A stretch of 64,000 bases of DNA from Archaeoglobaceae archaeon (lineage in GTDB: Archaea; Halobacteriota; Archaeoglobi; Archaeoglobales; Archaeoglobaceae): positions 1 through 64,000 of the forward strand of contig JAVYOO010000001.1 of NCBI GenBank assembly GCA_038734275.1. The letters run 5' to 3'. A program made the position numbers and the translations under genes. Below, piece by piece: positions 1 through 64,000 of the stretch. The notes under the pieces are model-generated. The model did no database searches. It saw nothing but the letters and a program-made list of their open reading frames with translations, and was not told the origin of the DNA. Numbering within the stretch: position 1 is the stretch's first letter; each line of letters starts with the position of its first letter.

Positions 1-179
1 GAAAGTTCTTCTCTCAGCAAAGCGATCGCTTGGGGATGCCAACAACGATTAAAAAACTTTTAATGGGACATTCTCTTCGAGGAGATGTGGATTTGAATCA
101 TTACGACTTTCAGGATAAAGCTATGACCAATACTAACCCTATACCCAATACAAACTTTCTCGAATCCATAATATTTTAA
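1..179 (+). pseudogene. C-terminal fragment of a tyrosine recombinase (integrase)
   Basis: Reading from base 3, the frame gives a peptide with LLMGHSLRGDVDLNHYDF and then a stop at 177-179. The Gly-His-x-x-x-Gly-Asp pattern followed by His-Tyr is the usual end of the tyrosine recombinase catalytic domain, with the Tyr as the likely nucleophile. The rest of the protein lies left of the window, so I cannot tell whether it is whole or broken. The last 20 or so codons fall in a 56-bp sequence identical to the 5' end of the lipoprotein gene at 310-1809, so the tail is probably not native. Family call is fairly firm; intactness is unknown. Confidence 0.7.
117..172. repeat. 56-bp direct repeat, copy 1 (possible att core)
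   Basis: Bases 117-172 match 1745-1800 exactly, in the same orientation. This copy forms the 3' end of the integrase frame on the plus strand. On the minus strand it encodes the same signal-peptide start (MDSRKFVLGIGLVLVIA) as the lipoprotein gene, then hits a stop soon after leaving the repeat. To its right, diverged similarity to the lipoprotein gene's upstream region seems to continue (GTATTTAAAGATTT against GTATATTTAAGATTT). Confidence 0.85.
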
Positions 180-252
180 AATATTTTTTGTATTTAAAGA
201 TTTCGATTTTTTATTATGATACTTGTGAACAGCCATTAGGCTAACCGTAAAA

Positions 253-305
253 TTAAACTACTTTTTCAAAATAAAAATATAAAAATAAAATACAAAGTAG
301 TTTAA
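253..305 (-). terminator. Perfect 12-bp inverted repeat after the lipoprotein gene
   Basis: TTAAACTACTTT (253-264) is the exact reverse complement of AAAGTAGTTTAA (294-305), separated by a 29-nt AT-rich loop. It starts 5 bp beyond the stop codon of the minus-strand lipoprotein gene. A terminator or mRNA 3'-end stem is the simplest reading. Archaeal termination usually depends on U-tracts, so the role is inferred. Confidence 0.45.
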
Positions 306-309
306 TAAT

Positions 310-1809
310 TTAGCTTCCGACTCCGCAAATCTTTCTCAATTCAGCTGGTGGTTTATACGCCTTTGGATTCATTGCCTTAACAACTTCTTCTGGCCACTCA
401 TGTTCTTGCATCACTTCAGGTCTCATTATGTAGACTGGAATACCACCGCACTGTATCTGAGCATTCAGCGTTGGACCTCCAGTGTAGGAGTGGAAGTTCG
501 GATTCTTGTAGCCAAGGTGATTCCACTTCACTGGAATGGAAGTATGATTTGTGAATTCGAGTTCTTCTATAGCTTTGATAACCGCATCGATATCATCTGG
601 ATTGCCGACCTTTTCCATTGCTTCCTTAACTCTGAACATCTCTGAGTAGTAGTAATGAGCGGATGTGTCTAAAGATATGCCCTTGGCATGCAGTGCCTTA
701 ACCACTGGAAGCGTTGTTGGACTAATCGCGGGCATTCCTTCATAGTCGTAGTTCATTGCAATTGTTCCAAGGCTTGCTCCACCAGTGAGGTTCCACTGGG
801 CCATCCACTGAGCGGTTCCACCGAAGAATGCAATTGGAATATTTCTTGCACTCGAAGAAGCCCACTGTTTTGTTAGCGTAACTGTGTCTGTATACCAGCT
901 TGAAAGCACGAATATAAACTCTGCCTTGTTGGCTGCAATCTGTTCAAGCACCGGCAGGAAATTCTTCTCCATTACTGCAGCATGTGCGACGTAGACTACT
1001 TGCAACCCAAATTCATCCTGCACCCATTGTCGCATTGGCTTGCTTTCGATTACTCCGTAGGGCGTATCAAACTTACAGCCCTCTCTTGCACATTTTGTCC
1101 AAGCAGCATCTTCAAGAATCAATGCAACTCTCTTTGCCCCTATAACATTCTTTGCTATATCGAAGAACCATTTAGCAACGTTATAGTTCAAGTCGGGATC
1201 AGGCGGTAGATTTCTGAAGTAGAACTTATACTTGTCATAGTCTTTCATAACTTTAAGTGTGGTGTCCATTCCTGCTTGGGATGCGAAGACTATGTGTGGA
1301 TGAGATGGATACATTTTCGCACCTTCATCGATTATTGCGTATACTTCTTCAGAAACACCTTCAACAAAGACAACCTTGCACTTCTTTTCTATTACCGCAC
1401 TTCTATAAGCTGTAATTGCGAGATCGACTTTTCTCTGAGTATCTTCATGATAGAAGACAAGTTTTCTACCCATTATACCTCCCTGAGCATTTATCTGGTC
1501 TACTGCGAATCGAATTGCTTCTACATCTGCCTTGAATGCTGGGACTCTTGGATCAAATAGAGCACAAATTGCTATGGGTTCAGCTGATACCGGCGGCGGT
1601 GTTGGAGTTGTTACAGGCGTCGTCACAGCTGGCGGGGTAGTTTCTGGAGGAGTGGTAACAACAGGTGTTGTTACAATCGGAGTAGTTACTGGCGGCGGTG
1701 TTGGAGTGGGCGTAGGTGTTGGAGCCTGTTCAGCACATCCAAGGAAAGCTATGACCAATACTAACCCTATACCCAATACAAACTTTCTCGAATCCATAAT
1801 GTTGTTCAT
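310..1809 (-). CDS. ABC transporter substrate-binding lipoprotein, branched-chain amino acid type
   Basis: A 499-residue extracytoplasmic binding protein. Residues 5-25 form a lipoprotein signal ending in Leu-Gly-Cys (Cys25), where lipid would be attached. Residues 27-75 are a Pro/Thr repeat linker that spaces the domain from the membrane. The rest has the periplasmic-binding fold of the Leu/Ile/Val and amide-binding family (start of domain near AICALFDPRVPAFKADVEAI, which resembles the family's N-terminal strand). No permease or ATPase gene is next to it inside the window, so the partners are left of the window or elsewhere. ATG1809 and ATG1797 are both possible starts; the repeat copy at 117-172 keeps only the second Met. 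Ligand unknown. Confidence 0.85.
   Translation of the reverse strand: MNNIMDSRKFVLGIGLVLVIAFLGCAEQAPTPTPTPTPPPVTTPIVTTPVVTTPPETTPPAVTTPVTTPTPPPVSAEPIAICALFDPRVPAFKADVEAIRFAVDQINAQGGIMGRKLVFYHEDTQRKVDLAITAYRSAVIEKKCKVVFVEGVSEEVYAIIDEGAKMYPSHPHIVFASQAGMDTTLKVMKDYDKYKFYFRNLPPDPDLNYNVAKWFFDIAKNVIGAKRVALILEDAAWTKCAREGCKFDTPYGVIESKPMRQWVQDEFGLQVVYVAHAAVMEKNFLPVLEQIAANKAEFIFVLSSWYTDTVTLTKQWASSSARNIPIAFFGGTAQWMAQWNLTGGASLGTIAMNYDYEGMPAISPTTLPVVKALHAKGISLDTSAHYYYSEMFRVKEAMEKVGNPDDIDAVIKAIEELEFTNHTSIPVKWNHLGYKNPNFHSYTGGPTLNAQIQCGGIPVYIMRPEVMQEHEWPEEVVKAMNPKAYKPPAELRKICGVGS
1745..1800. repeat. 56-bp direct repeat, copy 2 inside the lipoprotein gene
   Basis: This is the second copy of the exact repeat at 117-172. 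It covers the codons for the lipoprotein signal peptide of the substrate-binding protein gene, whose start lies just outside or at its edge. The exact identity over 56 bp against poorly conserved flanks points to recent duplication or site-specific recombination. Confidence 0.85.
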
Positions 1810-1984
1810 TTTACCGTATATTTAAGATTTTTGGTTTCACATGTTTTATCTAATTCTTATGGAATTTCATAAACTATGCCTTACAGACCAATCTACAATA
1901 TCAACGAAAGGAGATTTTTAGGAACTTTTTCCCTATTTTGGCCCCAAATTAAATCTTTTTGAAAGGTAGATGAACTTAAAAGAG

Positions 1985-2059
1985 CGGGCCCGGCGGGATT
2001 TGAACCCGCGACCTGCAGCTTAGGAGGCTGCCGCCATATCCGTGCTAGGCTACGAGCCC
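1985..2059 (-). tRNA. tRNA-Arg (anticodon CCT)
   Basis: The minus strand folds as a full cloverleaf. The acceptor stem is GGGCTCG with CGGGCCC, the anticodon stem GCAGC/GCTGC closes the loop CTCCTAA, giving anticodon CCT (reads AGG, Arg). The T arm is the standard GGGTTCAAATCCC type. CCA is not encoded. No intron is seen. Confidence 0.95.
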
Positions 2060-2086
2060 CCTTAAGAACTAAGGATTTACTTAGTT

Positions 2087-2719
2087 TTATGAGTCTTTTG
2101 GTTCTAAACTCAGCTTGTATTCCCAGAGAGCATAGGCAACATATAGTATCAAAAAGGCTAAAATCATGATTCCAAGGTTTGTAAGCCAATCTGCTGAAAA
2201 TTCAGCCTCAAACGGTTTTGGATGAAGTGGAGAGAAGAAGCCCGCAACATAACTGAATGGAACTGTTACGAAAGCAATTATTAGATAAATTGATGCTACG
2301 CGAGCCTTATCTGTTTCTACGGCGTTTCTAAGCGAGAAGTAAATCGCGTATACGAAAAGAAGCAGTAGGACGATTATTTCTCTTATTTCGAACCAATTGA
2401 AGTAAGCACCCCAGGTTACTTTAGCCCAAATTGCCCCGCTTAGAAAAGCTGCGAGAGCCATTGAAAATCCATATTTAGCAGAAACGTAAGCTAAAAGATC
2501 TCTCTTTGATTCTCCACTTCTTAGATAGATTACTGCGGATGCAAATGAAACTGTAAAGGCGGCATAGGCAGTTATTGCAGCTGGAACATGTAAAAAGACT
2601 ATCCTATGGCTCTCTATTTTTGCTGGTATTGTGTATGCATTGTATAATCCATAGATTAGCAGGAGAAGGCCTATTAACGCGAGCAATTTTGCAAATTTTG
2701 GCATGGGCAAAGTTATCAT
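2087..2719 (-). CDS. ccmC: CcmC-like cytochrome c biogenesis / heme export membrane protein
   Basis: A 210-residue integral membrane protein with about six hydrophobic segments. The loop WGAYFNWFEIRE is a variant of the tryptophan-rich WWD heme-handling motif of CcmC/CcmF/CcsA proteins, and His residues flank it (SHRIVFLHVPAA near 37-48 and SPLHP further on), as expected for heme ligands. CcmC presents heme to CcmE for cytochrome c maturation at the outer face of the membrane. No other ccm gene is adjacent. ATG2704 is a possible alternative start. It is followed, in the reading direction, by tRNA-Arg. Confidence 0.8.
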   Translation of the reverse strand: MITLPMPKFAKLLALIGLLLLIYGLYNAYTIPAKIESHRIVFLHVPAAITAYAAFTVSFASAVIYLRSGESKRDLLAYVSAKYGFSMALAAFLSGAIWAKVTWGAYFNWFEIREIIVLLLLFVYAIYFSLRNAVETDKARVASIYLIIAFVTVPFSYVAGFFSPLHPKPFEAEFSADWLTNLGIMILAFLILYVAYALWEYKLSLEPKDS

Positions 2720-2761
2720 AGGGCTTAAAAAACTTTTTTAAGTCGCAGCAAATTGTTATTT

Positions 2762-3301
2762 ATGGAAGTTAAGAAGATCTTCGTAGCACTTTCGGCTCTC
2801 TTTTTGTTATCTTGCTACTTTGGATACCTCTTGGCCGAGATATACCCCGAATACGCAAGACGAGAAATCGAGATCATGAAGGAATTTCTAAAAAATTTTT
2901 CTTCTCAGGATATCCATCCATTAGTCATTTTTACCATAATAGTCCTGAATAATAGTATAAAGTCCTTTGTTGCGATGGTTTTGGGAATTCTGCTTGGCGT
3001 GGCCCCAATTCTGTTTGTAATGATAAATGGGACAATAATCGGTATCTTTGCCAAAATTTTCGGGGATGAAATTGGAACAACGTCTTTTGTTCTCAAAATA
3101 CTGCCTCATGGAATTCTTGAAATTCCTGCAGTGATTTTGGCTTCGAGTTATGGCGTATGGCTTGGAAGTGAGTTCCTTAGAGACAGAAAAAATATTGATA
3201 AGCATCTGAGATTCGCTGCGAACAAATTTGTAAAAATCGTTCTACCAATGCTAATAATTGCTGCGATGATCGAAACCTATTTAATCGTAACTTCAACCTA
3301 A
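2762..3301 (+). CDS. SpoIIM-like (DUF95) membrane protein
   Basis: A protein of about 179 residues with four to five membrane segments. The pattern of a long periplasmic-type helix followed by IFTIIVLNNSIKSF and a Gly-rich helix (LGILLGVAPILFVMING) matches the stage II sporulation protein M family, which in archaea has no known sporulation role. It is divergently transcribed from the ccmC-like gene. ATG2762 is preferred to the earlier in-frame codon at 2753 because it directly precedes the hydrophobic start MEVKKIFVALSALFLL. Its 3' end overlaps the convergent hjc gene by 9 bp. Molecular function unknown. Confidence 0.7.
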   Translation: MEVKKIFVALSALFLLSCYFGYLLAEIYPEYARREIEIMKEFLKNFSSQDIHPLVIFTIIVLNNSIKSFVAMVLGILLGVAPILFVMINGTIIGIFAKIFGDEIGTTSFVLKILPHGILEIPAVILASSYGVWLGSEFLRDRKNIDKHLRFAANKFVKIVLPMLIIAAMIETYLIVTST

Positions 3302-3691
3302 TCTACTTTGTTCAACCCCCTTGAGATCATAGAAATCTAAACCCTTAGCATAAACTTCTTCGTCGACTCTGTAGCCTTTATTTGTCTCTTCTAGGTCTTT
3401 TATTCTGAAAAACCTCCATTTCTTTCTCGGCAGTTTTAAAGCCACTATTTCTTCAGCTCCAAACGCTTCTGAGAACTTTTTTAGCTTTTCAATTTCTTCT
3501 TCGGACATATAGAGAGGCAAAGAAGCTCTCATTTTCACTTCTATAGCCAAAAACTTCTTTCCATTTCCCGCAACAATATCAGGGCAAGGAAAATGCGAAA
3601 CACCACTTCCAGCAACCCTTACTGCTGCAAAACCATTTTTCCATAGCTCTTCAATCAGATCCCTTTCGAATCGAGAACCCTTACTTTTCAT
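3293..3691 (-). CDS. hjc: Holliday junction resolvase Hjc
   Basis: An archaeal resolvase of about 132 residues that cuts four-way DNA junctions during recombination. The start MKSKGSRFERDLIEELW carries the conserved Arg and Glu. The catalytic core PDIVAGN...FLAIEVKMR supplies the Asp, Glu and Lys of the PD-(D/E)xK nuclease fold, and the family signature RVAGSG is present. ATG3691 is chosen over the GTG at 3706 since the family begins at this Lys-rich segment. It overlaps the SpoIIM-like gene tail to tail. Confidence 0.92.
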   Translation of the reverse strand: MKSKGSRFERDLIEELWKNGFAAVRVAGSGVSHFPCPDIVAGNGKKFLAIEVKMRASLPLYMSEEEIEKLKKFSEAFGAEEIVALKLPRKKWRFFRIKDLEETNKGYRVDEEVYAKGLDFYDLKGVEQSRLG

Positions 3692-3781
3692 TAATCTTCT
3701 AAACACTTAATAAGTTATTTTACTTTACGATTAAGATGGCAAGAGAAAGTAAGATATAGTTCCAAAAACCCTTGTTACTAT

Positions 3782-4147
3782 ATGAGAATAGGAGACGTCA
3801 TGACAAAAAACGTTGTTATGGTTGATTATGCAACCAGAGTGAAGGATGTCTGCAGAATTATGGGTGAAAAGAAGATTGGAAGTGTTGTTGTTACAAAAGA
3901 AGGAAAGCCATTCGGGATATTTACTGAAAGAGACTTACTATCTAAGGTTTTGCTCTCTGGAAGTCTTGAGGAGGAAGTTGGCAAATACTCTTCTTCGCCC
4001 CTCATCGTAGTATCCCCTGATTACGATGTCAAAGAAGCGGCAAAAATAATGGCAGATATGAAGATCAGAAGACTGCTTGTAATGGAGGATGGCGAGATAA
4101 AGGGGATTTTCACATCTTCTGATTTGGTTAGAATTCTCGGAAGGTGA
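3782..4147 (+). CDS. Two-CBS-domain protein
   Basis: A 121-residue protein made almost only of two CBS domains (about 5-60 and 65-121), the adenosine-nucleotide-binding modules. VGDVMTKN-like opening (IGDVMTKNVVMV) and KIGSVVVTKEGKPFGIFTERD are typical. Stand-alone CBS pairs often sense energy state and act on a partner, which is not identified here. It is followed after 4 bp by a small zinc-finger gene and then an acetyltransferase gene, forming a likely three-gene operon. Confidence 0.85.
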   Translation: MRIGDVMTKNVVMVDYATRVKDVCRIMGEKKIGSVVVTKEGKPFGIFTERDLLSKVLLSGSLEEEVGKYSSSPLIVVSPDYDVKEAAKIMADMKIRRLLVMEDGEIKGIFTSSDLVRILGR

Positions 4148-4151
4148 AGAC

Positions 4152-4355
4152 ATGGATAAATTAAATTGTGTTGTATGTTACAGAGAACTTAAAACTAAAG
4201 ATCAAAACAAGGAGTGGCGTGAGTGTTTCTTTTGCAAAAAGCCGGTTTGCTTTGATGACGTTCGTTACGTTGGAGTCTGGAAAAAGGGCCTATACAGCGA
4301 ATTTATTGAAGTTGTGCCAGTTTGCAAGAATTGTAAACCAAAGAAATGGGGGTAA
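4152..4355 (+). CDS. Small cysteine-rich zinc-binding protein
   Basis: A 67-residue protein with three CxxC pairs (CVVC at 6-9, CFFC at 25-28, CKNC near the C-terminus) plus one further Cys (KKPVCFDD), a layout that suggests zinc binding. No DNA-binding or enzymatic domain is recognised. It sits 4 bp after the CBS gene and 3 bp before the acetyltransferase gene, so it is probably translated with them. Function not known. Confidence 0.65.
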   Translation: MDKLNCVVCYRELKTKDQNKEWRECFFCKKPVCFDDVRYVGVWKKGLYSEFIEVVPVCKNCKPKKWG

Positions 4356-4358
4356 AAC

Positions 4359-4850
4359 GTGGAATTCAAAACCATCAATTTTAAAGACAAGAAAGGACGA
4401 GAAATAATTATAAGAGCTTATGAAAGCAAAAAGGATCGTGAAGCTCTTGTGAATATGTATGTGAACTACCATCCAGAGGACAGATCCTTAGGATTGCCCC
4501 CTGTTGGCAGAAAGGCAATTGAAAACTGGATCAGCCACATTGAAAAAAATGGTTTTTCAATCGTCGCAGAGCATGATGGAAAAATCATTGGTCATTTAGC
4601 TATAGTGGAAGACGAAAAAAATCCCGGGGTTGTTGATTTGGCAATCTACCTTGCAAGAGAATATCAGAATCAGGGGATTGGGACTCAGATGGTGCAGGCA
4701 ATAATCGAATATGCGAAAAATAGAGGCTATAAGAAGATCACACTTGTCACAGATAGACTGAACTGGAGAGCCATAAGGGTTTACAGAAAATGTGGCTTTC
4801 AGACTGTTCTTGCGAGCTACGAACTTTACATGGAACTCCCGCTGACATGA
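4359..4850 (+). CDS. GNAT family N-acetyltransferase
   Basis: A 163-residue GCN5-related acetyltransferase. The acetyl-CoA pyrophosphate loop is visible as YQNQGIGTQMVQAIIEYA (Q/R-x-x-G-x-G/A), followed by the usual strand ITLVTDRLNWRAIRVYRKCGF. Substrate is not deducible. The start is a GTG at 4359, 3 bp after the zinc-finger gene's stop. The 3' end runs up to the convergent DRTGG gene with a 2-bp gap. Confidence 0.85.
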   Translation: MEFKTINFKDKKGREIIIRAYESKKDREALVNMYVNYHPEDRSLGLPPVGRKAIENWISHIEKNGFSIVAEHDGKIIGHLAIVEDEKNPGVVDLAIYLAREYQNQGIGTQMVQAIIEYAKNRGYKKITLVTDRLNWRAIRVYRKCGFQTVLASYELYMELPLT

Positions 4851-4852
4851 TA

Positions 4853-5890
4853 TCAAAGTCCAAGATATTCAATTAACTCCTCTATGCAGACATTCTCCTC
4901 TACGAGCTTCCTCATCATAACAAGCTTTTCTTTGCTCATCCTCATCTTACCAAATTTCTCCTGAATTCTTGATAACGTTGTAGCGGTATCCTCTTTTGCG
5001 AGCAAAACCGCAACGCCGTGCTGTTCCGCAAGGCTTAAAACATGGCTCGAAGGCTCAAGATTGCCAGTGGCAATAATGCATTTCGCACCGCTCTCAATTG
5101 CGAGAGTTATCAAATCGCCACGATCTCCACCCGTGATCAGGGCGTAATTTCTCGCAGATCTCAGATACGACAGTGCAGTTTCGGTCTTCATTGCTCCAAC
5201 GAGAACCTGCTCTACGTGTTCATCTTTTTCTGGATGAACAAGATATTGACCTCTGATAACCTCTGCAAGATCGCTAACACTCATCCCGATTAAGCTTGAG
5301 TCCTTTGGAATTGCACCAATAAGTTCAAGATTATGCCTTTTAAGGATCTCATTCGCAATAAAGTCGATGTACGCTCTCTTGTATCCGAAAACCTGATTTA
5401 GTATGACTTTCTGCAACCTTTCCTCAAAAACTCTTTTGGCAAATATCAGTTTATCAACCGCAAAATCCTCGAATTTCGATACCATTAGGACTTTTGAATC
5501 AAGCAATTTTGCTAATTGAACATCGCATATTCCCATAGATGCACCGACAAGGTAGTTATGGGAGCCTTCAATCAAAACTACATCCTTATCCGACTGTTCT
5601 CCAAATCTATCCAGAATTTTCCTCCTAAGCTCCTCAGGATTTTCGGAAGCTACGAAATCTGTATATGGGCGGTCAAGGACTATTGCGCATGCATTTTTGA
5701 TCCCTAAGACGTTCTCAGCAAGATTTGCATCTTCATCACAAATGCGGTCGCCAATTCTTATAGCATTTATTCCAAATGCTTTAAAGTAGCCCACATTATA
5801 CCCTCTATCTTTGAGAGTTAAAGCAAGAGACAGCGTAATCCCACTTTTACCCGAAAAGCTTTCTGTCGAAGAAATCATTAGCTTTTTCAT
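4853..5890 (-). CDS. BioD-like/DRTGG domain protein, partner of the acyl-CoA synthetase
   Basis: A 345-residue cytosolic protein. The N-terminal half is a P-loop amidotransferase-like domain (SSTESFSGKSGITLSLAL, a Walker A variant) similar to dethiobiotin synthetase and to the N-terminal part of long phosphotransacetylases. The C-terminal half has the DRTGG domain (ALITGGDRGDLITLAIESG). The phosphate acetyltransferase domain itself is absent. It starts in a 4-bp ATGA overlap with the stop of the ADP-forming acyl-CoA synthetase gene, so the two are co-translated and a regulatory role on that enzyme is a fair guess, not shown. Confidence 0.75.
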   Translation of the reverse strand: MKKLMISSTESFSGKSGITLSLALTLKDRGYNVGYFKAFGINAIRIGDRICDEDANLAENVLGIKNACAIVLDRPYTDFVASENPEELRRKILDRFGEQSDKDVVLIEGSHNYLVGASMGICDVQLAKLLDSKVLMVSKFEDFAVDKLIFAKRVFEERLQKVILNQVFGYKRAYIDFIANEILKRHNLELIGAIPKDSSLIGMSVSDLAEVIRGQYLVHPEKDEHVEQVLVGAMKTETALSYLRSARNYALITGGDRGDLITLAIESGAKCIIATGNLEPSSHVLSLAEQHGVAVLLAKEDTATTLSRIQEKFGKMRMSKEKLVMMRKLVEENVCIEELIEYLGL

Positions 5891-7938
5891 TTCTTCACCT
5901 CCAAAAGCATTCGAAAATCAACCGCAACGCATCCCTTTTCAAAGACTTTTAAAGGATTGATTTCCATTTCAGAAATTGGATAATCCATACTCAGTTGAGA
6001 GAATCTGACGATTGTTTCAGCCAGAGAATTTATATCAAGCATCTTTTCTCCCCTTATACCTTTAAGTAGGGCAAAGGATTTAACGCTTTTTATCATTTCA
6101 TGAGCATCCTTAATGCCAATTGGAGAAATTCTAAAAGCAACATCTTTGAAGACCTCCACGTAGATCCCACCGAGTCCGAACATGATCACGTTGCCAAATT
6201 GTGGATCCTTTTTCATTCCTATTATTACTTCTCTGCCTCCCTTTACCATCTTCTGCACGAGAACACCCTCAATTCTTGCTTCAGGCATGTAACTCTCAAC
6301 TCTTGAGACTATTTCGTAAAAACTGCTCCTGACTTCCCCTCTACTAACATCGAGCTTAAGTGCTCCAATGTCGCTTTTATGAATCACATCTGGAGAGACT
6401 ATTTTCATAGCGACAGGGTAACCGATCTTTTCAGCGATCCTCTCCGCATCGTCAGCATTCCTTGCAATTCCCCATGGAGCGGTCGGTATGCCATAGCATT
6501 CAAGAAGTTTCATACCCTCAACTCCGACAAATCTTGCTCCGGAACTAATGAATTCAGAGAAGATTCTATCAGCTTCCTCTCTATCGACTTTAAAACTCTC
6601 GAATTCTTTTTCGCTGAAATCAAATTTCGAGTATTTCTCCACAGCTGAAATTGTTTTCACAGCCCTTGTTGGATCAAAGAAATTTGGAATACGATGATTT
6701 ATCAAAATTTCCTCATTTTTTTCATCGATCCCCATGAAACAGCAAAAAACTGGCTTTTTAACCGAGATAACACTCTCAACTGCCCTTTGAAAGTCAATCT
6801 GAGCGGTTGGAGCAAGAATTGCAAGAAGTGTGCCTACGTTTCTGTCTTTAGCTACTACTTCGAGAGCCTTGGAGAATCGCCCAGTGTCCGCATCACCCAA
6901 GATGTCTACAGGATTGTAGAAGTTGGCAGACGGTGGTAAAAAATTCTTAAGAGCATCTATTGTTTCTTTGCTAAGCTCAGCAAGCCTTAAACCATAAATC
7001 TCTACTGCATCCGAAGCCATAACTCCGGGACCGCCTGAGTTTGTGATGATCGCTATACTTCCCGCTCTTCTGTTCTTTGATAATGCAAAAGCGTAGTCGA
7101 AAAGCTCCTCAACAGTTTCAGCAACGATAATTCCGCATTGCTCAAAAGCGGTCTTGTAAACCTCATAGCTACCCGCAAGACTTCCTGTATGGCTTGATGC
7201 AGCCTTTGCACCACTTTCTGTCTTTCCAGCTTTCATTACCACGATCGGTTTTTGTTTTGCAACTTTTTTTGCAGTTTCCATAAACCTCCGCCCATCCTGG
7301 ATTCCCTCAACGTAGAGCATTATCACGTCAGTTGCGGGATCTGTTGCTAAATAATTCAAAAAATCTGCCTCGCTCAATACAGCCTTGTTTCCCAAGCTGA
7401 CAATCTTGCTAAAGCCGAATTTTGTCTTAAGCGCCCACAAAATAACCGCCAAGATAAATGCTCCTGATTGACTTAGGAATGCAACGTTGCCCGCTTTTGG
7501 CATAATTTCGCTGAAGGTTGCATTCAGTCCGATTTCAGCATTTATCATCCCCAAGCAATTCGGACCGAGCAGGTTTATATGGTGCTTTTTTGCAATCTGA
7601 ATCAATTCCATTTCAAGCTTTGCACCCTCAACCCCGACTTCTCTAAAACCTCCAGAGATCACGATTACGTTTCTGATTCCCCGAACACCGCACTCATCTA
7701 CAGCCCTTGCTACCAAGCTTGCGGGAACAGCAACGACTACAAGATCCACGATTTCAGGAATCGAAGATATCGATGGATAACACCTAATTCCTTCGATTTC
7801 GGCATATTTAGGGTTTACTGCATATAATCTACCGCTAAAACTCTTTAAATTTTTCAGGATTACGTTTCCAACTTTTCCTTTTTCCGCTGAAGCTCCGATT
7901 ACTGCAATGCTTTTTGGGTAGAAAAAAGATTGCATCAA
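5887..7938 (-). CDS. acd: ADP-forming acyl-CoA (acetate-CoA) ligase, fused alpha and beta subunits
   Basis: A 683-residue enzyme that converts acyl-CoA, ADP and phosphate to acid, CoA and ATP, the main substrate-level ATP step of many archaea. The order is CoA-binding Rossmann domain (YPKSIAVIGAS), ligase domains with the phosphorylated His in SSHTGSLAG (His250), then an ATP-grasp beta domain (YPVAMKIVSPDVIHKSDIGA). Length fits the fused single-chain form. Acyl preference cannot be read from sequence. It is first gene of a two-gene operon with the DRTGG protein. Confidence 0.92.
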   Translation of the reverse strand: MMQSFFYPKSIAVIGASAEKGKVGNVILKNLKSFSGRLYAVNPKYAEIEGIRCYPSISSIPEIVDLVVVAVPASLVARAVDECGVRGIRNVIVISGGFREVGVEGAKLEMELIQIAKKHHINLLGPNCLGMINAEIGLNATFSEIMPKAGNVAFLSQSGAFILAVILWALKTKFGFSKIVSLGNKAVLSEADFLNYLATDPATDVIMLYVEGIQDGRRFMETAKKVAKQKPIVVMKAGKTESGAKAASSHTGSLAGSYEVYKTAFEQCGIIVAETVEELFDYAFALSKNRRAGSIAIITNSGGPGVMASDAVEIYGLRLAELSKETIDALKNFLPPSANFYNPVDILGDADTGRFSKALEVVAKDRNVGTLLAILAPTAQIDFQRAVESVISVKKPVFCCFMGIDEKNEEILINHRIPNFFDPTRAVKTISAVEKYSKFDFSEKEFESFKVDREEADRIFSEFISSGARFVGVEGMKLLECYGIPTAPWGIARNADDAERIAEKIGYPVAMKIVSPDVIHKSDIGALKLDVSRGEVRSSFYEIVSRVESYMPEARIEGVLVQKMVKGGREVIIGMKKDPQFGNVIMFGLGGIYVEVFKDVAFRISPIGIKDAHEMIKSVKSFALLKGIRGEKMLDINSLAETIVRFSQLSMDYPISEMEINPLKVFEKGCVAVDFRMLLEVKK

Positions 7939-8042
7939 ATTAAAAAATGCGAAACGTTTTTAAAAATTTTTCTGGGTAATTAAAGTTTTGATATTACATT
8001 TTTATAAGAAAAGTTTTTTGTTCCAAGCTCAGCAAAAAGTGC

Positions 8043-8561
8043 ATGGAACTCGCAATTCCTGACAGAATCTTATATGAGACAAACGTTTACACAATCGAAA
8101 ACGATTTCAAAGCAAAGACCGGCAGAGTTAGAATAACTGAAGATCGAGTCCTGTTCGAGAGCAAAGAAGATATAAAGATTGCGTACATTTCTGCCATTAA
8201 AACAATCAAGATAAGAAAAGAGAGCAAACTGGGTTTCTTAATCGCTGGAGTGATCTTTGTTCTAACCTCTGCTCTGCTATATTCGTTTGCATTTGGTATT
8301 GACTCATTTATCTCCGCAATACTATTCTTTGTTCTTCCCACGCTGATGCTTGCAGTAGGGCTTCTCCTTATATACTGGTGGAAGCTTACAAAGTCGAATG
8401 TATTGATTCTCTCAATGGATTTTGGCAAAGATGTCGAAATCAGGAGTAATAATTTTAGCGAACTCGTTGAAATAGCCAATGCAATAGAACTCGTCCGAAT
8501 AGGAGCGGTTAGAAAGCTACCAAAAAAGATTGAGGAATCTAAAACTTTAAGCTATCTATAA
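8043..8561 (+). CDS. Membrane protein with PH-like start, function unknown
   Basis: A 172-residue protein. Residues 1-60 look like a small beta-rich, PH-like domain (RVRITEDRVLFESKEDIKIAYISAI), followed by two membrane helices (about 65-87 and 92-113) and a short cytosolic tail. Such PH-helix-helix proteins are found in many prokaryotes without defined roles. Its 3' end overlaps the convergent htpX gene by 23 bp. Confidence 0.6.
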   Translation: MELAIPDRILYETNVYTIENDFKAKTGRVRITEDRVLFESKEDIKIAYISAIKTIKIRKESKLGFLIAGVIFVLTSALLYSFAFGIDSFISAILFFVLPTLMLAVGLLLIYWWKLTKSNVLILSMDFGKDVEIRSNNFSELVEIANAIELVRIGAVRKLPKKIEESKTLSYL

Positions 8562-9537
8562 AAGCAAGTCTCTTCGGAATGGGCGGATGCGTGGAAAGGA
8601 ATTCCTGAATTGGAGAAACCTTTTCTTTCTTTAATCTTTCGATATCCATCCTCGTAATGGGTTCTGCAACCGCGTTAACGAGAGCGTATATAAATAGCGT
8701 TCTGAATCTGCTTTCAGCAATTTCAGCTTTCACTGATGGGTATCTATAGTAGAAGTAGTGTATCTTTGCCAAGCTTCTCTGCATTGCATCTTTTCCGGCA
8801 ACAAAGACACCTTCAGTATCTGCAAAGTATTCCCTGAGTCTGCTGAACGCCAAAACGAGAACCTGAATGACGAAGGAAACAACCACCGCTAAAATGCCCA
8901 CAATTGCAAGCTGTCCACCTCTTCTATCGCCCCCAGAAGAGCGAATTAGCATGTAGCCCAAATAGAAAATTATCGATGGGAGCAAGCCCAGCAGGAGCAT
9001 GAAGAGATTATCTTTGTGTTTGTGATGCCCTACTTCGTGTCCAATGACCGCCATGAGTTCATCTCTTGAGAGCATATTTACCAAAGCATCGGATACTGCA
9101 ACAAATTTCCCAGTCAAGAAGTTTCCATATGCAAAGGCATTTGGCGGGCTGTGGACAACCATAGCCTTTGGAGGTTTCACTCCAAGCATGACGGATGCTT
9201 CGTTAACCAATCTCTGCAGTTCTTCGCTTTTCTTTGCACCATAGCTCAGATTGATCAAATATGGAGATAGCAGGTAAATCAGCAGATTAATAGCTACAAT
9301 GAAGGCAATGAGTGCGTAGAAGTCAATGTATAGCTCAGTAACTGCCAAGATTAGGTAGATTATGCCTGCGGACATGCCGAGTATAAGCACGAGTAGCAAA
9401 AACATAGAAGTGTATAGCGAAAATTTACCCGCAACTCTTCCAGCTACCTTTGGTGCAACAGTGCTTGCCAAGGCAAACATTACAAGGTATCCGAGGATTG
9501 CCAAGACCCAGTATAGTGGATCGAATATCAGGAACAT
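8539..9537 (-). CDS. htpX: HtpX-like M48 membrane metalloprotease
   Basis: A 332-residue zinc protease of the membrane that degrades damaged membrane proteins. Two N-terminal helices are followed by the active site HEVGHH (His167, Glu168, His171) and a further helix pair. The downstream segment REYFADTEGV supplies the third zinc ligand Glu. NAFAYGNFLTGKFVAVSDAL is typical of the family. The gene is on its own and converges on the PH-like gene. Confidence 0.92.
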   Translation of the reverse strand: MFLIFDPLYWVLAILGYLVMFALASTVAPKVAGRVAGKFSLYTSMFLLLVLILGMSAGIIYLILAVTELYIDFYALIAFIVAINLLIYLLSPYLINLSYGAKKSEELQRLVNEASVMLGVKPPKAMVVHSPPNAFAYGNFLTGKFVAVSDALVNMLSRDELMAVIGHEVGHHKHKDNLFMLLLGLLPSIIFYLGYMLIRSSGGDRRGGQLAIVGILAVVVSFVIQVLVLAFSRLREYFADTEGVFVAGKDAMQRSLAKIHYFYYRYPSVKAEIAESRFRTLFIYALVNAVAEPITRMDIERLKKEKVSPIQEFLSTHPPIPKRLAFIDSLKF

Positions 9538-9676
9538 ATTGAAGTTTGAATTCTGCTGTTAAAAAACATTTCGATGCTCAAAATGGACTTTGAAGAGAAT
9601 TTTAGAGAAATTAATAACAGAAGTTAAAATTTCAACTCTTCTGAAAGTTTTTAAAGCGTTGTTGATCTTTTGGATT

Positions 9677-10747
9677 GTGCTTAAAATAGCTATTTCAACG
9701 CCTTACTTTCCCCCACATATCGGAGGGGTAGAAGAGCACGTAAAAAACCTTATGGAGAAACTAAAGGAACGTGGTTATAAAATCAATGTTATTTCATCTA
9801 TCGGCTCAGATATAACTGTTCCATGCATAAAAATACCCTACTCGCCGATTCCAATAACTTTTCCACATATTAAGGCAGACTTGTATCATTCGCATGTTCC
9901 CTCACCGTTCTTTGCCAGTAAATTGGACAAAGTCGCAAAAAAGGAACGAAAACCGCATGTTATCACCTACCACAACGACGTTATTGTGCCAAGCAAGGTG
10001 AACGGGTATGGCATCCCAAGATTCCTCGGAAGAGCTGTTGAGAAAATCAATGATTCCATAGTTAACCGATTGCTTGATAGAGTGGATTTGATAATAGCGA
10101 CAACAAGGAGCTATGCGGAAACCTCTCCAATTCTTTCAAAATTCATCGATAAAGTAAAGGTTGTCCCGAATGCGGTCGATCCAAATGAATTCAAGCCCGG
10201 GATCGATGCGGGGCAAAGAGAGCCAGTGGTGCTTTACGTTGGCAGGTTGGTTGCCTATAAAGGTGTTTCAACGCTTATAAAGGCGATGGCAGAGGTTCAG
10301 AAAGAAGTTGATGCTAAACTCGTAATCGTGGGCGATGGAGAGGACAAAAAAGGATTTGAAAAACTTGCTGAAAAGCTAAATGTAAAGGCGGTCTTTACAG
10401 GGAGAGTTCCGAAGAAAGATGTTGTTTATTGGATGCAGAAAGCGAGAGTTCTTGTGCTACCATCTTTTTCAAGATTAGAGGCATTTGGAATTGTTTTGCT
10501 TGAAGCGATGGCATGCTCAACGCCGGTGCTTGGAGCAGATACTCCCGGGGTTGCGGAAGTGGCTTCATATGGTGGTTTCACGTTTAAAAACAACTCTGAG
10601 CTTGTTGAAATCATAAATGAGCTACTCAGCAATGATAAGCTTGCAACAAAGCTTGGAAAAATGGGCAGAAAGGCAGTGGAGAAGAAGTTCAACTGGAATA
10701 CTGTGGTTAACGAGATTGAGAAAATCTACTTCGAGCTTCTGGGTTGA
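9677..10747 (+). CDS. GT4-family glycosyltransferase
   Basis: A glycosyltransferase of the GT-B fold. The N-terminal domain begins with KIAISTPYFPPHIGGVEEHV, the usual opening with the acceptor loop. The donor domain has VVLYVGRLVAYKGVSTLI, the EAFGIVLLEAMACSTPV nucleotide-sugar motif (E-x7-E), and a final helix. An ATG at 9590 would add 29 residues unlike the family, so GTG at 9677, placed directly before KIAIS, is preferred. Likely role is in glycolipid or surface glycan synthesis; substrates unknown. Confidence 0.82.
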   Translation: MLKIAISTPYFPPHIGGVEEHVKNLMEKLKERGYKINVISSIGSDITVPCIKIPYSPIPITFPHIKADLYHSHVPSPFFASKLDKVAKKERKPHVITYHNDVIVPSKVNGYGIPRFLGRAVEKINDSIVNRLLDRVDLIIATTRSYAETSPILSKFIDKVKVVPNAVDPNEFKPGIDAGQREPVVLYVGRLVAYKGVSTLIKAMAEVQKEVDAKLVIVGDGEDKKGFEKLAEKLNVKAVFTGRVPKKDVVYWMQKARVLVLPSFSRLEAFGIVLLEAMACSTPVLGADTPGVAEVASYGGFTFKNNSELVEIINELLSNDKLATKLGKMGRKAVEKKFNWNTVVNEIEKIYFELLG

Positions 10748-10794
10748 GTGGCTTGGAAAAGTTTATATAATTATTAAATTAACTAAGTCATTTC

Positions 10795-11259
10795 ATGAAT
10801 GCGGTTCGCCTAATTCTCTCGCTCGCAATAGTCCTCATTATAGGAATTGCTGGCTCATATTTCACTTCGCAGTCTGTTAAAACTTGGTATCCTACACTTC
10901 AAAAGCCATTCTTCACACCACCAGACTGGCTTTTTGCTCCCGCATGGACTACGCTTTACATTCTAATAGGTTTGGCTTTGTATGTCTGCTGGCAAAATGG
11001 ATTCTGGAAAAACTCAAGGCTTAGGTTTTTCTTCTTCTTACAGCTTGCACTAAACTTTCTGTGGTCTCCGCTCTTCTTTGGTTTTCAGAATCCACTGCTT
11101 GGCTTAATTGACATCTTAACCCTTGACATCGCAGTGATTGCGACAATATCTCTAATGCTAAGGCATTCAAAGCTTGCTACAGCCCTCATGCTCCCGTATC
11201 TTTGCTGGATTCTCTTTGCAACCGCCTTGAACTTGGCGGTTGTAATTTTGAATACCTAA
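10795..11259 (+). CDS. tspO: TspO/MBR family membrane protein
   Basis: A 154-residue, five-helix membrane protein of the translocator protein family, which binds tetrapyrroles and sterols. The signature PTLQKPFFTPPDWLFAPAW and the aromatic-rich segment LNFLWSPLFFGFQNP are clear. The exact substrate in archaea is unknown; a tetrapyrrole link is plausible. A TATA-like GTTTATATAA lies about 35 bp upstream. Confidence 0.92.
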   Translation: MNAVRLILSLAIVLIIGIAGSYFTSQSVKTWYPTLQKPFFTPPDWLFAPAWTTLYILIGLALYVCWQNGFWKNSRLRFFFFLQLALNFLWSPLFFGFQNPLLGLIDILTLDIAVIATISLMLRHSKLATALMLPYLCWILFATALNLAVVILNT

Positions 11260-11342
11260 TGTAGGAATAGGGCTCATAAAATATAAGGGATCTGGAATTG
11301 CATAGAGATAAAGATAAATATTTCGCTTTGAAATGTTTTTAT

Positions 11343-12101
11343 ATGATTGCCGAAGTTCTCTCAAAAATCCCCATTGAATTATGGAACGAAATAGTTCGAA
11401 GAGAGCCAGAATGGTTGTTTATGGAGGAATTTCTTCGTTTGGGTTTTGGTAAATTTGCGGTATTAATGGTTTCAGCAGGTTTGAACGATTTTCAGTTAAA
11501 AGGTAGGGCTGAGAAGGTTTATTGGCCAGAGATAGCAAAAAATCTGAACTTCAAAACCTTCAATTCGATATCAGATCTAAAGACTGTTCTTGGCGAATTC
11601 TACATGCATGAAAGGTTAGCGAAACAAAAGCTGAGAAGATTAGAACGCTTTTTGACAAGCAAACTTGCAGAAAAGCTTTGGAATTCCAATGCAGAAGAAG
11701 TTGCAAAAAATTTCACTGCAATTTGGCAAGAACTTGCAGAAACTATGGGGCAGGATAAAACCGCCAAAACCATAGTATTCGCAATGAAATGTCTTGGAAT
11801 TGCCTTGCTGATGAGCTCGAATTCCAATTTCACTTTTGTAGCTCCAATTCCAGTTGATTACAGGATTAGAGAACTAACAAAGAGACTTGGGGTAAAAATT
11901 GAAAATGATGAGGACATTAGGAGTTTCTGGAGTAGAATTCTCATCGAGATAAGAAATAATGGTGTCGAAATAAACATGATCCATCTCGACTCATTGGCTT
12001 GGCAAATCGGAACTCTTGAAAAGCATGAAATCTTAGAATATTTTACAAAGTTGGGTATAAAGAATTTAGGTATTGAATTGGCTAAACTTCTGCTGAGGTG
12101 A
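11343..12101 (+). CDS. AGOG-type 8-oxoguanine DNA glycosylase/lyase
   Basis: A base-excision repair enzyme of about 252 residues that removes 8-oxoguanine and nicks the strand. The pattern GQDKTAKTIVFAMKCLG holds the likely catalytic Lys, and APIPVDYRIRELTKRLG followed by HLDSLAWQIG fits the archaeal AGOG (DUF1886) family of helix-hairpin-helix glycosylases. ATG11343 is preferred to the in-frame TTG at 11298, whose extra residues look like leader sequence. The next gene begins 7 bp after its stop, so they may share a transcript. Confidence 0.78.
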   Translation: MIAEVLSKIPIELWNEIVRREPEWLFMEEFLRLGFGKFAVLMVSAGLNDFQLKGRAEKVYWPEIAKNLNFKTFNSISDLKTVLGEFYMHERLAKQKLRRLERFLTSKLAEKLWNSNAEEVAKNFTAIWQELAETMGQDKTAKTIVFAMKCLGIALLMSSNSNFTFVAPIPVDYRIRELTKRLGVKIENDEDIRSFWSRILIEIRNNGVEINMIHLDSLAWQIGTLEKHEILEYFTKLGIKNLGIELAKLLLR

Positions 12102-12108
12102 ATTCTAA

Positions 12109-12558
12109 ATGAGACTCTGTATAGCCCCCTGTGGGAGCAAAAAGATTTGGGATAGAAATCCGGATGCGGGTGCTACGAAGGCAAAAAATGCATACATTGG
12201 TAGTTTTGCAAAAACCTGCATCGAATATGCAGAAAAATTTTATCCAAACAGCTACGTTATTCTTTCAGCAAAATACGGATTTCTTTTTCCAGACGAGTTG
12301 ATCCCTGAGAACTATAACGTAACGTTCAAAGATCCAAATACAAAGCCCATGAGTGTCGGAGAATTAAAAAGACAGGCTATAGAAAAAGATTTGCTGAAAT
12401 ACGATGAAATCGTAGTGATTGCGGGGAAAGACTACGTTGAAATTGTGAAAAAGGTATTCCAAAACAAAGTTATCAGAACTCCGCTGAAAGGCCTCAAGAG
12501 TATGGGTTTGATGATTTCCGCTATGAATAAAGCCATAAAAGAGGGCAAAGAACTTTAA
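12109..12558 (+). CDS. DUF6884-like protein
   Basis: A 149-residue protein with CIAPCGSKKIWD at the N-terminus, a Lys-rich strand, and VILSAKYGFLFPDE. This Cys-Gly-Ser-Lys plus Ser-Ala-Lys-Tyr-Gly pattern is that of the DUF6884 family, related to domains next to tRNA-modifying enzymes. Enzymatic activity is unproven. It lies 7 bp after the AGOG gene and the plus-strand transcript probably ends soon after. Confidence 0.65.
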   Translation: MRLCIAPCGSKKIWDRNPDAGATKAKNAYIGSFAKTCIEYAEKFYPNSYVILSAKYGFLFPDELIPENYNVTFKDPNTKPMSVGELKRQAIEKDLLKYDEIVVIAGKDYVEIVKKVFQNKVIRTPLKGLKSMGLMISAMNKAIKEGKEL

Positions 12559-12635
12559 ATTGGGCACAAGATAAAAATTTCCACAGAATACCAATAATCA
12601 ATTTAGGCTCTTCGCTACCTTTATAAATTCACCAG

Positions 12636-12953
12636 TCAGTTTTTGAGCATGATCCTTCTAAACCCCAAGAAGTTCAAAGGAGAACATTTGGACGAGAAGG
12701 CATTAAACTCAGCCAAATTTCTCTCAACTACTCTGCTCAAATAGCTCAGCTCAAGCTTAGCCTTATTCCAAATCCAAGAAGTCTCATCTTGCTTTCTTAT
12801 CTCGTTGAGCACCTCAGCAAGAATTCTGTAGTGCTTGGAGAGCTTGGCTTTGCTTTTAATCTCGATGACATCAGCGAATGGAGCGAACTTCTTTTCGTCC
12901 TTAGGAGCTACATTTATTGCAGTTACAAAGTAATTCTCGCCTTTTATAACACC
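12636..12953 (-). pseudogene. Unrecognised open frame that has lost its start codon
   Basis: The minus strand has an open frame of 105 codons (ENYFVTAINVAPKDEKKF and onward, ending RRIMLKN stop) with ordinary archaeal amino-acid use. Upstream, GGAGGTGA at 12954-12961 is a perfect Shine-Dalgarno site, but 6 nt later, where an ATG should stand, there is ATA (12947-12945), and the frame has a stop just before. No ATG, GTG or TTG lies near. It looks like a gene silenced by ATG to ATA change, or one using a rare start. Family not recognised. Confidence 0.5.
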
Positions 12954-13028
12954 TCACCTCCTACATCCAAAATAATAATATTATAATAAAACTTATCCAA
13001 TATCATCACAACCACAACCTCTATAAAA

Positions 13029-13337
13029 CTAAATCCATCCAAAGAGAAAACCAAGTGCTACGATGAGGGGAGTTGGTAAGAAAACGAGGAGCGTTTTGAA
13101 GCGGTTGTAGAGAAGGCAGAAGAGAAACAAAATCCCATACTCCATAGCATTGCCCAAAAATCCAACGATTGTGCTGTAAAGCTCTGAGCGGGAAGCTACT
13201 TCTTGATTTCCAGAATGAAGAAGGAAGAAGAAGGCCATCGCGCTGACTAAAAAGAACATAAATGACCTCGACAGGATTAGCCAGTAAAATGCTCCGTAGA
13301 TGTGCCGAGCTATTGCGTTAAGTCTGATTAAAATCAA
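13029..13337 (-). CDS. Small membrane protein, third gene of a three-gene operon
   Basis: A 102-residue protein with three predicted membrane helices (around 18-40, 55-75 and 82-100) and no recognised domain. Its start overlaps the stop of the gene before it by 4 bp. No function can be assigned. Because all three genes overlap, they are translated as a unit, and this one likely works in the membrane with the others. Confidence 0.6.
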   Translation of the reverse strand: MILIRLNAIARHIYGAFYWLILSRSFMFFLVSAMAFFFLLHSGNQEVASRSELYSTIVGFLGNAMEYGILFLFCLLYNRFKTLLVFLPTPLIVALGFLFGWI

Positions 13338-13639
13338 GGTTGTGTTGCAATGAAAGACTGGGCGGTAATTATCAGTATAATAAAGTCATGGAACAACACT
13401 ATTACTCCCCATTTAATAAAAATAAGCTCTCCAAAGATACAAACGAGAAATATTGCAATATTTGGAAGCTTTACAATGTGCTCCCGATATTTTAAGAGCA
13501 AAGAAGGTATCAACCCCAAAGCAATCAGATAAAGTGCGGTCTGAGTGATTATATCTGCTCTTAACACTCTCGAAACGATGAAAAAGGTTGCTACTATGGA
13601 AAAAATTAGAATCAATAAGTTCTCGCTTGAGGTTTTCAT
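13334..13639 (-). CDS. Small membrane protein, second gene of a three-gene operon
   Basis: A 101-residue, strongly hydrophobic protein with about four membrane helices. No motif of a known transporter or enzyme is seen. It starts in a 4-bp overlap with the secreted protein gene upstream and ends in a 4-bp overlap with the next membrane protein gene. Such coupling suggests fixed stoichiometry. Function unknown. Confidence 0.6.
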   Translation of the reverse strand: MKTSSENLLILIFSIVATFFIVSRVLRADIITQTALYLIALGLIPSLLLKYREHIVKLPNIAIFLVCIFGELIFIKWGVIVLFHDFIILIITAQSFIATQP

Positions 13640-13980
13640 GCCAGCACCACTGATCTAGCAACTTTCTCCTCAATTTCAGCTTTTACTCCGTATTTATTCC
13701 ATAATTCCTTCATAGATTGCATTAAGCTCTTCTTCTCTTCATCTCTTAGACTTCTCCGCTCTACGTAGAATAGAGTGGCCTTTCTACCTTCTTCAGTTAT
13801 CCCAACAGCTATGAAGAAACCGTAGGGTGTTGAATCGAAGATTGGGTCTATTTTTATTAGCCTCAGATCTTCAAATTCTTCTAATTCTGCACTTGAAATT
13901 CCATTAGCAGTCACTGGAGTCGCTAAATTGCAAAGCATGACTAAAACCAGAAACAGACTAATTGTTTTCTTAGCTGTCAT
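13636..13980 (-). CDS. Small secreted protein, first gene of a three-gene operon
   Basis: A 114-residue protein with a cleavable signal peptide (KKTISLFLVLVMLCNLATPVTANG, cleavage likely after about residue 25). The mature part is a compact alpha/beta unit, with IKIDPIFDSTPYGFFIAVGI and a helical C-terminus. No family recognised. It leads the operon with two small membrane proteins, and TATA-like ATATATAAG lies about 35 bp upstream. Confidence 0.6.
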   Translation of the reverse strand: MTAKKTISLFLVLVMLCNLATPVTANGISSAELEEFEDLRLIKIDPIFDSTPYGFFIAVGITEEGRKATLFYVERRSLRDEEKKSLMQSMKELWNKYGVKAEIEEKVARSVVLA

Positions 13981-14009
13981 GCTCTCACTAAGCTATGTTG
14001 CATGCTACT

Positions 14010-14020
14010 AATATATAAGT
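14010..14020 (-). promoter_or_regulatory. TATA box for the small secreted/membrane operon
   Basis: AATATATAAGT on the plus strand is read as ACTTATATATT on the minus strand, about 30-40 bp upstream of the ATG at 13980. This fits an archaeal TATA element with a short leader. A GTGAG just before the ATG could serve as ribosome site. Confidence 0.4.
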
Positions 14021-14196
14021 TTTGCTACTTGATGACATATATGAAAATAGAAGTTTTAGATTTGAGATAAAATTCTGTAGCTTAGTAACACTTTTTAAGA
14101 TAAAATTGAAAAATTACCTCTAAATTTCTTGAAACATAAAGCTTTAATTAAAGCGGACTTCGACTTGATTGGAGTCTTTAAGTCTCTTTTTTGAGA

Positions 14197-15819
14197 TTAC
14201 CTGAACTTCTGCCTTAAGACTTTCTTATCTATTTTTCCAACACTTGTCTTTGGCAATTGATCCACAAATAAGTATTTATCTGGGATGGCCCATTTTGTAA
14301 TTGCACCCTGCTCTGCAAATCTCATAAGATGCTCTCTGAGTTCTGCTTCGGTAAGCTGAACACCCGGCATAGGAACAACTATTGCCAATGGTCTCTCACC
14401 CCATTTCTCGTCTGGGACTCCTACGACTGCGACTTCTCTGACTTTCGGATGCAGACTTAAAAGATTTTCAAGCGTTAATGAAGAAATCCACTCACCACCG
14501 CTTTTTATAACATCTTTGAGTCTATCAACGATTGTTATATAGCCCTCTTCATCAATCACCGCAATATCGCCAGTGTGAAGCCAGCCACCCGCCCAGAGCT
14601 CCTTTGTCTTAGCTTCATCCTTCAAATAGCTCTCTGTAAGCCATGGTGCCCTCACAACGATCTCTCCCATTTCCTTTCCGTCTGGCTTAACGTCGGTCAT
14701 GTCTTCTCTGACCACTCTTGCGTAGACAAGCGGGAATGGTATTCCAGTTTTGACAGAAAGCTTAACAAGTTCTTCTTCACCAAGATCAAGCAAATGCGGT
14801 TTTATGAATGCTCCAGTGAGTGCGGGGCAGGTTTCGGACATCCCATAAGCAGCCATTGTGTATATTCCCTTCTCTCTTGCTCTTTTAGCCAAACCTTCTG
14901 GAAGCTTAGATCCGCCGATGAGCACCTTCCAGCCATTGAATTTGAAGCCCTCAGGCAAGTTGTCAACGATCATTTGCAGAATTGTTGGAACGCAGTGGGA
15001 ATAAGTCACACCTTCAGTAAGAACAAGCTTTACTATCATCTGTGGCTCATATCTGCCTGGATAGACGTGCTTATAACCAAGTAGCCACATCATTATGGGT
15101 ATTTCCCAGCCATGGACATGGAATAGCGGTGTCAGAGGCATGTAGACTTCTTTATCGCCCAATAAACGCAGAGGGGAGCGATAGCCAGTCATTGCAATGC
15201 AACCGGCAAGTGCGTGTAAAACGAGTTTTCTGTGGGTAAACCAAACCCCTTTCGGACGTCCTGTGGTTCCAGTAGTGTAGCTGAGCGTTGCCATCGTGTT
15301 TTCACTGAAATCTGGGAACTCGTAGTCTTTGCTGGCTTTCTTTATTAGCTCTTCGTATTCCAGATCTGTAAGCTTCGTTTCAGGCATCGTGTCATCGGTC
15401 ATCACGATATAGTGCTTTACAGTCTCAAGCTTGTCAGCCAATCTCTCCATTAGTGGAATAAAGTCCTTGTAAACCAGAACCACCTCATCTTCCGCATGTT
15501 GCATCGTATAAAGCATGTCTTCGGGGCTGAGTCTTACATTCACCGTATGCAACACAGCACCCATTCCGGGTATTGAGAAGTAGCATTCAAGGTATCTGTG
15601 CGAATCCCAATCCAGAACTGCTACTTTAGTTCCCTTTTTAACTCCAAGTTCCTCCAATGCACTCGCAAATTTGTGCACTCTTTTGTAAAGGTCTCTATAA
15701 GTGTAACGATGTATGTCTCTGTAAACTATTTCCTGTTTTGGCGCATAATTCACTCCAGTTTCCAAAACATGCTTCATCAAAAGCTGGTAGTCATATGCTT
15801 CCATGAGTATCATTACCAT
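14197..15819 (-). CDS. AMP-forming acyl-CoA synthetase (fatty acid-CoA ligase)
   Basis: A 540-residue adenylate-forming enzyme that activates a carboxylic acid with ATP and CoA. Motifs in order are the P-loop LSYTTGTTGRPKG, the MAAYGMSETCP adenine-binding site, GWLHTGDIAVIDEEGYI, the hinge DRLKDVIKSGGEWIS and the C-terminal catalytic Lys in PKTSVGKIDK. The sequence is closest to medium/long-chain fatty acid ligases, consistent with beta-oxidation in Archaeoglobales and with the esterases found later in the window; the chain length is not readable. Starts at 15819, 15813 and 15804 are all ATG. Confidence 0.9.
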   Translation of the reverse strand: MVMILMEAYDYQLLMKHVLETGVNYAPKQEIVYRDIHRYTYRDLYKRVHKFASALEELGVKKGTKVAVLDWDSHRYLECYFSIPGMGAVLHTVNVRLSPEDMLYTMQHAEDEVVLVYKDFIPLMERLADKLETVKHYIVMTDDTMPETKLTDLEYEELIKKASKDYEFPDFSENTMATLSYTTGTTGRPKGVWFTHRKLVLHALAGCIAMTGYRSPLRLLGDKEVYMPLTPLFHVHGWEIPIMMWLLGYKHVYPGRYEPQMIVKLVLTEGVTYSHCVPTILQMIVDNLPEGFKFNGWKVLIGGSKLPEGLAKRAREKGIYTMAAYGMSETCPALTGAFIKPHLLDLGEEELVKLSVKTGIPFPLVYARVVREDMTDVKPDGKEMGEIVVRAPWLTESYLKDEAKTKELWAGGWLHTGDIAVIDEEGYITIVDRLKDVIKSGGEWISSLTLENLLSLHPKVREVAVVGVPDEKWGERPLAIVVPMPGVQLTEAELREHLMRFAEQGAITKWAIPDKYLFVDQLPKTSVGKIDKKVLRQKFR

Positions 15820-15891
15820 CTACACATTTTAAACATTTCGAAATTTAACAATGAAATATTTAGGGGAAGTTTTAGAATAAAAAATATTCGA

Positions 15892-17349
15892 TTAACCTTT
15901 TGTGACTCCAAGCGGAATAAGTTTCGCTACAAGTGTTGAAATTCCCGCTCGATGTACAACATCTACAACATCATCACTTATCTTATAAGCTTCCGGTGCT
16001 TCTTCAGAAAGCAATCCTTTTTCAGCGGATCTGACATATATTCCCTTCTTTTCAAGATTTTGCCTAACGACATTATCTCTCATTCTTCTTTTTGCTTCTG
16101 CCCTGCTCCAGACTCTTCCACTGCCATGACAGGTACTACCGAAGGTTTCCTGCATAGCCTTTTCAGTTCCAACGAGCACGTAGCTTGGCGTCCCCATGCT
16201 TCCAGGAATCAAAACTGGCTGACCTACATCGCGATAAATTGCTGGGACTTCGCTTCTTCCTGCAGAGAAGGCTCTTGTTGCACCTTTTCTGTGAACACAA
16301 ACCCTCACTTTTTTACCATCCAGCACGTGTTCCTCAAACTTTGCAATGTTGTGAGCAACATCGTAAACAACGTCAAGCCCCAGATCTTCTTCGCTCATCT
16401 TGAATACTTTTCTAAAGCTTTCCCTTACCCAGTGGGCGATAATCTGTCTGTTACACCACGCAAAATTCGCACTTGCAGCCATTCCTGCAAAGTAATCTTC
16501 TCCTTCTTTGCTCTTTATCGGTGCACAGGCGAGTTGTCTGTCTGGTAGCGAGATGTTGTATTTCTTCACAGCTCTGTCTAGGACTTCTAAAAAGTCCGTG
16601 CAAACCTGATGTCCCAGTCCACGGCTTCCACAATGAATCATCACGGTAACAGTTCCTTCTTCAAGTCCAAATACCTTAGCGACTTCTGGATTATACACTT
16701 TCTCCACGTATTGAACCTCGAGAAAGTGATTTCCACTGCCAAGAGTGCCGAGCTGTGTTCTTCCACGATCCCTTGCCCTTCTGCTCACAACTTCCGCTCT
16801 TGCTCCGGGCATTGCTCCGTTTTCTTCGCATCTTTCCAAGTCTTCCTCGGTCCCATAGCCATTTTCGAGAGCCCATTTTGCCCCCGAAACGAAGATCTCG
16901 TCAAGTTCTTTATCTTTTAGCGTTATCTTACCCTCACTACCAACCCCGGATGGAACTGCGATGAAAAGGGTATCAATGAGCTCTTTTATTTTTGGTTTAA
17001 CTTCTTCGACTTTCAAATTGCTCCTTAGCAAACGAACGCCACAGTTTATGTCAAATCCAACTCCGCCAGGAGATATAACTCCTTCTTCAACATCGAAACC
17101 TGCTACACCCCCTATCGGGAATCCATAACCAACATGCACATCCGGCATCACAAGCGAGGCGAGCCTTATCCCCGGCATTGTAGCAACGTTCGCTGCCTGC
17201 TCAACTGCATCTTTTTCCAGATCCTTCATCAATTTTCTGCTTATGTAGAAGTAAGCAGGAACTCGCATTCCTTTCTTGTAGTCCTTGCTCAGCTCCCATT
17301 TATAATCTGTAATCTTTTTGAGAACATCCTCCATGAAGAGAATGCTCAA
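15892..17349 (-). CDS. rtcB: RNA ligase RtcB (tRNA splicing)
   Basis: A 485-residue RNA ligase that joins 2',3'-cyclic phosphate or 3'-phosphate ends to 5'-OH ends, used to seal spliced tRNA halves. The metal-binding GGVGFDINCGVRLL with its Cys, MIHCGSRGLGHQ, YDVAHNIAKFEEH and the HRKGATRAFSAGR segment containing the guanylylated His are all present. There is no intein. ATG17334 (MEDVLKKI) is an alternative start. It is not near its archease partner within the window. Confidence 0.95.
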   Translation of the reverse strand: MSILFMEDVLKKITDYKWELSKDYKKGMRVPAYFYISRKLMKDLEKDAVEQAANVATMPGIRLASLVMPDVHVGYGFPIGGVAGFDVEEGVISPGGVGFDINCGVRLLRSNLKVEEVKPKIKELIDTLFIAVPSGVGSEGKITLKDKELDEIFVSGAKWALENGYGTEEDLERCEENGAMPGARAEVVSRRARDRGRTQLGTLGSGNHFLEVQYVEKVYNPEVAKVFGLEEGTVTVMIHCGSRGLGHQVCTDFLEVLDRAVKKYNISLPDRQLACAPIKSKEGEDYFAGMAASANFAWCNRQIIAHWVRESFRKVFKMSEEDLGLDVVYDVAHNIAKFEEHVLDGKKVRVCVHRKGATRAFSAGRSEVPAIYRDVGQPVLIPGSMGTPSYVLVGTEKAMQETFGSTCHGSGRVWSRAEAKRRMRDNVVRQNLEKKGIYVRSAEKGLLSEEAPEAYKISDDVVDVVHRAGISTLVAKLIPLGVTKG

Positions 17350-17549
17350 GACGACTTATATTACTTTCCGCATTTTAGCAGCCAAGAGAAAAGCAATCTT
17401 TTTTGGTATAGAAATAATTTTAATAAGTAATTATTTTGCTACCAACATTTTACAATCTCGTGCGCAACTTTAGCTGAAAAGAGTAATTGCAAAAAAGAAA
17501 TTTTAACAATATAGGAAAATTTTATTTATCATTTAACCAAATCCTACAC

Positions 17550-18124
17550 ATGAAAATTATACAGAGCGTTCTTGAAACTTCGGACGAAGGAGACAAGATT
17601 CTGATTTCATTTCGGATATTTACAGTTTCTATACAGTATCTTCATGGTTATCGGAAAGATTTGGAGAAATCTTCTGGATTTTGTGGACGGATGCGTCGGT
17701 TGAGCGTATAAATCACTTTGCCAAAAAATATGGATTCCCTAAATCCGGTGAAGCTTTGCTCGTGGCTACCGAAAAAGACTGTGTTTACCTTCAAAGCATA
17801 TATAAATTGGACTTAAGCGAGGTAAAGGAAATAAAAAATTTCATTCCAGAAAATAGACTAGTCATTTCTTTTGGTGTAAATTTCCTTCCAATCTACAGCC
17901 ACGACATTTCAAAGGCCATTGAAGCGTTAATCGAGATTGATAGGGGAATTTTAATCACTGCAGTTGTTGGAAAAGCTCCAGAAGAGCTTTTGACTTTCCA
18001 CGACGTATTTATCGAAATTATTAAAAGCGAAGACTCATTTATCGCATATCATAATTATGTAGCCAAACTCACGTTTTCGATGAAGGGAGGCGTTACAGTC
18101 GTAAGCGACAATTTAGAACGTTGA
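17550..18124 (+). pseudogene. Frameshifted gene of an uncharacterised archaeal family
   Basis: An ATG at 17550 opens MKIIQSVLETSDEGDKIL and then the natural continuation is in another frame: DFISDIYSFYTVSSWLSERF, then FGEIFWILWTDASVERINHF and on to the stop at 18124. The shift lies about 17595-17612 and equals one missing base. With the base restored the product would be about 190 residues. The pattern resembles small KaiC/RecA-like or DUF257-type proteins, but I am not sure of the family. The C-terminal part alone could start at ATG17681. Confidence 0.6.
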
Positions 18125-18161
18125 GGAACTTTTATAATTCACAAGATTCGCATATTTCTTA

Positions 18162-19220
18162 ATGGATTTGCTTCAGCAAATAAGAGAACTTGAAGAAGAA
18201 ATAAAAAGGACACCCTACAATAAGGCTACAGAACACCATGTGGGTAGATTAAAGGCAAAGCTTGCGAGACTTAGAGAAGAGCTTGAAAAAGAAAAACTAA
18301 AGAGTGCAAGACAGCAGGCAATTTCGATTAAAAAGGAAGGTGATGGGACAGTAGTACTTGTCGGTTATCCTTCTGTAGGTAAATCTACACTTTTAAACGC
18401 CCTTACTGGAGCAAAAAGTGAGGTGGCAGATTACGATTTTACGACTAAAAAGCCAGTTCCTGGAGTATTGGAGTATAAACATGCAACAATTCAGATAATC
18501 GATATGCCTGGAATACTGGAGGGCGCAGCAAGTGGAAGAGGGAGGGGAAAAGAAGTAATCTCTGCTGTGAGAATTGCAGATCTCATAGTGATCGTCGCAG
18601 ATGTTTTCAGGCTTGAAACAATAGACATAGTCAAAAAGGAACTATATGAAGGAGGAATCCGGTTGGATCAAAAACGTCCTGATATAGTTATCAAAAAGAG
18701 AGAGCGGGGAGGCATAAAAATTACTTCTACTGTTCCATTAAGTCTTGATGAAAAAACGATATCGGAGATTATGAAGGAATACCGAATTCACAATGCAGAG
18801 GTTGTATTCAGAGAAGACGTGACAGTTGATAGGCTTATAGACGCTTTGGTTGGAAACAGAGTCTATATCCCCTCGCTTGTGGTCATAAATAAGATCGATC
18901 TAATGGATGTGGAATGTGATGGAATAAAGATTTCCGCAGAAAAGGGCATAAATCTGGAAAAGTTAAAAGAGGAGATCTATAGAAAACTTGAGTTTGTCAA
19001 CATATACCTCAAGCCACCCGGGGAAAAGGTGGCGGATAAACCGATGGTATTAAGAAAGGGGGCAAAAGTTGAAGATGTCTGCAGAAAGCTACACAAGGAT
19101 TTTGTTGATAAGTTCAGATATGCAAGAGTTTGGGGAAAATCGGTCAAATTTGAGGGGCAAAGAGTTGGATTAGACCACGTGCTATGCGATGGTGACATCG
19201 TTTCGATTTATGCAGACTGA
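18162..19220 (+). CDS. DRG-family GTPase with TGS domain
   Basis: A 352-residue Obg-related GTPase associated with translating ribosomes. A charged N-terminal helix (1-60) precedes the G domain with GYPSVGKSTLLNALTG (G1), DMPGILEGAASGRGRG (G3) and NKIDLMD (G4); an S5D2L insertion is included. Residues from about 285 form the TGS domain, ending in DHVLCDGDIVSIYAD. The family is universal in archaea. A TATA-like TTTTATAATT lies about 30 bp upstream of the ATG, giving a short leader or leaderless mRNA. Confidence 0.93.
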   Translation: MDLLQQIRELEEEIKRTPYNKATEHHVGRLKAKLARLREELEKEKLKSARQQAISIKKEGDGTVVLVGYPSVGKSTLLNALTGAKSEVADYDFTTKKPVPGVLEYKHATIQIIDMPGILEGAASGRGRGKEVISAVRIADLIVIVADVFRLETIDIVKKELYEGGIRLDQKRPDIVIKKRERGGIKITSTVPLSLDEKTISEIMKEYRIHNAEVVFREDVTVDRLIDALVGNRVYIPSLVVINKIDLMDVECDGIKISAEKGINLEKLKEEIYRKLEFVNIYLKPPGEKVADKPMVLRKGAKVEDVCRKLHKDFVDKFRYARVWGKSVKFEGQRVGLDHVLCDGDIVSIYAD

Positions 19221-19288
19221 TTTCACGTTTTTGTAAAAACCGGTAAAAACTTATAATCTGAGTAGACTTTCTTAATTTGGTGATGCAA

Positions 19289-19603
19289 ATGAGAAAGATT
19301 GACGAAAAGGAGTTCGTAAATTTGATAAGAAGCGATAGGCTGGTAGTAGTGGACTTCTATGCGGACTGGTGCATGCCGTGCAGGTATCTGAGCCCAATAC
19401 TTGAAAAACTTTCGAAAGAATACAAGGATGTGGAGTTTTACAAGCTTAACGTTGACGAAAACCAGGAACTTGCATTTGAATACGGAATTTCGAGCATACC
19501 AACTGTGCTATTCTTCAAGAAAGGACAAATAGTCGGTGGTTTTGTGGGGGCTATGCCAGAGAGTATGGTCAGGGAGGAAATTGAGAAAGCAATGGCACTA
19601 TGA
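19289..19603 (+). CDS. trx: Thioredoxin
   Basis: A 104-residue thioredoxin with the redox-active site WCMPC in the usual position and the cis-Pro loop SIPTVLFFKKG. It reduces disulfides in the cytosol. GGTGAT at 19279-19284 makes ATG19289 the best start, although in-frame ATG and GTG codons lie just upstream. Its stop overlaps the start of the next gene (ATGA), an HTH regulator, followed by a ferredoxin, a set that suggests redox control. Confidence 0.93.
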   Translation: MRKIDEKEFVNLIRSDRLVVVDFYADWCMPCRYLSPILEKLSKEYKDVEFYKLNVDENQELAFEYGISSIPTVLFFKKGQIVGGFVGAMPESMVREEIEKAMAL

Positions 19604-19968
19604 TCTTTTTAAAACAGATTTCAAAGTCAATGGACTGCAACAGCATATTCGAATGCTTTTTTGGACTTAATTCACAGGATGTAAGGGTGTATTTTGCCCT
19701 TCTTGATGGTCTTGAGAAGGTTGAGGATCTTAGCTCTGCGCTTAGAAAAAAGGAGATTTCAGTATACAGGTCACTGCAAAAATTAATGATTGCGGGATTG
19801 GCTTACCGAGAAAAAAAGATGTTACCGGGAGGCGGATACTACTTTGTATATAAAGCTATGCCTAAGGAATTCGTAGCTCGGGAGATAGAGTCCCTGATGA
19901 ATTCATTTTGCGAACAGGTCCGAATTTTTCTGAGGGATTTCCTTGCAGATCGCAGTTCTCAGCTGTAA
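19600..19968 (+). CDS. Winged-helix transcriptional regulator, TrmB-like
   Basis: A 122-residue protein. Residues 22-85 fit a winged helix-turn-helix: LNSQDVRVYFALLDGLEKVE, a recognition helix in EISVYRSLQKLMIAGLAYRE, and a wing with GGGYYFVYKAMP. A coiled C-terminal helix would dimerise. Overlaps trx by 4 bp and its own 3' end carries the start of the ferredoxin gene in another frame. It probably regulates this redox operon; ligand unknown. Confidence 0.78.
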   Translation: MIFLKQISKSMDCNSIFECFFGLNSQDVRVYFALLDGLEKVEDLSSALRKKEISVYRSLQKLMIAGLAYREKKMLPGGGYYFVYKAMPKEFVAREIESLMNSFCEQVRIFLRDFLADRSSQL

Positions 19969-20119
19969 GGGGTGTGGAAGTTGTGATAGAGTATGCCCAG
20001 TGCCAGAGGCTATAATCCGAGAAGGAGGAAAAGTTGTCCGAATTAACCCGGAGAAATGCAATGGGTGTTTGATGTGCGTGAAAACGTGTCCATACAGAGC
20101 TTTAATGGCAATGGATTAG
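19943..20119 (+). CDS. 2[4Fe-4S] ferredoxin, TTG start
   Basis: A 58-residue ferredoxin with two full cluster motifs: CKGCGSCDRVCP and CNGCLMCVKTCP. It would carry electrons between oxidoreductases in the cytosol. TTG19943 is proposed as the start because it is the only start-type codon before the first Cys in frame; a GAGG stands about 8 bp upstream. It overlaps the regulator's end by 26 bp, and the next gene's ATG comes 2 bp after its stop. Unrelated longer frames cover the same bases, so it is easy to miss. Confidence 0.85.
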   Translation: MQIAVLSCKGCGSCDRVCPVPEAIIREGGKVVRINPEKCNGCLMCVKTCPYRALMAMD

Positions 20120-20121
20120 GA

Positions 20122-20640
20122 ATGGAGTTTTTGAATGATGATTTGCTTACTCTTGTCGAAAAATACAGCTCAAAAGGGATTATTCCCGATGAAGAACTGA
20201 ATGAAGAGATCGCAATCAGACTGGAATTTCTAAAATTGGCAATTCCAGTAAAAGGGAGCGAAAAATCTCTGGCTTGGACAGCGAGAGAATTTGGTTCTGA
20301 AATGGAAATACCCTATGTGGTAAGATTTTACTTTTTGAACGGAAAAAACTGGAGAAAGGCCATAGAAGAATATTTTAAGGTAATAGGGGAGAGAAATCCT
20401 GGTGAATTTATTGAGATTTTTCGGGAGATCGTTAATAGAGCTAAAAATTTGATCATATGCGCAGAAGACATTGTAGATATTGCCATGAGGCATAAAAAAG
20501 AACCTGGGGCATTAATTTCTGAACTAAAGGGATCTGGATTGATAAGTCCGAGTATGGGATGTGGTGGCCTTGGAAATGTAAAGGCACCGCTTTATGAGAT
20601 AAACAGATTTTTCGCAATACTCTTAAAAATCGAAGATTAA
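20122..20640 (+). CDS. Uncharacterised soluble protein in the redox operon
   Basis: A 172-residue protein with largely helical sequence and no recognised domain. It ends in a Gly-rich segment, GLISPSMGCGGLGNVKAPLYEINRF, which may be conserved in relatives. ATG20122 is chosen over an earlier in-frame ATG at 20056, because the earlier part overlaps the ferredoxin gene and TTAGGA sits just before ATG20122. It is 2 bp after the ferredoxin and 7 bp before serB. Function unknown. Confidence 0.65.
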   Translation: MEFLNDDLLTLVEKYSSKGIIPDEELNEEIAIRLEFLKLAIPVKGSEKSLAWTAREFGSEMEIPYVVRFYFLNGKNWRKAIEEYFKVIGERNPGEFIEIFREIVNRAKNLIICAEDIVDIAMRHKKEPGALISELKGSGLISPSMGCGGLGNVKAPLYEINRFFAILLKIED

Positions 20641-20647
20641 TTTAAGT

Positions 20648-21802
20648 GTGCTAATCGCCCTTTCGGTTCATGGAGAAGATAAACCGGGACTCGTTCATGC
20701 GGTCGCAAAAGCTTTGGCAGGCTGTAATGCAAACATTGTAGACATTGAGCAAACAGTTCTTCAGGGAATCTTTGCAATGTTCATAGTGGCAGAAGCAGAG
20801 AACTTGGATTGTGTTGAGAAAAAGGTTCGCGAACTCTGTGATCAGCTCGGGGTAAAGATAACTCTGAGCCCCTTTGAGAGGAAAAAGTTGAAAGAAAAGA
20901 ATTTATATGTTATAAATGTCCTCGGCAAAGATCGAATCGGACTCGTGCGCGATATTACTGAAGTTTTACTGAAGTTTGGCATAAATATAGAAAGAACGAG
21001 TTTAACTGCAAGAGATAAACTGATCTCAATCGAATTTCTTGTGGATATGGGCGATGCAAATCTTTCTAATCTTAAAAGGGAGCTTTTAAAGGAAGGTGAA
21101 AAGCTTGGCCTTGATATTGTTGTTCAGGATTACGAGTCCGCGACCAAGGAAAAAAGATTGATCGTTTTTGATCTTGATTCAACACTAATTGAAGTTGAGA
21201 TCATCGATGAACTTGCAAGAGAAGCAGGCGTGGAAAAGGAAGTGAAGGAGCTCACACAAAAAGCGATGAATGGTGAAATGAGTTTCAAAGAGGCTTTAAG
21301 GGAGAGAGTAAGGCTTCTCAAGGGATTACCTGTCGAAGTTCTGGAAAAGATTTATTCTCGAGTGGAGTTTACTGAAGGTGCTAAAGAATTGATTTCAGCT
21401 TTAAAAAGGGCAGGATATAAAATTGCGGTTGTAAGTGGGAGTTTTACGTATTTTACAAACAGAATAAAAGAAGAACTTGGGATAGACTACGCATTCGGAA
21501 ATGAACTTGAAATAGTTGATGGAAAGCTTACTGGGAATGTGGTAGGTAGAATAATAGATGCAGAGGAAAAAGCAAGAATAGTTGAGGAAATTGCAAGAAA
21601 AGAGGGGATTAAGATCGAGAACGTTGTCGCAGTCGGAGATGGAGCAAATGACAGGATCATGATTGAAAGAGCGGGACTTGGAATTGCTTTTAACGCTAAA
21701 AATGTTCTAAAAGAGATTGCAGACGGGAATATATCAAAAGATAACATAATAGGCATTGCGGGCATCCTTAAACTACCCTCTGAATTTAAAAAACGATTAT
21801 GA
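20648..21802 (+). CDS. serB: Phosphoserine phosphatase SerB with two ACT domains
   Basis: A 384-residue enzyme completing serine synthesis by dephosphorylating phosphoserine. Two N-terminal ACT domains (about 1-75 and 88-165; HGEDKPGLVHAV and LGKDRIGLVRDI) are for amino-acid feedback. The HAD phosphatase domain has the nucleophile motif FDLDSTLIEVE, the SGSFTYF segment and AVGDGANDRIMIERA. The start is GTG20648. It overlaps the CDF transporter gene by 4 bp. Confidence 0.95.
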   Translation: MLIALSVHGEDKPGLVHAVAKALAGCNANIVDIEQTVLQGIFAMFIVAEAENLDCVEKKVRELCDQLGVKITLSPFERKKLKEKNLYVINVLGKDRIGLVRDITEVLLKFGINIERTSLTARDKLISIEFLVDMGDANLSNLKRELLKEGEKLGLDIVVQDYESATKEKRLIVFDLDSTLIEVEIIDELAREAGVEKEVKELTQKAMNGEMSFKEALRERVRLLKGLPVEVLEKIYSRVEFTEGAKELISALKRAGYKIAVVSGSFTYFTNRIKEELGIDYAFGNELEIVDGKLTGNVVGRIIDAEEKARIVEEIARKEGIKIENVVAVGDGANDRIMIERAGLGIAFNAKNVLKEIADGNISKDNIIGIAGILKLPSEFKKRL

Positions 21803-22647
21803 AACAAATTCTGATTATATATGTAGTAACTTTTTGTATAAAATTAATTGCATATTATTTTTCTAATGTTACTGCGATTCTCGCAGATGCATTGCATTCG
21901 ATTGTGGACATAGTGCTTCTGATTTTGTTGGCAACCGCTTCAAGGGCTTCAGAGCGAAAAGCTGATGTTTTGCATCCAATGGGACACGGGCTCATAAAGA
22001 ATGTCTCATCGCTCGTAGTTTCAGTTACCTTCATCACCGTTTTAGCCCTCGAACTATTCCGGGAGGGTGTAAATAAAATCTTCAATCCCGCTGAAAGTTA
22101 TAATAATCTTGAAATAGCTATAATTGCAGAATTCACGGTTTTGGGGCTTCTGCTGTTGGGAACAGTTTTGTATATGAGAAAAAGTGGTGTAATAAACAGA
22201 ACCGTGATGTTTGAGAGCTTAAACGACTCTCTTTCCACAATTGCAGCGATTTTAGGTATTTTTGCAATTTCAATTGGCCATTTATACTTTGATGGCATTG
22301 CAACTATTTTGATCGCGACACTCATAGCAATTAACTCTTTTAGACTTTTAATTGATAACGCAAAATTCCTCATAGGGCTTTCACCGCCCGAAGAGTTCTA
22401 CAGCGAGGTCGAAAAGTTTTGCAATGAGATGGGGCTCAAAGGTGTGCATGACATGGTTGCTTTATACATTGATGAAGGGGCGATTCATCTGGACATGCAT
22501 GTTACTGTGGATAAACAAATGAGCGTTGAGAAGGCGGACGAGCTGATTGAAAGTTTCACAGAAAATCTGAAAAGGAGATTTCCAAACATAAAACATGTTT
22601 CTATACACCTCTGCACACATACGGGTGAGAGGAGAAAATTTTACTGA
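21799..22647 (+). CDS. Cation diffusion facilitator (CDF) metal transporter
   Basis: A 282-residue membrane protein with about six helices (the first with ILADALHSIVDIVLLILL, containing the HxxxD metal site) and a C-terminal cytosolic domain with His residues (HLDMHVTVDK, HVSIHLCTH) that bind metal. CDF proteins export Zn, Fe, Co or Mn in exchange for protons. The metal cannot be called from this. Its ATG overlaps the stop of serB by 4 bp. Confidence 0.9.
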   Translation: MKQILIIYVVTFCIKLIAYYFSNVTAILADALHSIVDIVLLILLATASRASERKADVLHPMGHGLIKNVSSLVVSVTFITVLALELFREGVNKIFNPAESYNNLEIAIIAEFTVLGLLLLGTVLYMRKSGVINRTVMFESLNDSLSTIAAILGIFAISIGHLYFDGIATILIATLIAINSFRLLIDNAKFLIGLSPPEEFYSEVEKFCNEMGLKGVHDMVALYIDEGAIHLDMHVTVDKQMSVEKADELIESFTENLKRRFPNIKHVSIHLCTHTGERRKFY

Positions 22648-22682
22648 TTAAAGCTAAATACTGGAGAAGATTAGTATTCACT

Positions 22683-23678
22683 ATGCGAACAATCTTCTGG
22701 AAAGACTCTGTGTGGCTCATAGATCAGACAAAGCTACCTGAAAAAGAAGAATTAATATCCTGTAAAAACGTCGAGCAGCTAATAGATGCGATAAAAAAAC
22801 TTGCTATTCGAGGTGCTCCAGCACTTGAAGCAGCCGGGGCTTATGGTATTGCTCTTGCATCTTTTGAGAGAGATTTTTCAAGTTTGGAGGAAATGAAACA
22901 TTATTTAATTGAAAAAGCCAGGCTAATCGCTTCTGCAAGACCAACTGCCGTAAATCTGTCAGTAGGTGTGTATAGAGTTCTTGAAAAGGCACTCAATGGT
23001 ATTAGCGTTGAGGAAGTAAGAGAAATTGCGTTAAAAGAGGCAGAAAGAGTTGCTGAGGAAGACATTGAGAGAAACAAAAAAATAGGCAAAAACGGAGCCA
23101 AGTTGCTTGATGATGGTGATGTAGTTCTCACTTTCTGCAACACCGGCAGACTTGCTACAGTGGACTGGGGAACTGCTTTGGGGGTTGTTCGATCTGCAAT
23201 ACAGGAAGGCAAAAGAATAAAAGTCTTCGCCTGTGAGACGAGACCACTCAACCAAGGTTCGAGGCTTACATGCTATGAGCTTATGAAAGATGGAATCGAC
23301 GTAACTTTGATCACGGATTCTGCAGTAGGAATTGTTATGAGTAAGGGACTTATAGACAAGGTTATCGTCGGAGCAGACAGAATTGTGAAGGATGGTGTTT
23401 TTAACAAGATCGGCACATTTACTCTTGCCATTGTTGCAAATTATCATAAAGTCCCATTTTACGTTGCAGCACCAAAAAGCACGTTTGATCTTGCCAAAAC
23501 TTCAAAAGAAGTCTTAATCGAGGAAAGAAGTAGAGATGAGCTGATATATTGTGGTAACAGACTGCTTGCTCCAAAAGATGTGAAAGTATACAATCCAGCA
23601 TTCGACTTCACACCACTGAGTCTCATTAGCGCCATAATCACTGAAGAGAAAATTTTTTATCCTCCTTATAATTTTTGA
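22683..23678 (+). CDS. mtnA: Methylthioribose-1-phosphate isomerase MtnA
   Basis: A 331-residue enzyme of the eIF2B-related fold. KLAIRGAPALEAAGAYG, NTGRLAT, CETRPLNQGSRLTCYEL, and the general-acid Asp region VGADRIVKDGVFNKIGT are all the MtnA type. It converts 5-methylthioribose-1-phosphate to the ribulose form, salvaging sulfur from S-adenosylmethionine. The related ribose-1,5-bisphosphate isomerase is the main alternative, less likely with these motifs. Confidence 0.85.
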   Translation: MRTIFWKDSVWLIDQTKLPEKEELISCKNVEQLIDAIKKLAIRGAPALEAAGAYGIALASFERDFSSLEEMKHYLIEKARLIASARPTAVNLSVGVYRVLEKALNGISVEEVREIALKEAERVAEEDIERNKKIGKNGAKLLDDGDVVLTFCNTGRLATVDWGTALGVVRSAIQEGKRIKVFACETRPLNQGSRLTCYELMKDGIDVTLITDSAVGIVMSKGLIDKVIVGADRIVKDGVFNKIGTFTLAIVANYHKVPFYVAAPKSTFDLAKTSKEVLIEERSRDELIYCGNRLLAPKDVKVYNPAFDFTPLSLISAIITEEKIFYPPYNF

Positions 23679-23691
23679 AATTCGATGGAAA

Positions 23692-23700
23692 GGTATTTAT
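23692..23700 (+). promoter_or_regulatory. TATA box for the C/D box RNA
   Basis: GGTATTTAT stands about 25-30 bp before the expected RNA start, the correct distance for an archaeal TATA element. It is downstream of the mtnA stop, so the RNA has its own promoter or is cut from the mtnA transcript. Confidence 0.4.
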
Positions 23701-23721
23701 CCCCAAAAAAAGAATATATCT

Positions 23722-23778
23722 TTGCCGATGATGACTGATGGGCGATCTGAGTTGTGATGAAAAAGAGAGTCTGAGGTC
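23722..23778 (+). ncRNA. C/D box guide sRNA
   Basis: In order: box C ATGATGA (23728-23734), a 12-nt guide, box D' CTGA (23747-23750), a 3-nt spacer, box C' GTGATGA (23754-23760), a 10-nt guide, box D CTGA (23771-23774). Flanks GCC and GGT can form the terminal stem. The 12-nt first guide and 3-nt D'-C' spacer are what archaeal C/D RNAs use. By the D+5 rule the first guide would direct methylation of the C in AUCGCCCAUCAG (fifth base). Target not known. Confidence 0.85.
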
Positions 23779-23826
23779 CAATTTTCTCAAGTAAATTTAA
23801 TTAATTTGCAGTAACCTCTTTATCAG

Positions 23827-24504
23827 ATGCACAGCAGACTTAAAGATCTCGTAGATCGCTACATGAACTCTGTTCCAGAGATAAGATTTCACTGCGAAAG
23901 ATGCTTGAAAACAGAGAGATACGGTGGCAACGTAGTTTTAATGATCATCGACTCAGCATTCGTTTCCATCGGAGTCAATTACTTCAAAGTAGTCGTTCCA
24001 AAAGTTTTGGAGTTCAAGAGAACCTTCAACAAAATTAAAACTTTGAAAGATCTGGCAAATTCAGATGTTCAGGAGCTGAGAAAAGTTTGGAAGAATTTAA
24101 GATCGTGGAATGTTGCTTTAGATGTGGCCAAATTTCTTTCGAATCTAAATAAAGATGATAGAGCGTCTTTGAGAACTTGGGCGCAAAATTCAAGTTTAGA
24201 AAATTGGAAAGAAGACCCAATAGGAAAAATTAAAGGCGTTGGACTGGTCACGTATCAGTATCTTAGAATGATGGGCGGTGTAGATACGGTAATGCCTGAC
24301 AAAATCGTTAAAAGGGTGATAAACGAAATTCTCAGTTCTGCTGGATTCGAAACAGTCGAAGAGGACTTCGAGTTCATAAAGACGGTTGAAAAAATTGCTA
24401 AAATTTGCAATTATCGTCCCATAGAGCTTTGTTGGATGACTTGGCTTGTGAACTTCGACGATGAGAGTAGAAAAAGATATCTAAGTATGCTGTATGAGCT
24501 ATAA
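23827..24504 (+). CDS. HhH-GPD-like protein, possible DNA-repair protein
   Basis: A 225-residue protein. The central part IKGVGLVTYQYLRMMGGVDT and VMPDKIVKRVINEIL fits a helix-hairpin-helix followed by the GVD/MPD region of base-excision glycosylases. An N-terminal Cys pair (FHCERCLKT) is not in the usual iron-sulfur position. I assign it as a member of the wide HhH superfamily without a specific substrate. It lies alone, after the C/D box RNA. Confidence 0.65.
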   Translation: MHSRLKDLVDRYMNSVPEIRFHCERCLKTERYGGNVVLMIIDSAFVSIGVNYFKVVVPKVLEFKRTFNKIKTLKDLANSDVQELRKVWKNLRSWNVALDVAKFLSNLNKDDRASLRTWAQNSSLENWKEDPIGKIKGVGLVTYQYLRMMGGVDTVMPDKIVKRVINEILSSAGFETVEEDFEFIKTVEKIAKICNYRPIELCWMTWLVNFDDESRKRYLSMLYEL

Positions 24505-24578
24505 CTTCCAGATTTTACATGTTAGTTTGATTGGAACAGCAAAATTTAAATGACATAGAACCAAGAGGGTAAAAATGT

Positions 24579-25970
24579 ATGAAATTCGACGTTGTAATTG
24601 TCGGTGCTGGGCCGGGAGGAATGTTTGCAGCATATAAACTTGCAGAAAGTAAAAAAGTTGCGATTTTTGAAATGGGAAGAGATATATCGAAGCGTAAATG
24701 TCCAAGCGATCTTTCGCAAAGTTACTGCAAAAAATGCAACCCCTGCAACATCACTTCTGGTGTTGGTGGTGCCGGAGGACTTTCAGATGGGAAGCTGAAC
24801 TATGTTAATCCGAATTATCCGTCAAGTTTTACCGTAGGTGGTGATTTTGAATTTTTGAGTCCAAGATATTTAATTGAAAAAATGAAAGAAGTTGACGAAA
24901 TCTTTTCAGCACATGGAGTATCTGGTGAGCTCTACGGGGATGATGAGGCTAAACTCGATAGATTTCTTAAGCAGGCAAATGCTGCAGGAATTGAATTCGT
25001 TCCATTAAGGCAAAGACACGTGGGGAGTGATGAATTGCCAAGAGTCATCAAAAGTCTCGAAGAATCACTTAAAAAGAAGGGTGTCGAGATTTACACGGAA
25101 AGGACAGTTTTGGATATAGATCCAAAAAATAAAATCGTAAAAACTAATAAAGGCGAGAAATTTGGCTATGAGAAGCTTATAATTGCGGTTGGAAGAAGTG
25201 GATCTGACTGGCTTGAAAAATGGGTTAAAAAGTATAAAATAGATATTGCTGAAAACTCGAAGGCGATCGATGTTGGTGTTAGAGTTGAAGTGCCGGCATC
25301 CATCATGGATGATATTACTTCTACAATCTACGACCCTAAGCTTAGAGTTATTACAAAAAGACATGACGACTACATGCGAACTTTCTGCACTTGTCCAAGA
25401 GGATGGGTGATAAGAGAAGATTATGGGGATTTTTGTTTAGTAAATGGACATAGCAAGGCGAAGGAAAAATCAAACAATACGAATTTCGCATTGCTGGGTC
25501 ATTACGAATTTACCGAACCATTTGACGAGCCAAATGAATGGGGAAGAGACCTTGCAAGAGTTACAACAAAGCTCGGAGGTGGGAATCCAATCGTTCAGAG
25601 ACTCAAAGATTTAAGACTTGGGAGAAGGAGCACTGAAAGCAGAATAAGGAATAATAGGCTCGTTCAACCAACTCTAAAGACTGCAATTCCCGGAGATATA
25701 TGCTTGGCATATCCAAGTAGAGTCATAGACGACATTGTGGATGCACTGGAAAGGCTGGATAAGGTTATTAACGGAGTAGCAGATGACTCCACCCTTCTTT
25801 ACGCTCCGGAAGTGAAATTTTACTCGTTAAAACTCAAAGTGGACGAAGGTATGCGAACGAGCATACCTCACGTTTATGCGATTGGAGATGGGGCGGGAAT
25901 AAGCAGGGGTATTGTTGGTGCAGCAGTCACAGGCTTAATCGCTGCAGAGAGCATTCTTAAGGATGGTTAG
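24579..25970 (+). CDS. FAD-dependent oxidoreductase (COG2509 type)
   Basis: A 463-residue flavoprotein. The N-terminal dinucleotide motif VVIVGAGPGGMFAAYKLAE binds FAD, a Cys-rich loop CKKCNPCNITSGVGGAGG follows, and the C-terminal IGDGAGISRGIVGAAVTG is the second FAD contact. This family is uncharacterised but widespread. It overlaps tldD by 8 bp, so the three genes with tldE form an operon; this may mean a shared substrate. Soluble; substrate unknown. Confidence 0.85.
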   Translation: MKFDVVIVGAGPGGMFAAYKLAESKKVAIFEMGRDISKRKCPSDLSQSYCKKCNPCNITSGVGGAGGLSDGKLNYVNPNYPSSFTVGGDFEFLSPRYLIEKMKEVDEIFSAHGVSGELYGDDEAKLDRFLKQANAAGIEFVPLRQRHVGSDELPRVIKSLEESLKKKGVEIYTERTVLDIDPKNKIVKTNKGEKFGYEKLIIAVGRSGSDWLEKWVKKYKIDIAENSKAIDVGVRVEVPASIMDDITSTIYDPKLRVITKRHDDYMRTFCTCPRGWVIREDYGDFCLVNGHSKAKEKSNNTNFALLGHYEFTEPFDEPNEWGRDLARVTTKLGGGNPIVQRLKDLRLGRRSTESRIRNNRLVQPTLKTAIPGDICLAYPSRVIDDIVDALERLDKVINGVADDSTLLYAPEVKFYSLKLKVDEGMRTSIPHVYAIGDGAGISRGIVGAAVTGLIAAESILKDG

Positions 25971-27237
25971 AATGTTTTTCGATATCCGTGAAGTTGAAGT
26001 TGAAAGTCTAACCCTTTTAATGGAGAACGGTGTGATTGAGAGACCAAAAATTACACAATTTCATTCAAAGAGCTTTAGAGTTCTAAAAAATGGCTTTTGG
26101 GGCGTCTTTGAGGGTTTGATTAGCGATTCTGAAGGAATCAGAATGGCTGAGAAGAACGCAATAATAAAGGGCGATGTGGAGATTCTCGATGTGGAGTCAA
26201 AGGGAGAATACGAGTTTAAAATGAAAATTGACCCCAGAGATATAAGCATTGAAGAGAAGTTGAATCTACTTAAAGAGCTGAACAAGAGCATTTTGACGGA
26301 AACAAAAAGGATAGGCTATATCGAGAGCTTTAAAAGATTCGAATATCGGGACTCATGTGGAAATGAGGTTCGGTATACAGTGCCAAGAATTGGTGTTTCA
26401 ATCGTAGCAATTGGCAAAGATGAAAGCCTGCAATTCATTTCAAAACGTTTGATGAAACCTGGTGGATGGGAAAAGCTTGAAAGAGTTTTTGAACTTACAG
26501 AAGAAATCAATGAAGTTCTACCAAAGCTTTTAAAAGCCAAAACCCCGCCTTCCGGGGAAATGAATGTTTTAATGAATCCAGAACTTGCAGGGGTATTTAT
26601 TCATGAAGCATTTGGGCATGCAGTCGAAGCTGATCACGTTCTTGAGGGAGCAAGTGTTCTTAGTGGGAGGATTGGGGAGAAAATTGCCGGTGAAAACGTA
26701 ACCATCGTAGACGATCCTACAATAGAGGAATTTGGCTTCTATCCATTCGATGATGAGGGTGTCAGGGCGAGAAAGAAGGTATTGGTAGAGAATGGAATTC
26801 TAAAGAGCTATCTACATAATAAAGAAACTGCTAAAAAGCTTGGAGGGGATCCGGGGAATGCAAGAAGTGAGGGTGTAGCTTTCCCAATTGTCAGAATGAG
26901 CAATACGTATCTTAAGGCTGGTGATTTGGAATTCGAAGAATTGCTTGAACTTTGCAAAAATGGCGTTTATCTTGTAGGCTCAAGAGGGGGTGAGACAAAC
27001 CCGGCTACTGGTTATTTCCAGTTTAGTGCACAGTATGGCTATATTGTAAAGAATGGAGAGATATCGGAGATGATCAGAGACGTCTCATTAATGGGGACAA
27101 TCGAGATTTTGAAAAACGTTGAACTCGGAAAAGAGATAGAATTTGATCCCGGATTCTGCGGAAAAGCTTTTCAAACTGTTCCAGTGGCGGATGGTGCTCC
27201 CCCAGTTTTGTGCAGAACTAAAGTTGGTGGTGCCTAA
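25963..27237 (+). CDS. tldD: TldD metalloprotease subunit
   Basis: A 424-residue zinc protease subunit. The active-site HEAFGHAVEAD (His214, Glu215, His219) and the Gly-rich SRGGETNPATGYF region are typical. TldD and TldE make a heterodimer that digests unfolded peptides and matures peptide products. ATG25963 lies within the previous gene's end; ATG25972 is another choice. It overlaps tldE by 1 bp (TAATG). Confidence 0.92.
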   Translation: MVRMFFDIREVEVESLTLLMENGVIERPKITQFHSKSFRVLKNGFWGVFEGLISDSEGIRMAEKNAIIKGDVEILDVESKGEYEFKMKIDPRDISIEEKLNLLKELNKSILTETKRIGYIESFKRFEYRDSCGNEVRYTVPRIGVSIVAIGKDESLQFISKRLMKPGGWEKLERVFELTEEINEVLPKLLKAKTPPSGEMNVLMNPELAGVFIHEAFGHAVEADHVLEGASVLSGRIGEKIAGENVTIVDDPTIEEFGFYPFDDEGVRARKKVLVENGILKSYLHNKETAKKLGGDPGNARSEGVAFPIVRMSNTYLKAGDLEFEELLELCKNGVYLVGSRGGETNPATGYFQFSAQYGYIVKNGEISEMIRDVSLMGTIEILKNVELGKEIEFDPGFCGKAFQTVPVADGAPPVLCRTKVGGA

Positions 27238-28412
27238 TGGAATGGGAGATCTACGAAGAAAGAACACAAGGAATTATTGCAGAAATTTCGGGAGGGAAGC
27301 TCAAGCAAATTCGATCATCGGCGAACTCCTCATATGCAGTTCGAGTTATCATTGATGGAAAGGTTGGATTCTCTGCGGGCAACAATGTTGAAAAAGCCAT
27401 GGAAAATGCAAAAAAGATTGCAAAGATTTCAGAAGAAACTTTGAATGGTTTTCCGAATGAAAAGCCTGCAAATGTATGTGGAATTTACGACAAAAGTATT
27501 GAAAACACAACAACTGATTTTTTGAAGGAAGAATATGAACTTCTAATAAGTTCAGTTGAAAAGGCAAAAATAGCGAGTGCATTCATAGGGCACTTTGTTT
27601 TGGAAGCCAAAATCACAAATTCTGGCGGTTCGGAGCTCAGCAGAAAGGAAACATATTCTTTATTTTCGATAGAATGCATATATGAAAATGGGAGTGGGTT
27701 TGCACAGGATGAAAGTAGGACAAGAAAGTTAAAAATTGCTGAAACAGCAAGTTATGCGGAAAAGCTTGCAATTGAGTCTTCAAAAGCTGTAAAAATTGAT
27801 AGCGGAAATTACGACATTGTTTTAACACCTTATGCTGTTCATCAGCTCCTTTCAAATACTCTCTATCCGGCTCTATCAGCTGAAAATGTATCAAAGGGGA
27901 GAAGTTTGCTTAAAAAGGGCTACTACTTAGGCGAATTAAAAATTATAGACGATCCAACGATAGAGGGAGGACTGGAGAGTTATCCTTTTGACGACGAAGG
28001 AGTAAGTGCCAGAAGAAAAACTCTTGCAGACCGAGAAGTGCTTTGCTTTTATTCCGACTGGAAAAACTCTAAAAGTTTTGGAATTACAGGAAACGGTTTA
28101 AGAGAGTCCATAGAATCCTATCCAGCACCTGCGCCGAGCAACTTGCTGATAGAAATAAAAGATAAAGCAGACATCGAGGGAGCTCTGCTTATTCACAGCT
28201 TTATAGGCACTCACACTGCAAATCCGCTTAGTGGCGATTTTAGTGTAGAGTGTATGAACGCAGAATTTGATGGAAAAGCGATAAAAGGGGCTATGATTTA
28301 CGGAAACATCTTTAATATGCTGAAAAACATAGAAGGTTTTAGCGGCGATTTAAAGCAAGTTGAGAATACAATTAGTCCTTCCATAAGATTTAGAAACGTT
28401 AAAATCGTTTAG
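27237..28412 (+). CDS. tldE: TldE/PmbA subunit
   Basis: A 391-residue paralog of TldD without the HExxxH zinc site, as usual for TldE. Features are YPFDDEGVSARRKTL and SFIGTHTANPLSGDFSVECM. It probably forms the non-catalytic half of the heterodimer. It starts at TAATG with tldD. Its end overlaps by 14 bp the tail of the small Ig-like gene on the opposite strand. Confidence 0.9.
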   Translation: MEWEIYEERTQGIIAEISGGKLKQIRSSANSSYAVRVIIDGKVGFSAGNNVEKAMENAKKIAKISEETLNGFPNEKPANVCGIYDKSIENTTTDFLKEEYELLISSVEKAKIASAFIGHFVLEAKITNSGGSELSRKETYSLFSIECIYENGSGFAQDESRTRKLKIAETASYAEKLAIESSKAVKIDSGNYDIVLTPYAVHQLLSNTLYPALSAENVSKGRSLLKKGYYLGELKIIDDPTIEGGLESYPFDDEGVSARRKTLADREVLCFYSDWKNSKSFGITGNGLRESIESYPAPAPSNLLIEIKDKADIEGALLIHSFIGTHTANPLSGDFSVECMNAEFDGKAIKGAMIYGNIFNMLKNIEGFSGDLKQVENTISPSIRFRNVKIV

Positions 28413-28821
28413 CAATAAAAATTGAAAGAAATAGAACGACTACAAGTAGCATTATAAGAAGAAATGCCATTCTTGCCAGTCTAATAAGACTGGTTTTCTT
28501 CTCTCTTTCAACGACTTCAAAATCGAGCGATTTATAGCTTGGCTCATATCCTGGAGCCTTGAATTTTAGGTCTATCCTGTGTTTTCCAATAGATGGAGAC
28601 GGGAAGGAGAAAAGAAAAGAACCCATTCTTGCTTCACATTCACCCATCTCTTTTCCGTCAAGATAGAACTTTATCCTGCCATCGAGCGGTTTCCACTCCT
28701 TCTCTTTATCATCATAGAACGTGAGCCAGCCTTCAACAGAGACAATTTCTCCTTCTGAAACAAATGCATCTACGAAGTGTGCAGAGATTCTTGTCTTATA
28801 CAATGAATTTGAAGAAGACAT
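28399..28821 (-). CDS. Small Ig-like, C-terminally anchored membrane protein
   Basis: A 140-residue protein. Residues 1-105 look like a beta-sandwich (GEIVSVEGWLTFYDDKEKEW, DGRIKFYLDGKEMG, GKHRIDLKFKAPGY), then one membrane helix (about 113-137) and a short basic tail. It lacks a signal peptide. The start overlaps the membrane protein gene upstream by 26 bp, so it belongs to the pilus-like operon. It may be an accessory of that machine; no family recognised. Confidence 0.65.
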   Translation of the reverse strand: MSSSNSLYKTRISAHFVDAFVSEGEIVSVEGWLTFYDDKEKEWKPLDGRIKFYLDGKEMGECEARMGSFLFSFPSPSIGKHRIDLKFKAPGYEPSYKSLDFEVVEREKKTSLIRLARMAFLLIMLLVVVLFLSIFIAKRF

Positions 28822-30634
28822 AGGAGATTGCCCCGAGCAAAAATATGTGCTTCAATCCGGCCTCAACTCTGCCTTCGCCCATCACACCAGCAGCGAGTCC
28901 AGAAAAGACTGCAACGAGTATTGAAGTCTCCATAAATACCCCTTCAAGTTCCGATAAGTTTATTGCTGTTGTAAGCTGACTTTTTTCGATGGATGTAAAT
29001 ATAGAAAGCATGTTCTTTATTAGCACGTATGCAGTGTATAGAAATACACCAAATGCAAGGTAGATTATTATTATATAAGAGCTCATCATATCTCTGAGTC
29101 TGTTTCTCATCTCAATCTCCAACAGCGAGAAGTTTGAGGCAACAATCAGGGCTTCTTTTATTGATGGAGATGCTTCTATAGCCTTTACAAGCATTGATAT
29201 AGCCTTCTGGAAAATGCTGCTTTTAATTCTGTGCTCAAGTCTGGCGAAAGCAGAAGTGATGAGTTCGCCCCATTCAACCCTTCTCTTGATAGCTTTTATC
29301 TCCCTATTCAAAACTCCCGCTTCAGTATCGCTGATATTCTTTAAGGCTTCGACAACATTTAATCCTGCTTCGTTTAGCGAAGCGAGCTGTTTTAAGAATT
29401 CTGGAAGCTCTCTTTCTGCCCTTCTAAGCAGTCTTTCACGATATTCGATGAAGAAGATCGATGGCAATCCAAATGCAAACAAAGTTGTAAAAATCAGGTA
29501 ATCAAACTCCATTCTACCATAAAAGATGAGAGAAAAGACTACTGGAGGTAATAATAGGTAGAATAGGAGGTATTTGAAGCTAATAACGTAAGGCATTTCG
29601 AGGATCGGATAAAGGAGAAAGCTCCTGATAGCGTTAATAGTTCTTCTTAGCTTTGCAAAGCGAAAACCAGAAGGTCGTTGCGATGTTCTTGCCATGACCT
29701 CTTCAACCTCGCTCTCCACTTTTGCAACTGCCCTGCTCTCTCGTGCAGTAGATGAATATGCTAACCATAAAACAAAGATTGAACCGGCGGGTAAAACGGA
29801 ATAAAGAAAAAGTCTGTAAATCCCGATAGTCGAGCTACCCATCATGTTGAAAACGATCAGAACTATAAGGAGAAAGAGTGGGGCAACGATGAAAAGTGCT
29901 AAGTAGATTTCTGCAATGATCTGCATAGACTCGGAATAAAGTGTGTATAGCCTCTCTTTTTCTGAAAAAAACTGGTCAGATTTTGATTTCAGATAATCTA
30001 GAATATTTCCTCCACCTCTGTATACGTCTACGAAATTCTCAATAAAAACTCTTAGCTTTTCGGATGGGGTCGTCTCTGCAACAAATTTCATCGCACTCCC
30101 TAAATCCCAACCCATTTCAACAAGAACTACTATTTTCTCAAATTCGACACTGAGTTCGCTGAAAAGATGTTTGTTCTCAGCGATGAACCTTATAGCAGAG
30201 ATTATTGGAACATTTCCCTTTGCCATTCCGAGAAGCATGTTAACTGCATGTGGAAGTGCTGCGTCGATTTTTCCAGCTCTGGAGCTCGCTACATAATATG
30301 GATAGGAAAGGATAATGTAACGGGTTAATCCAAAAAATATGAGCGCAAAAAGGAGTGAGATGGCGATTTGAATCTTCCAGAACTCCACCATTCCGCCACC
30401 GATGAAAACGAACTCAATTCCAAAAGAATTTTTTATAATAATTGATATTATAACCCCAGTAAACACTCCTATTAACATTGCAATTAGAGGGTAAAATAAA
30501 GCTGATGCAAGCAATTCTGGGGTTGTAATCCGGAGTCTTGCCTTCTCAATAGTTTTGTCTAAGTCTGAGTATTTGCTTGGATTCTCTTCGATCTTATTTC
30601 TAAAGTATTTTTTCATGAAATGTGGTGCATTCAT
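28796..30634 (-). CDS. Type IV pilus/archaellum-like membrane platform protein (GspF/TadC family)
   Basis: A 612-residue protein with two repeats of the GspF/TadC domain (LPHAVNMLLGMAKGNVPII in the first, LPEFLKQLASLNEAGLNVVE in the second) and about nine or more membrane helices. It would be the platform on which the ATPase acts to assemble pilins. It starts in a 4-bp overlap with the ATPase gene. Pilin genes are not visible nearby, so its substrates are elsewhere. Confidence 0.85.
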   Translation of the reverse strand: MNAPHFMKKYFRNKIEENPSKYSDLDKTIEKARLRITTPELLASALFYPLIAMLIGVFTGVIISIIIKNSFGIEFVFIGGGMVEFWKIQIAISLLFALIFFGLTRYIILSYPYYVASSRAGKIDAALPHAVNMLLGMAKGNVPIISAIRFIAENKHLFSELSVEFEKIVVLVEMGWDLGSAMKFVAETTPSEKLRVFIENFVDVYRGGGNILDYLKSKSDQFFSEKERLYTLYSESMQIIAEIYLALFIVAPLFLLIVLIVFNMMGSSTIGIYRLFLYSVLPAGSIFVLWLAYSSTARESRAVAKVESEVEEVMARTSQRPSGFRFAKLRRTINAIRSFLLYPILEMPYVISFKYLLFYLLLPPVVFSLIFYGRMEFDYLIFTTLFAFGLPSIFFIEYRERLLRRAERELPEFLKQLASLNEAGLNVVEALKNISDTEAGVLNREIKAIKRRVEWGELITSAFARLEHRIKSSIFQKAISMLVKAIEASPSIKEALIVASNFSLLEIEMRNRLRDMMSSYIIIIYLAFGVFLYTAYVLIKNMLSIFTSIEKSQLTTAINLSELEGVFMETSILVAVFSGLAAGVMGEGRVEAGLKHIFLLGAISYVFFKFIV

Positions 30635-32133
30635 AGGACTTTCGAAAATGCAATTTCTGGATTTCTATAATAGTTATGAATTAATTTCGTAAACTCAGCA
30701 TAATCCCTGATCCCTTTCTTTATCATCCACTCGAGATACTTTTTCCTCCTTTCGAGCTCAACATACACGTCGTCCACTCTTGACATAGCTATTTTTTCAA
30801 GCTTTTTCGGCAAACTAACTTCGATATGTGCATCTTTCTTCGCATCCCATTTTGCAAACTGGTTAACGAGAAGATTTTTGTCCACTGGGTCTATTCCCAG
30901 TATTTCATTCACCTCTTTGGTTCTCCTTATTCTTCTTCCACCAATTAGATACATGTTTTGAACAAGCACTATGTCCAGAAACTGTAGCATACTCCTCGGG
31001 ACATTTAGAGGATCACTCTCGAATCTGTAGACCATCTGGTTTATATCTCCAGCGTGGAATGTTGAATAGCTCGCATGCCCTGTAGACATGGCTTGAAATA
31101 AGGTCTGGGCTTCTTTTCCTCTAACTTCACCTACCACAATATAATCTGGTCTCTGCCTTAAAGCAGCTTTTAGAAGGGCATACATGTCTATTTCCTGCTC
31201 TCCTATACCTGTTCTTGTTACCTGAGCAAGCCAGTTTTCATGATAGAGCTTTATCTCTCTCGTGTCCTCAATTGACACAACCTTTGCATCTGGTGGGACG
31301 AACATGAGGATTGCATTAAGTGTCGTAGTTTTCCCGCTTGCGGTCTCTCCAACTACGATTATCGAAAGCTTATGCTCTATCGCAAGCCAGAGATACGCCA
31401 TGATTCCAAGTGGAATCGTTCCTGATCTCACGAGATCGAGTGGTGTCAGTGGCTGAGCTGTAAATTTTCTAATCGTAAAGCTTGAACCCCTTGGGGTTAC
31501 CTCTGTTCCAAAAGTAGCCTGAAGCCTACTTCCATCCGGGAGCGTTGAGTCGACAATTGGGTTTGCCAGAGAGATGTGTTTTCCACTTTTTTGCGTTAGA
31601 AGCATTACAAGCCTATCCAGAGCGGATTTTGGAATCTTAATGTTTGTTTCAAGGTATCCATAGTTTTTCTGGTAGACGAAAATCGGGATCTCATAACCAT
31701 CACAGGAAATATCTTCAACATTTGGATCAACCATAAGGGGCTCAATGATGCTGAATCCGAAAAATTCTCTGAAGAGATAGTAAAGCATTCTCGAATAGAG
31801 ATCACTGTCCACCACGATTCCGTATTCCTTCACTATTTTTTCAAAACTCTTTACAAGCACTTTTGCCCTTTCCTCGAGCTCAAGTGTAACATCGTAGAGA
31901 GTTAGAACGCGTCTTAAATCTACAAGCACTGAGGAAAGAAGTTTGAGCTCCTCAACATTCAACGACGGCTCAATCGCATGATACCTCAATTTGTTTAATT
32001 CAACATCTTCAAAGATTACTATTTTTATAAACGGTTCTGCAACCCAGTATTCAGTAACAACATTGTCAAACTTTACGTCCTCAATTATTTCCGATTTTAT
32101 GAATTCCCTGAGTATGCGATATCTTTCCAGCAT
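30631..32133 (-). CDS. Type II/IV secretion ATPase (GspE/FlaI/TadA family)
   Basis: A 500-residue cytosolic ATPase. Walker A is VGETASGKTT (about 261-270). The Asp box and Walker B are in SIEDTREIKL and VVGEVRGKEAQ, and the His box in MSTGHASYSTFHAGD. An N-terminal domain of 250 residues precedes it. It powers a pilus or secretion system with the platform protein of the next gene. Which one (archaellum, adhesive pilus or secretion) is not resolvable, since no archaellin or FlaH/FlaG is close. Confidence 0.9.
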   Translation of the reverse strand: MLERYRILREFIKSEIIEDVKFDNVVTEYWVAEPFIKIVIFEDVELNKLRYHAIEPSLNVEELKLLSSVLVDLRRVLTLYDVTLELEERAKVLVKSFEKIVKEYGIVVDSDLYSRMLYYLFREFFGFSIIEPLMVDPNVEDISCDGYEIPIFVYQKNYGYLETNIKIPKSALDRLVMLLTQKSGKHISLANPIVDSTLPDGSRLQATFGTEVTPRGSSFTIRKFTAQPLTPLDLVRSGTIPLGIMAYLWLAIEHKLSIIVVGETASGKTTTLNAILMFVPPDAKVVSIEDTREIKLYHENWLAQVTRTGIGEQEIDMYALLKAALRQRPDYIVVGEVRGKEAQTLFQAMSTGHASYSTFHAGDINQMVYRFESDPLNVPRSMLQFLDIVLVQNMYLIGGRRIRRTKEVNEILGIDPVDKNLLVNQFAKWDAKKDAHIEVSLPKKLEKIAMSRVDDVYVELERRKKYLEWMIKKGIRDYAEFTKLIHNYYRNPEIAFSKVL

Positions 32134-32185
32134 TTCGATAATTTTTGCTTTCTGGGATATATATTTTTTTCTGCAAAATTTGTAA

Positions 32186-33436
32186 TCAGCTCTCTCTATT
32201 CTGTTTTTCCTTTACAAAGACTACACAAAGCACAGAAATAATTGATGCAATGAGGCAGAATTCAAACGAAAGTTGGTAAGCTTCTGCAGGATAAATCGAG
32301 TCTACTTTTCCGACAGAGTCCATTAAGTAACCCATCACAGTCTGAAATATTGCTGCACCAAAAAAAGGAAACACGTTAACAACACTCATCGAAAGCCCGG
32401 TCATTCTGAGTGGAAAGAGCTCCTTTACGATTGCATATGCAACTGGACCTGTGCTGGAAAAGAAACCGACTAAGAAGGATATAAGACAAACTAAAGAAAT
32501 ATCGAGAGTTGAAGTGAATAAAACAAGAGGTAGCCAGGCTATTGTGAATCCCAGACCTCCAAGAATTAAAATCATCTTTTTTAGCCCAATTGAATCCGAA
32601 ATTTTGCCAAAAAGAATTGATCCAATAATCGTTCCTACTCCAACTAGCGTTAGAATCGTTCCTGCAGCCCCTTTTGTCATTCCGTAAACGTCAATCAAAT
32701 AAGGGCCTCCCCAAAGCCCCTGATAACCCATAACTATACCATATCTAAGCATCGCGGATATCGCGATTAGCCATAGAGAGAAGTTGCCAAGTATTAACTT
32801 GAGGTCTTCTTTTCTAATCTTTTCCTCTTTAAACCCGGTAGGAGCATCTTCTACTATTTTCCAACACAAAAATAGCAGAATCAAGCTTATTAAAGCAATA
32901 AAAACAAAAGGAATTCTCCAACTAAGGACCTCTATAGCCAAGGCCAGAGGATAAGCTGAAAGGATTGCTCCAAGATTTCCTATCGCAAAAAGAATACCCA
33001 TGGCGGTTGCAAATTCGTTGTGTTTGAACCAAACAGATATTATTTTTACAGTTGGCACGTAAACTCCTGCTACGCCTATTCCTATGAGCAATCTCGAAAA
33101 AACCGCCATTTCGTAGCTAAAAGCAAGAACAAGCGTTAAAACACCAAAAAAGGCTATTGATGTGAAGACCATAACGGTCCATTTTGCACCCTTTGTGTCT
33201 GAAAGGACACCTACGGGTATTTGCAAAACCGCATAAGGATAAAAATAGGCAGAAGACAGTATTCCAACGGCAAGTGCGGAAACTGCGAATTCTCTCATAA
33301 ATTCATCTGCCATTACTGCGGGCGAAGTTCTGTGGAAATATACGAAAAAGTAAATGAATGCCAATACTGAAAAGATTGCCCACTTATTTGATTTCAAATC
33401 TGAGAATCGCACATATACCACCAAGCTTTGATACAA
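32186..33436 (-). CDS. MFS transporter
   Basis: A transporter of about 400-416 residues with 12 membrane helices. The loop-2 motif GVLSDTKGAKWTV matches the MFS A motif. The substrate is unknown. The start is uncertain: no ATG is available, and TTG33436, GTG33412 and TTG33397 are all in frame. All of them lie inside the aPelota gene, so the overlap is 14 to 53 bp. The protein likely starts near SNKWAIFSVLAF. Confidence 0.8.
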   Translation of the reverse strand: MYQSLVVYVRFSDLKSNKWAIFSVLAFIYFFVYFHRTSPAVMADEFMREFAVSALAVGILSSAYFYPYAVLQIPVGVLSDTKGAKWTVMVFTSIAFFGVLTLVLAFSYEMAVFSRLLIGIGVAGVYVPTVKIISVWFKHNEFATAMGILFAIGNLGAILSAYPLALAIEVLSWRIPFVFIALISLILLFLCWKIVEDAPTGFKEEKIRKEDLKLILGNFSLWLIAISAMLRYGIVMGYQGLWGGPYLIDVYGMTKGAAGTILTLVGVGTIIGSILFGKISDSIGLKKMILILGGLGFTIAWLPLVLFTSTLDISLVCLISFLVGFFSSTGPVAYAIVKELFPLRMTGLSMSVVNVFPFFGAAIFQTVMGYLMDSVGKVDSIYPAEAYQLSFEFCLIASIISVLCVVFVKEKQNRES

Positions 33437-34415
33437 CCTCTCCCGGCTCGAATTCCGAGCTCATTATTAAAACTTTACCACCGGTTCTCTCAACTTCTTC
33501 CATAAATGTATCGATATCCCATTTTTCCCTCTCTCTCAGCAGGAAATCGTCTGAAACAAGAAGAATCTCTATAGCCCCATACTCTTTGGCTTTTTTAACG
33601 TCTTCAATTCCATAACTTACTTTTTGGCCCTTCGCGATACCTTCAAGCAGTCTTTCCACAACCTCTGCCTCTTCTGCAAGTCTTATCTCCCCAATTAACT
33701 TATTTATGGTCCCCCTTTTCAGAACCTCTATAAAACCTCTTCTGCCGATTGCAGAAGTGTCTACCAATACGGCCTTTTTTGCAATTTCCGAATCTCTTTG
33801 TCTGAGAAACTCCAAGAAGTCTTTTTTTATAAATCCTGGCCCAGCGATCACGAGAAATCTAAAGTTTATTGTTTTAAGGGTCTCATAAAGTTCTTCAAAG
33901 AATTCACTTCTCATTCCACCGTAGTCCTTAGCATAGCTAAACCTTTTTTCAAAAATCTCCTCCACCCCCCATTCTCGCAAAGCTCCCGCAATAGCTTCAC
34001 CCTCTTCTATAGTCAATATAACCACTTCGGGCCTCTTTGAGCTTTCAACAGCTTTTTTCAGTCTTCTTAATTGCTCCTCTTTCCACTTCTTTGAAATACT
34101 CACTTCTCTGCCAACTACTATGTTTAAAGTATGAAAGCCCGCTTCTTCCACGCCAGCAACAATTCTGCCCATAACCCTGAGTCTGTTTGCAAATCTGTGA
34201 AATTCCACTTTTTCAACTTCAACCCCAATTCTGACTGTCACAAGCTCTTTATCTCCCCTTAGCTTGTCATCACTGTGAGTAGCTCTTTTCGTAAGCGAAA
34301 AAACAATGTCTCCTTTTTCGATAATAAATTTAAGGTGCCAGAGATCATCCAAGTTTTCGGGAATGAGCTTTATTTCCCCTTCATTATTTTTTAGATTTTC
34401 CTCCAAAACCTGCAC
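33384..34415 (-). CDS. pelA: aPelota mRNA surveillance factor
   Basis: A 343-residue release-factor-like protein that rescues stalled ribosomes. The N-terminal Sm-fold domain (DDLWHLKFIIEKGDIVF, KRATHS), central domain (RPEVVILTIEEGEA) and C-terminal domain (AIEILLVSDDFLL, GGICAILRFEIK) follow in order. The GGQ loop of eRF1 is missing, as expected. The 3' end overlaps the MFS transporter gene. Confidence 0.93.
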   Translation of the reverse strand: MQVLEENLKNNEGEIKLIPENLDDLWHLKFIIEKGDIVFSLTKRATHSDDKLRGDKELVTVRIGVEVEKVEFHRFANRLRVMGRIVAGVEEAGFHTLNIVVGREVSISKKWKEEQLRRLKKAVESSKRPEVVILTIEEGEAIAGALREWGVEEIFEKRFSYAKDYGGMRSEFFEELYETLKTINFRFLVIAGPGFIKKDFLEFLRQRDSEIAKKAVLVDTSAIGRRGFIEVLKRGTINKLIGEIRLAEEAEVVERLLEGIAKGQKVSYGIEDVKKAKEYGAIEILLVSDDFLLREREKWDIDTFMEEVERTGGKVLIMSSEFEPGEVVSKLGGICAILRFEIK

Positions 34416-34523
34416 AATTCAAATGTCCCCCGATTTTTAAAACATTCTTGAAGATTTTCTTATGCCCCAAACTGAACTTTTAAAAACTCAGCCTATACAA
34501 GAGCGATACTTTTAAATAGCTGA

Positions 34524-34792
<269 letters not shown>

Positions 34793-34793
<1 letters not shown>

Positions 34794-34972
34794 TGTCAGA
34801 CGGAACAGCTTCAATGGGTAGAAGAAATAGAAAAATGGTTCACGTTAGATGCAGGAGGTGTGGTAGAAATTCTTTCCATTGGAGGAAAAGATACTGTGCG
34901 GCATGTGGCTTTGGGAGAAGTAAAAGGCTCAGAAGTTACAACTGGGTTAATAAAACAAAGGACAGTGTGTAA
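34793..34972 (+). CDS. rpl37e: Ribosomal protein L37e
   Basis: A 59-residue large-subunit protein with the zinc ribbon CRRCGRN and [13 protein letters not shown]. It is coupled to lsm by a TGATG, and its stop overlaps the purF start (TAATG). The lsm-L37e pairing is common in Euryarchaeota, the run-on into purF links ribosome and purine output. Confidence 0.95.
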
Positions 34973-36330
34973 TGTGTGGTATAGCGGGAGTGTATAGTGA
35001 GAAGTCCTTAGCGGGAGAAAATGTTTATTATGCTCTTTTCTCCTTACAACATAGAGGGCAGGAATCTGCAGGAATAGCATTCTTTAGCGATACCCTTCGC
35101 TATAAAAAACAAATGGGCTTAGTATCGGAAGTTTTTACTAAGGAAGATCTGATTCCGGCAAAATATGCTATAGGACATGTCAGGTATTCAACTACAGGGC
35201 TTTCAAGGTTGGAAAATGCCCAGCCTTTTGTTGTGAAGTCAAAAATTGGAAGTATAGCTGTTGCACATAATGGAAATCTCGTCAACCATTTGCAGCTGAG
35301 AAAAGAACTCGAAAATGACGGCGGTGTGTTTACATCTGATTCGGATTCTGAGATCATAGCACAACTTTTATCGAAAATACTGCTCAAAGATGGCGACTTC
35401 AAGGACTACCTTCAAGAACTCAACTCAAAGCTTGTTGGAAGCCACTCATGCGTTTTACTTATAAACGACAAAATCGTTGCGTATCGCGATCCACTGGGCT
35501 TCAGACCGCTTTGCGTCGGAGAACTTGATGATGGATACATAGTGTGCAGTGAAAGCTGTGCCATCGATGCTCTCGGCGGGAAATTCATAAAGGATATCGC
35601 TCCAGGAGAAGCTGTGATAATAGAAAATGGGGAACTTGAATTTTTCAGATTTGCAAAAAGCAAAAAGAGGGCTGTTTGTGTATTCGAATACATATACTTT
35701 GCCCGGCCAGATTCAATCATCGATGGGATTAATGTTTACAAGGCAAGGACCGAAATGGGAAGAATACTTGCTGAAGAAGCTCCAGCGAACGCGGATTTTG
35801 TTTCTGCGGTTCCTGATAGTGGTATAACTGCTGCCATAGGGTATTCAACAAGATCTGGACTGCCATATATGGAAAGTCTGATTAAGAACCGATACATAGG
35901 CAGAACCTTTATCATGCCCAAACAGGAGCTTAGAGAATTGCTGGTAAAGTTTAAAGTGAACGTGATTAAGGAAAACGTGATTGGCAAAAGAATCGTGCTT
36001 GTGGACGACAGCATAGTGAGAGCGACAACTTCAAAAAGAATAGTGGAGATGATAAAAAAAGCGGGAGCAAAAGAAATTCATTTAAGAATCGGCAGTCCAC
36101 CAATAATTGCTCCATGCTATTTTGGCATCGATATGAAGACAAGAGAAGAACTCATCGCTTCAAGTCACACCGTCGAAGAAATTAGAGAGATCGTTGGTGC
36201 GGACAGTTTGCACTATCTCAGTCTTGAAGGGTTGCTAAAGGCTCTAAGGAAATTAGGTGGGGAAGAGTTTTGCATAGCCTGCCTTACTGGCAGGTATCCA
36301 GTTCCAGTTCCGGGTGAGTTATCGGAGTAG
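34972..36330 (+). CDS. purF: Amidophosphoribosyltransferase PurF
   Basis: A 452-residue enzyme for the first committed step of purine synthesis: PRPP plus glutamine to phosphoribosylamine. Cys2 of MCGIAGVY is the glutaminase nucleophile once Met is removed; there is no propeptide. VLVDDSIVRATTSK is the PRPP site. Cys residues including FCIACLTGRYP suggest the iron-sulfur type of PurF. Its end overlaps the convergent zinc-ribbon gene by 12 bp. Confidence 0.95.
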   Translation: MCGIAGVYSEKSLAGENVYYALFSLQHRGQESAGIAFFSDTLRYKKQMGLVSEVFTKEDLIPAKYAIGHVRYSTTGLSRLENAQPFVVKSKIGSIAVAHNGNLVNHLQLRKELENDGGVFTSDSDSEIIAQLLSKILLKDGDFKDYLQELNSKLVGSHSCVLLINDKIVAYRDPLGFRPLCVGELDDGYIVCSESCAIDALGGKFIKDIAPGEAVIIENGELEFFRFAKSKKRAVCVFEYIYFARPDSIIDGINVYKARTEMGRILAEEAPANADFVSAVPDSGITAAIGYSTRSGLPYMESLIKNRYIGRTFIMPKQELRELLVKFKVNVIKENVIGKRIVLVDDSIVRATTSKRIVEMIKKAGAKEIHLRIGSPPIIAPCYFGIDMKTREELIASSHTVEEIREIVGADSLHYLSLEGLLKALRKLGGEEFCIACLTGRYPVPVPGELSE

Positions 36331-36507
36331 GGGTAGCCAGAATATTATCAGAAGAATCAGTAGCATTAGAAACATAAACAAAGTAAAATTTCTCTGCCTT
36401 TTTCTCTCTTTCTCCATCTTTTCTTCGCATTCTTCGCTACAGTAGTATTTATCCAATTCTATCGCTTTTCCGCACACTATGCAATGGCGGTGTGGAACAA
36501 TGGGCAT
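36319..36507 (-). CDS. Small zinc-ribbon membrane protein (DUF2116-like)
   Basis: A 62-residue protein: the zinc finger HCIVCGKAIELDKYYCSEEC, a charged helix, then a C-terminal membrane helix LFMFLMLLILLIIFWL. ATG36507 is chosen over an upstream non-family extension to 36558. Families like this are common in Euryarchaeota with unknown role. Convergent with purF. Confidence 0.75.
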   Translation of the reverse strand: MPIVPHRHCIVCGKAIELDKYYCSEECEEKMEKERKRQRNFTLFMFLMLLILLIIFWLPLLR

Positions 36508-36614
36508 AGAGTTCGTTGATTCGCAATATAAAAAATTTTTCAAAAGAAAATACAACATTCGAGCTGGTGTTGTGGCAAACTTTATAAGCAGTATTAAATA
36601 AAAGATCTAACGAA

Positions 36615-36685
36615 GCGGTCGTAGTCTAGTGGCAGGACACGGGCTTCCCGAGCCCGTTGCCCGGGTTCAAATCCCGGCGACCGCA
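36615..36685 (+). tRNA. tRNA-Gly (anticodon CCC)
   Basis: Acceptor GCGGTCG pairs with CGACCGC. The anticodon stem CGGGC/GCCCG closes loop TTCCCGA, giving anticodon CCC. The T arm is CCGGGTTCAAATCCCGG. CCA not encoded. A TATA-like CTTTATAAG lies about 30 bp upstream. Confidence 0.96.
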
Positions 36686-37073
36686 TGCTTTTAATCAATT
36701 AACCACTTTTTAATCCTTTTACGCTTGTAAGAAACTGAAACTCTCCGAAAAATCGAGTGAAAAATCAAATCTTAAATTTGGTTTAGATAAACTTTTTTCA
36801 CACTGAGTCCCAAATAACCACGGAATAATAGCAATTTTTTCTGGTTCGAAAATTATAGCGGACAATGCCAGAAATATCATAGAGAGTAATAGAGAGTAAA
36901 AGCCCCCCGTAGTGAAAAGCGGTCCAATTCCTACAAATCTTTTTAAGATCCTTTGATGAGTAGCAATCTTTCTTCAAAGTGGCGAGAAGCAATGTAAAAG
37001 TTGCAAAAACCGTCGCAAGGGCTAAGAGTGTTATTTGAATCAAATTTTAGGATTATTTTTCCAAACAGGGTTA
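36686..37073. other. Intergenic stretch without a firm gene
   Basis: A minus-strand frame from TTG37043 to 36798 (81 codons) begins with a hydrophobic helix (ITLLALATVFATFTLLLATL), but has no ribosome site and its sequence composition after residue 30 is unconvincing. It may be the remnant of a membrane protein. Otherwise only AT-rich sequence is seen. Confidence 0.35.
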
Positions 37074-37439
37074 TTAATCCTTTAGATGCTTCTCAATCAC
37101 TTCTATGAGCTTTTTGCGAGTGAAAGGCTTCTCAATTACTTCCTTAGCCCCGGCTTTTAACAAATCTTTTTCTTTACTCATATAATAAGCAGTTATGCCC
37201 ACTATCTTTGCGTTTGGATCAATACGTAGAATGTTCTCGGTAGTTTCGATACCATCCATCTCGGGCATGACTATATCAGTCAAAACAAGGTCTGGTTTAA
37301 TGTTCTGGTAGATCTTTACAGCTTCTTTTCCATTTGTTGCTTTCACGACTTCATATTTGTCCTTAAGCATTAGTTCCAAGGCTTCAAGTAGTGCAATGTC
37401 GTCATCTACGATGAGTATGACCCTTTTTATTCCAGGCAT
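37074..37439 (-). CDS. Single-domain response regulator (CheY-like)
   Basis: A 121-residue receiver domain. The acidic pocket is VDDD, the phosphoacceptor Asp is in LVLTDIVMPEMDG, the switch Thr is in VGITAY, and the Lys is in VIEKPFT. There is no output domain, so it acts by protein contact. No kinase gene lies nearby. Confidence 0.93.
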   Translation of the reverse strand: MPGIKRVILIVDDDIALLEALELMLKDKYEVVKATNGKEAVKIYQNIKPDLVLTDIVMPEMDGIETTENILRIDPNAKIVGITAYYMSKEKDLLKAGAKEVIEKPFTRKKLIEVIEKHLKD

Positions 37440-37483
37440 GAAATTTCTTTAACGCAAACACTATATAAATTTCTCGCAACCTT

Positions 37484-38152
37484 TTATCTCTTTATAATCT
37501 TAGCAGAAAAATCGTTACCAACTATGACAGAAGTAATCATTTTCGCTGGAAACACACCATTTTCAATAACCCCGCTCACGAGTTTTAGCTCTTTTTCGAG
37601 CTCTTCGGGGTTCTCAATAATCCCAAAGTCGCAGTCCAAGATAAAATTTCCGTTATCCGTTATTACAGGTCCAACCTTTCCTTTCGCCTCTCTGAGCTTT
37701 GGTTTGCAGACAGAAGATAGTTTTCTAAGCACGTAACCATATGCAAAGGGCATAACTTCAACTGGAACTGGCATTGAAAGCTTCTCTACAAGTTTAGACT
37801 CATCCACAATTATTATTACCTTTCTGCTGGCGTTTGCCAGTATTTTTTCTCGAGTTAGTGCTCCACCCCCGCCCTTGATACAGTTCAGCTTGGCATCAAC
37901 CTGATCCGCCCCATCTATGCAGATTTCGGGTTCTTTTTCAATCAAATCCGTTATAATTATACCGTTTCTCGCTCCTGCAATCATTGCTTGGTAAGAACTT
38001 GGGATCCCATAAATTCTTATCCCCTCCTTCCTTATTCTTTCCCCGAGAAGGTTCAAAAAAACCTCTACAGTGCTTCCACTTCCAATTCCAATCGTCATTT
38101 CATCTTTTATTAGACTAAGAGCAATTTTTGCAGCATTATATTTTCCATTCAT
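37484..38152 (-). CDS. rpiA: Ribose-5-phosphate isomerase A
   Basis: A 222-residue enzyme interconverting ribose-5-phosphate and ribulose-5-phosphate. GIGSGSTVEVF is the phosphate site, and DGADQVDAKLNCIKGGGGALTREKI carries the catalytic Asp and Lys. Supplies PRPP for purF and the his genes in the window. It overlaps surE by 17 bp and is translated after it. Confidence 0.94.
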   Translation of the reverse strand: MNGKYNAAKIALSLIKDEMTIGIGSGSTVEVFLNLLGERIRKEGIRIYGIPSSYQAMIAGARNGIIITDLIEKEPEICIDGADQVDAKLNCIKGGGGALTREKILANASRKVIIIVDESKLVEKLSMPVPVEVMPFAYGYVLRKLSSVCKPKLREAKGKVGPVITDNGNFILDCDFGIIENPEELEKELKLVSGVIENGVFPAKMITSVIVGNDFSAKIIKR

Positions 38153-38906
38153 CCATCCAGCCCCTTAAAGCTTCGCAATCTGAGGTTGCATTTAAGGATA
38201 TCGGTGTTATAGAAACAAACCCGTTTCTAAGTGCATGTATATCCGTTCCGGGTTCTGCATTTTCGATTTCAATTCCATGAATCCAGTAATATTCCCTGCC
38301 TCTCGGATCAAGTCTCTTTTCTACCTTCGTTTCATACATTTTTCTAGCAAGCCTTGTTATCGCTAATTTTCCTGTGAAATTTCTCGGAATATTGATATTC
38401 AAAACATCTACACTATCTGGAAGTCCTTTTTCTAAAACTTTTCTTGCGATCCATTTTAAAACCTTTTTTGCGTTCTCAAAGTCATAATTACAACTTAACT
38501 CGAACTTTAAAAGCTCGTGCATCTCTACCGAGATTGCTATCGCATTACTTCCATGGGTTGCAGCTTCGAGAGCAGCACAAACTGTTCCAGAAGTAGTTAC
38601 AGCTTCTGTAGACAGATTTTCGCCGAGATTTATACCACAAACCGTTAAATCCGGCAATTTTTTCATTATCTCATAAATTCCGATGATCACAGCATCAGTT
38701 GGTGTTCCATCGATTGCGTACAAATTCATACCATCTATCTCCATTTCGAAGAATCTGACTGGGCGCATAATTGAGATGCTCCTACCGACTCCGCTCATCT
38801 GCGTTATCGGTGCAACCACGACTACTTCGTCGATTTCGCTCAGCGCAGTGTAAGCTGCTCGAAGTCCTTTTGAGTAGACACCGTCATCGTTGGTAAGCAG
38901 AATCAT
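38136..38906 (-). CDS. surE: SurE 5'/3'-nucleotidase
   Basis: A 256-residue metal-dependent phosphatase. The LTNDDG signature at the N-terminus, APITQMSGVGRSISI and the GTPTDAV segment are typical. Removes phosphate from nucleoside monophosphates. Its 3' end overlaps rpiA, giving an operon for nucleotide and pentose turnover. Confidence 0.94.
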   Translation of the reverse strand: MILLTNDDGVYSKGLRAAYTALSEIDEVVVVAPITQMSGVGRSISIMRPVRFFEMEIDGMNLYAIDGTPTDAVIIGIYEIMKKLPDLTVCGINLGENLSTEAVTTSGTVCAALEAATHGSNAIAISVEMHELLKFELSCNYDFENAKKVLKWIARKVLEKGLPDSVDVLNINIPRNFTGKLAITRLARKMYETKVEKRLDPRGREYYWIHGIEIENAEPGTDIHALRNGFVSITPISLNATSDCEALRGWMDEWKI

Positions 38907-38979
38907 CTCCTTAATTACAGCCTTCAGACTATAAATCTTTTCAGAAAAAGTTTTTTAATTTCTGGTATAAATTGCTTAC

Positions 38980-40062
38980 ATGAACGAAGTAGAAAGAAAA
39001 TGTCTTTCATCCCTTCTTGGAATTCTTGAAAATTTCTACGAGCAGATGAAATCTGGTCACATCCCGGAATTGAGTATTTCCACAAGAACGAAGTTCAACA
39101 TAGAATTCGATGAAGATTCTGGGGTTTGGGTTTATGGGGATAAGAAATCCATTACTTCTGCAAAAACTATTAAGGGCGCATTAAAAATCCTGAAGATGGC
39201 ATATGTAATTGGTTTTCTTAAAGAACAGCTTGCTGTAAATAAATCCTCAACACTCAGAGAGCTTTACTACATAACAGAGAGCTGGGGGTATGCAAAATTT
39301 GATGAACAGGACGAAAGTGACAGGCTAATCGAAGATCTCGAAATCCTTTCGGGTTATCAGAGAGAACAATTTCACATTCGACCAGAAGAAGATGGAGCAA
39401 CAATTGTTGGACCAATCCGGATCAGAGAGGAAACAAGAAGAGGAATAAAAGAAATACACTGTCAAGACGATGTTGGCGAAGGTGGATATCAGATACCTGT
39501 GAATGTGGACAAACTGCAATTCGTTGATCACGATGCAAAATTTGCAATTGCCATAGAAACTGGAGGTATGCGGGATAGGCTTGTAGAAAACGGTTTTGAT
39601 GAGAAGTTTAATGCAATAATCGTTCATCTCAAAGGGCAGCCAGCAAGAAGTACAAGAAGACTTTTGCGAAGGTTAAACACAGAGCTAAACATCCCTGTTG
39701 TAGTTTTTACGGATGGTGATCCTTGGAGTTACAGAATCTATGCAAGTGTTGCTTACGGGAGTATAAAGTCCGCTCATTTGTCAGAATATCTCGCAACCCC
39801 CGATGCGAAGTTTCTGGGTGTCACACCTTCAGATATTGTAAGATACGATTTGCCATCGGATAAATTAACAGACGAAGACATAAAAGCTCTCAATGCAATA
39901 CTCACAGATCCAAGGTTTGATACAGATTTCTGGCGAAAAGAGGTAAAACTGCAATTGGAGCTAAACAAAAAGTCAGAGCAGCAGGCCTTGGCAAAATACG
40001 GGTTAGATTACGTTACAGACGTGTATCTCCCGGAGAAGCTCACTGAAATGGGAATAATCTAA
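38980..40062 (+). CDS. top6A: DNA topoisomerase VI subunit A
   Basis: A 360-residue subunit of the type IIB topoisomerase. The catalytic Tyr is one of Tyr96/Tyr97 in [12 protein letters not shown]. The Toprim acidic residues are in [11 protein letters not shown] and [11 protein letters not shown]. It makes the double-strand cut while subunit B binds ATP. Subunit B is not next to it here, unlike many archaea. Confidence 0.95.
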
Positions 40063-40117
40063 AAATAATAATGAATCAATTCCAGATGGTATCACATAAT
40101 GCTCTACTTCGGAAAGT

Positions 40118-40337
40118 ATGACTTTTTGTGATTTTTCCGAGCTTATTGGTTGCGAAGCGGAGATCTACCGTGATAGAGAGTGGTTTTTCATATACATAGT
40201 TGGCAACTCGGTTGGCAACTCATATGAGATATCCAGCGAAAATAAAACTCCACAGCCTTCAAAACGAGAATCAAGCCATTCAAAAAATCGAGAATTCAAG
40301 GAAGGCAATTCGACTATTTTACAACTTGAAAATAAAG
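40118..40337 (+). pseudogene. Possible N-terminal integrase remnant leading into tRNA-Lys
   Basis: A plus-strand frame of about 70 codons starts near 40118 with MTFCDFSEL and runs straight into the 3' end of the minus-strand tRNA-Lys gene. In SSV-type elements the integrase gene is split at an att site in a tRNA 3' end, leaving an Int(N) piece that points into the tRNA in just this way. The amino acids are polar and no catalytic motif exists in this part. The region also holds a tandem 11-bp GTTGGCAACTC (40199-40209, 40211-40221). Tentative. Confidence 0.35.
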
Positions 40338-40411
40338 CGGGCCGGGAGGGATTTGAACCCACGACTGCGGGATTAAGAGTCCCGCGCTCTTCCTGGCTAA
40401 GCTACCGGCCC
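40338..40411 (-). tRNA. tRNA-Lys (anticodon CTT)
   Basis: Minus-strand cloverleaf: acceptor GGGCCGG with CCGGCCC, anticodon stem CGGGA/TCCCG closing CTCTTAA (anticodon CTT, reads AAG). The T arm is GTGGGTTCAAATCCC. CCA is not encoded. Confidence 0.95.
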
Positions 40412-40550
40412 TTTATACCCATCATCCTTTGGGCTTTAAAATTTTCTGTTTGTTTCGTTTTGAACATAAAAACTTTGTGTTGAATTCAGTTTTCGGATGT
40501 TTTTAACTAAGTCGAAATCTTAAAATAAAATAATTTTAAAATAAAATAGG

Positions 40551-41954
40551 TTAATCCCTCTTAACTAAGACGTTTTCTGGTTTTCCGGCGGGAGGTTTGT
40601 ATTTCGGCGGATATATCCCAACTCGCTGTGCCTCTTTTATAAGCCAATCCCTGTGATCTGGATGAGCTATGTTTATCAATGCGGTCGCTCTCTCTCTTAT
40701 TGGATAACCCCTCAGATATGCTATACCCCACTCTGTAGCGACGTATTGGACCATGGTTCTTGGAACAGTCACTGCAGAACCCTCGGGCAGAGTTGGAAGA
40801 ATTCTGGAAGATCCATTATAAGTCGAGTAGAGAGCAAGAACCGATTTACCTTTTCTGTCATTGCTGAACAGACAGCCCATAACGAAGTCAAGCTGTCCAC
40901 CTGTTCCACTTATCTGGAAAAGCTTACATGAAGGTGTCAACAGCCCCATCTGTTCGGAGTTAACTTGCCCCATTAAGTCTATCTGGGCTGCTTGATTGAG
41001 GGAGAACATTTTTGGTTGCTGTGCAATTAAGAAAGGGTTATTCGTGTAATCCACGGGATAGCTTGCAAGTGCTGGATTTCTATCTATGAAGTCGTAGAGT
41101 TTTCTAGTCCCTATTGTGAACGTAAATGCTGATCTTCCTTTGTCGAATTTCTTCTGGGAATTTGTAATTATACCCTCCTCTATCAATTCCATGGTGCCAT
41201 CTCCGATCATCTCCGTGTGAACTCCGAGCTCTTTGAAGTCATACTCCTTCAGCAGTTTTATTACCGAGTCCGGAAGGGAGCCTATTCCAACCTGAAGGGT
41301 TGATCCGTCCTCTATTAAATTGGCTTCGATTATATTTTCTGCGATCATCTCGTCTTGTTCGGTGGACGGTGGCACAAAGGGAAGGCATGGTGTGAGGTTG
41401 TCATCTTCAACAATATAATCCACTTCGGAAATGTGAATGGTTTCATCATAGCCACCATTTACCCATGGCATGTCTTTTTTAACCACTAAGACGACTTTCT
41501 TTGAAGATTCTGCCAGTGCCTTCATATGGGAATTCGTAACTCCGAAGTTAAAGTATCCATGTTCATCCATTTGGGTTGTCACTAGGAATGAAATGTCTAC
41601 CTTATCCTTGTGAATTTCCCTTGTTATCCTTGGAACGTCAAAGTAGAGATTTGGAAGGTATATTGCGGTTCCTAATTCTCTTGCAAAAGGTCTACAGCCA
41701 AGATGAACAAATCCACTCATCCATAGGAAAACTTCGCACTCAGGATCTGCCTGGAGAAATTCATATGGCAATACATCGATAAAAGTCGAAACGACCACGT
41801 TTTGAAGTTCATTTTTTCTCTTGGCCAGATGTGTGTCAATGATATGTGCAAAGCTCATTGATCCTCCGAGAGCAATTACTGAGTTGCTTTGAACAAGCTT
41901 CGCTGCTTCTTCTGCAGTTATCAGCTTCTTTTCGTATTCGCTTCTCAATCCCAT
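40551..41954 (-). CDS. Acetyl-CoA hydrolase / CoA-transferase family protein
   Basis: A CoA-transferase of about 467 residues, similar to 4-hydroxybutyrate or butyrate CoA-transferases and acetyl-CoA hydrolase. Features are IALGGSMSFAH near the N-terminus, LQVGIGSLPDSV, the putative catalytic Glu in LGVHTEMIGDGTMEL, and SGTGGQLDFVMG in the C-terminal domain. GGTGG stands before ATG41954; in-frame GTG codons upstream are other options. The acyl group is unknown. Confidence 0.87.
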   Translation of the reverse strand: MGLRSEYEKKLITAEEAAKLVQSNSVIALGGSMSFAHIIDTHLAKRKNELQNVVVSTFIDVLPYEFLQADPECEVFLWMSGFVHLGCRPFARELGTAIYLPNLYFDVPRITREIHKDKVDISFLVTTQMDEHGYFNFGVTNSHMKALAESSKKVVLVVKKDMPWVNGGYDETIHISEVDYIVEDDNLTPCLPFVPPSTEQDEMIAENIIEANLIEDGSTLQVGIGSLPDSVIKLLKEYDFKELGVHTEMIGDGTMELIEEGIITNSQKKFDKGRSAFTFTIGTRKLYDFIDRNPALASYPVDYTNNPFLIAQQPKMFSLNQAAQIDLMGQVNSEQMGLLTPSCKLFQISGTGGQLDFVMGCLFSNDRKGKSVLALYSTYNGSSRILPTLPEGSAVTVPRTMVQYVATEWGIAYLRGYPIRERATALINIAHPDHRDWLIKEAQRVGIYPPKYKPPAGKPENVLVKRD

Positions 41955-42100
41955 ATCCACCACTCTCACGTCTTGCGACGAAGAAGATATTTAAAATTTA
42001 CGCTAAATAATATTTTGCAGATTAATCTTTAAAATAATTTCAAATGATTAAAATGAATGCTGAACGAAAGGTTTATTAAATAAATAATTTTTTTACAGTT

Positions 42101-42496
42101 ATGGCGATTGTTGTAGCTCTCGATAAAAAGTCAAAGAGAAGTGAAAGAGTTCTTAGTTTCTCGATAGAAGAAGCTAAACTGCGAAATGAAAAGCTTATAT
42201 TTGTCCATTCACTTTACGGGGGAGAGAGAACAACGCAAGAAGAAATTGACAACGGCGAAGCGTTGCTTAAATGGGCGGAAGAGATTGCCAAAAGTGCTGG
42301 GGTGAATTGCGAAACGAAACTTCTTGTTAGGGGCAAGGAACCTGCTGAGGACATTATAGAATTTGCAGATGAAGTTAAGGCAAGTATTATCGTGATAGGT
42401 GTAAGAAAAAGAAGACCTGCAGGGAAAGTTCTTTTCGGGAGTGTAGCCCAAGATGTGATCCTTCACTCGAATCAGCCAGTAATTTGTATAAAATAA
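42101..42496 (+). CDS. Universal stress protein (UspA family)
   Basis: A 131-residue single-domain Usp. VVALDKKSKRSERVLSFSIE and the ATP-site pattern VIGVRKRRPAGKVLFGSVAQ (G-x2-R...G-x9-G-S) are present. Function as nucleotide-binding stress factor is general. It has an AT-rich upstream with TATA-like TTTATTAAATA. Confidence 0.9.
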   Translation: MAIVVALDKKSKRSERVLSFSIEEAKLRNEKLIFVHSLYGGERTTQEEIDNGEALLKWAEEIAKSAGVNCETKLLVRGKEPAEDIIEFADEVKASIIVIGVRKRRPAGKVLFGSVAQDVILHSNQPVICIK

Positions 42497-42512
42497 TAAA
42501 ATTTTATTTTTA

Positions 42513-43490
42513 TCAAGATTCCATAAGCTTCCTTAACCTCGTTCTTGCATCATCTATCATTGAATTTAGATACTTCGCTACGGCCTTTTTAAGATCCATT
42601 GGGTGCAGTGATCCATTCTTGAAATCCTCTGTCATTGCTTCAAAACTCTCATATTCCACATCTCCGCCAAATTTTAGATCTCTTTCTATCCTTATTTTTC
42701 CAAAAGCTGGAAAGACATAATGTCGTGCAAGATCGATTATGGGATTTCCATCCAGAACCTTTGGAGGGCAGTATGCTTTCATTATCTTTCTTTCGACCTC
42801 TTCAGCAGAGTCGCTTATCGAGATATAATTTCCCTTCGATTTGCTCATCTTTTCTCCATCAAGACCAGAAATGATTGGTGTGTGGATGCAGATTGGCGCT
42901 TTATATCCTAATGCTGGCAAGTTCTCTCTTGCAAGCATATGAATCTTTCTCTGGTCTATGCCTCCAACTGCCACGTCTATTTTAAGGTAGGCTATATCCA
43001 GTGCCTGCATTAGCGGGTAAATCATCTGTGAAACCATAGGGTCTTCTTTTCTTCTGCTAACTTCATCCATGCTTCTTTTTGCTCTGTTAAGTGTTGTAAT
43101 TCTGGCTAATTTAAGAACGTCGAGAACGTAGTCTCTGTTAAGCTGATAATCGCTACCAAGAACAAATTTTGTCATCTTCTCTTCCAATCCAAAAGCAATG
43201 AAGGTTTTCATGTTTCTTTCAGCCATTTTTTTTATTTCTTCAAAAGTCCCCTTTTCATTCAGGTAGGCATGGATGTCTGCGAGCAAAACTACTATCTCGA
43301 ACCCGATGCTCTGTAAGTCTTTAAGCTTGTTTACGGTGATAAGATGTCCAAGATGTATCTCTCCACTTGGTTCATAACCAACATAGGCTCTTGGTCTCTC
43401 TTTTTCTTCGAGTAGATTTCTGAGTTCTTCCAATAGCACAACTTCCTCAGTATTTCTCGTTGCTATGGCAATCTTCTTTTCAATATCCAT
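42513..43490 (-). CDS. tyrS: Tyrosyl-tRNA synthetase
   Basis: A class I synthetase of about 325 residues. HIGH-type motif in GYEPSGEIHLGH, tyrosine-binding segment, and KMSKSKGN. The archaeal form lacks the long bacterial tail. ATG43490 (MDIEKKIAIATRN) or ATG43505 are the likely starts; the open frame to 43589 adds non-family residues. Divergent from the malic enzyme. Confidence 0.93.
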   Translation of the reverse strand: MDIEKKIAIATRNTEEVVLLEELRNLLEEKERPRAYVGYEPSGEIHLGHLITVNKLKDLQSIGFEIVVLLADIHAYLNEKGTFEEIKKMAERNMKTFIAFGLEEKMTKFVLGSDYQLNRDYVLDVLKLARITTLNRAKRSMDEVSRRKEDPMVSQMIYPLMQALDIAYLKIDVAVGGIDQRKIHMLARENLPALGYKAPICIHTPIISGLDGEKMSKSKGNYISISDSAEEVERKIMKAYCPPKVLDGNPIIDLARHYVFPAFGKIRIERDLKFGGDVEYESFEAMTEDFKNGSLHPMDLKKAVAKYLNSMIDDARTRLRKLMES

Positions 43491-43644
43491 AGCTGCAGTT
43501 CGCATTCGATTTTTAAACTTCTTCCAAGTTATGTTAAAAATGGAGCTTACATATAAGCAAATTTTTGTTGGATACGTATTTTCAAGCAAAAAGTTTAAAT
43601 TTAGAATTTGAATACGTATAATATCTAATTTGGAGGTGGTTTAT

Positions 43645-44937
43645 ATGAATAAAGTTTGTAGTCTCCACAGGAAATATGGTGGAAAGATCGAAGTCCTACC
43701 CAAATGTCCGGTCCGATCTCTTAGCGATTTTAGTTACTGGTATACCCCCGGAGTGGCAGAACCAACCAAAGAGATAGCAGAAAATCCGGAAAAAGTATTT
43801 GAATACACAAACAAATGGAATACAGTTGCAATTGTTACTGATGGCTCAAGAGTTCTTGGACTTGGCGATGTGGGTGCTCTTGCCTCTCTTCCTGTAATGG
43901 AGGGCAAAGCCATGATCTTCAAGCTACTCGGTGGTGTGGACGCATTCCCAATCCCTATCAGCGAAAAAGACCCGGAAAGGTTCATCGAAATTGTAAAAAA
44001 AATTACACCGGCATTTGGCGGCATAAATTTAGAAGACATTGCAACACCAAAGTGCTTTTACATCTTGGAAAGACTCCAGAATGAACTTGAAATTCCTGTA
44101 TGGCATGATGATCAGCTTGGAACCGCAACTGCTACACTTGCTGGATTGATAAATGCCCTGAAACTCGTTGGAAAGAGCATAGATGAAATTGAAGTTGCAA
44201 TTATTGGTGCAGGAGCTGCGAACGTGGCAACGATAAAATTACTTGCTAAGGCTGGAGCGGACTTAAAAAAGTTCTTTGTTGTCGATAGCAGGGGAATTCT
44301 GAATTCACACAGAGAAGACCTTGAAAAATTGAGGGTCACAAATCCAGAAAAATTCTGGATCTGCATGCAAACTAATGCCGAGCAAAGAACCGGAGGAATT
44401 GAAGATGCTATGAGGGGCGTTGATGTTGTCATCGCTGCAAGCACGGGTGGGATTATAAAAAAGGAATTCATTAGTAAAATGGCGGACGATGCAATAGTAT
44501 TTGCCCTTGCAAATCCTATCCCGGAAATATATCCTCATGAGGCAAAAGAAGCAGGGGCAAGAATAGTTGGCACGGGAAGAAGTGACTTTCCAAATCAAAT
44601 AAACAATTCTTTGGTGTTCCCTGGAGTATTTAGAGGTGTTTTGAGTGTCCGTGCTAAAAGGATAACAGAAGAAATATGTCTAACTGCCGCACATACCTTG
44701 GCAAGACTTGCGGAAAGTAGGTTGAATGAAGATTACATCATCCCGAAAATGACTGAGATACACGTGTTTCCAGAAGTTGCCACAGCAGTGGGTATGAAAG
44801 CAATCGATCTTGGTCTTGCGAAGCGACTTTTTACTCCAGCTGAGCTTTATGAGCATTCATGCAAGCTTATTTTCGGATCTCACGAAAAACTAAGAAAACT
44901 TATGGAACTTGGTTATATTGGGTCTGAAATTTATTAG
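43645..44937 (+). CDS. Malic enzyme (decarboxylating malate dehydrogenase)
   Basis: A 430-residue enzyme converting malate to pyruvate and CO2 with NAD(P). SDFSYWYTPGVAEP, GLGDVGALASLPVMEGK, HDDQLGTATATLAGL and the dinucleotide motif IIGAGAANVA are the expected blocks. GGAGGTG at 43631-43637, 7 nt from ATG43645, decides the start. Provides pyruvate or NADPH in central metabolism. Confidence 0.94.
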   Translation: MNKVCSLHRKYGGKIEVLPKCPVRSLSDFSYWYTPGVAEPTKEIAENPEKVFEYTNKWNTVAIVTDGSRVLGLGDVGALASLPVMEGKAMIFKLLGGVDAFPIPISEKDPERFIEIVKKITPAFGGINLEDIATPKCFYILERLQNELEIPVWHDDQLGTATATLAGLINALKLVGKSIDEIEVAIIGAGAANVATIKLLAKAGADLKKFFVVDSRGILNSHREDLEKLRVTNPEKFWICMQTNAEQRTGGIEDAMRGVDVVIAASTGGIIKKEFISKMADDAIVFALANPIPEIYPHEAKEAGARIVGTGRSDFPNQINNSLVFPGVFRGVLSVRAKRITEEICLTAAHTLARLAESRLNEDYIIPKMTEIHVFPEVATAVGMKAIDLGLAKRLFTPAELYEHSCKLIFGSHEKLRKLMELGYIGSEIY

Positions 44938-45108
44938 GAATTTTATGTTTTAATAAAATATTTATTAAATCTACTATAGCAATCGCATGCTTTGCTAACA
45001 AGATTATGGAATTATAAAAATCGACACAGCCACCCGCTAATGACACAATAACTTTTAAATGTTTTCTCCGCAAAGAAAAAGCTTTGGTTTAGAGTGCTGA
45101 GCAAAAAT

Positions 45109-46290
45109 TTACATAAGACTCATAACCTTCTCAACACTTGCTTCAACGATCTTTGGCTCTCCGCAAACCTTTATTGCAGTCTCGGGATCTTTCAAAAGGT
45201 TTCCAGTAGTGATGCAAACAACGGTCTCGTCGTTTTCAATCATTCCAGCTTTTGCGAGCTTTATCAGGCCAGCAACACTTGCAGCTGAGGCTGGCTCAAC
45301 ACCTATTCCATTCTTCGCAAGAAGCTTCTGAGCTGAGATGATCTCGTCATCGCTAACGATCTCTGCAAGTCCTTTTGACTCATAAATTGCCTTCAAAGCC
45401 TTCTTGGCATTCACGGGATTTCCAATTCTTATGGCAGTTGCAATCGTTTCTGGGTTGCTGACAGGCTCTATGTTATCCTTTTTTTCAATGAAAGCTTTGT
45501 AGACAGGGGCAGATCTCTCAGCCTGAATTCCCGTCATTTTCGGTAGCCAGTCGATCAGCTGAAGCTCAAGAAATTCCTTGAATCCCTTGTAGATTGCGGA
45601 GATGTTTCCAGCGTTGCCTACTGGAAGAACAACTCTATCAGGAACGCCAATTTCGTCTACGATCTCGTAAGCGATCGTCTTTTGCCCCTCAAGTCTGAAT
45701 GGATTGACTGAGTTTAGCAGATAGACCCTTAGTCTGTCGCAGACTTCCCTTATGATCCTCAGAGCGTCGTCAAAGTTTCCCTTGATCCCTATGACCTCCG
45801 CTCCGTGCATCAAAGCCTGAGCAACCTTTCCAAGGGCTACTTTGCCTGCTGGCAGAAGAACGTAAGCCTTTAACCCCGCTCTCGCCGCATACATTGCCAT
45901 CGATGCTGAAGTGTTGCCCGTGGAAGCACAGGCTACAGCTTTTCTGTTAAACTCAATTGCCTTTGTTACCCCCACAGTCATCCCACGATCCTTAAATGAA
46001 CCAGAAGGATTCAGACCTTCATGTTTAACGTAAATTCTTCTTATTCCAAGCTCCTTTTCGAGCCTTTCAAGTCTATAAAGTGGTGTTCCCCCCTCCTTTA
46101 GGCTTATAGGCTCGATTTTAACTGGCAAAAGGCTTCTGTATTTCCATACCGAGAGATCTTTTCCGTTAAGCTTGAAGTCAATTTCAACCTGATCCAAGTT
46201 GATCCTCACCTCTAATAGCCCACCGCATTCGCAATTGTAGCTCTCTTCGCTGTTCTCTTTCCCGCACTCTATACACTTCACAGAATACAT
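45109..46290 (-). CDS. thrC: Threonine synthase
   Basis: A 393-residue PLP enzyme. The N-terminal zinc-ribbon-like part CIECGKENSEESYNCECGG is followed by the PLP Lys in NPSGSFKDRGMTVG, CASTGNTSASMA, and the phosphate loop VGNAGNISAIYKGF. It makes threonine from O-phosphohomoserine. ATG46290 (MYSVKCIECG) is preferred over the upstream 46329. Confidence 0.93.
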   Translation of the reverse strand: MYSVKCIECGKENSEESYNCECGGLLEVRINLDQVEIDFKLNGKDLSVWKYRSLLPVKIEPISLKEGGTPLYRLERLEKELGIRRIYVKHEGLNPSGSFKDRGMTVGVTKAIEFNRKAVACASTGNTSASMAMYAARAGLKAYVLLPAGKVALGKVAQALMHGAEVIGIKGNFDDALRIIREVCDRLRVYLLNSVNPFRLEGQKTIAYEIVDEIGVPDRVVLPVGNAGNISAIYKGFKEFLELQLIDWLPKMTGIQAERSAPVYKAFIEKKDNIEPVSNPETIATAIRIGNPVNAKKALKAIYESKGLAEIVSDDEIISAQKLLAKNGIGVEPASAASVAGLIKLAKAGMIENDETVVCITTGNLLKDPETAIKVCGEPKIVEASVEKVMSLM

Positions 46291-46393
46291 GGCAAAGCTA
46301 TTCTCTCCCAATTTATAAATTGTTGGCAAAGTCGGTAGTTTCTAAAAAATAAAATCTGGGAAAGTTTTAAGGTTTCATAAGCAGCTAAGGAGC

Positions 46394-48046
46394 ATGGAAA
46401 TAGTGATCGTTGGTGCGGGAGCGGTTGGAATGAAAACCGCTTCCAGAATAAGAAGGAAGGATCCTGAGGCGAAAATTACCGTTGTGGAAGCGGGCAAATG
46501 GGTTTCGATGAGCAGATGCGGTTTGCCTTACTTTGTCGAGGGAAAAGTTGGCGGTATCGATGATCTTCGAAAAACGCCCTACGGAGCAATCAGGGATCCA
46601 GAATTTTTCAGAGGACTGAAGAATATAGAAGTGCTCACTGAAACGAAGGCTTTAGGCATAGACAGGCAAAGAAAAGTGCTGAAAATCTCAAGAAATGGTA
46701 GCGAGGACGAATTGAACTACGACTACCTTGTATTAGCCACTGGAGCAAAACCTGTTAAGCCAAAAATCCCCGGAATTGATTCTGAGAAAGTATTGGGTTT
46801 ACATACTCCAGAAGATGCTCAGAAGATACTTAAATTCGTTAAAGATGGTGCCAAAAAGGCGGTTGTCATTGGTGCTGGATTTATAGGGCTTGAAGCCTGC
46901 GAAGCTTTAAGAACACTCGGACTTGAAGTCACGCTGATCGAAGCGTTGGACAGAGTGGCTCCGACGATGCTTGATCCAGAGATCAGCAGGCTCGTGTCAG
47001 CCCATTTGAAGGAAAAAGGTGTAAAGGTTCTGACTTCAACGAAAGTGGAAAAAATTGTTGAAAACGGAGGGCTTAAGATCTACGCGGGCAAGGAGCTTGA
47101 AGCGGACTTTGCGGTCGTTGCAACGGGGGTTAGACCAAACTCAGAGCTTGCTGGCAACGCTGGGCTAAGCGTTGGAAAATTCGGTGGAATTGTTGTGAAC
47201 AAAAAGCTTCAGACCGACGACAGTTGCATTTATGCTGGCGGAGACTGTGTTGAAACCGTAAATCTGCTCACGGGAGAGAGAGTTTATGCACCTTTTGGAG
47301 ACGTTGCAAACAAACACGGCAGAGTAATTGCGGACAACATAACTGGCGGAAACTCAACTTTCCCCGGAGTCCTTGGCACAGCAATTTTAAAGGTTTTCGA
47401 CTTTACAGTCGGTGTAACAGGGCTTAACGAGGAGAATGCGAAGAAATTCTTTAGAGTTTCGAGTGTTCTTGTGTCTGGACTTGACAGAACTCACTACTAT
47501 CCCGGAGCGGGAATCTTGAGGATAAAGCTTGTTTTTGTCGAGCGTAGTCAAAGGCTTATTGGTGCTCAAATTGTAGGCAATGGAGATGTGGATAAGCGAA
47601 TAGATGTATTAGCAACTGCAATACTTGGCAAAATGACTTTAAATGACTTGGAAAACCTTGATCTTGCCTACGCTCCACCATACTCCCCCGCATTGGATCC
47701 GGTGATCACTTCTGCACACGTTGCCAAGAACAAGCTTGACAGCCTATTTAAAGCGATCAGAGCTGAAGAAGTCAAGCAAATGCTTGAAAGAGGCGAAGAT
47801 CTGCTGATCCTTGATGTCAGGAATGAAGCTGAGGCAAAGAATTTCAAAATAAGTCTGCCGAAGGTAGTCAATATACCGCTTCCCGAACTGAGAAAAAGGC
47901 TTGGAGAGTTACCAAAAGACAAGCTGATCGTTGTTGCATGTCCTCTCGGGCTAAGGGCTTATGAAGCAAGCAGAATTCTGCTTGGAAAGGGCTTTGAAAA
48001 AGTTAGAGTGCTTGAAGGCGGATTCCCCTACCTTCTAACTCTTTAA
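46394..48046 (+). CDS. CoA-disulfide reductase/NADH oxidase with C-terminal rhodanese domain
   Basis: A 550-residue flavoprotein. FAD site [14 protein letters not shown], active Cys42 in [16 protein letters not shown] site [16 protein letters not shown], and the second FAD contact [11 protein letters not shown]. From about residue 455 a rhodanese domain follows with [13 protein letters not shown] and active Cys516 in [12 protein letters not shown]. Such fusions reduce CoA-disulfide, polysulfide or CoA-persulfide with NAD(P)H, which fits a sulfur-using archaeon. AAGGAG precedes the ATG. Confidence 0.92.
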
Positions 48047-48101
48047 TTTTTTAAGCACGCGAAAGGAAAAATCAATAAACAATTCCGAATTCCTTAATCA
48101 C

Positions 48102-49112
48102 ATGCCAGCTACGATCATCGTTGGAGGCTTTTGGGGAGACGAAGGAAAGGGGAAAATAGTGGCTCATGTCGCAAATACAGACAAGCCGAGCATAATTGCT
48201 CGCGGTGGAGTTGGCCCTAACGCTGGGCACACTGTTGAAATCCAGGGACAAAAATTTGGAGTTCGCATGATCCCCTCTGGCTTTGTCTACAAACCCGCCC
48301 GCTTACTCATAGGGGCGGGAGTTCTCGTTAATCCCGAGGTTTTTCTGAAAGAAGTTGAACTTTTGAAGGTTGCGGATCGTGCAAAGGTTGATTACAGATG
48401 TGCTATCATCGAGCCAAAGCACTGCGAGTTCGACAGAAGTGCAGATCACTTACGAAAGATTGGCACAACCGGGAGTGGCTGTGGACCTGCGAATGTGGAC
48501 AGGGTTAACAGAATTGCCAAGCAGGCTAAAGACATTCCTGAACTCAAGAATTTCTTAACAGACGTGCCTCTCGAGATCAACACAGCCCTCGAAAAAGGTG
48601 ATTTTGTTCTGGTCGAGGGTAGCCAGGGCTTTGCTTTAAGCCTTTACTACGGCACTTATCCTTATGTGACTTCCAAGGATACTACTGCTTCAGCAATCGC
48701 AAGCGACGTTGGCTTGGGACCCACGAGGGTTGATGATGTCATCGTAGTTTTCAAGTGCTTCCCCACAAGGGTTGGAGCAGGTCCATTCCCGACTGAGATG
48801 CCAGTTGAAGAAGCTGAAAGGCTTGGAATCGTTGAATATGGCACGGTAACTGGAAGGCGGAGAAGGGTTGGCTACTGGGATGGGGAGCTTGCAAGGTATT
48901 CTGCAATGATCAATGGGGCAACTCAGATCGCGCTCACTGGTATCGACAAACTTGACAAGGAATGCTATGGTGTGAATGAGTGGGGAAAGCTTACTGCAAA
49001 GGCAAAGGAATTCGTCGAAAGGGTAGAGAGTGAAGTAAAGGTTCCCGTAACGCTGATCTCTACTGGTCCGGAGCTTAGCCAGATCATCGACTTGCGGAAA
49101 GAAAAGCTTTGA
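48102..49112 (+). CDS. purA: Adenylosuccinate synthetase
   Basis: A 336-residue short archaeal form. The P-loop-like [17 protein letters not shown] opens the protein, [10 protein letters not shown] holds the catalytic His, and [14 protein letters not shown] binds IMP. It couples IMP and aspartate with GTP in AMP synthesis. Its stop overlaps the PHP gene start by one base. Confidence 0.95.
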
Positions 49113-49738
49113 TGATCGACCTGCACATCCACTCGAATTTCTCAGACGGCAAAGCAAGCGTTGCTGAGATCGCAAAGAAGGCAAAGGAGATCGGGCTTAA
49201 AGCGATAGCAATAGTAGACCACTCTATAGAGCTCGGTTTTGGGCTTGATGAAATAAAAGCCAAGCGAAGGGAAATGGAAATTGAGGATGCCAAGGCTATT
49301 TATGGAATTAAGATCTATAGTGCTATCGAATGCGGGATAAACCATAGCGGAGACATTTTCTTGCCAATGCACGATTTCGATTTCATAGTCGCTTCTGTGC
49401 ACGAGAATGCGATGAATTACTGCGAGAGAATCATAAAATGCATAGAAAACAACAGTGTCCACGTTTTAGGGCATTTGTTCTCCGACATGTTCGAATTTTC
49501 AAGAGACCCAAAGCTTGAAGAAAAATTAATCGAAGCCCTTGAAGCTTATGGCGTTGCCTTAGAGATTAACTCGACGCACAAATGCCCTCCTGACGACTTT
49601 CTTATAAAATGCTCTGAAAGAAAAATTAAAGTTTCAATTGGGAGCGATGCCCACAGGCTTGAGAGTGTTGGCAAAGTTGAGTGGAGCGAGCAAAAGAGAA
49701 AAAAGTATTTGAGCACTGCGAAGCTATTCAACCCATGA
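49112..49738 (+). CDS. PHP-domain metal phosphoesterase
   Basis: A 208-residue protein of the polymerase/histidinol phosphatase fold. Metal ligands DLHIHSNFSDG, IVDHS, and IGSDAHR. Likely hydrolyses a small phosphorylated metabolite; histidinol-phosphate is possible since the window has his genes, but not shown. TGATG junction with purA, ATGA junction with the Nudix gene. Confidence 0.85.
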   Translation: MIDLHIHSNFSDGKASVAEIAKKAKEIGLKAIAIVDHSIELGFGLDEIKAKRREMEIEDAKAIYGIKIYSAIECGINHSGDIFLPMHDFDFIVASVHENAMNYCERIIKCIENNSVHVLGHLFSDMFEFSRDPKLEEKLIEALEAYGVALEINSTHKCPPDDFLIKCSERKIKVSIGSDAHRLESVGKVEWSEQKRKKYLSTAKLFNP

Positions 49739-50148
49739 ACCGCATAACGCTCACGGTTGATGCCATAATTCCCTATGCTGGAAAAATCGTGCTTATAAAA
49801 AGAAAGAACGAGCCATATAAAAATTACTACGCACTCCCGGGCGGGATTGTTGAGTATGGTGAAACAGTTGAAAATGCGGTGCTTAGGGAAGTTAAAGAAG
49901 AGACAGGGCTTGAAGGTGAGATTCATAGCCTTGTTGGAGTTTATTCTGATCCAAAGAGGGATCCGAGAGGGCATTTTGTCTCAGTATGCTTTATAGTCCT
50001 TCCAAAGGGAGGAGAATTAAGGAGCGGGAGCGATGCTAAGGAAGTAGCCCTTTTCAGCCTCAAGAAGCTTCCAAAGCTCGCTTTTGACCATGAGAAGATG
50101 ATAAAAGATGCGGAGGCGAAGCTACATGGAATTCTGTCCGAAGTGTAA
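49735..50148 (+). CDS. Nudix hydrolase
   Basis: A 137-residue protein with a perfect Nudix box, GGIVEYGETVENAV then LREVKEETGLEGE (G-x5-E-x7-REVxEExGL). Hydrolyses nucleoside diphosphate derivatives, possibly ADP-ribose. ATG49735 (MNRITLTVDA) overlaps the PHP stop as ATGA and is preferred to 49681. Its end overlaps the tfs start by 23 bp. Confidence 0.92.
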   Translation: MNRITLTVDAIIPYAGKIVLIKRKNEPYKNYYALPGGIVEYGETVENAVLREVKEETGLEGEIHSLVGVYSDPKRDPRGHFVSVCFIVLPKGGELRSGSDAKEVALFSLKKLPKLAFDHEKMIKDAEAKLHGILSEV

Positions 50149-50434
50149 GAAACTGATGATCTACGTTAGCAACAAGGCGGTCTGTAGGAAGTGTGGCTAC
50201 GAAAAGGAGGTTGGAGATCAGAAAGTCGTTATTAAATCTGAAAAGAACAAAGAAGACATTCCAGTGATCGAAGGGGAAAACGTGAAGACTTTGCCAACAA
50301 CAAGAGCGATCTGTCCAGCTTGCGGAAATACTGAGGCTTTTTGGTGGATGAGACAGCTGAGAGCTGCTGACGAAAGCGAAGTGAGATTTTTCAGATGCAC
50401 GAAGTGCGGTAAGACTTGGAGAGAATACAATTAA
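50126..50434 (+). CDS. tfs: Transcription factor S (TFIIS-like RNA cleavage factor)
   Basis: A 102-residue protein with two zinc ribbons: CPKCKKLMIY ... CRKCGYEK at the N-terminus and CPACGNTEAFWWMRQLRAAD at the C-terminus. The acidic pair in RAADE inserts into the polymerase and triggers RNA cleavage during backtracking. ATG50126 (MEFCPKCKK) is chosen since the ORF from 50108 lacks family match. Confidence 0.93.
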   Translation: MEFCPKCKKLMIYVSNKAVCRKCGYEKEVGDQKVVIKSEKNKEDIPVIEGENVKTLPTTRAICPACGNTEAFWWMRQLRAADESEVRFFRCTKCGKTWREYN

Positions 50435-50457
50435 ATATTTGAAAATAACTTTTATTG

Positions 50458-50996
50458 ATGATCGAAATCAGCGATATTAAAGCAAGAAGAAAAAGACTTG
50501 GGATCACTCAGAAGGAACTTGCAGAGCTTGTTGGTGTTAGCCAGTCGCTTATTGCAAAACTCGAATCTGGAGTTCTGGATCCTAAGCTTTCGTTGATAAA
50601 GAGAATAATCAATACTCTTAACGAGCTTGAAAGCAAGAACTACTGGGCAAGAAACATTATGAACTCCCCGGTGATCATTGCGGAGTCATCTGATAGTGTT
50701 AAGAAGATCGCAAAGATTATGATCGAGAAGGGGATTTCTCAGCTTCCAGTCGTACAAGGGGAAAAGATCATTGGTAGTGTCACTGAGAGAGGCATATTTA
50801 AGGCATTTTTTGAAGGAAAAAGTGATATTTTGGTCCGCGACATCATTGAAGAGCCGCTCCCTGTTGTGAAACCGAGTGAGAGCATTTTCGAAATTTCAAA
50901 GCTATTGCTTGAGCACCCGGCGGTTTTGGTAGTAGAAGGCAGAAACATTCTGGGATCATCACCAAACACGACATAATGAGAGTTAGCACGAAATGA
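50458..50996 (+). pseudogene. HTH-CBS regulator with a frameshift near its C-terminus
   Basis: ATG50458 encodes an XRE-type HTH (KRLGITQKELAELVGVSQSL) then two CBS domains, a common archaeal regulator. At about 50951-50954 the frame goes ILGSSPNTT stop, but the plus-1 reading gives ILGIITKHDIMRVSTK and a stop at 50994-50996. The second is the normal end of a CBS domain, and one base next to GGG is missing. As read in the window, the product stops at 50976 with a truncated last CBS strand. It could still be partly active. Confidence 0.72.
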
Positions 50997-51061
50997 TGAT
51001 TTTAATTATTTTTAAGTAGATTTATAATTTCGAAAATTATTTCATTATTGACCACGATAAT

Positions 51062-51070
51062 CTTAAATAC
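51062..51070 (+). promoter_or_regulatory. TATA-like element before the multi-esterase gene
   Basis: CTTAAATAC lies about 70 bp upstream of ATG51141, leaving a leader of about 45 nt with GAGGGTGAGG just before the start. The two giant genes that follow would share it. Confidence 0.35.
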
Positions 51071-51140
51071 TTCGCATAGATACTACTCTTGTCCAAACTC
51101 TACGAGCTGAGTTAGCAGGTAGTTTAAGAGGGTGAGGAAA

Positions 51141-54100
51141 ATGAAACGAAAAATGTTTTTGGCTTTGGTATTGGTGCTTTCAATAACCCAGATAGCATCA
51201 GCTCAATGTTCAGAGCAAACACCACCAATAATCTTCGTCCACGGTGGCGCTGGCTCAGGAGCGCAGTTTGAAAGCCAAGCAATGCGTTTCACGAGCAATG
51301 GCTATCCAGCAGAGTGCTTAATGGTTTTCGAATATAACAGCTCTGCTTACTCTGTAAATCCAACTTATCAGGCACAAACACTTGCTTTGCTTTCTCAGAA
51401 AGTAAACGAAACTTTCGAAAGTATTGGTAAGCCCGTGCTTATCGGCCATTCCCTGGGCACGAGAGTTGTTTACAACTACACTCTAATCTACTCAGATTAC
51501 GTAGACAAGGTTGCAAAGATCATACTCGTTGACGGCATTGCAAATGTTCCCGCTCCGAATGTTCCTACGCTCGCAATCTTTGGCAGACCAACCGCTTTAA
51601 GACCACCCGGAGCGAATGTTACTGAAGCTACGAACGTTTACATTCAAAATCAGACACACGTTGAAGTCATGACCTCTCCAGAGAGCTTTGTCGAGATGTT
51701 CAAATTCATTACTGGCAAGGAGCCAGTCACGAAATACATACTGCCTGAGAAAGAAATAGAGCTTAAGGGAAAACTTGTTTACTTCCCCTCCAACATCGGG
51801 CTTGAAACTGGAACTCTAAACATATACGAGCTAAGAGAGGACGGCTTCAGACTTAGCAACACGCCTGTTGCAACTTACACGATCACCGACGGCACTTGGG
51901 GACCTTTTAACGCAAAGCCGGGAGTTAGATATGAGTTCGAATTCGTAAGGGATAACAACCTCACGATGCACTTCTACAGAGAACCATTCCTGAGGAGCGA
52001 TTACTGGATCCGCTTCCTTGTTTCACCGCCTGGCGGTATTGCGGAGTATGCAAGCAGAAGTGACCAGCACACCAATTTGCTCATAATGAGATACAAAGAG
52101 ATCTTAACTGAGGTTGATCCGCTTTATGTTAAAGCAGCTGATGATCTGAAGATCAACGGTGTCTCAGTATGTGATCCGAGAATTTGTAATGTAAGCAAAG
52201 CTTTGAACGGTCCAACAGGAATATGGATCTTCGACAACAATTCTGATCAACAAAGCGTTCTGTATCCTCCGAACGCCACCTATCATGCCCAACCCTTCCA
52301 GACTGGAATTGATTACTACATTCCCGCTGGTGCTCCGGATCAGAGCATAAACGTTACAATATTTGCCCGTGGTGGGGGAGTGCAAACGCTGAAGGTTCCT
52401 AACTGGAAATCCTCCGAGCACCGCGTAATATTGCAGTTTAACGACTACGTGCAGACTTATCTGCTGGACTCAGATGCTGAGATCCTTGTGCCATACTATG
52501 CGGATCCGTTTGCAGTCGATATAAGCTCAATGCCGAAATTTGAAGAGCTAAGCGGAACTGATTGGATCAAAGTCGACTTGCCGGAGCCTTGCAAGACTGG
52601 AAATGGGAACCAGAGTTTCATAATGGTCAAGAAGGGCAGTGGTGCGAATGCAAGCAAACTCCTCTTCTACCTTGAAGGCGGTGGAGCCTGTGTTGATTTC
52701 TTAACCTGCAGACCCTTGCCTGAAGGCACTGTGGTTAAGCTCGATCTGAACTTCACAGAGCTTATTGCAGCCTATAACATGGGCATATTCGACTTCAGCA
52801 ACCCATTGAACCCCTTCCGTGATTGGACTGTAGTTTTCGTCCCATTCTCAACTGGAGACTTCCATCATGGCAACAGAGTCGTTAAATACTACAACATAAC
52901 AAATCCAAGCAATCCTACTGAGAACAAGACGATCTACCATGTTGGCTATGTTAATGCAATCGTAGCAATGCGCTGGATCAACCAGACAACCTTTGACAAA
53001 GTCGTTATCGCCGGCTCAAGCGCTGGAGGTTTTGGCTCAATTCTGCATCACTACAAAGCCTACGAGATCTTCAAGAAGCCAATTACAGTCATAAACGACG
53101 CTGGACCGGGAATAAGAGTAAGTGAAACAAATCCATTCAACTGGGCGGTAACAACCGCAAGATGGGGTTCCTTGCAGAACTTCCCCGCAGAGTCGATCAG
53201 CTACTTCAACGACAAGGACTTACTGCACTTCCTCGACTATTCGTTGCCAAGGTGTGAAGGCTGTATTTATGGCCTCTACGAAGATCAATACGACTTCATA
53301 ATTGCAACTCTTAGGGCAAACGAAACAGATTTCAGAGCACAGTTAATGAGTCTAAGCAATGAAATAAAAATGGCTCACAAGGACAAGTTCTTTAGGTTCT
53401 TCGTGCTCGATTCGATGCACATGGTCCTTCCAAGCTGTTATGGCTTCCAGCAGTGCTATGCTGTTGACAGATTCTACAATTTGAATATAAGCGGTTACTA
53501 CTTCTACCAGTGGGTCAATGCTTTGCTCGCTGGCAGTGGCAAAGACATTGTAGAAGAGAACTGGATTGGTCCAGTGGAGAAAACTGTAAGAGGGACTGAG
53601 CTTAAGAGATACGTCTGGACTGTTGATCGACCGCCGTATGGAAGCTACGACAAGATCGCAATTGAGAGAGTCGTGAACGAAAGCATTGTAGGCGATAAAC
53701 CAGTGATCCTAATACTGCCAGGAACATGGTCGAGCGGAGAACAGCTTGCCAATCTGTCATGGAACGACAATGGCTGGATCGATGTAAACGAAGAATACGC
53801 TCTTGTGCCATTCCTTGCTAATCGTGGCTTTGATGTTTACACAATTGACTACAGAACACACTTCGTGCCAAATGACACGACAGACTTCTCTTTCATGTTT
53901 GAGTGGGGCTGAGTGAACTGGATCTGGGACATTAAGACTGCGGTTGAGAAGATAAAGCAAATTTCGGGCAAAGAAAAGATCTACCTTGCTGGAGAGAGCT
54001 TTGGTGGAATCGCAGCACAGAACTACGCAACTCTATTCCAGGAAGATCTGAAGGGTCTAATCCTGCTCGACGGCATGGCGAGGGTAGGAACAAGAACGAA

Positions 54101-54818
54101 CAGCTACAATCTGACTGCAAATCTCACTGCAATGAAATTGGGAGCAATTCCTTACCAAGTGCCTTCAAATGGTGGACCGAACAACTGGCACATATGGGTT
54201 GACGCCATAGTTAATCCTTCGCCGATAAAGAACATAACACTGCTTTCTGGGCTTTCCACATGGTATGTTTTCCCAGGAGCAGCAAATCCATTCAGCTATC
54301 CATGGGCGATATTGATCCCGCACGTATACTTCGCAGTCATGGCGACATTTGATCCATTCTGGTCTAACAGGCTCAATTTAGACAGATCAGCGTATGCGGA
54401 CTGGCAGAATTGCCCGTATTTGCCATTTGACTTCGACGATCATTACAGCGAGATTACTGTGCCCGTGATCTCATTTGTAAGCCAGTGGGGCTACAATCTC
54501 GGACTACTTGTTCCGGGCTTCGGAGGGCCATGCGTAAACCCGACTGGAAGCGATGACTTCACTTGCATTCTCTTGCAGGGCTATGGACATCTCGATGTTT
54601 ACAATGGGCCCTTCATAAGAAAAGACGTAAATGAGCCACTGCTTAACTGGATGCTTGGAATTGAAGACGGAAGCTGGGATGTCTGGAGAAATTATGACAG
54701 CAACGGCGATAAGAAAATAGACGATAGCGAGCTAATTCAAGCTCTAAGCGCTTATCATGGAGGAAGCCTGAGCATGGCTAACATGACGAAGGTTATGGTA
54801 AAATGGATTGGTAGCTGA
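51141..54818 (+). pseudogene. Giant secreted lipase/esterase with dockerin-like end, interrupted by in-frame TGA
   Basis: One frame of 1225 positions holds a signal peptide (1-22, ending ASAQC), a lipase domain like the A. fulgidus lipase (GHSLG Ser104, Asp131 in LVDGIAN, His173 in QTHVEV), a lipid-binding-like beta part, a pectinacetylesterase-like domain (YLEGGGACVDF, nucleophile in GSSAGGFGS at Ser627), a third alpha/beta hydrolase (ILPGTWSSGEQ, GESFGG Ser953, His in GYGHLDVY) and a dockerin-like EF-hand segment (NYDSNGDKKIDDSEL from Asp1186). A TGA at 53910-53912 interrupts the third hydrolase; GTG53913 follows in frame. As read, a 923-residue product results and the rest is cut off. Confidence 0.8.
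53910..53912 (+). other. In-frame TGA inside the third hydrolase domain
   Basis: The codons before it read FMFEWG and those after read VNWIWDIKTAVEKI, which belong to the same alpha/beta-hydrolase between the oxyanion strand and GESFGG. A TGG to TGA change (Trp to stop) would explain it. A Sec insertion is unlikely because Archaeoglobales are not known to use Sec. Confidence 0.75.
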
Positions 54819-54828
54819 GGTGGTTTAA

Positions 54829-57800
54829 ATGAAAGCTCTTAAAATTTTTGCCCTCTTAATTCTGAGCATTTTCGCAGTCTCGGCAGCTGAGATCACACTC
54901 GAGGCTAATAAAACCGTAATGCCAAAGGGAGATGTTGTGAAGGTTGATGTCTATGTTAATGGCACGAACGTCGCCTCTGTAATGTTGAATTTAACCTATG
55001 AGCCAACAAAACTTAGTTTGATCGACAGGGTGAGGTATGGAGTGTTTGGAGAGGAGCAGTTCAAGACTGGTGCAAATTACGTTGCATTCATTGGCGTTGG
55101 AGGCAGTGTTTCTGAAAAAACTAAGATCGCAACCCTAAGCTTTAAGGCAGTTGGGGTTGCAACCACTACAAATATAACTCCCGTTAGTGCAGCTGTGAAT
55201 GGCAGTTCGGTTCCAGTTTTGCCTGAAAAAGTAACGATCACTATTCTTGACTACGAGGTCATAAACTCAACTTGGAGAGATCCTTTTGCAATCAGCATTG
55301 CGGGAATGACAAGCTTTGCTTCTTTGCCCGTAGATGATCCGAGTGATGGAATAAACTGGACAAAGGTTGATCTGCCTGCGGACTGCAAGAATGGTGTTGA
55401 GAACAACACTTTCATAATGGTTAGAAAAGGTAGCGAGAACAAGGTTCTGATCTACCTTGAAGGCGGTGGAGCATGTTCAAGCTATGCAAGTTGTGGTGGA
55501 CCAGCAAGCACAGTTACAACTCTTGAACCAGAATTCGACACGGGAGCAAGACCGCTGAAGAGCACTTATGTAAGGGGAATTTTCGATGTCAAGAACCCAA
55601 TGAACCCATTCCGCAACTGGACGATGGTCTTTGTGCCTTATGGCACTGGAGATATCCACATGGGCAACAGGGTTGTTAAATACTACAACACAAGCAATCC
55701 TACTGAGAACAAAACAATTTACCACGTTGGCTATGTTAACGCAATTGTAGCGATGCGCTGGATCAATGCAAGCGGGAACTTTGATCAAATCGTAGTCACT
55801 GGCACTTCCGCGGGAGGCTTTGGCACAATTCTACACTTCTACAGAGCTTCGGAAATATTTGGTAATGGAATCATTGCAATAAACGACGCCGGCCCGGGAA
55901 CTGCGCCGAATGTGACGAGCGCTTTACCACCTGCAGTCACTGCAGAGAAATGGGGTTCAATGCAGAATTATCCACCGCAATCACTGCCATACTTCGCAGA
56001 CACCGACACGATCAGGTTCCTCAACTGGGCATTAAATGGCTCCGCTGGTGGCTGTGGAAACTGCATCTATGCGCTATTTGAGGATCAGTGGGACTTTATA
56101 ATTGGTCCATACTTCCAGGGCTACAGCTTCCCCGATTTCCAAGCAAGGCTGTTGAATGCGATTGCGAGCATAAAGGCTAACTTCAGCGATCGCTTCTGCT
56201 CCTACTTGCCACTTTCAACATATCACACCGCTTTCGCAGGTGGCTACAACTATCCCGCAGGAGATCGATTCTACAATCTGCACATCGACGGCTACACGCT
56301 TGTCCAGTGGATTAACGACGTGCTTAATGGAAACTGCGTAGACAAGAGAGATCTCGGTTTAAGAGACTTGCAAGTCGAAATTTTAAGTGCTCCAAGCAGT
56401 GCAATCGTTGGCAATGCATACAACATAACCGTGAAGGTTAGCAACGTTGGTAGTAACGCAACTCCGGATCCGTTCTTCGTAATCCTTTCCAATGCAACCG
56501 CAACGCTTGGCTACAAAGTAATGACGCTTCCAGCTAATTCAAACGTTACGTTCAACTTCACTTGGATTCCAACTAGAGCTGGAACGGAGAGACTTAATGT
56601 GACTGTGGATGGTTTGCTTGTCCCAGCTTTGGTAACACTTCTGCCTCTTGGCTCTGTTGTTGAGCTCAATGAGGCTAACAACACGAGAAGCATAACTGTA
56701 AGCGTGTGTCGTGTTGAAGCTGCATCCATTACGGTGAACAACTGGTTAACGCCCTATGAAGTCGTGCTCGGTATGCTGCCAAAGACTGCAAACGTCACCC
56801 TTCCAGATGGGAGCGTTGTAGCGGTCAATGTGCAGTGGCTTAATATAACCGATCCGGAGTTCCCGCAATTTAACTACACTCCAACAGCTTCAGCATTTAC
56901 TCCTTCATATATAGCGACAGGTAAAGTAGTAATTCCAGCTGTTTGCACTGGTGAAGCAATTGTAAGAACCAATGTCACTGTAGCAACACCTTTATTGCCA
57001 ATCTACTGGCCAAATGCTGGAATATATCCAGACGGAAGACCGCTGAACATAACCGACAAGACACTCTTCAATCAGCCAGGAAGATATGAGAAAGTAACGC
57101 TCAGCTTTGGAGGACTTGAGAGGACTTATTACTACTATGTGCCGACTTCTTACAATGTAAGCAAACCAACTCCACTCGTTCTCGTCTTCCACGGCGGAGG
57201 CTCTTGTGGTTTAGCACAGATGCTTGCTGCTGACGACTTTGCGGAGCAATATGGCTTCATACTTGTAACCCCAGACGGTTACGGCTGGACATGGAATAGA
57301 ACGAGAGACGTTCCATTTGTGGAGAAGATCATCGAAGATATGCAGGCAAAGTTCAACATTGATAAGAGCAGAATTTATGCTATGGGAATTTCCATGGGCG
57401 GAATGATGACGACTTATGTGCTTTACGATCTATCTGACAAGATCGCCGCAGTGGGAATCGTTAGTGGCTCAAGAGTCCTCGCAAGTGAACTGATGAATGG
57501 AACACTTCCACCCAGACCAATGACAGTTGTGATCAGCGCTGGAACCGGTGAGCGTGTAACAGGAAATCCAATAAACGAGCACTTAAATGGCAGAAATGCA
57601 ACACAGTTACTCATTCAAGCGTGGAACTGCACTCCAACTCCAGAGACTAAATTCTGGCCAAGCAATCAGAATGATCCCAACACGAATGTGACGAGATATG
57701 TTTACACAGGTTGCAAGAACGGTGTTAAGGTTGTTTACTTTGAAGTCGGCAATGGCGGGCATGCATGGATGGGTGGGCTACAGTATGGGATTCCAGCATC

Positions 57801-58572
57801 AATCGGTTGGGTTACAAAGCACGTGAATGCATGGGACGACAAGGATGGAATGTGGGCTTACTTAAAACTGGAATCCTTACCCTCTCCAGTTATCCCCACC
57901 ACTCCACGCCCAATACTCGGCGGCGGTGGTGGCGGTGGAGGAGCAATGCCGGGAGTGCCAGTATACATAACCGCATATGAAACAGTAAAAGCAAATGAAG
58001 AGAGCATAATAGATCTACCGCAGAGTGCTTTCTGGGAGACAAATGTTGTTGCACTCTTGATACTGAGCTCAGAGGACAACAACATCCGCTTCAGGATTGA
58101 AAAGCTTAAAGAACTGCCACCTGGAATTCCAGAGCCGAAGGGAGACTTAGTAGTGCTAATACTGAGCATAGAGCCAACTCTGAGCAAAGAAGCAAGCATT
58201 AAAGGAAAGATCAAATTCGGAATCCCAATAGAAGAAATAAAAGCTAAAGGCTTCGATCCAAAGGCTGTCGCAGTAATTCTGCTAAAGTGGAACGGCAAGG
58301 AATGGATCGAATTGCCTACGAATTTCGTTGGCAGTGATGGAAAATACAACTACTACGAGGCTGAAACTACAAGCTTTAGCTACTTCGTCGCACAGCTAAA
58401 GCCTTTGGAAACTCCAAAGCCGACAACACCAGTGGCAACTCCACCAACAACACTCGTGACAACACCAACCACGACTCCAGCTGAGAAACCGTTCATTCCT
58501 GGCTTCGAAGCAATCTTCGCAATTGCTGGAATGATAGCGGTGGCTTATCTGCTTAGGAGGAAGAAAGATTGA
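54829..58572 (+). CDS. Giant cohesin-like/esterase/PGF-CTERM surface protein
   Basis: A 1247-residue secreted protein. Order: signal peptide (1-19); cohesin-like domain (about 20-135, EITLEANKTVMPKGDVVKVD); pectinacetylesterase-like domain (YLEGGGACSSY, GTSAGGFGT with Ser327); a CARDB-like domain (about 510-625); a PHB-depolymerase-like esterase (LVFHGGGSCG, Ser855 in GISMGGMM); Gly run; PGF-pre-PGF domain (about 1040-1190); Thr/Pro linker; and a PGF-CTERM anchor FIPGFEAIFAIAGMIAVAYL with basic tail. It starts 10 bp after the previous gene with SD GAGGTGG, so both form one operon. Probably processed by archaeosortase A and lipid-anchored. Confidence 0.88.
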   Translation: MKALKIFALLILSIFAVSAAEITLEANKTVMPKGDVVKVDVYVNGTNVASVMLNLTYEPTKLSLIDRVRYGVFGEEQFKTGANYVAFIGVGGSVSEKTKIATLSFKAVGVATTTNITPVSAAVNGSSVPVLPEKVTITILDYEVINSTWRDPFAISIAGMTSFASLPVDDPSDGINWTKVDLPADCKNGVENNTFIMVRKGSENKVLIYLEGGGACSSYASCGGPASTVTTLEPEFDTGARPLKSTYVRGIFDVKNPMNPFRNWTMVFVPYGTGDIHMGNRVVKYYNTSNPTENKTIYHVGYVNAIVAMRWINASGNFDQIVVTGTSAGGFGTILHFYRASEIFGNGIIAINDAGPGTAPNVTSALPPAVTAEKWGSMQNYPPQSLPYFADTDTIRFLNWALNGSAGGCGNCIYALFEDQWDFIIGPYFQGYSFPDFQARLLNAIASIKANFSDRFCSYLPLSTYHTAFAGGYNYPAGDRFYNLHIDGYTLVQWINDVLNGNCVDKRDLGLRDLQVEILSAPSSAIVGNAYNITVKVSNVGSNATPDPFFVILSNATATLGYKVMTLPANSNVTFNFTWIPTRAGTERLNVTVDGLLVPALVTLLPLGSVVELNEANNTRSITVSVCRVEAASITVNNWLTPYEVVLGMLPKTANVTLPDGSVVAVNVQWLNITDPEFPQFNYTPTASAFTPSYIATGKVVIPAVCTGEAIVRTNVTVATPLLPIYWPNAGIYPDGRPLNITDKTLFNQPGRYEKVTLSFGGLERTYYYYVPTSYNVSKPTPLVLVFHGGGSCGLAQMLAADDFAEQYGFILVTPDGYGWTWNRTRDVPFVEKIIEDMQAKFNIDKSRIYAMGISMGGMMTTYVLYDLSDKIAAVGIVSGSRVLASELMNGTLPPRPMTVVISAGTGERVTGNPINEHLNGRNATQLLIQAWNCTPTPETKFWPSNQNDPNTNVTRYVYTGCKNGVKVVYFEVGNGGHAWMGGLQYGIPASIGWVTKHVNAWDDKDGMWAYLKLESLPSPVIPTTPRPILGGGGGGGGAMPGVPVYITAYETVKANEESIIDLPQSAFWETNVVALLILSSEDNNIRFRIEKLKELPPGIPEPKGDLVVLILSIEPTLSKEASIKGKIKFGIPIEEIKAKGFDPKAVAVILLKWNGKEWIELPTNFVGSDGKYNYYEAETTSFSYFVAQLKPLETPKPTTPVATPPTTLVTTPTTTPAEKPFIPGFEAIFAIAGMIAVAYLLRRKKD

Positions 58573-58668
58573 TAATTTATTTTTTATCTAAATTTTATAG
58601 TTTTACATTCAAGATTTTCATTGTCTTACATTTCCAGTTCTCAAGAACCGCTTTGAGTTCAATAATAA

Positions 58669-58751
58669 TGCGGGGGGAGGGATTTGAACCCTCGAATCCC
58701 TACGGAACTGGCCCCTCAAGCCAGCGCCTTTGACCACTCGGCAACCCCCGC
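58669..58751 (-). tRNA. tRNA-Leu (anticodon GAG)
   Basis: Minus strand folds as class II tRNA with a long variable arm. Acceptor GCGGGGG with CCCCCGC; anticodon stem CTGGC/GCCAG closes TTGAGGG, anticodon GAG (reads CUC). CCA not encoded. No intron. Confidence 0.95.
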
Positions 58752-58835
58752 TTTTTTATAAACAAGTGGATATAGGCATATTAAACTTTTGGTAATTCTT
58801 GGTCATAAGCTGAGGAAAGCTTTTCTAATCGAAAA

Positions 58836-58845
58836 AATTAAATAT
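58836..58845 (+). promoter_or_regulatory. TATA box of the first TIG-repeat PGF-CTERM gene
   Basis: AATTAAATAT is centred about 25 bp upstream of ATG58865, implying a leaderless or very short leader mRNA. No Shine-Dalgarno is seen, which supports this. Confidence 0.5.
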
Positions 58846-58864
58846 CCTAAAATTTAGTTTTGTT

Positions 58865-59701
58865 ATGAGTTCTTTTGGCAAAGTAAAATGGATCGCCTTT
58901 TTGATTGTTTTAATTTCCGCTATTCAACTCTCCAGTGCTGCTGGCTGGATAAGAATAAATCCAATAGAAGGAACAGTTGGGTCGAATTTCTGGGTCAGGG
59001 GTGGTGGTTTCGTTCCCGATTCGAAAGTTGGATTAATGTTTGGTGATCAGATTATTGGGATTATCACTACAGATCGAAGTGGGAGTATCTCAGTCAGATT
59101 AGAAGTTCCTGAAATTTCCTGTGGAAAGCATAAAGTTTTAGCGATTGATGAAGTTAAAAACAATGCTTATGTGTTTTTCAATGTAACTCCGAAAATAACG
59201 AGGGTATACCCAAATGATGGTAGACCGGGTTCAGCTATTACAATTACAGGCAAAGGTTTCTCTGCGAATTCGAATATTAAGGTTAGGTTTGTAAACCTTT
59301 TTGAGATTACGGGAATGCTCCAAGAAAATATAATATCTGAGAAAATGGCTAGAACCAACGAGAAGGGCACTTTCGAGATAAAATTTGAGATTCCCGAAGT
59401 TAACCCGGGTTACTATCTAATCTATGCCTATGACCCAGATTGCGGTATTGAGACAGGATATACAAATTTTGAGGTGTTAGAACCGAAGTCAACACCAACT
59501 CCTACACCGACGCCAAAGACACCAAAAACGACACCAGTGCAAAATGAATTAGCACAGCCAAGTGAAGCTGGAGAAACTGCACCTCAGACAACTCCAAAAA
59601 CTCCTACAACAAAAACAACGAAGTCAACTCCGGGATTTGAAGCTCTAATTGCAATCGGCGGTATTGCTACAGCTATTCTGGTTTCAATAAGACGCAAGTG
59701 A
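58865..59701 (+). CDS. PGF-CTERM surface protein with two TIG/IPT-like repeats, copy 1
   Basis: A 278-residue secreted protein. Signal peptide (about 1-27), two beta-sandwich repeats of about 85 residues (INPIEGTVGSNFWVRGGGF and NDGRPGSAITITGKGF), a Thr/Pro linker (about 210-250), then TPGFEALIAIGGIATAILVS and Arg/Lys: the PGF-CTERM signal of archaeosortase. Function is probably structural or adhesive at the cell surface. Tandem paralog of the next gene. Confidence 0.85.
   Translation: MSSFGKVKWIAFLIVLISAIQLSSAAGWIRINPIEGTVGSNFWVRGGGFVPDSKVGLMFGDQIIGIITTDRSGSISVRLEVPEISCGKHKVLAIDEVKNNAYVFFNVTPKITRVYPNDGRPGSAITITGKGFSANSNIKVRFVNLFEITGMLQENIISEKMARTNEKGTFEIKFEIPEVNPGYYLIYAYDPDCGIETGYTNFEVLEPKSTPTPTPTPKTPKTTPVQNELAQPSEAGETAPQTTPKTPTTKTTKSTPGFEALIAIGGIATAILVSIRRK
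59621..59679 (+). repeat. 59-bp identical tail repeat, copy 1
   Basis: Bases 59621-59679 equal 60513-60571 exactly. They encode the PGF-CTERM anchor of the two paralogs. Flanking sequence has diverged. Confidence 0.85.
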
Positions 59702-59748
59702 TTTAGCTCCAAATTTCGATTTTTATTTTAAAAACAGCAATGATAAGT

Positions 59749-59757
59749 GTTAAATAT
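59749..59757 (+). promoter_or_regulatory. TATA box of the second TIG-repeat PGF-CTERM gene
   Basis: GTTAAATAT lies about 25 bp upstream of ATG59778. As in the first paralog, the sequence TTTTGTTATGA covers the start and no Shine-Dalgarno is visible, so each gene probably has its own leaderless mRNA. Confidence 0.5.
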
Positions 59758-59777
59758 CGCTAAACATCATTTTTGTT

Positions 59778-60593
59778 ATGAAGTTCCCAAAAATAATTAA
59801 ATGGTTCTTGTTCGTATGTTTGACAGTCCTAATGGTTTATTCTGCAAGTGCTGTGATACCGTCACCCTCTATTGAAATAAAACCTGTTAGCGGGACTGTT
59901 GGCAGTTCTGTGAGCATAAAAGGAGAGGGTTTCTCCATGGATTCAGAAATCAGGATTTATTGGGAAGATAAGCTATTAGCCACGAGTAAAACGAGCTCGA
60001 AAGGTTCGTTCTCAGCTTCTATAAGCGTTCCACAAGTCCCTTGCGGTTATTATAAGATTACAGCAGTGGATGAGGTAAAATACAATGCTTACGCTACCTT
60101 TAGAGTAACACCGAAGATAACAAAGATTTCAACTACGAAAGGAGTTCCTGGGACAATTGTGACCATTTCGGGTAATGGTTTCTCGGCAAATTCCGATGTT
60201 GATATAAGATTTGTTGATCCCTTCAACGAAACTTGGATATTGTCACAAATGCGTATTCAGTCGAACAACTCTGGAGTCATTCAGGTTAACTTTGAAATCC
60301 CACAGGTTTCAGCAGGCGATTACAGAATATTTGCGATAGACTTAAAAACTGGACTTAAGACAGATTACACCAAATTTACTGTAGAGGCGCCAAAAACAAC
60401 CGCAACCCCAACTCCTGCCACTACACAACCACAAGATCAGAACAAAACGAATCAGACAAAACCAACCACAACTCCAAAGACAACTCCTAAAACTCCAGTA
60501 ACTTATTCACCAAAGTCAACTCCGGGATTTGAAGCTCTAATTGCAATCGGCGGTATTGCTACAGCTATTCTTGTTTCAAGAAGACACAGATAA
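59778..60593 (+). CDS. PGF-CTERM surface protein with two TIG/IPT-like repeats, copy 2
   Basis: A 271-residue secreted protein with the same layout as copy 1: signal peptide (about 1-25), repeats starting IKPVSGTVGSSVSIKGEGF and TKGVPGTIVTISGNGF, a Thr/Pro linker, and the PGF-CTERM TPGFEALIAIGGIATAILVS followed by Arg residues. Body identity to copy 1 is moderate, but the end is DNA-identical over 59 bp. Confidence 0.85.
   Translation: MKFPKIIKWFLFVCLTVLMVYSASAVIPSPSIEIKPVSGTVGSSVSIKGEGFSMDSEIRIYWEDKLLATSKTSSKGSFSASISVPQVPCGYYKITAVDEVKYNAYATFRVTPKITKISTTKGVPGTIVTISGNGFSANSDVDIRFVDPFNETWILSQMRIQSNNSGVIQVNFEIPQVSAGDYRIFAIDLKTGLKTDYTKFTVEAPKTTATPTPATTQPQDQNKTNQTKPTTTPKTTPKTPVTYSPKSTPGFEALIAIGGIATAILVSRRHR
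60513..60571 (+). repeat. 59-bp identical tail repeat, copy 2
   Basis: Second copy of the identical segment at 59621-59679, in the same direction and frame. It suggests recent gene conversion or strong constraint on the sorting signal at the DNA level. Confidence 0.85.
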
Positions 60594-60650
60594 CTTCATT
60601 TTTTATTTCTTTATCTATAATCCTGCCTTGCTCGGATTGGTCTCTTCGCA

Positions 60651-60662
60651 AAATATTTAAAT
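60651..60662 (+). promoter_or_regulatory. TATA box of the rps13 operon
   Basis: AATATTTAAATA lies about 40 bp upstream of ATG60699 and a GGTGATG (60690-60696) ribosome site is just before the start. This is the likely main promoter for rps13-rps4-rps11-rpoD. Confidence 0.5.
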
Positions 60663-60698
60663 ATCGCCCATAAACTCTTTTTCCATAGCGGTGATGAA

Positions 60699-61136
60699 AT
60701 GTTCAAGCACATAGTGAGAATTGCAGACACGGATCTTGATGGGAACAGAAATGTGGTTCATGCTCTAACTGGCATACCCGGGATTGGCATAAGGATGGCA
60801 AGGAGTATTGTTAACGAACTTGGAATTGATGGCAAAAGAAAACTTGGAACCCTTGAAGATGAGGAGATAGCAAAAATCAGGCGTCTGATTGAAGAAGAGA
60901 TTGAGAAATTCCCTAGTTGGATGCTAAATAGGCGTGCAGACCTTTATACAGGCAAAAATCTGCATTTGCTCTCAAAAGACGTAAACTTTGGCAGAATGCT
61001 CGACATAGAAAGACTGATGAGGATCAGATGCTACCGCGGTGTTAGACATGCGAAAGGCAAGAAGGTTAGAGGGCAAAGAACAAGATCCACAGGTAGAAAG
61101 GGAAGAACAGTCGGAGTGATTAGGAAGAAATCTTAA
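60699..61136 (+). CDS. rps13: Ribosomal protein S13
   Basis: A 145-residue small-subunit protein of the head. The H2TH region [17 protein letters not shown] and the basic tail [20 protein letters not shown] are diagnostic. First gene of the operon with S4, S11 and RNAP subunit D, the standard archaeal order. Start is backed by GGTGATG. Confidence 0.97.
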
Positions 61137-61147
61137 AAGGTGATCGT

Positions 61148-61648
61148 ATGGGGGATCCTAAGAAAAATAGAAAATGCTATGTGACTCCTGTTCGTCCTTG
61201 GGATAGACATAGATTGGAAAGAGACAATCAGCTTGTAATAAATTACGGTTTAAGAAATAAAAGAGAGCTATGGAGATTTCAGAACATCTTGAGAAAATAT
61301 AGGAGGGTTGCAAGGGATCTTTTAGGCAAGATAAACCTTCCAGGAAGAGAAGGAGAGATCGCAAAGGCCAAAGCTCAGGCTGTGATAAAGAAATTACAAA
61401 AATATGGAATATTAAATGAGAATTCTACTCTTGATGATGTCCTTGGGCTTTCAGTGGAGAATTTCCTTGAAAGAAGGCTTCAAACTGTAGTTTACAGGCA
61501 AGGATTAGCCAAAACAATAAAACAGGCAAGACAAATGATCGTTCATGGACATATTGAAGTGGATGGCAGGAAGGTTACCTCCCCCAGCTTTATCGTTTTG
61601 CGTGATCTTGAAAAGAAGATTGGAGTGAGGGTGAAGGAGAATGCCTGA
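61148..61648 (+). CDS. rps4: Ribosomal protein S4
   Basis: A 166-residue protein with an S4 RNA-binding domain near [20 protein letters not shown] and [17 protein letters not shown]. It starts 11 bp after rps13 with GGTGAT at the stop, and overlaps rps11 by 8 bp. Assembles early on 16S rRNA. Confidence 0.97.
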
Positions 61649-62039
61649 GAAAGAGAAAATTAGATGGGGAATCGCGCACATTTACTCTTCCTATAATAAC
61701 ACAATCATAACGATAACTGATATTACCGGTTCTGAAATAATAGCAAGGGTCAGCGGAGGAATGATCGTAAAGGCTGCCAGAGATGAAGGTAATCCATACA
61801 CTGCAATGCAGGGAGCCTTGAGGGCTGCAAGTATAGCGATGGAAAAGGGGATAAATGCTGTGCATGTAAAGGTTCGAGCACCTGGAGGTAGCAGGTCAAA
61901 AATCCCGGGCCCGGGAGCGCAGGCTGCTATTAGAGCACTTGCGAGAGCAGGACTTAGAATAGGTAGAATTGAAGATGTTACTCCGATACCGCACGATGGA
62001 ACTCGACCACCAGGCGGTAGAAGAGGTAGGCGAGTTTAA
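61641..62039 (+). CDS. rps11: Ribosomal protein S11
   Basis: A 132-residue protein of the platform. [18 protein letters not shown] and the tail [17 protein letters not shown]-type segment ([18 protein letters not shown]) are family features. It overlaps rps4 by 8 bp and shares one base with the RNAP D start (TAATG). Confidence 0.97.
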
Positions 62040-62833
62040 TGCCGAAAATTGAAATTGTCAGCGAGAATGAGAATAGGATTATTTTTAAACTTCTCGATGC
62101 ATCTCCAGCCTTAGCTAATTCTATAAGAAGGGCAATGAAGTCTCTTGTTCCTGTTTTGGCGATAGACTATGTTGATTTTTATGTGAATTCGAGCAATTTT
62201 TACGACGAGATGATCGCTCACAGGCTTGCAATGCTCCCAATTAAAACAGACCTTACAAGATTTAACCTTCGAGAGAAGTGCAGTTGCGAAGGAGTAGGTT
62301 GCCCAAACTGTCAGATCTCATTTAGATTAAACGTGGAAGGACCAAGAGTTGTTTATGCAAGGGATTTTATAAGCGATGATCCCGCGGTTCACTTTGCATT
62401 TGGTGACATTCCGGTCCTTGAGCTATTTAATGGACAACAGTTGATGATCGAGGCAGTAGCAAGGCTCGGAATAGGAAAAGAGCATTCCAAGTTCCAGCCG
62501 GTATCTGCTTGTTTTTACAGAGTAATTCCAAGAATAGAAATTAACGAAAAATGTAGTGCTTGCAAAGATTGCATTTCTGCATGCCCAAGAAAGGTTTTTG
62601 AGGAGCATAATGGTAAAATTATCGCTAAAAATTTGGACAAATGCTCTTTTTGTATGGAATGTGTGAAAATTTGCGAACCCGGGGCAATCAGAGTAATTGA
62701 AACCAATGACTTCCTGTTTTTTGCAGAAGGAACAGGTGCTTTGCCGATTAGAGAGGTTTTATCGAGAGCAATAGCGATTCTTAAAGAAAAGGCGGAGAAT
62801 TTCAACAAGCTTCTATCTGAAATAGATGTTTAG
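62039..62833 (+). CDS. rpoD: RNA polymerase subunit D with two [4Fe-4S] motifs
   Basis: A 264-residue homolog of the alpha subunit/Rpb3, forming the assembly platform with subunit L. NSIRRAMKSLVPVLAIDYVD is the dimer helix. A ferredoxin-like insert (about 178-225) has CSACKDCISACP and CSFCMECVKICEP, both complete for four-iron clusters. Many archaea keep one, both or none. It overlaps hisA by 8 bp. Confidence 0.96.
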   Translation: MPKIEIVSENENRIIFKLLDASPALANSIRRAMKSLVPVLAIDYVDFYVNSSNFYDEMIAHRLAMLPIKTDLTRFNLREKCSCEGVGCPNCQISFRLNVEGPRVVYARDFISDDPAVHFAFGDIPVLELFNGQQLMIEAVARLGIGKEHSKFQPVSACFYRVIPRIEINEKCSACKDCISACPRKVFEEHNGKIIAKNLDKCSFCMECVKICEPGAIRVIETNDFLFFAEGTGALPIREVLSRAIAILKEKAENFNKLLSEIDV

Positions 62834-63545
62834 GATCATTCCTGCAGTCGATCTAAAAGACGGAAAAGTTGTTCGGCTTAGACAGGGGAGAGAAGAGGAA
62901 ATAACGTTTTCAGCAGAAAATCCCGTTAAGATTGCAAAAAAATGGATTGAAAAAGGTGCTAAAGCGCTCCATGTTGTGGATCTCGACGGAGCTTTTCGCG
63001 GAAAACTTAGGCATGAGGAGATAATTACGGACATAATCTCCTTGGGAGCAGAAGTTCAGGTTGGTGGTGGAATAAGAAGCTTTGAAATCGCGGAAAGACT
63101 GCTTGAGCTTGGAGCGAGTAGAGTTATATTCGGCACTTTGGCTGTGGAGAGAGTTGAGGAGGTTAAAGAGTTCTCCAAAAAATGGAAAGGGAGGGTAATG
63201 ATTGCGGTTGATGTGAGAGAAGGGAAGGTAACGGTGAGGGGCTGGAAAGAGAAGACATTACTGGAACCTCTGGATTTCATTCGGCGTTATGAAGATGTTG
63301 AGGTTTCATTCTTATACACAAACATTGATGTAGAAGGACTCGTTTCTGGAATAGAAAGAGAGAAAATGCTTTTTTTGAAAACTATGAGCAAACCATTTTA
63401 CGTAGCGGGAGGAATTTCATCTTTAGAAGACATAGAATTTGTTAAAAAACTCAGAGCGAGAGGAGTGATACTCGGCTCTGCACTATACACGGGAAAGATT
63501 AAATTAGAAGATGCACTCAAATTTGAACATGAAGAGGGTAAGTAG
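62826..63545 (+). CDS. hisA: ProFAR isomerase HisA
   Basis: A 239-residue (beta/alpha)8 enzyme of histidine synthesis. Catalytic Asp residues are in PAVDLKDGKVVRL and MIAVDVREG, and the phosphate loops are GGGIRS and AGGISSLED. It begins within the rpoD end. The coupling to the polymerase operon means histidine synthesis may share its transcript. Confidence 0.94.
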   Translation: MFRIIPAVDLKDGKVVRLRQGREEEITFSAENPVKIAKKWIEKGAKALHVVDLDGAFRGKLRHEEIITDIISLGAEVQVGGGIRSFEIAERLLELGASRVIFGTLAVERVEEVKEFSKKWKGRVMIAVDVREGKVTVRGWKEKTLLEPLDFIRRYEDVEVSFLYTNIDVEGLVSGIEREKMLFLKTMSKPFYVAGGISSLEDIEFVKKLRARGVILGSALYTGKIKLEDALKFEHEEGK

Positions 63546-64000
63546 GAAAACCAATGAGACTGAAGTGCAGATAATCTTTGATTCTCAAAAGACGGAGATA
63601 AGCACGGGTATCCCGTTCTTTGACCACATGTTAGAAACCGTTTCGAAACATTCGGGGTTTAAAATGGAAGTGAAAGCCTCAGGACTCGATAGGCACCATG
63701 TGATCGAAGATGTTGCAATTTGTCTGGGCAAAAGCATTTCAGAGATAGATAAGAAGGGCATAGAGAGGTTTGGTAATGCTATCGTTCCGATGGATGAGGC
63801 TGTAGCAATCTGTGGCCTTGATTTCAGTGGCAGGGGTGTTTTTGTATTTGATGGAGAGTTGAAGGATTGTGAAATAAAAGCAGAAGACTTTTTACACTTC
63901 TTCGACACACTCTGCAGAAATTCTGGATTGAATATTTACATGATGGTCAAAGGTAAGAATTCGCATCACATGATGGAGAGTGCATTTAAGGCATTTGGCA
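63529..64000 (+). CDS. hisB: Imidazoleglycerol-phosphate dehydratase HisB, cut by window end
   Basis: ATG63529, overlapping hisA by 17 bp, opens a frame with MKRVSRKTNETEVQI, the metal-site segments GIPFFDHMLE and DRHHVIED, and NSHHMMESAFKAF near the window end. These are the dehydratase signatures. It removes water from imidazoleglycerol phosphate. About 157 codons are present of an expected 190 or so, no stop in the window. Confidence 0.93.
   Translation, partial: MKRVSRKTNETEVQIIFDSQKTEISTGIPFFDHMLETVSKHSGFKMEVKASGLDRHHVIEDVAICLGKSISEIDKKGIERFGNAIVPMDEAVAICGLDFSGRGVFVFDGELKDCEIKAEDFLHFFDTLCRNSGLNIYMMVKGKNSHHMMESAFKAFG

Follow-up and report, generated by a model that had tools for sequence, protein, structure and literature searches.

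A lipase/esterase gene pair with a cohesin-fold domain and an EF-hand tail: a proposed surface assembly in an Archaeoglobaceae archaeon

Two neighbouring genes of an Archaeoglobaceae archaeon, located in a 64,000-nt stretch of DNA (the window), probably encode a two-protein esterase assembly on the cell surface, in which calcium-dependent docking between a cohesin-fold domain and an EF-hand tail would retain the secreted partner. Little is known about how wall-less archaea retain their secreted enzymes at the S-layer, and no role has been assigned to most archaeal cohesins and dockerin-like tails. The locus provides a concrete enzyme pair, lipase/esterases with a proposed cohesin-type receptor.

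In the proposed mechanism, an archaeosortase would cleave the secreted gene 2 product at its PGF-CTERM, and the protein would stay on the cell with its N-terminal, cohesin-fold end outermost. The gene 1 product would be secreted unanchored, and its C-terminal calcium-binding EF-hand tail would dock on this domain. The assembly would gather an AFL-type lipase, two Notum/PAE-type carboxylesterases, a 2RAU-like hydrolase and a PHB-depolymerase-like esterase at the cell surface, with lipid or polyester as putative substrates. We infer the tail–cohesin binding, its calcium dependence and the substrates from the observations below.

Layout and domains of the two genes

The two genes lie co-directionally on the + strand (51132, or ATG 51141, to 54818 and 54829-58572) with a 10-nt gap between them, as originally predicted. 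They are flanked by an HTH-CBS regulator gene and a tRNA-Leu. The source archaeon is from a hot environment. We identified the following features.

51132..53912, +, first ORF of gene 1 (926 aa, GTG start; ATG at 51141), closing at an in-frame TGA
51132..51203, +, putative signal peptide of gene 1, MRKMKRKMFLALVLVLSITQIASA (read from the sequence)
51204..52457, +, D1, AFL-type lipase with Lipase_C and AF_1763-like C-terminal domains (Pfam; PDB 2ZYR)
52470..53543, +, D2, pectinacetylesterase/Notum-like domain (Pfam)
53595..54650 (end approximate), +, D3, 2RAU-like alpha/beta hydrolase, interrupted by the TGA (Pfam; PDB match)
53910..53912, +, in-frame TGA; TGG (Trp) in the sister genome G004 (sequence comparison)
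53913..54818, +, second ORF of gene 1 in the same frame (301 aa), with the remainder of D3 and the EF-hand tail (ORF list)
54669..54815, +, C-terminal EF-hand tail, proposed docking tag: canonical calcium loop DSNGDKKIDDSE, then two helices (profile; AF2)
54829..58572, +, gene 2 (1247 aa), 10 nt downstream of gene 1
54829..54885, +, putative signal peptide of gene 2, MKALKIFALLILSIFAVSA (read from the sequence)
54886..55239, +, N-terminal cohesin-fold domain, proposed receptor (profile, structure prediction, Foldseek)
55243..56343, +, pectinacetylesterase/Notum-like domain of gene 2 (domain searches)
56362..56688, +, CARDB Ig-like spacer (domain search)
57115..57783, +, PHB-depolymerase/feruloyl-esterase-like domain, absent from the sister's gene 2 (domain searches)
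58075..58389, +, PGF-pre-PGF domain (domain search)
58495..58563, +, PGF-CTERM anchor (PF18204, 39.2 bits; cut-off 18.8)

The original prediction had counted five or six hydrolase domains over both genes. We found five (an AFL-type lipase, two pectinacetylesterase/Notum-like domains, a 2RAU-like hydrolase and a PHB-depolymerase-like esterase) and no sixth. The three assigned to gene 1 were all present, in two open frames and not in the single one assumed. D1 combined a hydrolase core with Lipase_C and AF_1763-like C-terminal domains and matched PDB 2ZYR (E 3.5e-82) over nearly its full length. The Ser/Asp/His positions that we take to be the catalytic triad of AFL aligned with residues of D1. 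D2 was 52% identical to the corresponding domain of gene 2, and D3 matched 2RAU (E 7e-18). No cellulase or carbohydrate-binding module was detected in gene 1 or gene 2. An AMP-binding enzyme (acyl-CoA ligase) at 14.2 kb had been suggested to use the released acids; it lies 36 kb from the pair, beside RtcB, and showed no evident link to it.

Domain searches bore out the two esterase domains, the PGF-pre-PGF domain and the PGF-CTERM of gene 2. The protein has the PGF motif, transmembrane segment and basic tail of an archaeosortase substrate, and the window's genome encodes a protein of the exosortase/archaeosortase family (PF09721, over the cut-off) at C8:20749-21342. Judging from the gene contents, the PHB-depolymerase/feruloyl-esterase-like module is apparently mobile, because the sister's gene 2 is without it and G004 encodes a separate 422-aa protein with a domain 57% identical to it.

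The N-terminal domain of gene 2 had been called cohesin-like, and structure prediction agreed (AF2, pLDDT 93.2, pTM 0.86). In a Foldseek search of the PDB, its best matches were cohesins (1g1k, E 1.9e-8), with the Archaeoglobus fulgidus cohesin 2xdh fourth (E 5.4e-8). At E ≤ 10, a five-sequence profile of the domain recovered one cellulosome cohesin (E 0.033) and no other PDB sequence. Pfam Cohesin (PF00963) was the best family for the isolated domain, below its gathering score (20.7 vs 24.1 bits), and matched 6 of 14 relatives at E ≤ 1. These data indicate that the domain is, as modelled, a cohesin-fold domain. Its dN/dS of 0.10 is that of purifying selection. A wider contig scan with a closer cohesin set gave matches only in the sister MAG and SKYB47.

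The end of gene 1 had been described as a dockerin-like EF-hand segment with no anchor. The EF hand was present and no anchor was found, and the dockerin identity was rejected. The tail comprises the final 49-51 residues (AF2 pLDDT 89.6) and holds one canonical EF-hand loop with all ligand positions present; its second half has no ligands, so the two calcium-binding loop-helix repeats of a type I dockerin were not found. Dockerin PF00404 did not match the tail, and a scan of its own genome to E 10 found the C5 locus only. The PDB sequence matches listed for the tail were calmodulin-type EF hands. A search for a dockerin fold gave no PDB match below E 0.001, with no dockerin among the 50 matches listed. 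When the tail was compared by profile with two archaeal dockerins of the window's genome, the calcium loop alone aligned. The tail is dockerin-like only in its calcium loop-helix and its C-terminal position. It is under purifying selection (dN/dS 0.17).

The in-frame TGA in gene 1

Gene 1 falls into a 926-aa and a 301-aa ORF that share a frame, and the sister G004 has an intact ORF of 1283 aa. If the TGA is real, the secreted gene 1 product would have neither the D3 nucleophile motif (GESFGG), which lies 3' of the TGA, nor the tail. Because gene 1 is interrupted, the complex with gene 2 may not form in the sequenced strain. That strain loses the tail unless the TGA stems from an assembly error or translation continues past it.

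Compared codon by codon with its sister counterpart, gene 1 had a dN/dS of 0.24 upstream of the TGA and 0.13 downstream. As far as sequence goes, this shows no decay and apparently unrelaxed selection past the TGA, which, together with the sister's TGG, argues that the TGA arose recently or through an assembly error. A 1-nt deletion (GGG vs GGGG in the sister) also disrupts the adjacent HTH-CBS gene (50455-50976). The position of this lesion in a G homopolymer suggests an assembly error in that gene. Two lesions so near each other fit assembly error or very recent loss. We also considered recoding of the UGA as selenocysteine and rejected it, as the sister residue is Trp.

A pseudogenized gene 1, with a real TGA fixed in this lineage and no complex, seems quite unlikely to us. 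The stop ahead of the D3 nucleophile and the second disrupted gene next to it speak for such a reading. It is opposed by the downstream dN/dS, which is not above the upstream value, by the intact sister gene, by the homopolymer setting of the HTH-CBS lesion and by the sister's Trp, which counts against a recoded stop. We retain the surface assembly as the preferred reading of the locus.

Tails and receptors across genomes

A genome-wide profile search of the sister G004 (99% complete) found one tail and one cohesin of the gene 2 type, in adjacent genes, and these are its gene 1 and gene 2. A check that relatives keep both modules thus came out in favour of the original prediction in this close relative. 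The window's genome has five EF-tails and six cohesin domains of the gene 2 type (profile search). Four of the six are in tail-bearing proteins, immediately ahead of the tail. The other two are N-terminal, in gene 2 and in a 1056-aa S-layer-like PGF-CTERM protein, and each of these genes is directly downstream of an EF-tail gene. An S-layer-like gene of G068 has the same tail-then-cohesin order, which is also seen in G020, where both modules are of divergent subtypes. Orthology among the recurring S-layer loci is possible and would leave few independent instances of the cohesin version. Genes may also be adjacent because their products share a function without making contact.

Distances among cohesins were correlated with those among their linked tails (Mantel r 0.89, P = 0.0004), a correlation to which linkage and common descent contribute. 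The test on the four trans pairs alone was not significant (4 of 24 permutations) and has no power. The gene 1 and gene 2 modules were at distances of 0.68 and 0.69 from the S-layer-type pair in the same genome, compared to 0.39 and 0.37 between the S-layer-type pairs of G000 and G068, which belong to two genera. Because the distances within one genome are larger than those between genera, these data suggest that gene 1 and gene 2 may form a specificity separate from that of the S-layer-type pair.

This comparison bears on a different reading, in which the tail docks mainly on the S-layer-like cohesin, or on any such cohesin, the gene 2 cohesin receives other tails, and the two genes are neighbours by regulation or function only. 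The genome does offer other partners, as the S-layer-like protein carries a related N-terminal cohesin and there are four other EF-tail proteins. We regard this reading as rather unlikely, given the distances above and the sister genome, where the S-layer-like ortholog (72% identical) has no cohesin and S-layer-type tails are also absent, yet the gene 1/gene 2 pair is kept. Retention of gene 1 by gene 2, as originally predicted, is supported by the fold prediction, the sister conservation, the recurrence at S-layer loci and the joint divergence of the modules; the dockerin identity of the tail is a part of that prediction that failed.

EF-hand tails were found in 48 of 393 Halobacterota genomes (profile search), and 54 of 57 ended at most 8 residues from the C-terminus. 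Outside the Archaeoglobi, many were followed by a gene for a protein with an N-terminal receptor-like domain, weakly DUF11-like, which we name RTLP. At least 19 of 77 tail genes had an RTLP less than 1 kb downstream on the same strand, compared to ~0.05 expected by random placement, an expectation that assumes uniform placement. RTLP was first noticed beside tails and its discovery was biased accordingly; the fair part of the count is the non-seed genomes, with at least 14 of these tails in 13 genomes that contributed no row to the profile. Among the matches listed, no RTLP near a tail was on the opposite strand and two were upstream. Homology between RTLP and the cohesin domain was considered and was not supported (hhalign probability 10.6%).

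RTLP occurred in several kinds of surface protein. One such protein had six RTLP domains (L145), the domain was N-terminal in S-layer-like proteins of G019, G069 and G070, and divergent copies were found in haloarchaeal PGF-CTERM proteins adjoining tail genes (L137, L138). The tail-plus-receptor gene order thus recurs at S-layer and other surface-protein loci of related archaea. Within the Archaeoglobi, five genomes (G000, G003, G004, G006 and G020) had the cohesin type or a variant of it and no RTLP match, and two (G019, G032) had RTLP and no A2-type cohesin. The model leaves unexplained why G069 and G070 had RTLP when no tail was detected in them.

It might still be that cohesin-fold domain and EF-hand tail do not bind each other and have ordinary structural or glycan-contacting roles, surface proteins drawing them from a small pool of domains. 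Both modules are common in Halobacterota surface proteins, and 58 of the 77 tailed genes, among the matches listed, had neither receptor type nearby. We judge this unlikely, because the adjacency is specific to strand and order, tail and cohesin occur one-to-one in the sister genome, and, in the Archaeoglobi genomes searched for both receptor types, those with the cohesin version are without RTLP and those with RTLP are without that cohesin.

The surface assembly may be one case of something wider. We tentatively propose, as a possibility somewhat short of probable, a widespread archaeal mode of surface retention, in which a C-terminal one-loop EF-hand tail is received by the next gene's anchored or S-layer protein through an N-terminal beta-sandwich domain. 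The receptor slot would be filled by RTLP in most lineages and exchanged for a cohesin in this Archaeoglobaceae branch. In that case, one kind of tail would have gained docking of the cohesin-dockerin type on more than one occasion, by new origin or by recruitment. Across the genomes compared, tag and receptor genes seem to follow a general order at S-layer and transporter-binding-protein loci. If the binding is true, the tail could help to predict surface proteomes and could serve as a heat-stable tool for coupling proteins.

Comparison with known systems

The pair resembles the bacterial cellulosome in having a secreted enzyme with a C-terminal calcium-binding module and a surface protein with a cohesin. 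It differs from the cellulosome in having no multi-cohesin scaffoldin, true dockerin, or detected cellulase or carbohydrate-binding module; gene 2 carries one cohesin, with CARDB only and no carbohydrate-binding module, unlike a scaffoldin. The description 'cellulosome-like' was overstated, with one module per partner and no multi-cohesin scaffold at the locus. D1 resembles the A. fulgidus lipase AFL (AF1763, PDB 2ZYR) in its nearly full-length alignment and conserved catalytic positions. AFL stands alone, whereas D1 opens a protein of three hydrolases and a proposed docking tail.

ANME genomes are reported to contain many cohesins and dockerins, with dockerins on OppA- and TroA-type binding proteins for which attachment to the outer layer was suggested, according to the parts of these papers drawn on here (PMC9012536, PMC5244752). 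Some of the EF-tail proteins found here are likewise OppA-like (L134). Those parts of the papers count annotated domains and describe neither esterases nor a gene order in which a tail gene precedes that of an anchored protein whose receptor domain is N-terminal (PMC9012536, PMC5244752). In the part of the literature searched, we found no description of the one-loop tail, the tail-then-receptor order or an esterase pair as cargo. Non-cellulosomal archaeal cohesins and dockerins are already known; the novelty lies in these three features, with a gene order that extends to S-layer-like proteins.

The closest known system is in A. fulgidus, whose non-cellulosomal cohesin and dockerin modules had been named as a precedent, correctly, and bind each other strongly (PMC9705933). 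Like the AF2376/AF2375 pair, the gene pair is archaeal, of the same family and without a cellulose link, and its cohesin fold matches 2xdh. The homologous AF2376/AF2375 locus of the window's genome (L041) has a PGF-CTERM-like tail after its cohesin. This locus is separate from the gene pair and, unlike it, has true two-loop dockerins over the Pfam cut-off. Compared to AF2376/AF2375, the gene pair has a one-loop EF-hand tail and a cohesin below the Pfam cut-off, and both of its partners are large multi-esterases.

Receptor-like domains and EF-tail genes

We observed that in many Halobacterota, the gene immediately 3' of an EF-tail gene (one whose product ends in a one-loop EF-hand segment, the proposed docking tag) encodes the DUF11-like RTLP domain, a candidate receptor. 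These downstream proteins carry one to six RTLP copies each.

RTLP-domain genes beside EF-tail genes
L145:1459-4521
L143:3987-5702
L134:6769-8064
L147:4668-5984
L092:4461-6374

The RTLP domain was also present at the N-terminus of S-layer-like proteins in two further genomes (L168 and L173; G069 and G070), and despite these proteins no EF-tail was detected in either genome. A gene cluster (L034:6231-17216) lies 5' of another S-layer-like gene.

Listed cluster products, all with a C-terminal EF-tail
Papain-like protease with beta-helix repeats
Beta-helix protein, two halves near-identical
838-aa protein

Differences from the sister genome

Upstream of gene 1, an HTH-CBS regulator gene (50455-50976) lacks one G from a G run. 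This shifts its frame relative to the sister genome, and its product ends in GSSPNTT in place of GIITKHDIMRVGVK. We compared the PHB-depolymerase-like module within gene 2 (56700-57890) with L032:4520-7093 and L033:3946-5214. The sister's gene 2 lacks this module, which in the sister genome sits in a separate protein. Downstream, 58865-60593 encodes two paralogues that contain PGS/TIG Ig-like domains and have PGF-CTERM-like ends. The pair adjoins a ribosomal protein cluster and is absent from the corresponding position in the sister genome.

Other EF-like and cohesin-dockerin loci

Two substrate-binding-protein-like genes (L035:333-2840) share the N-terminal motif YIE.FF.D..I...ELLN, which resembles an EF-tail located at the N-terminus. 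A separate locus of the window's own genome (L041:49-3243) encodes true dockerins and Pfam-level cohesins, and is similar to A. fulgidus AF2375/AF2376.
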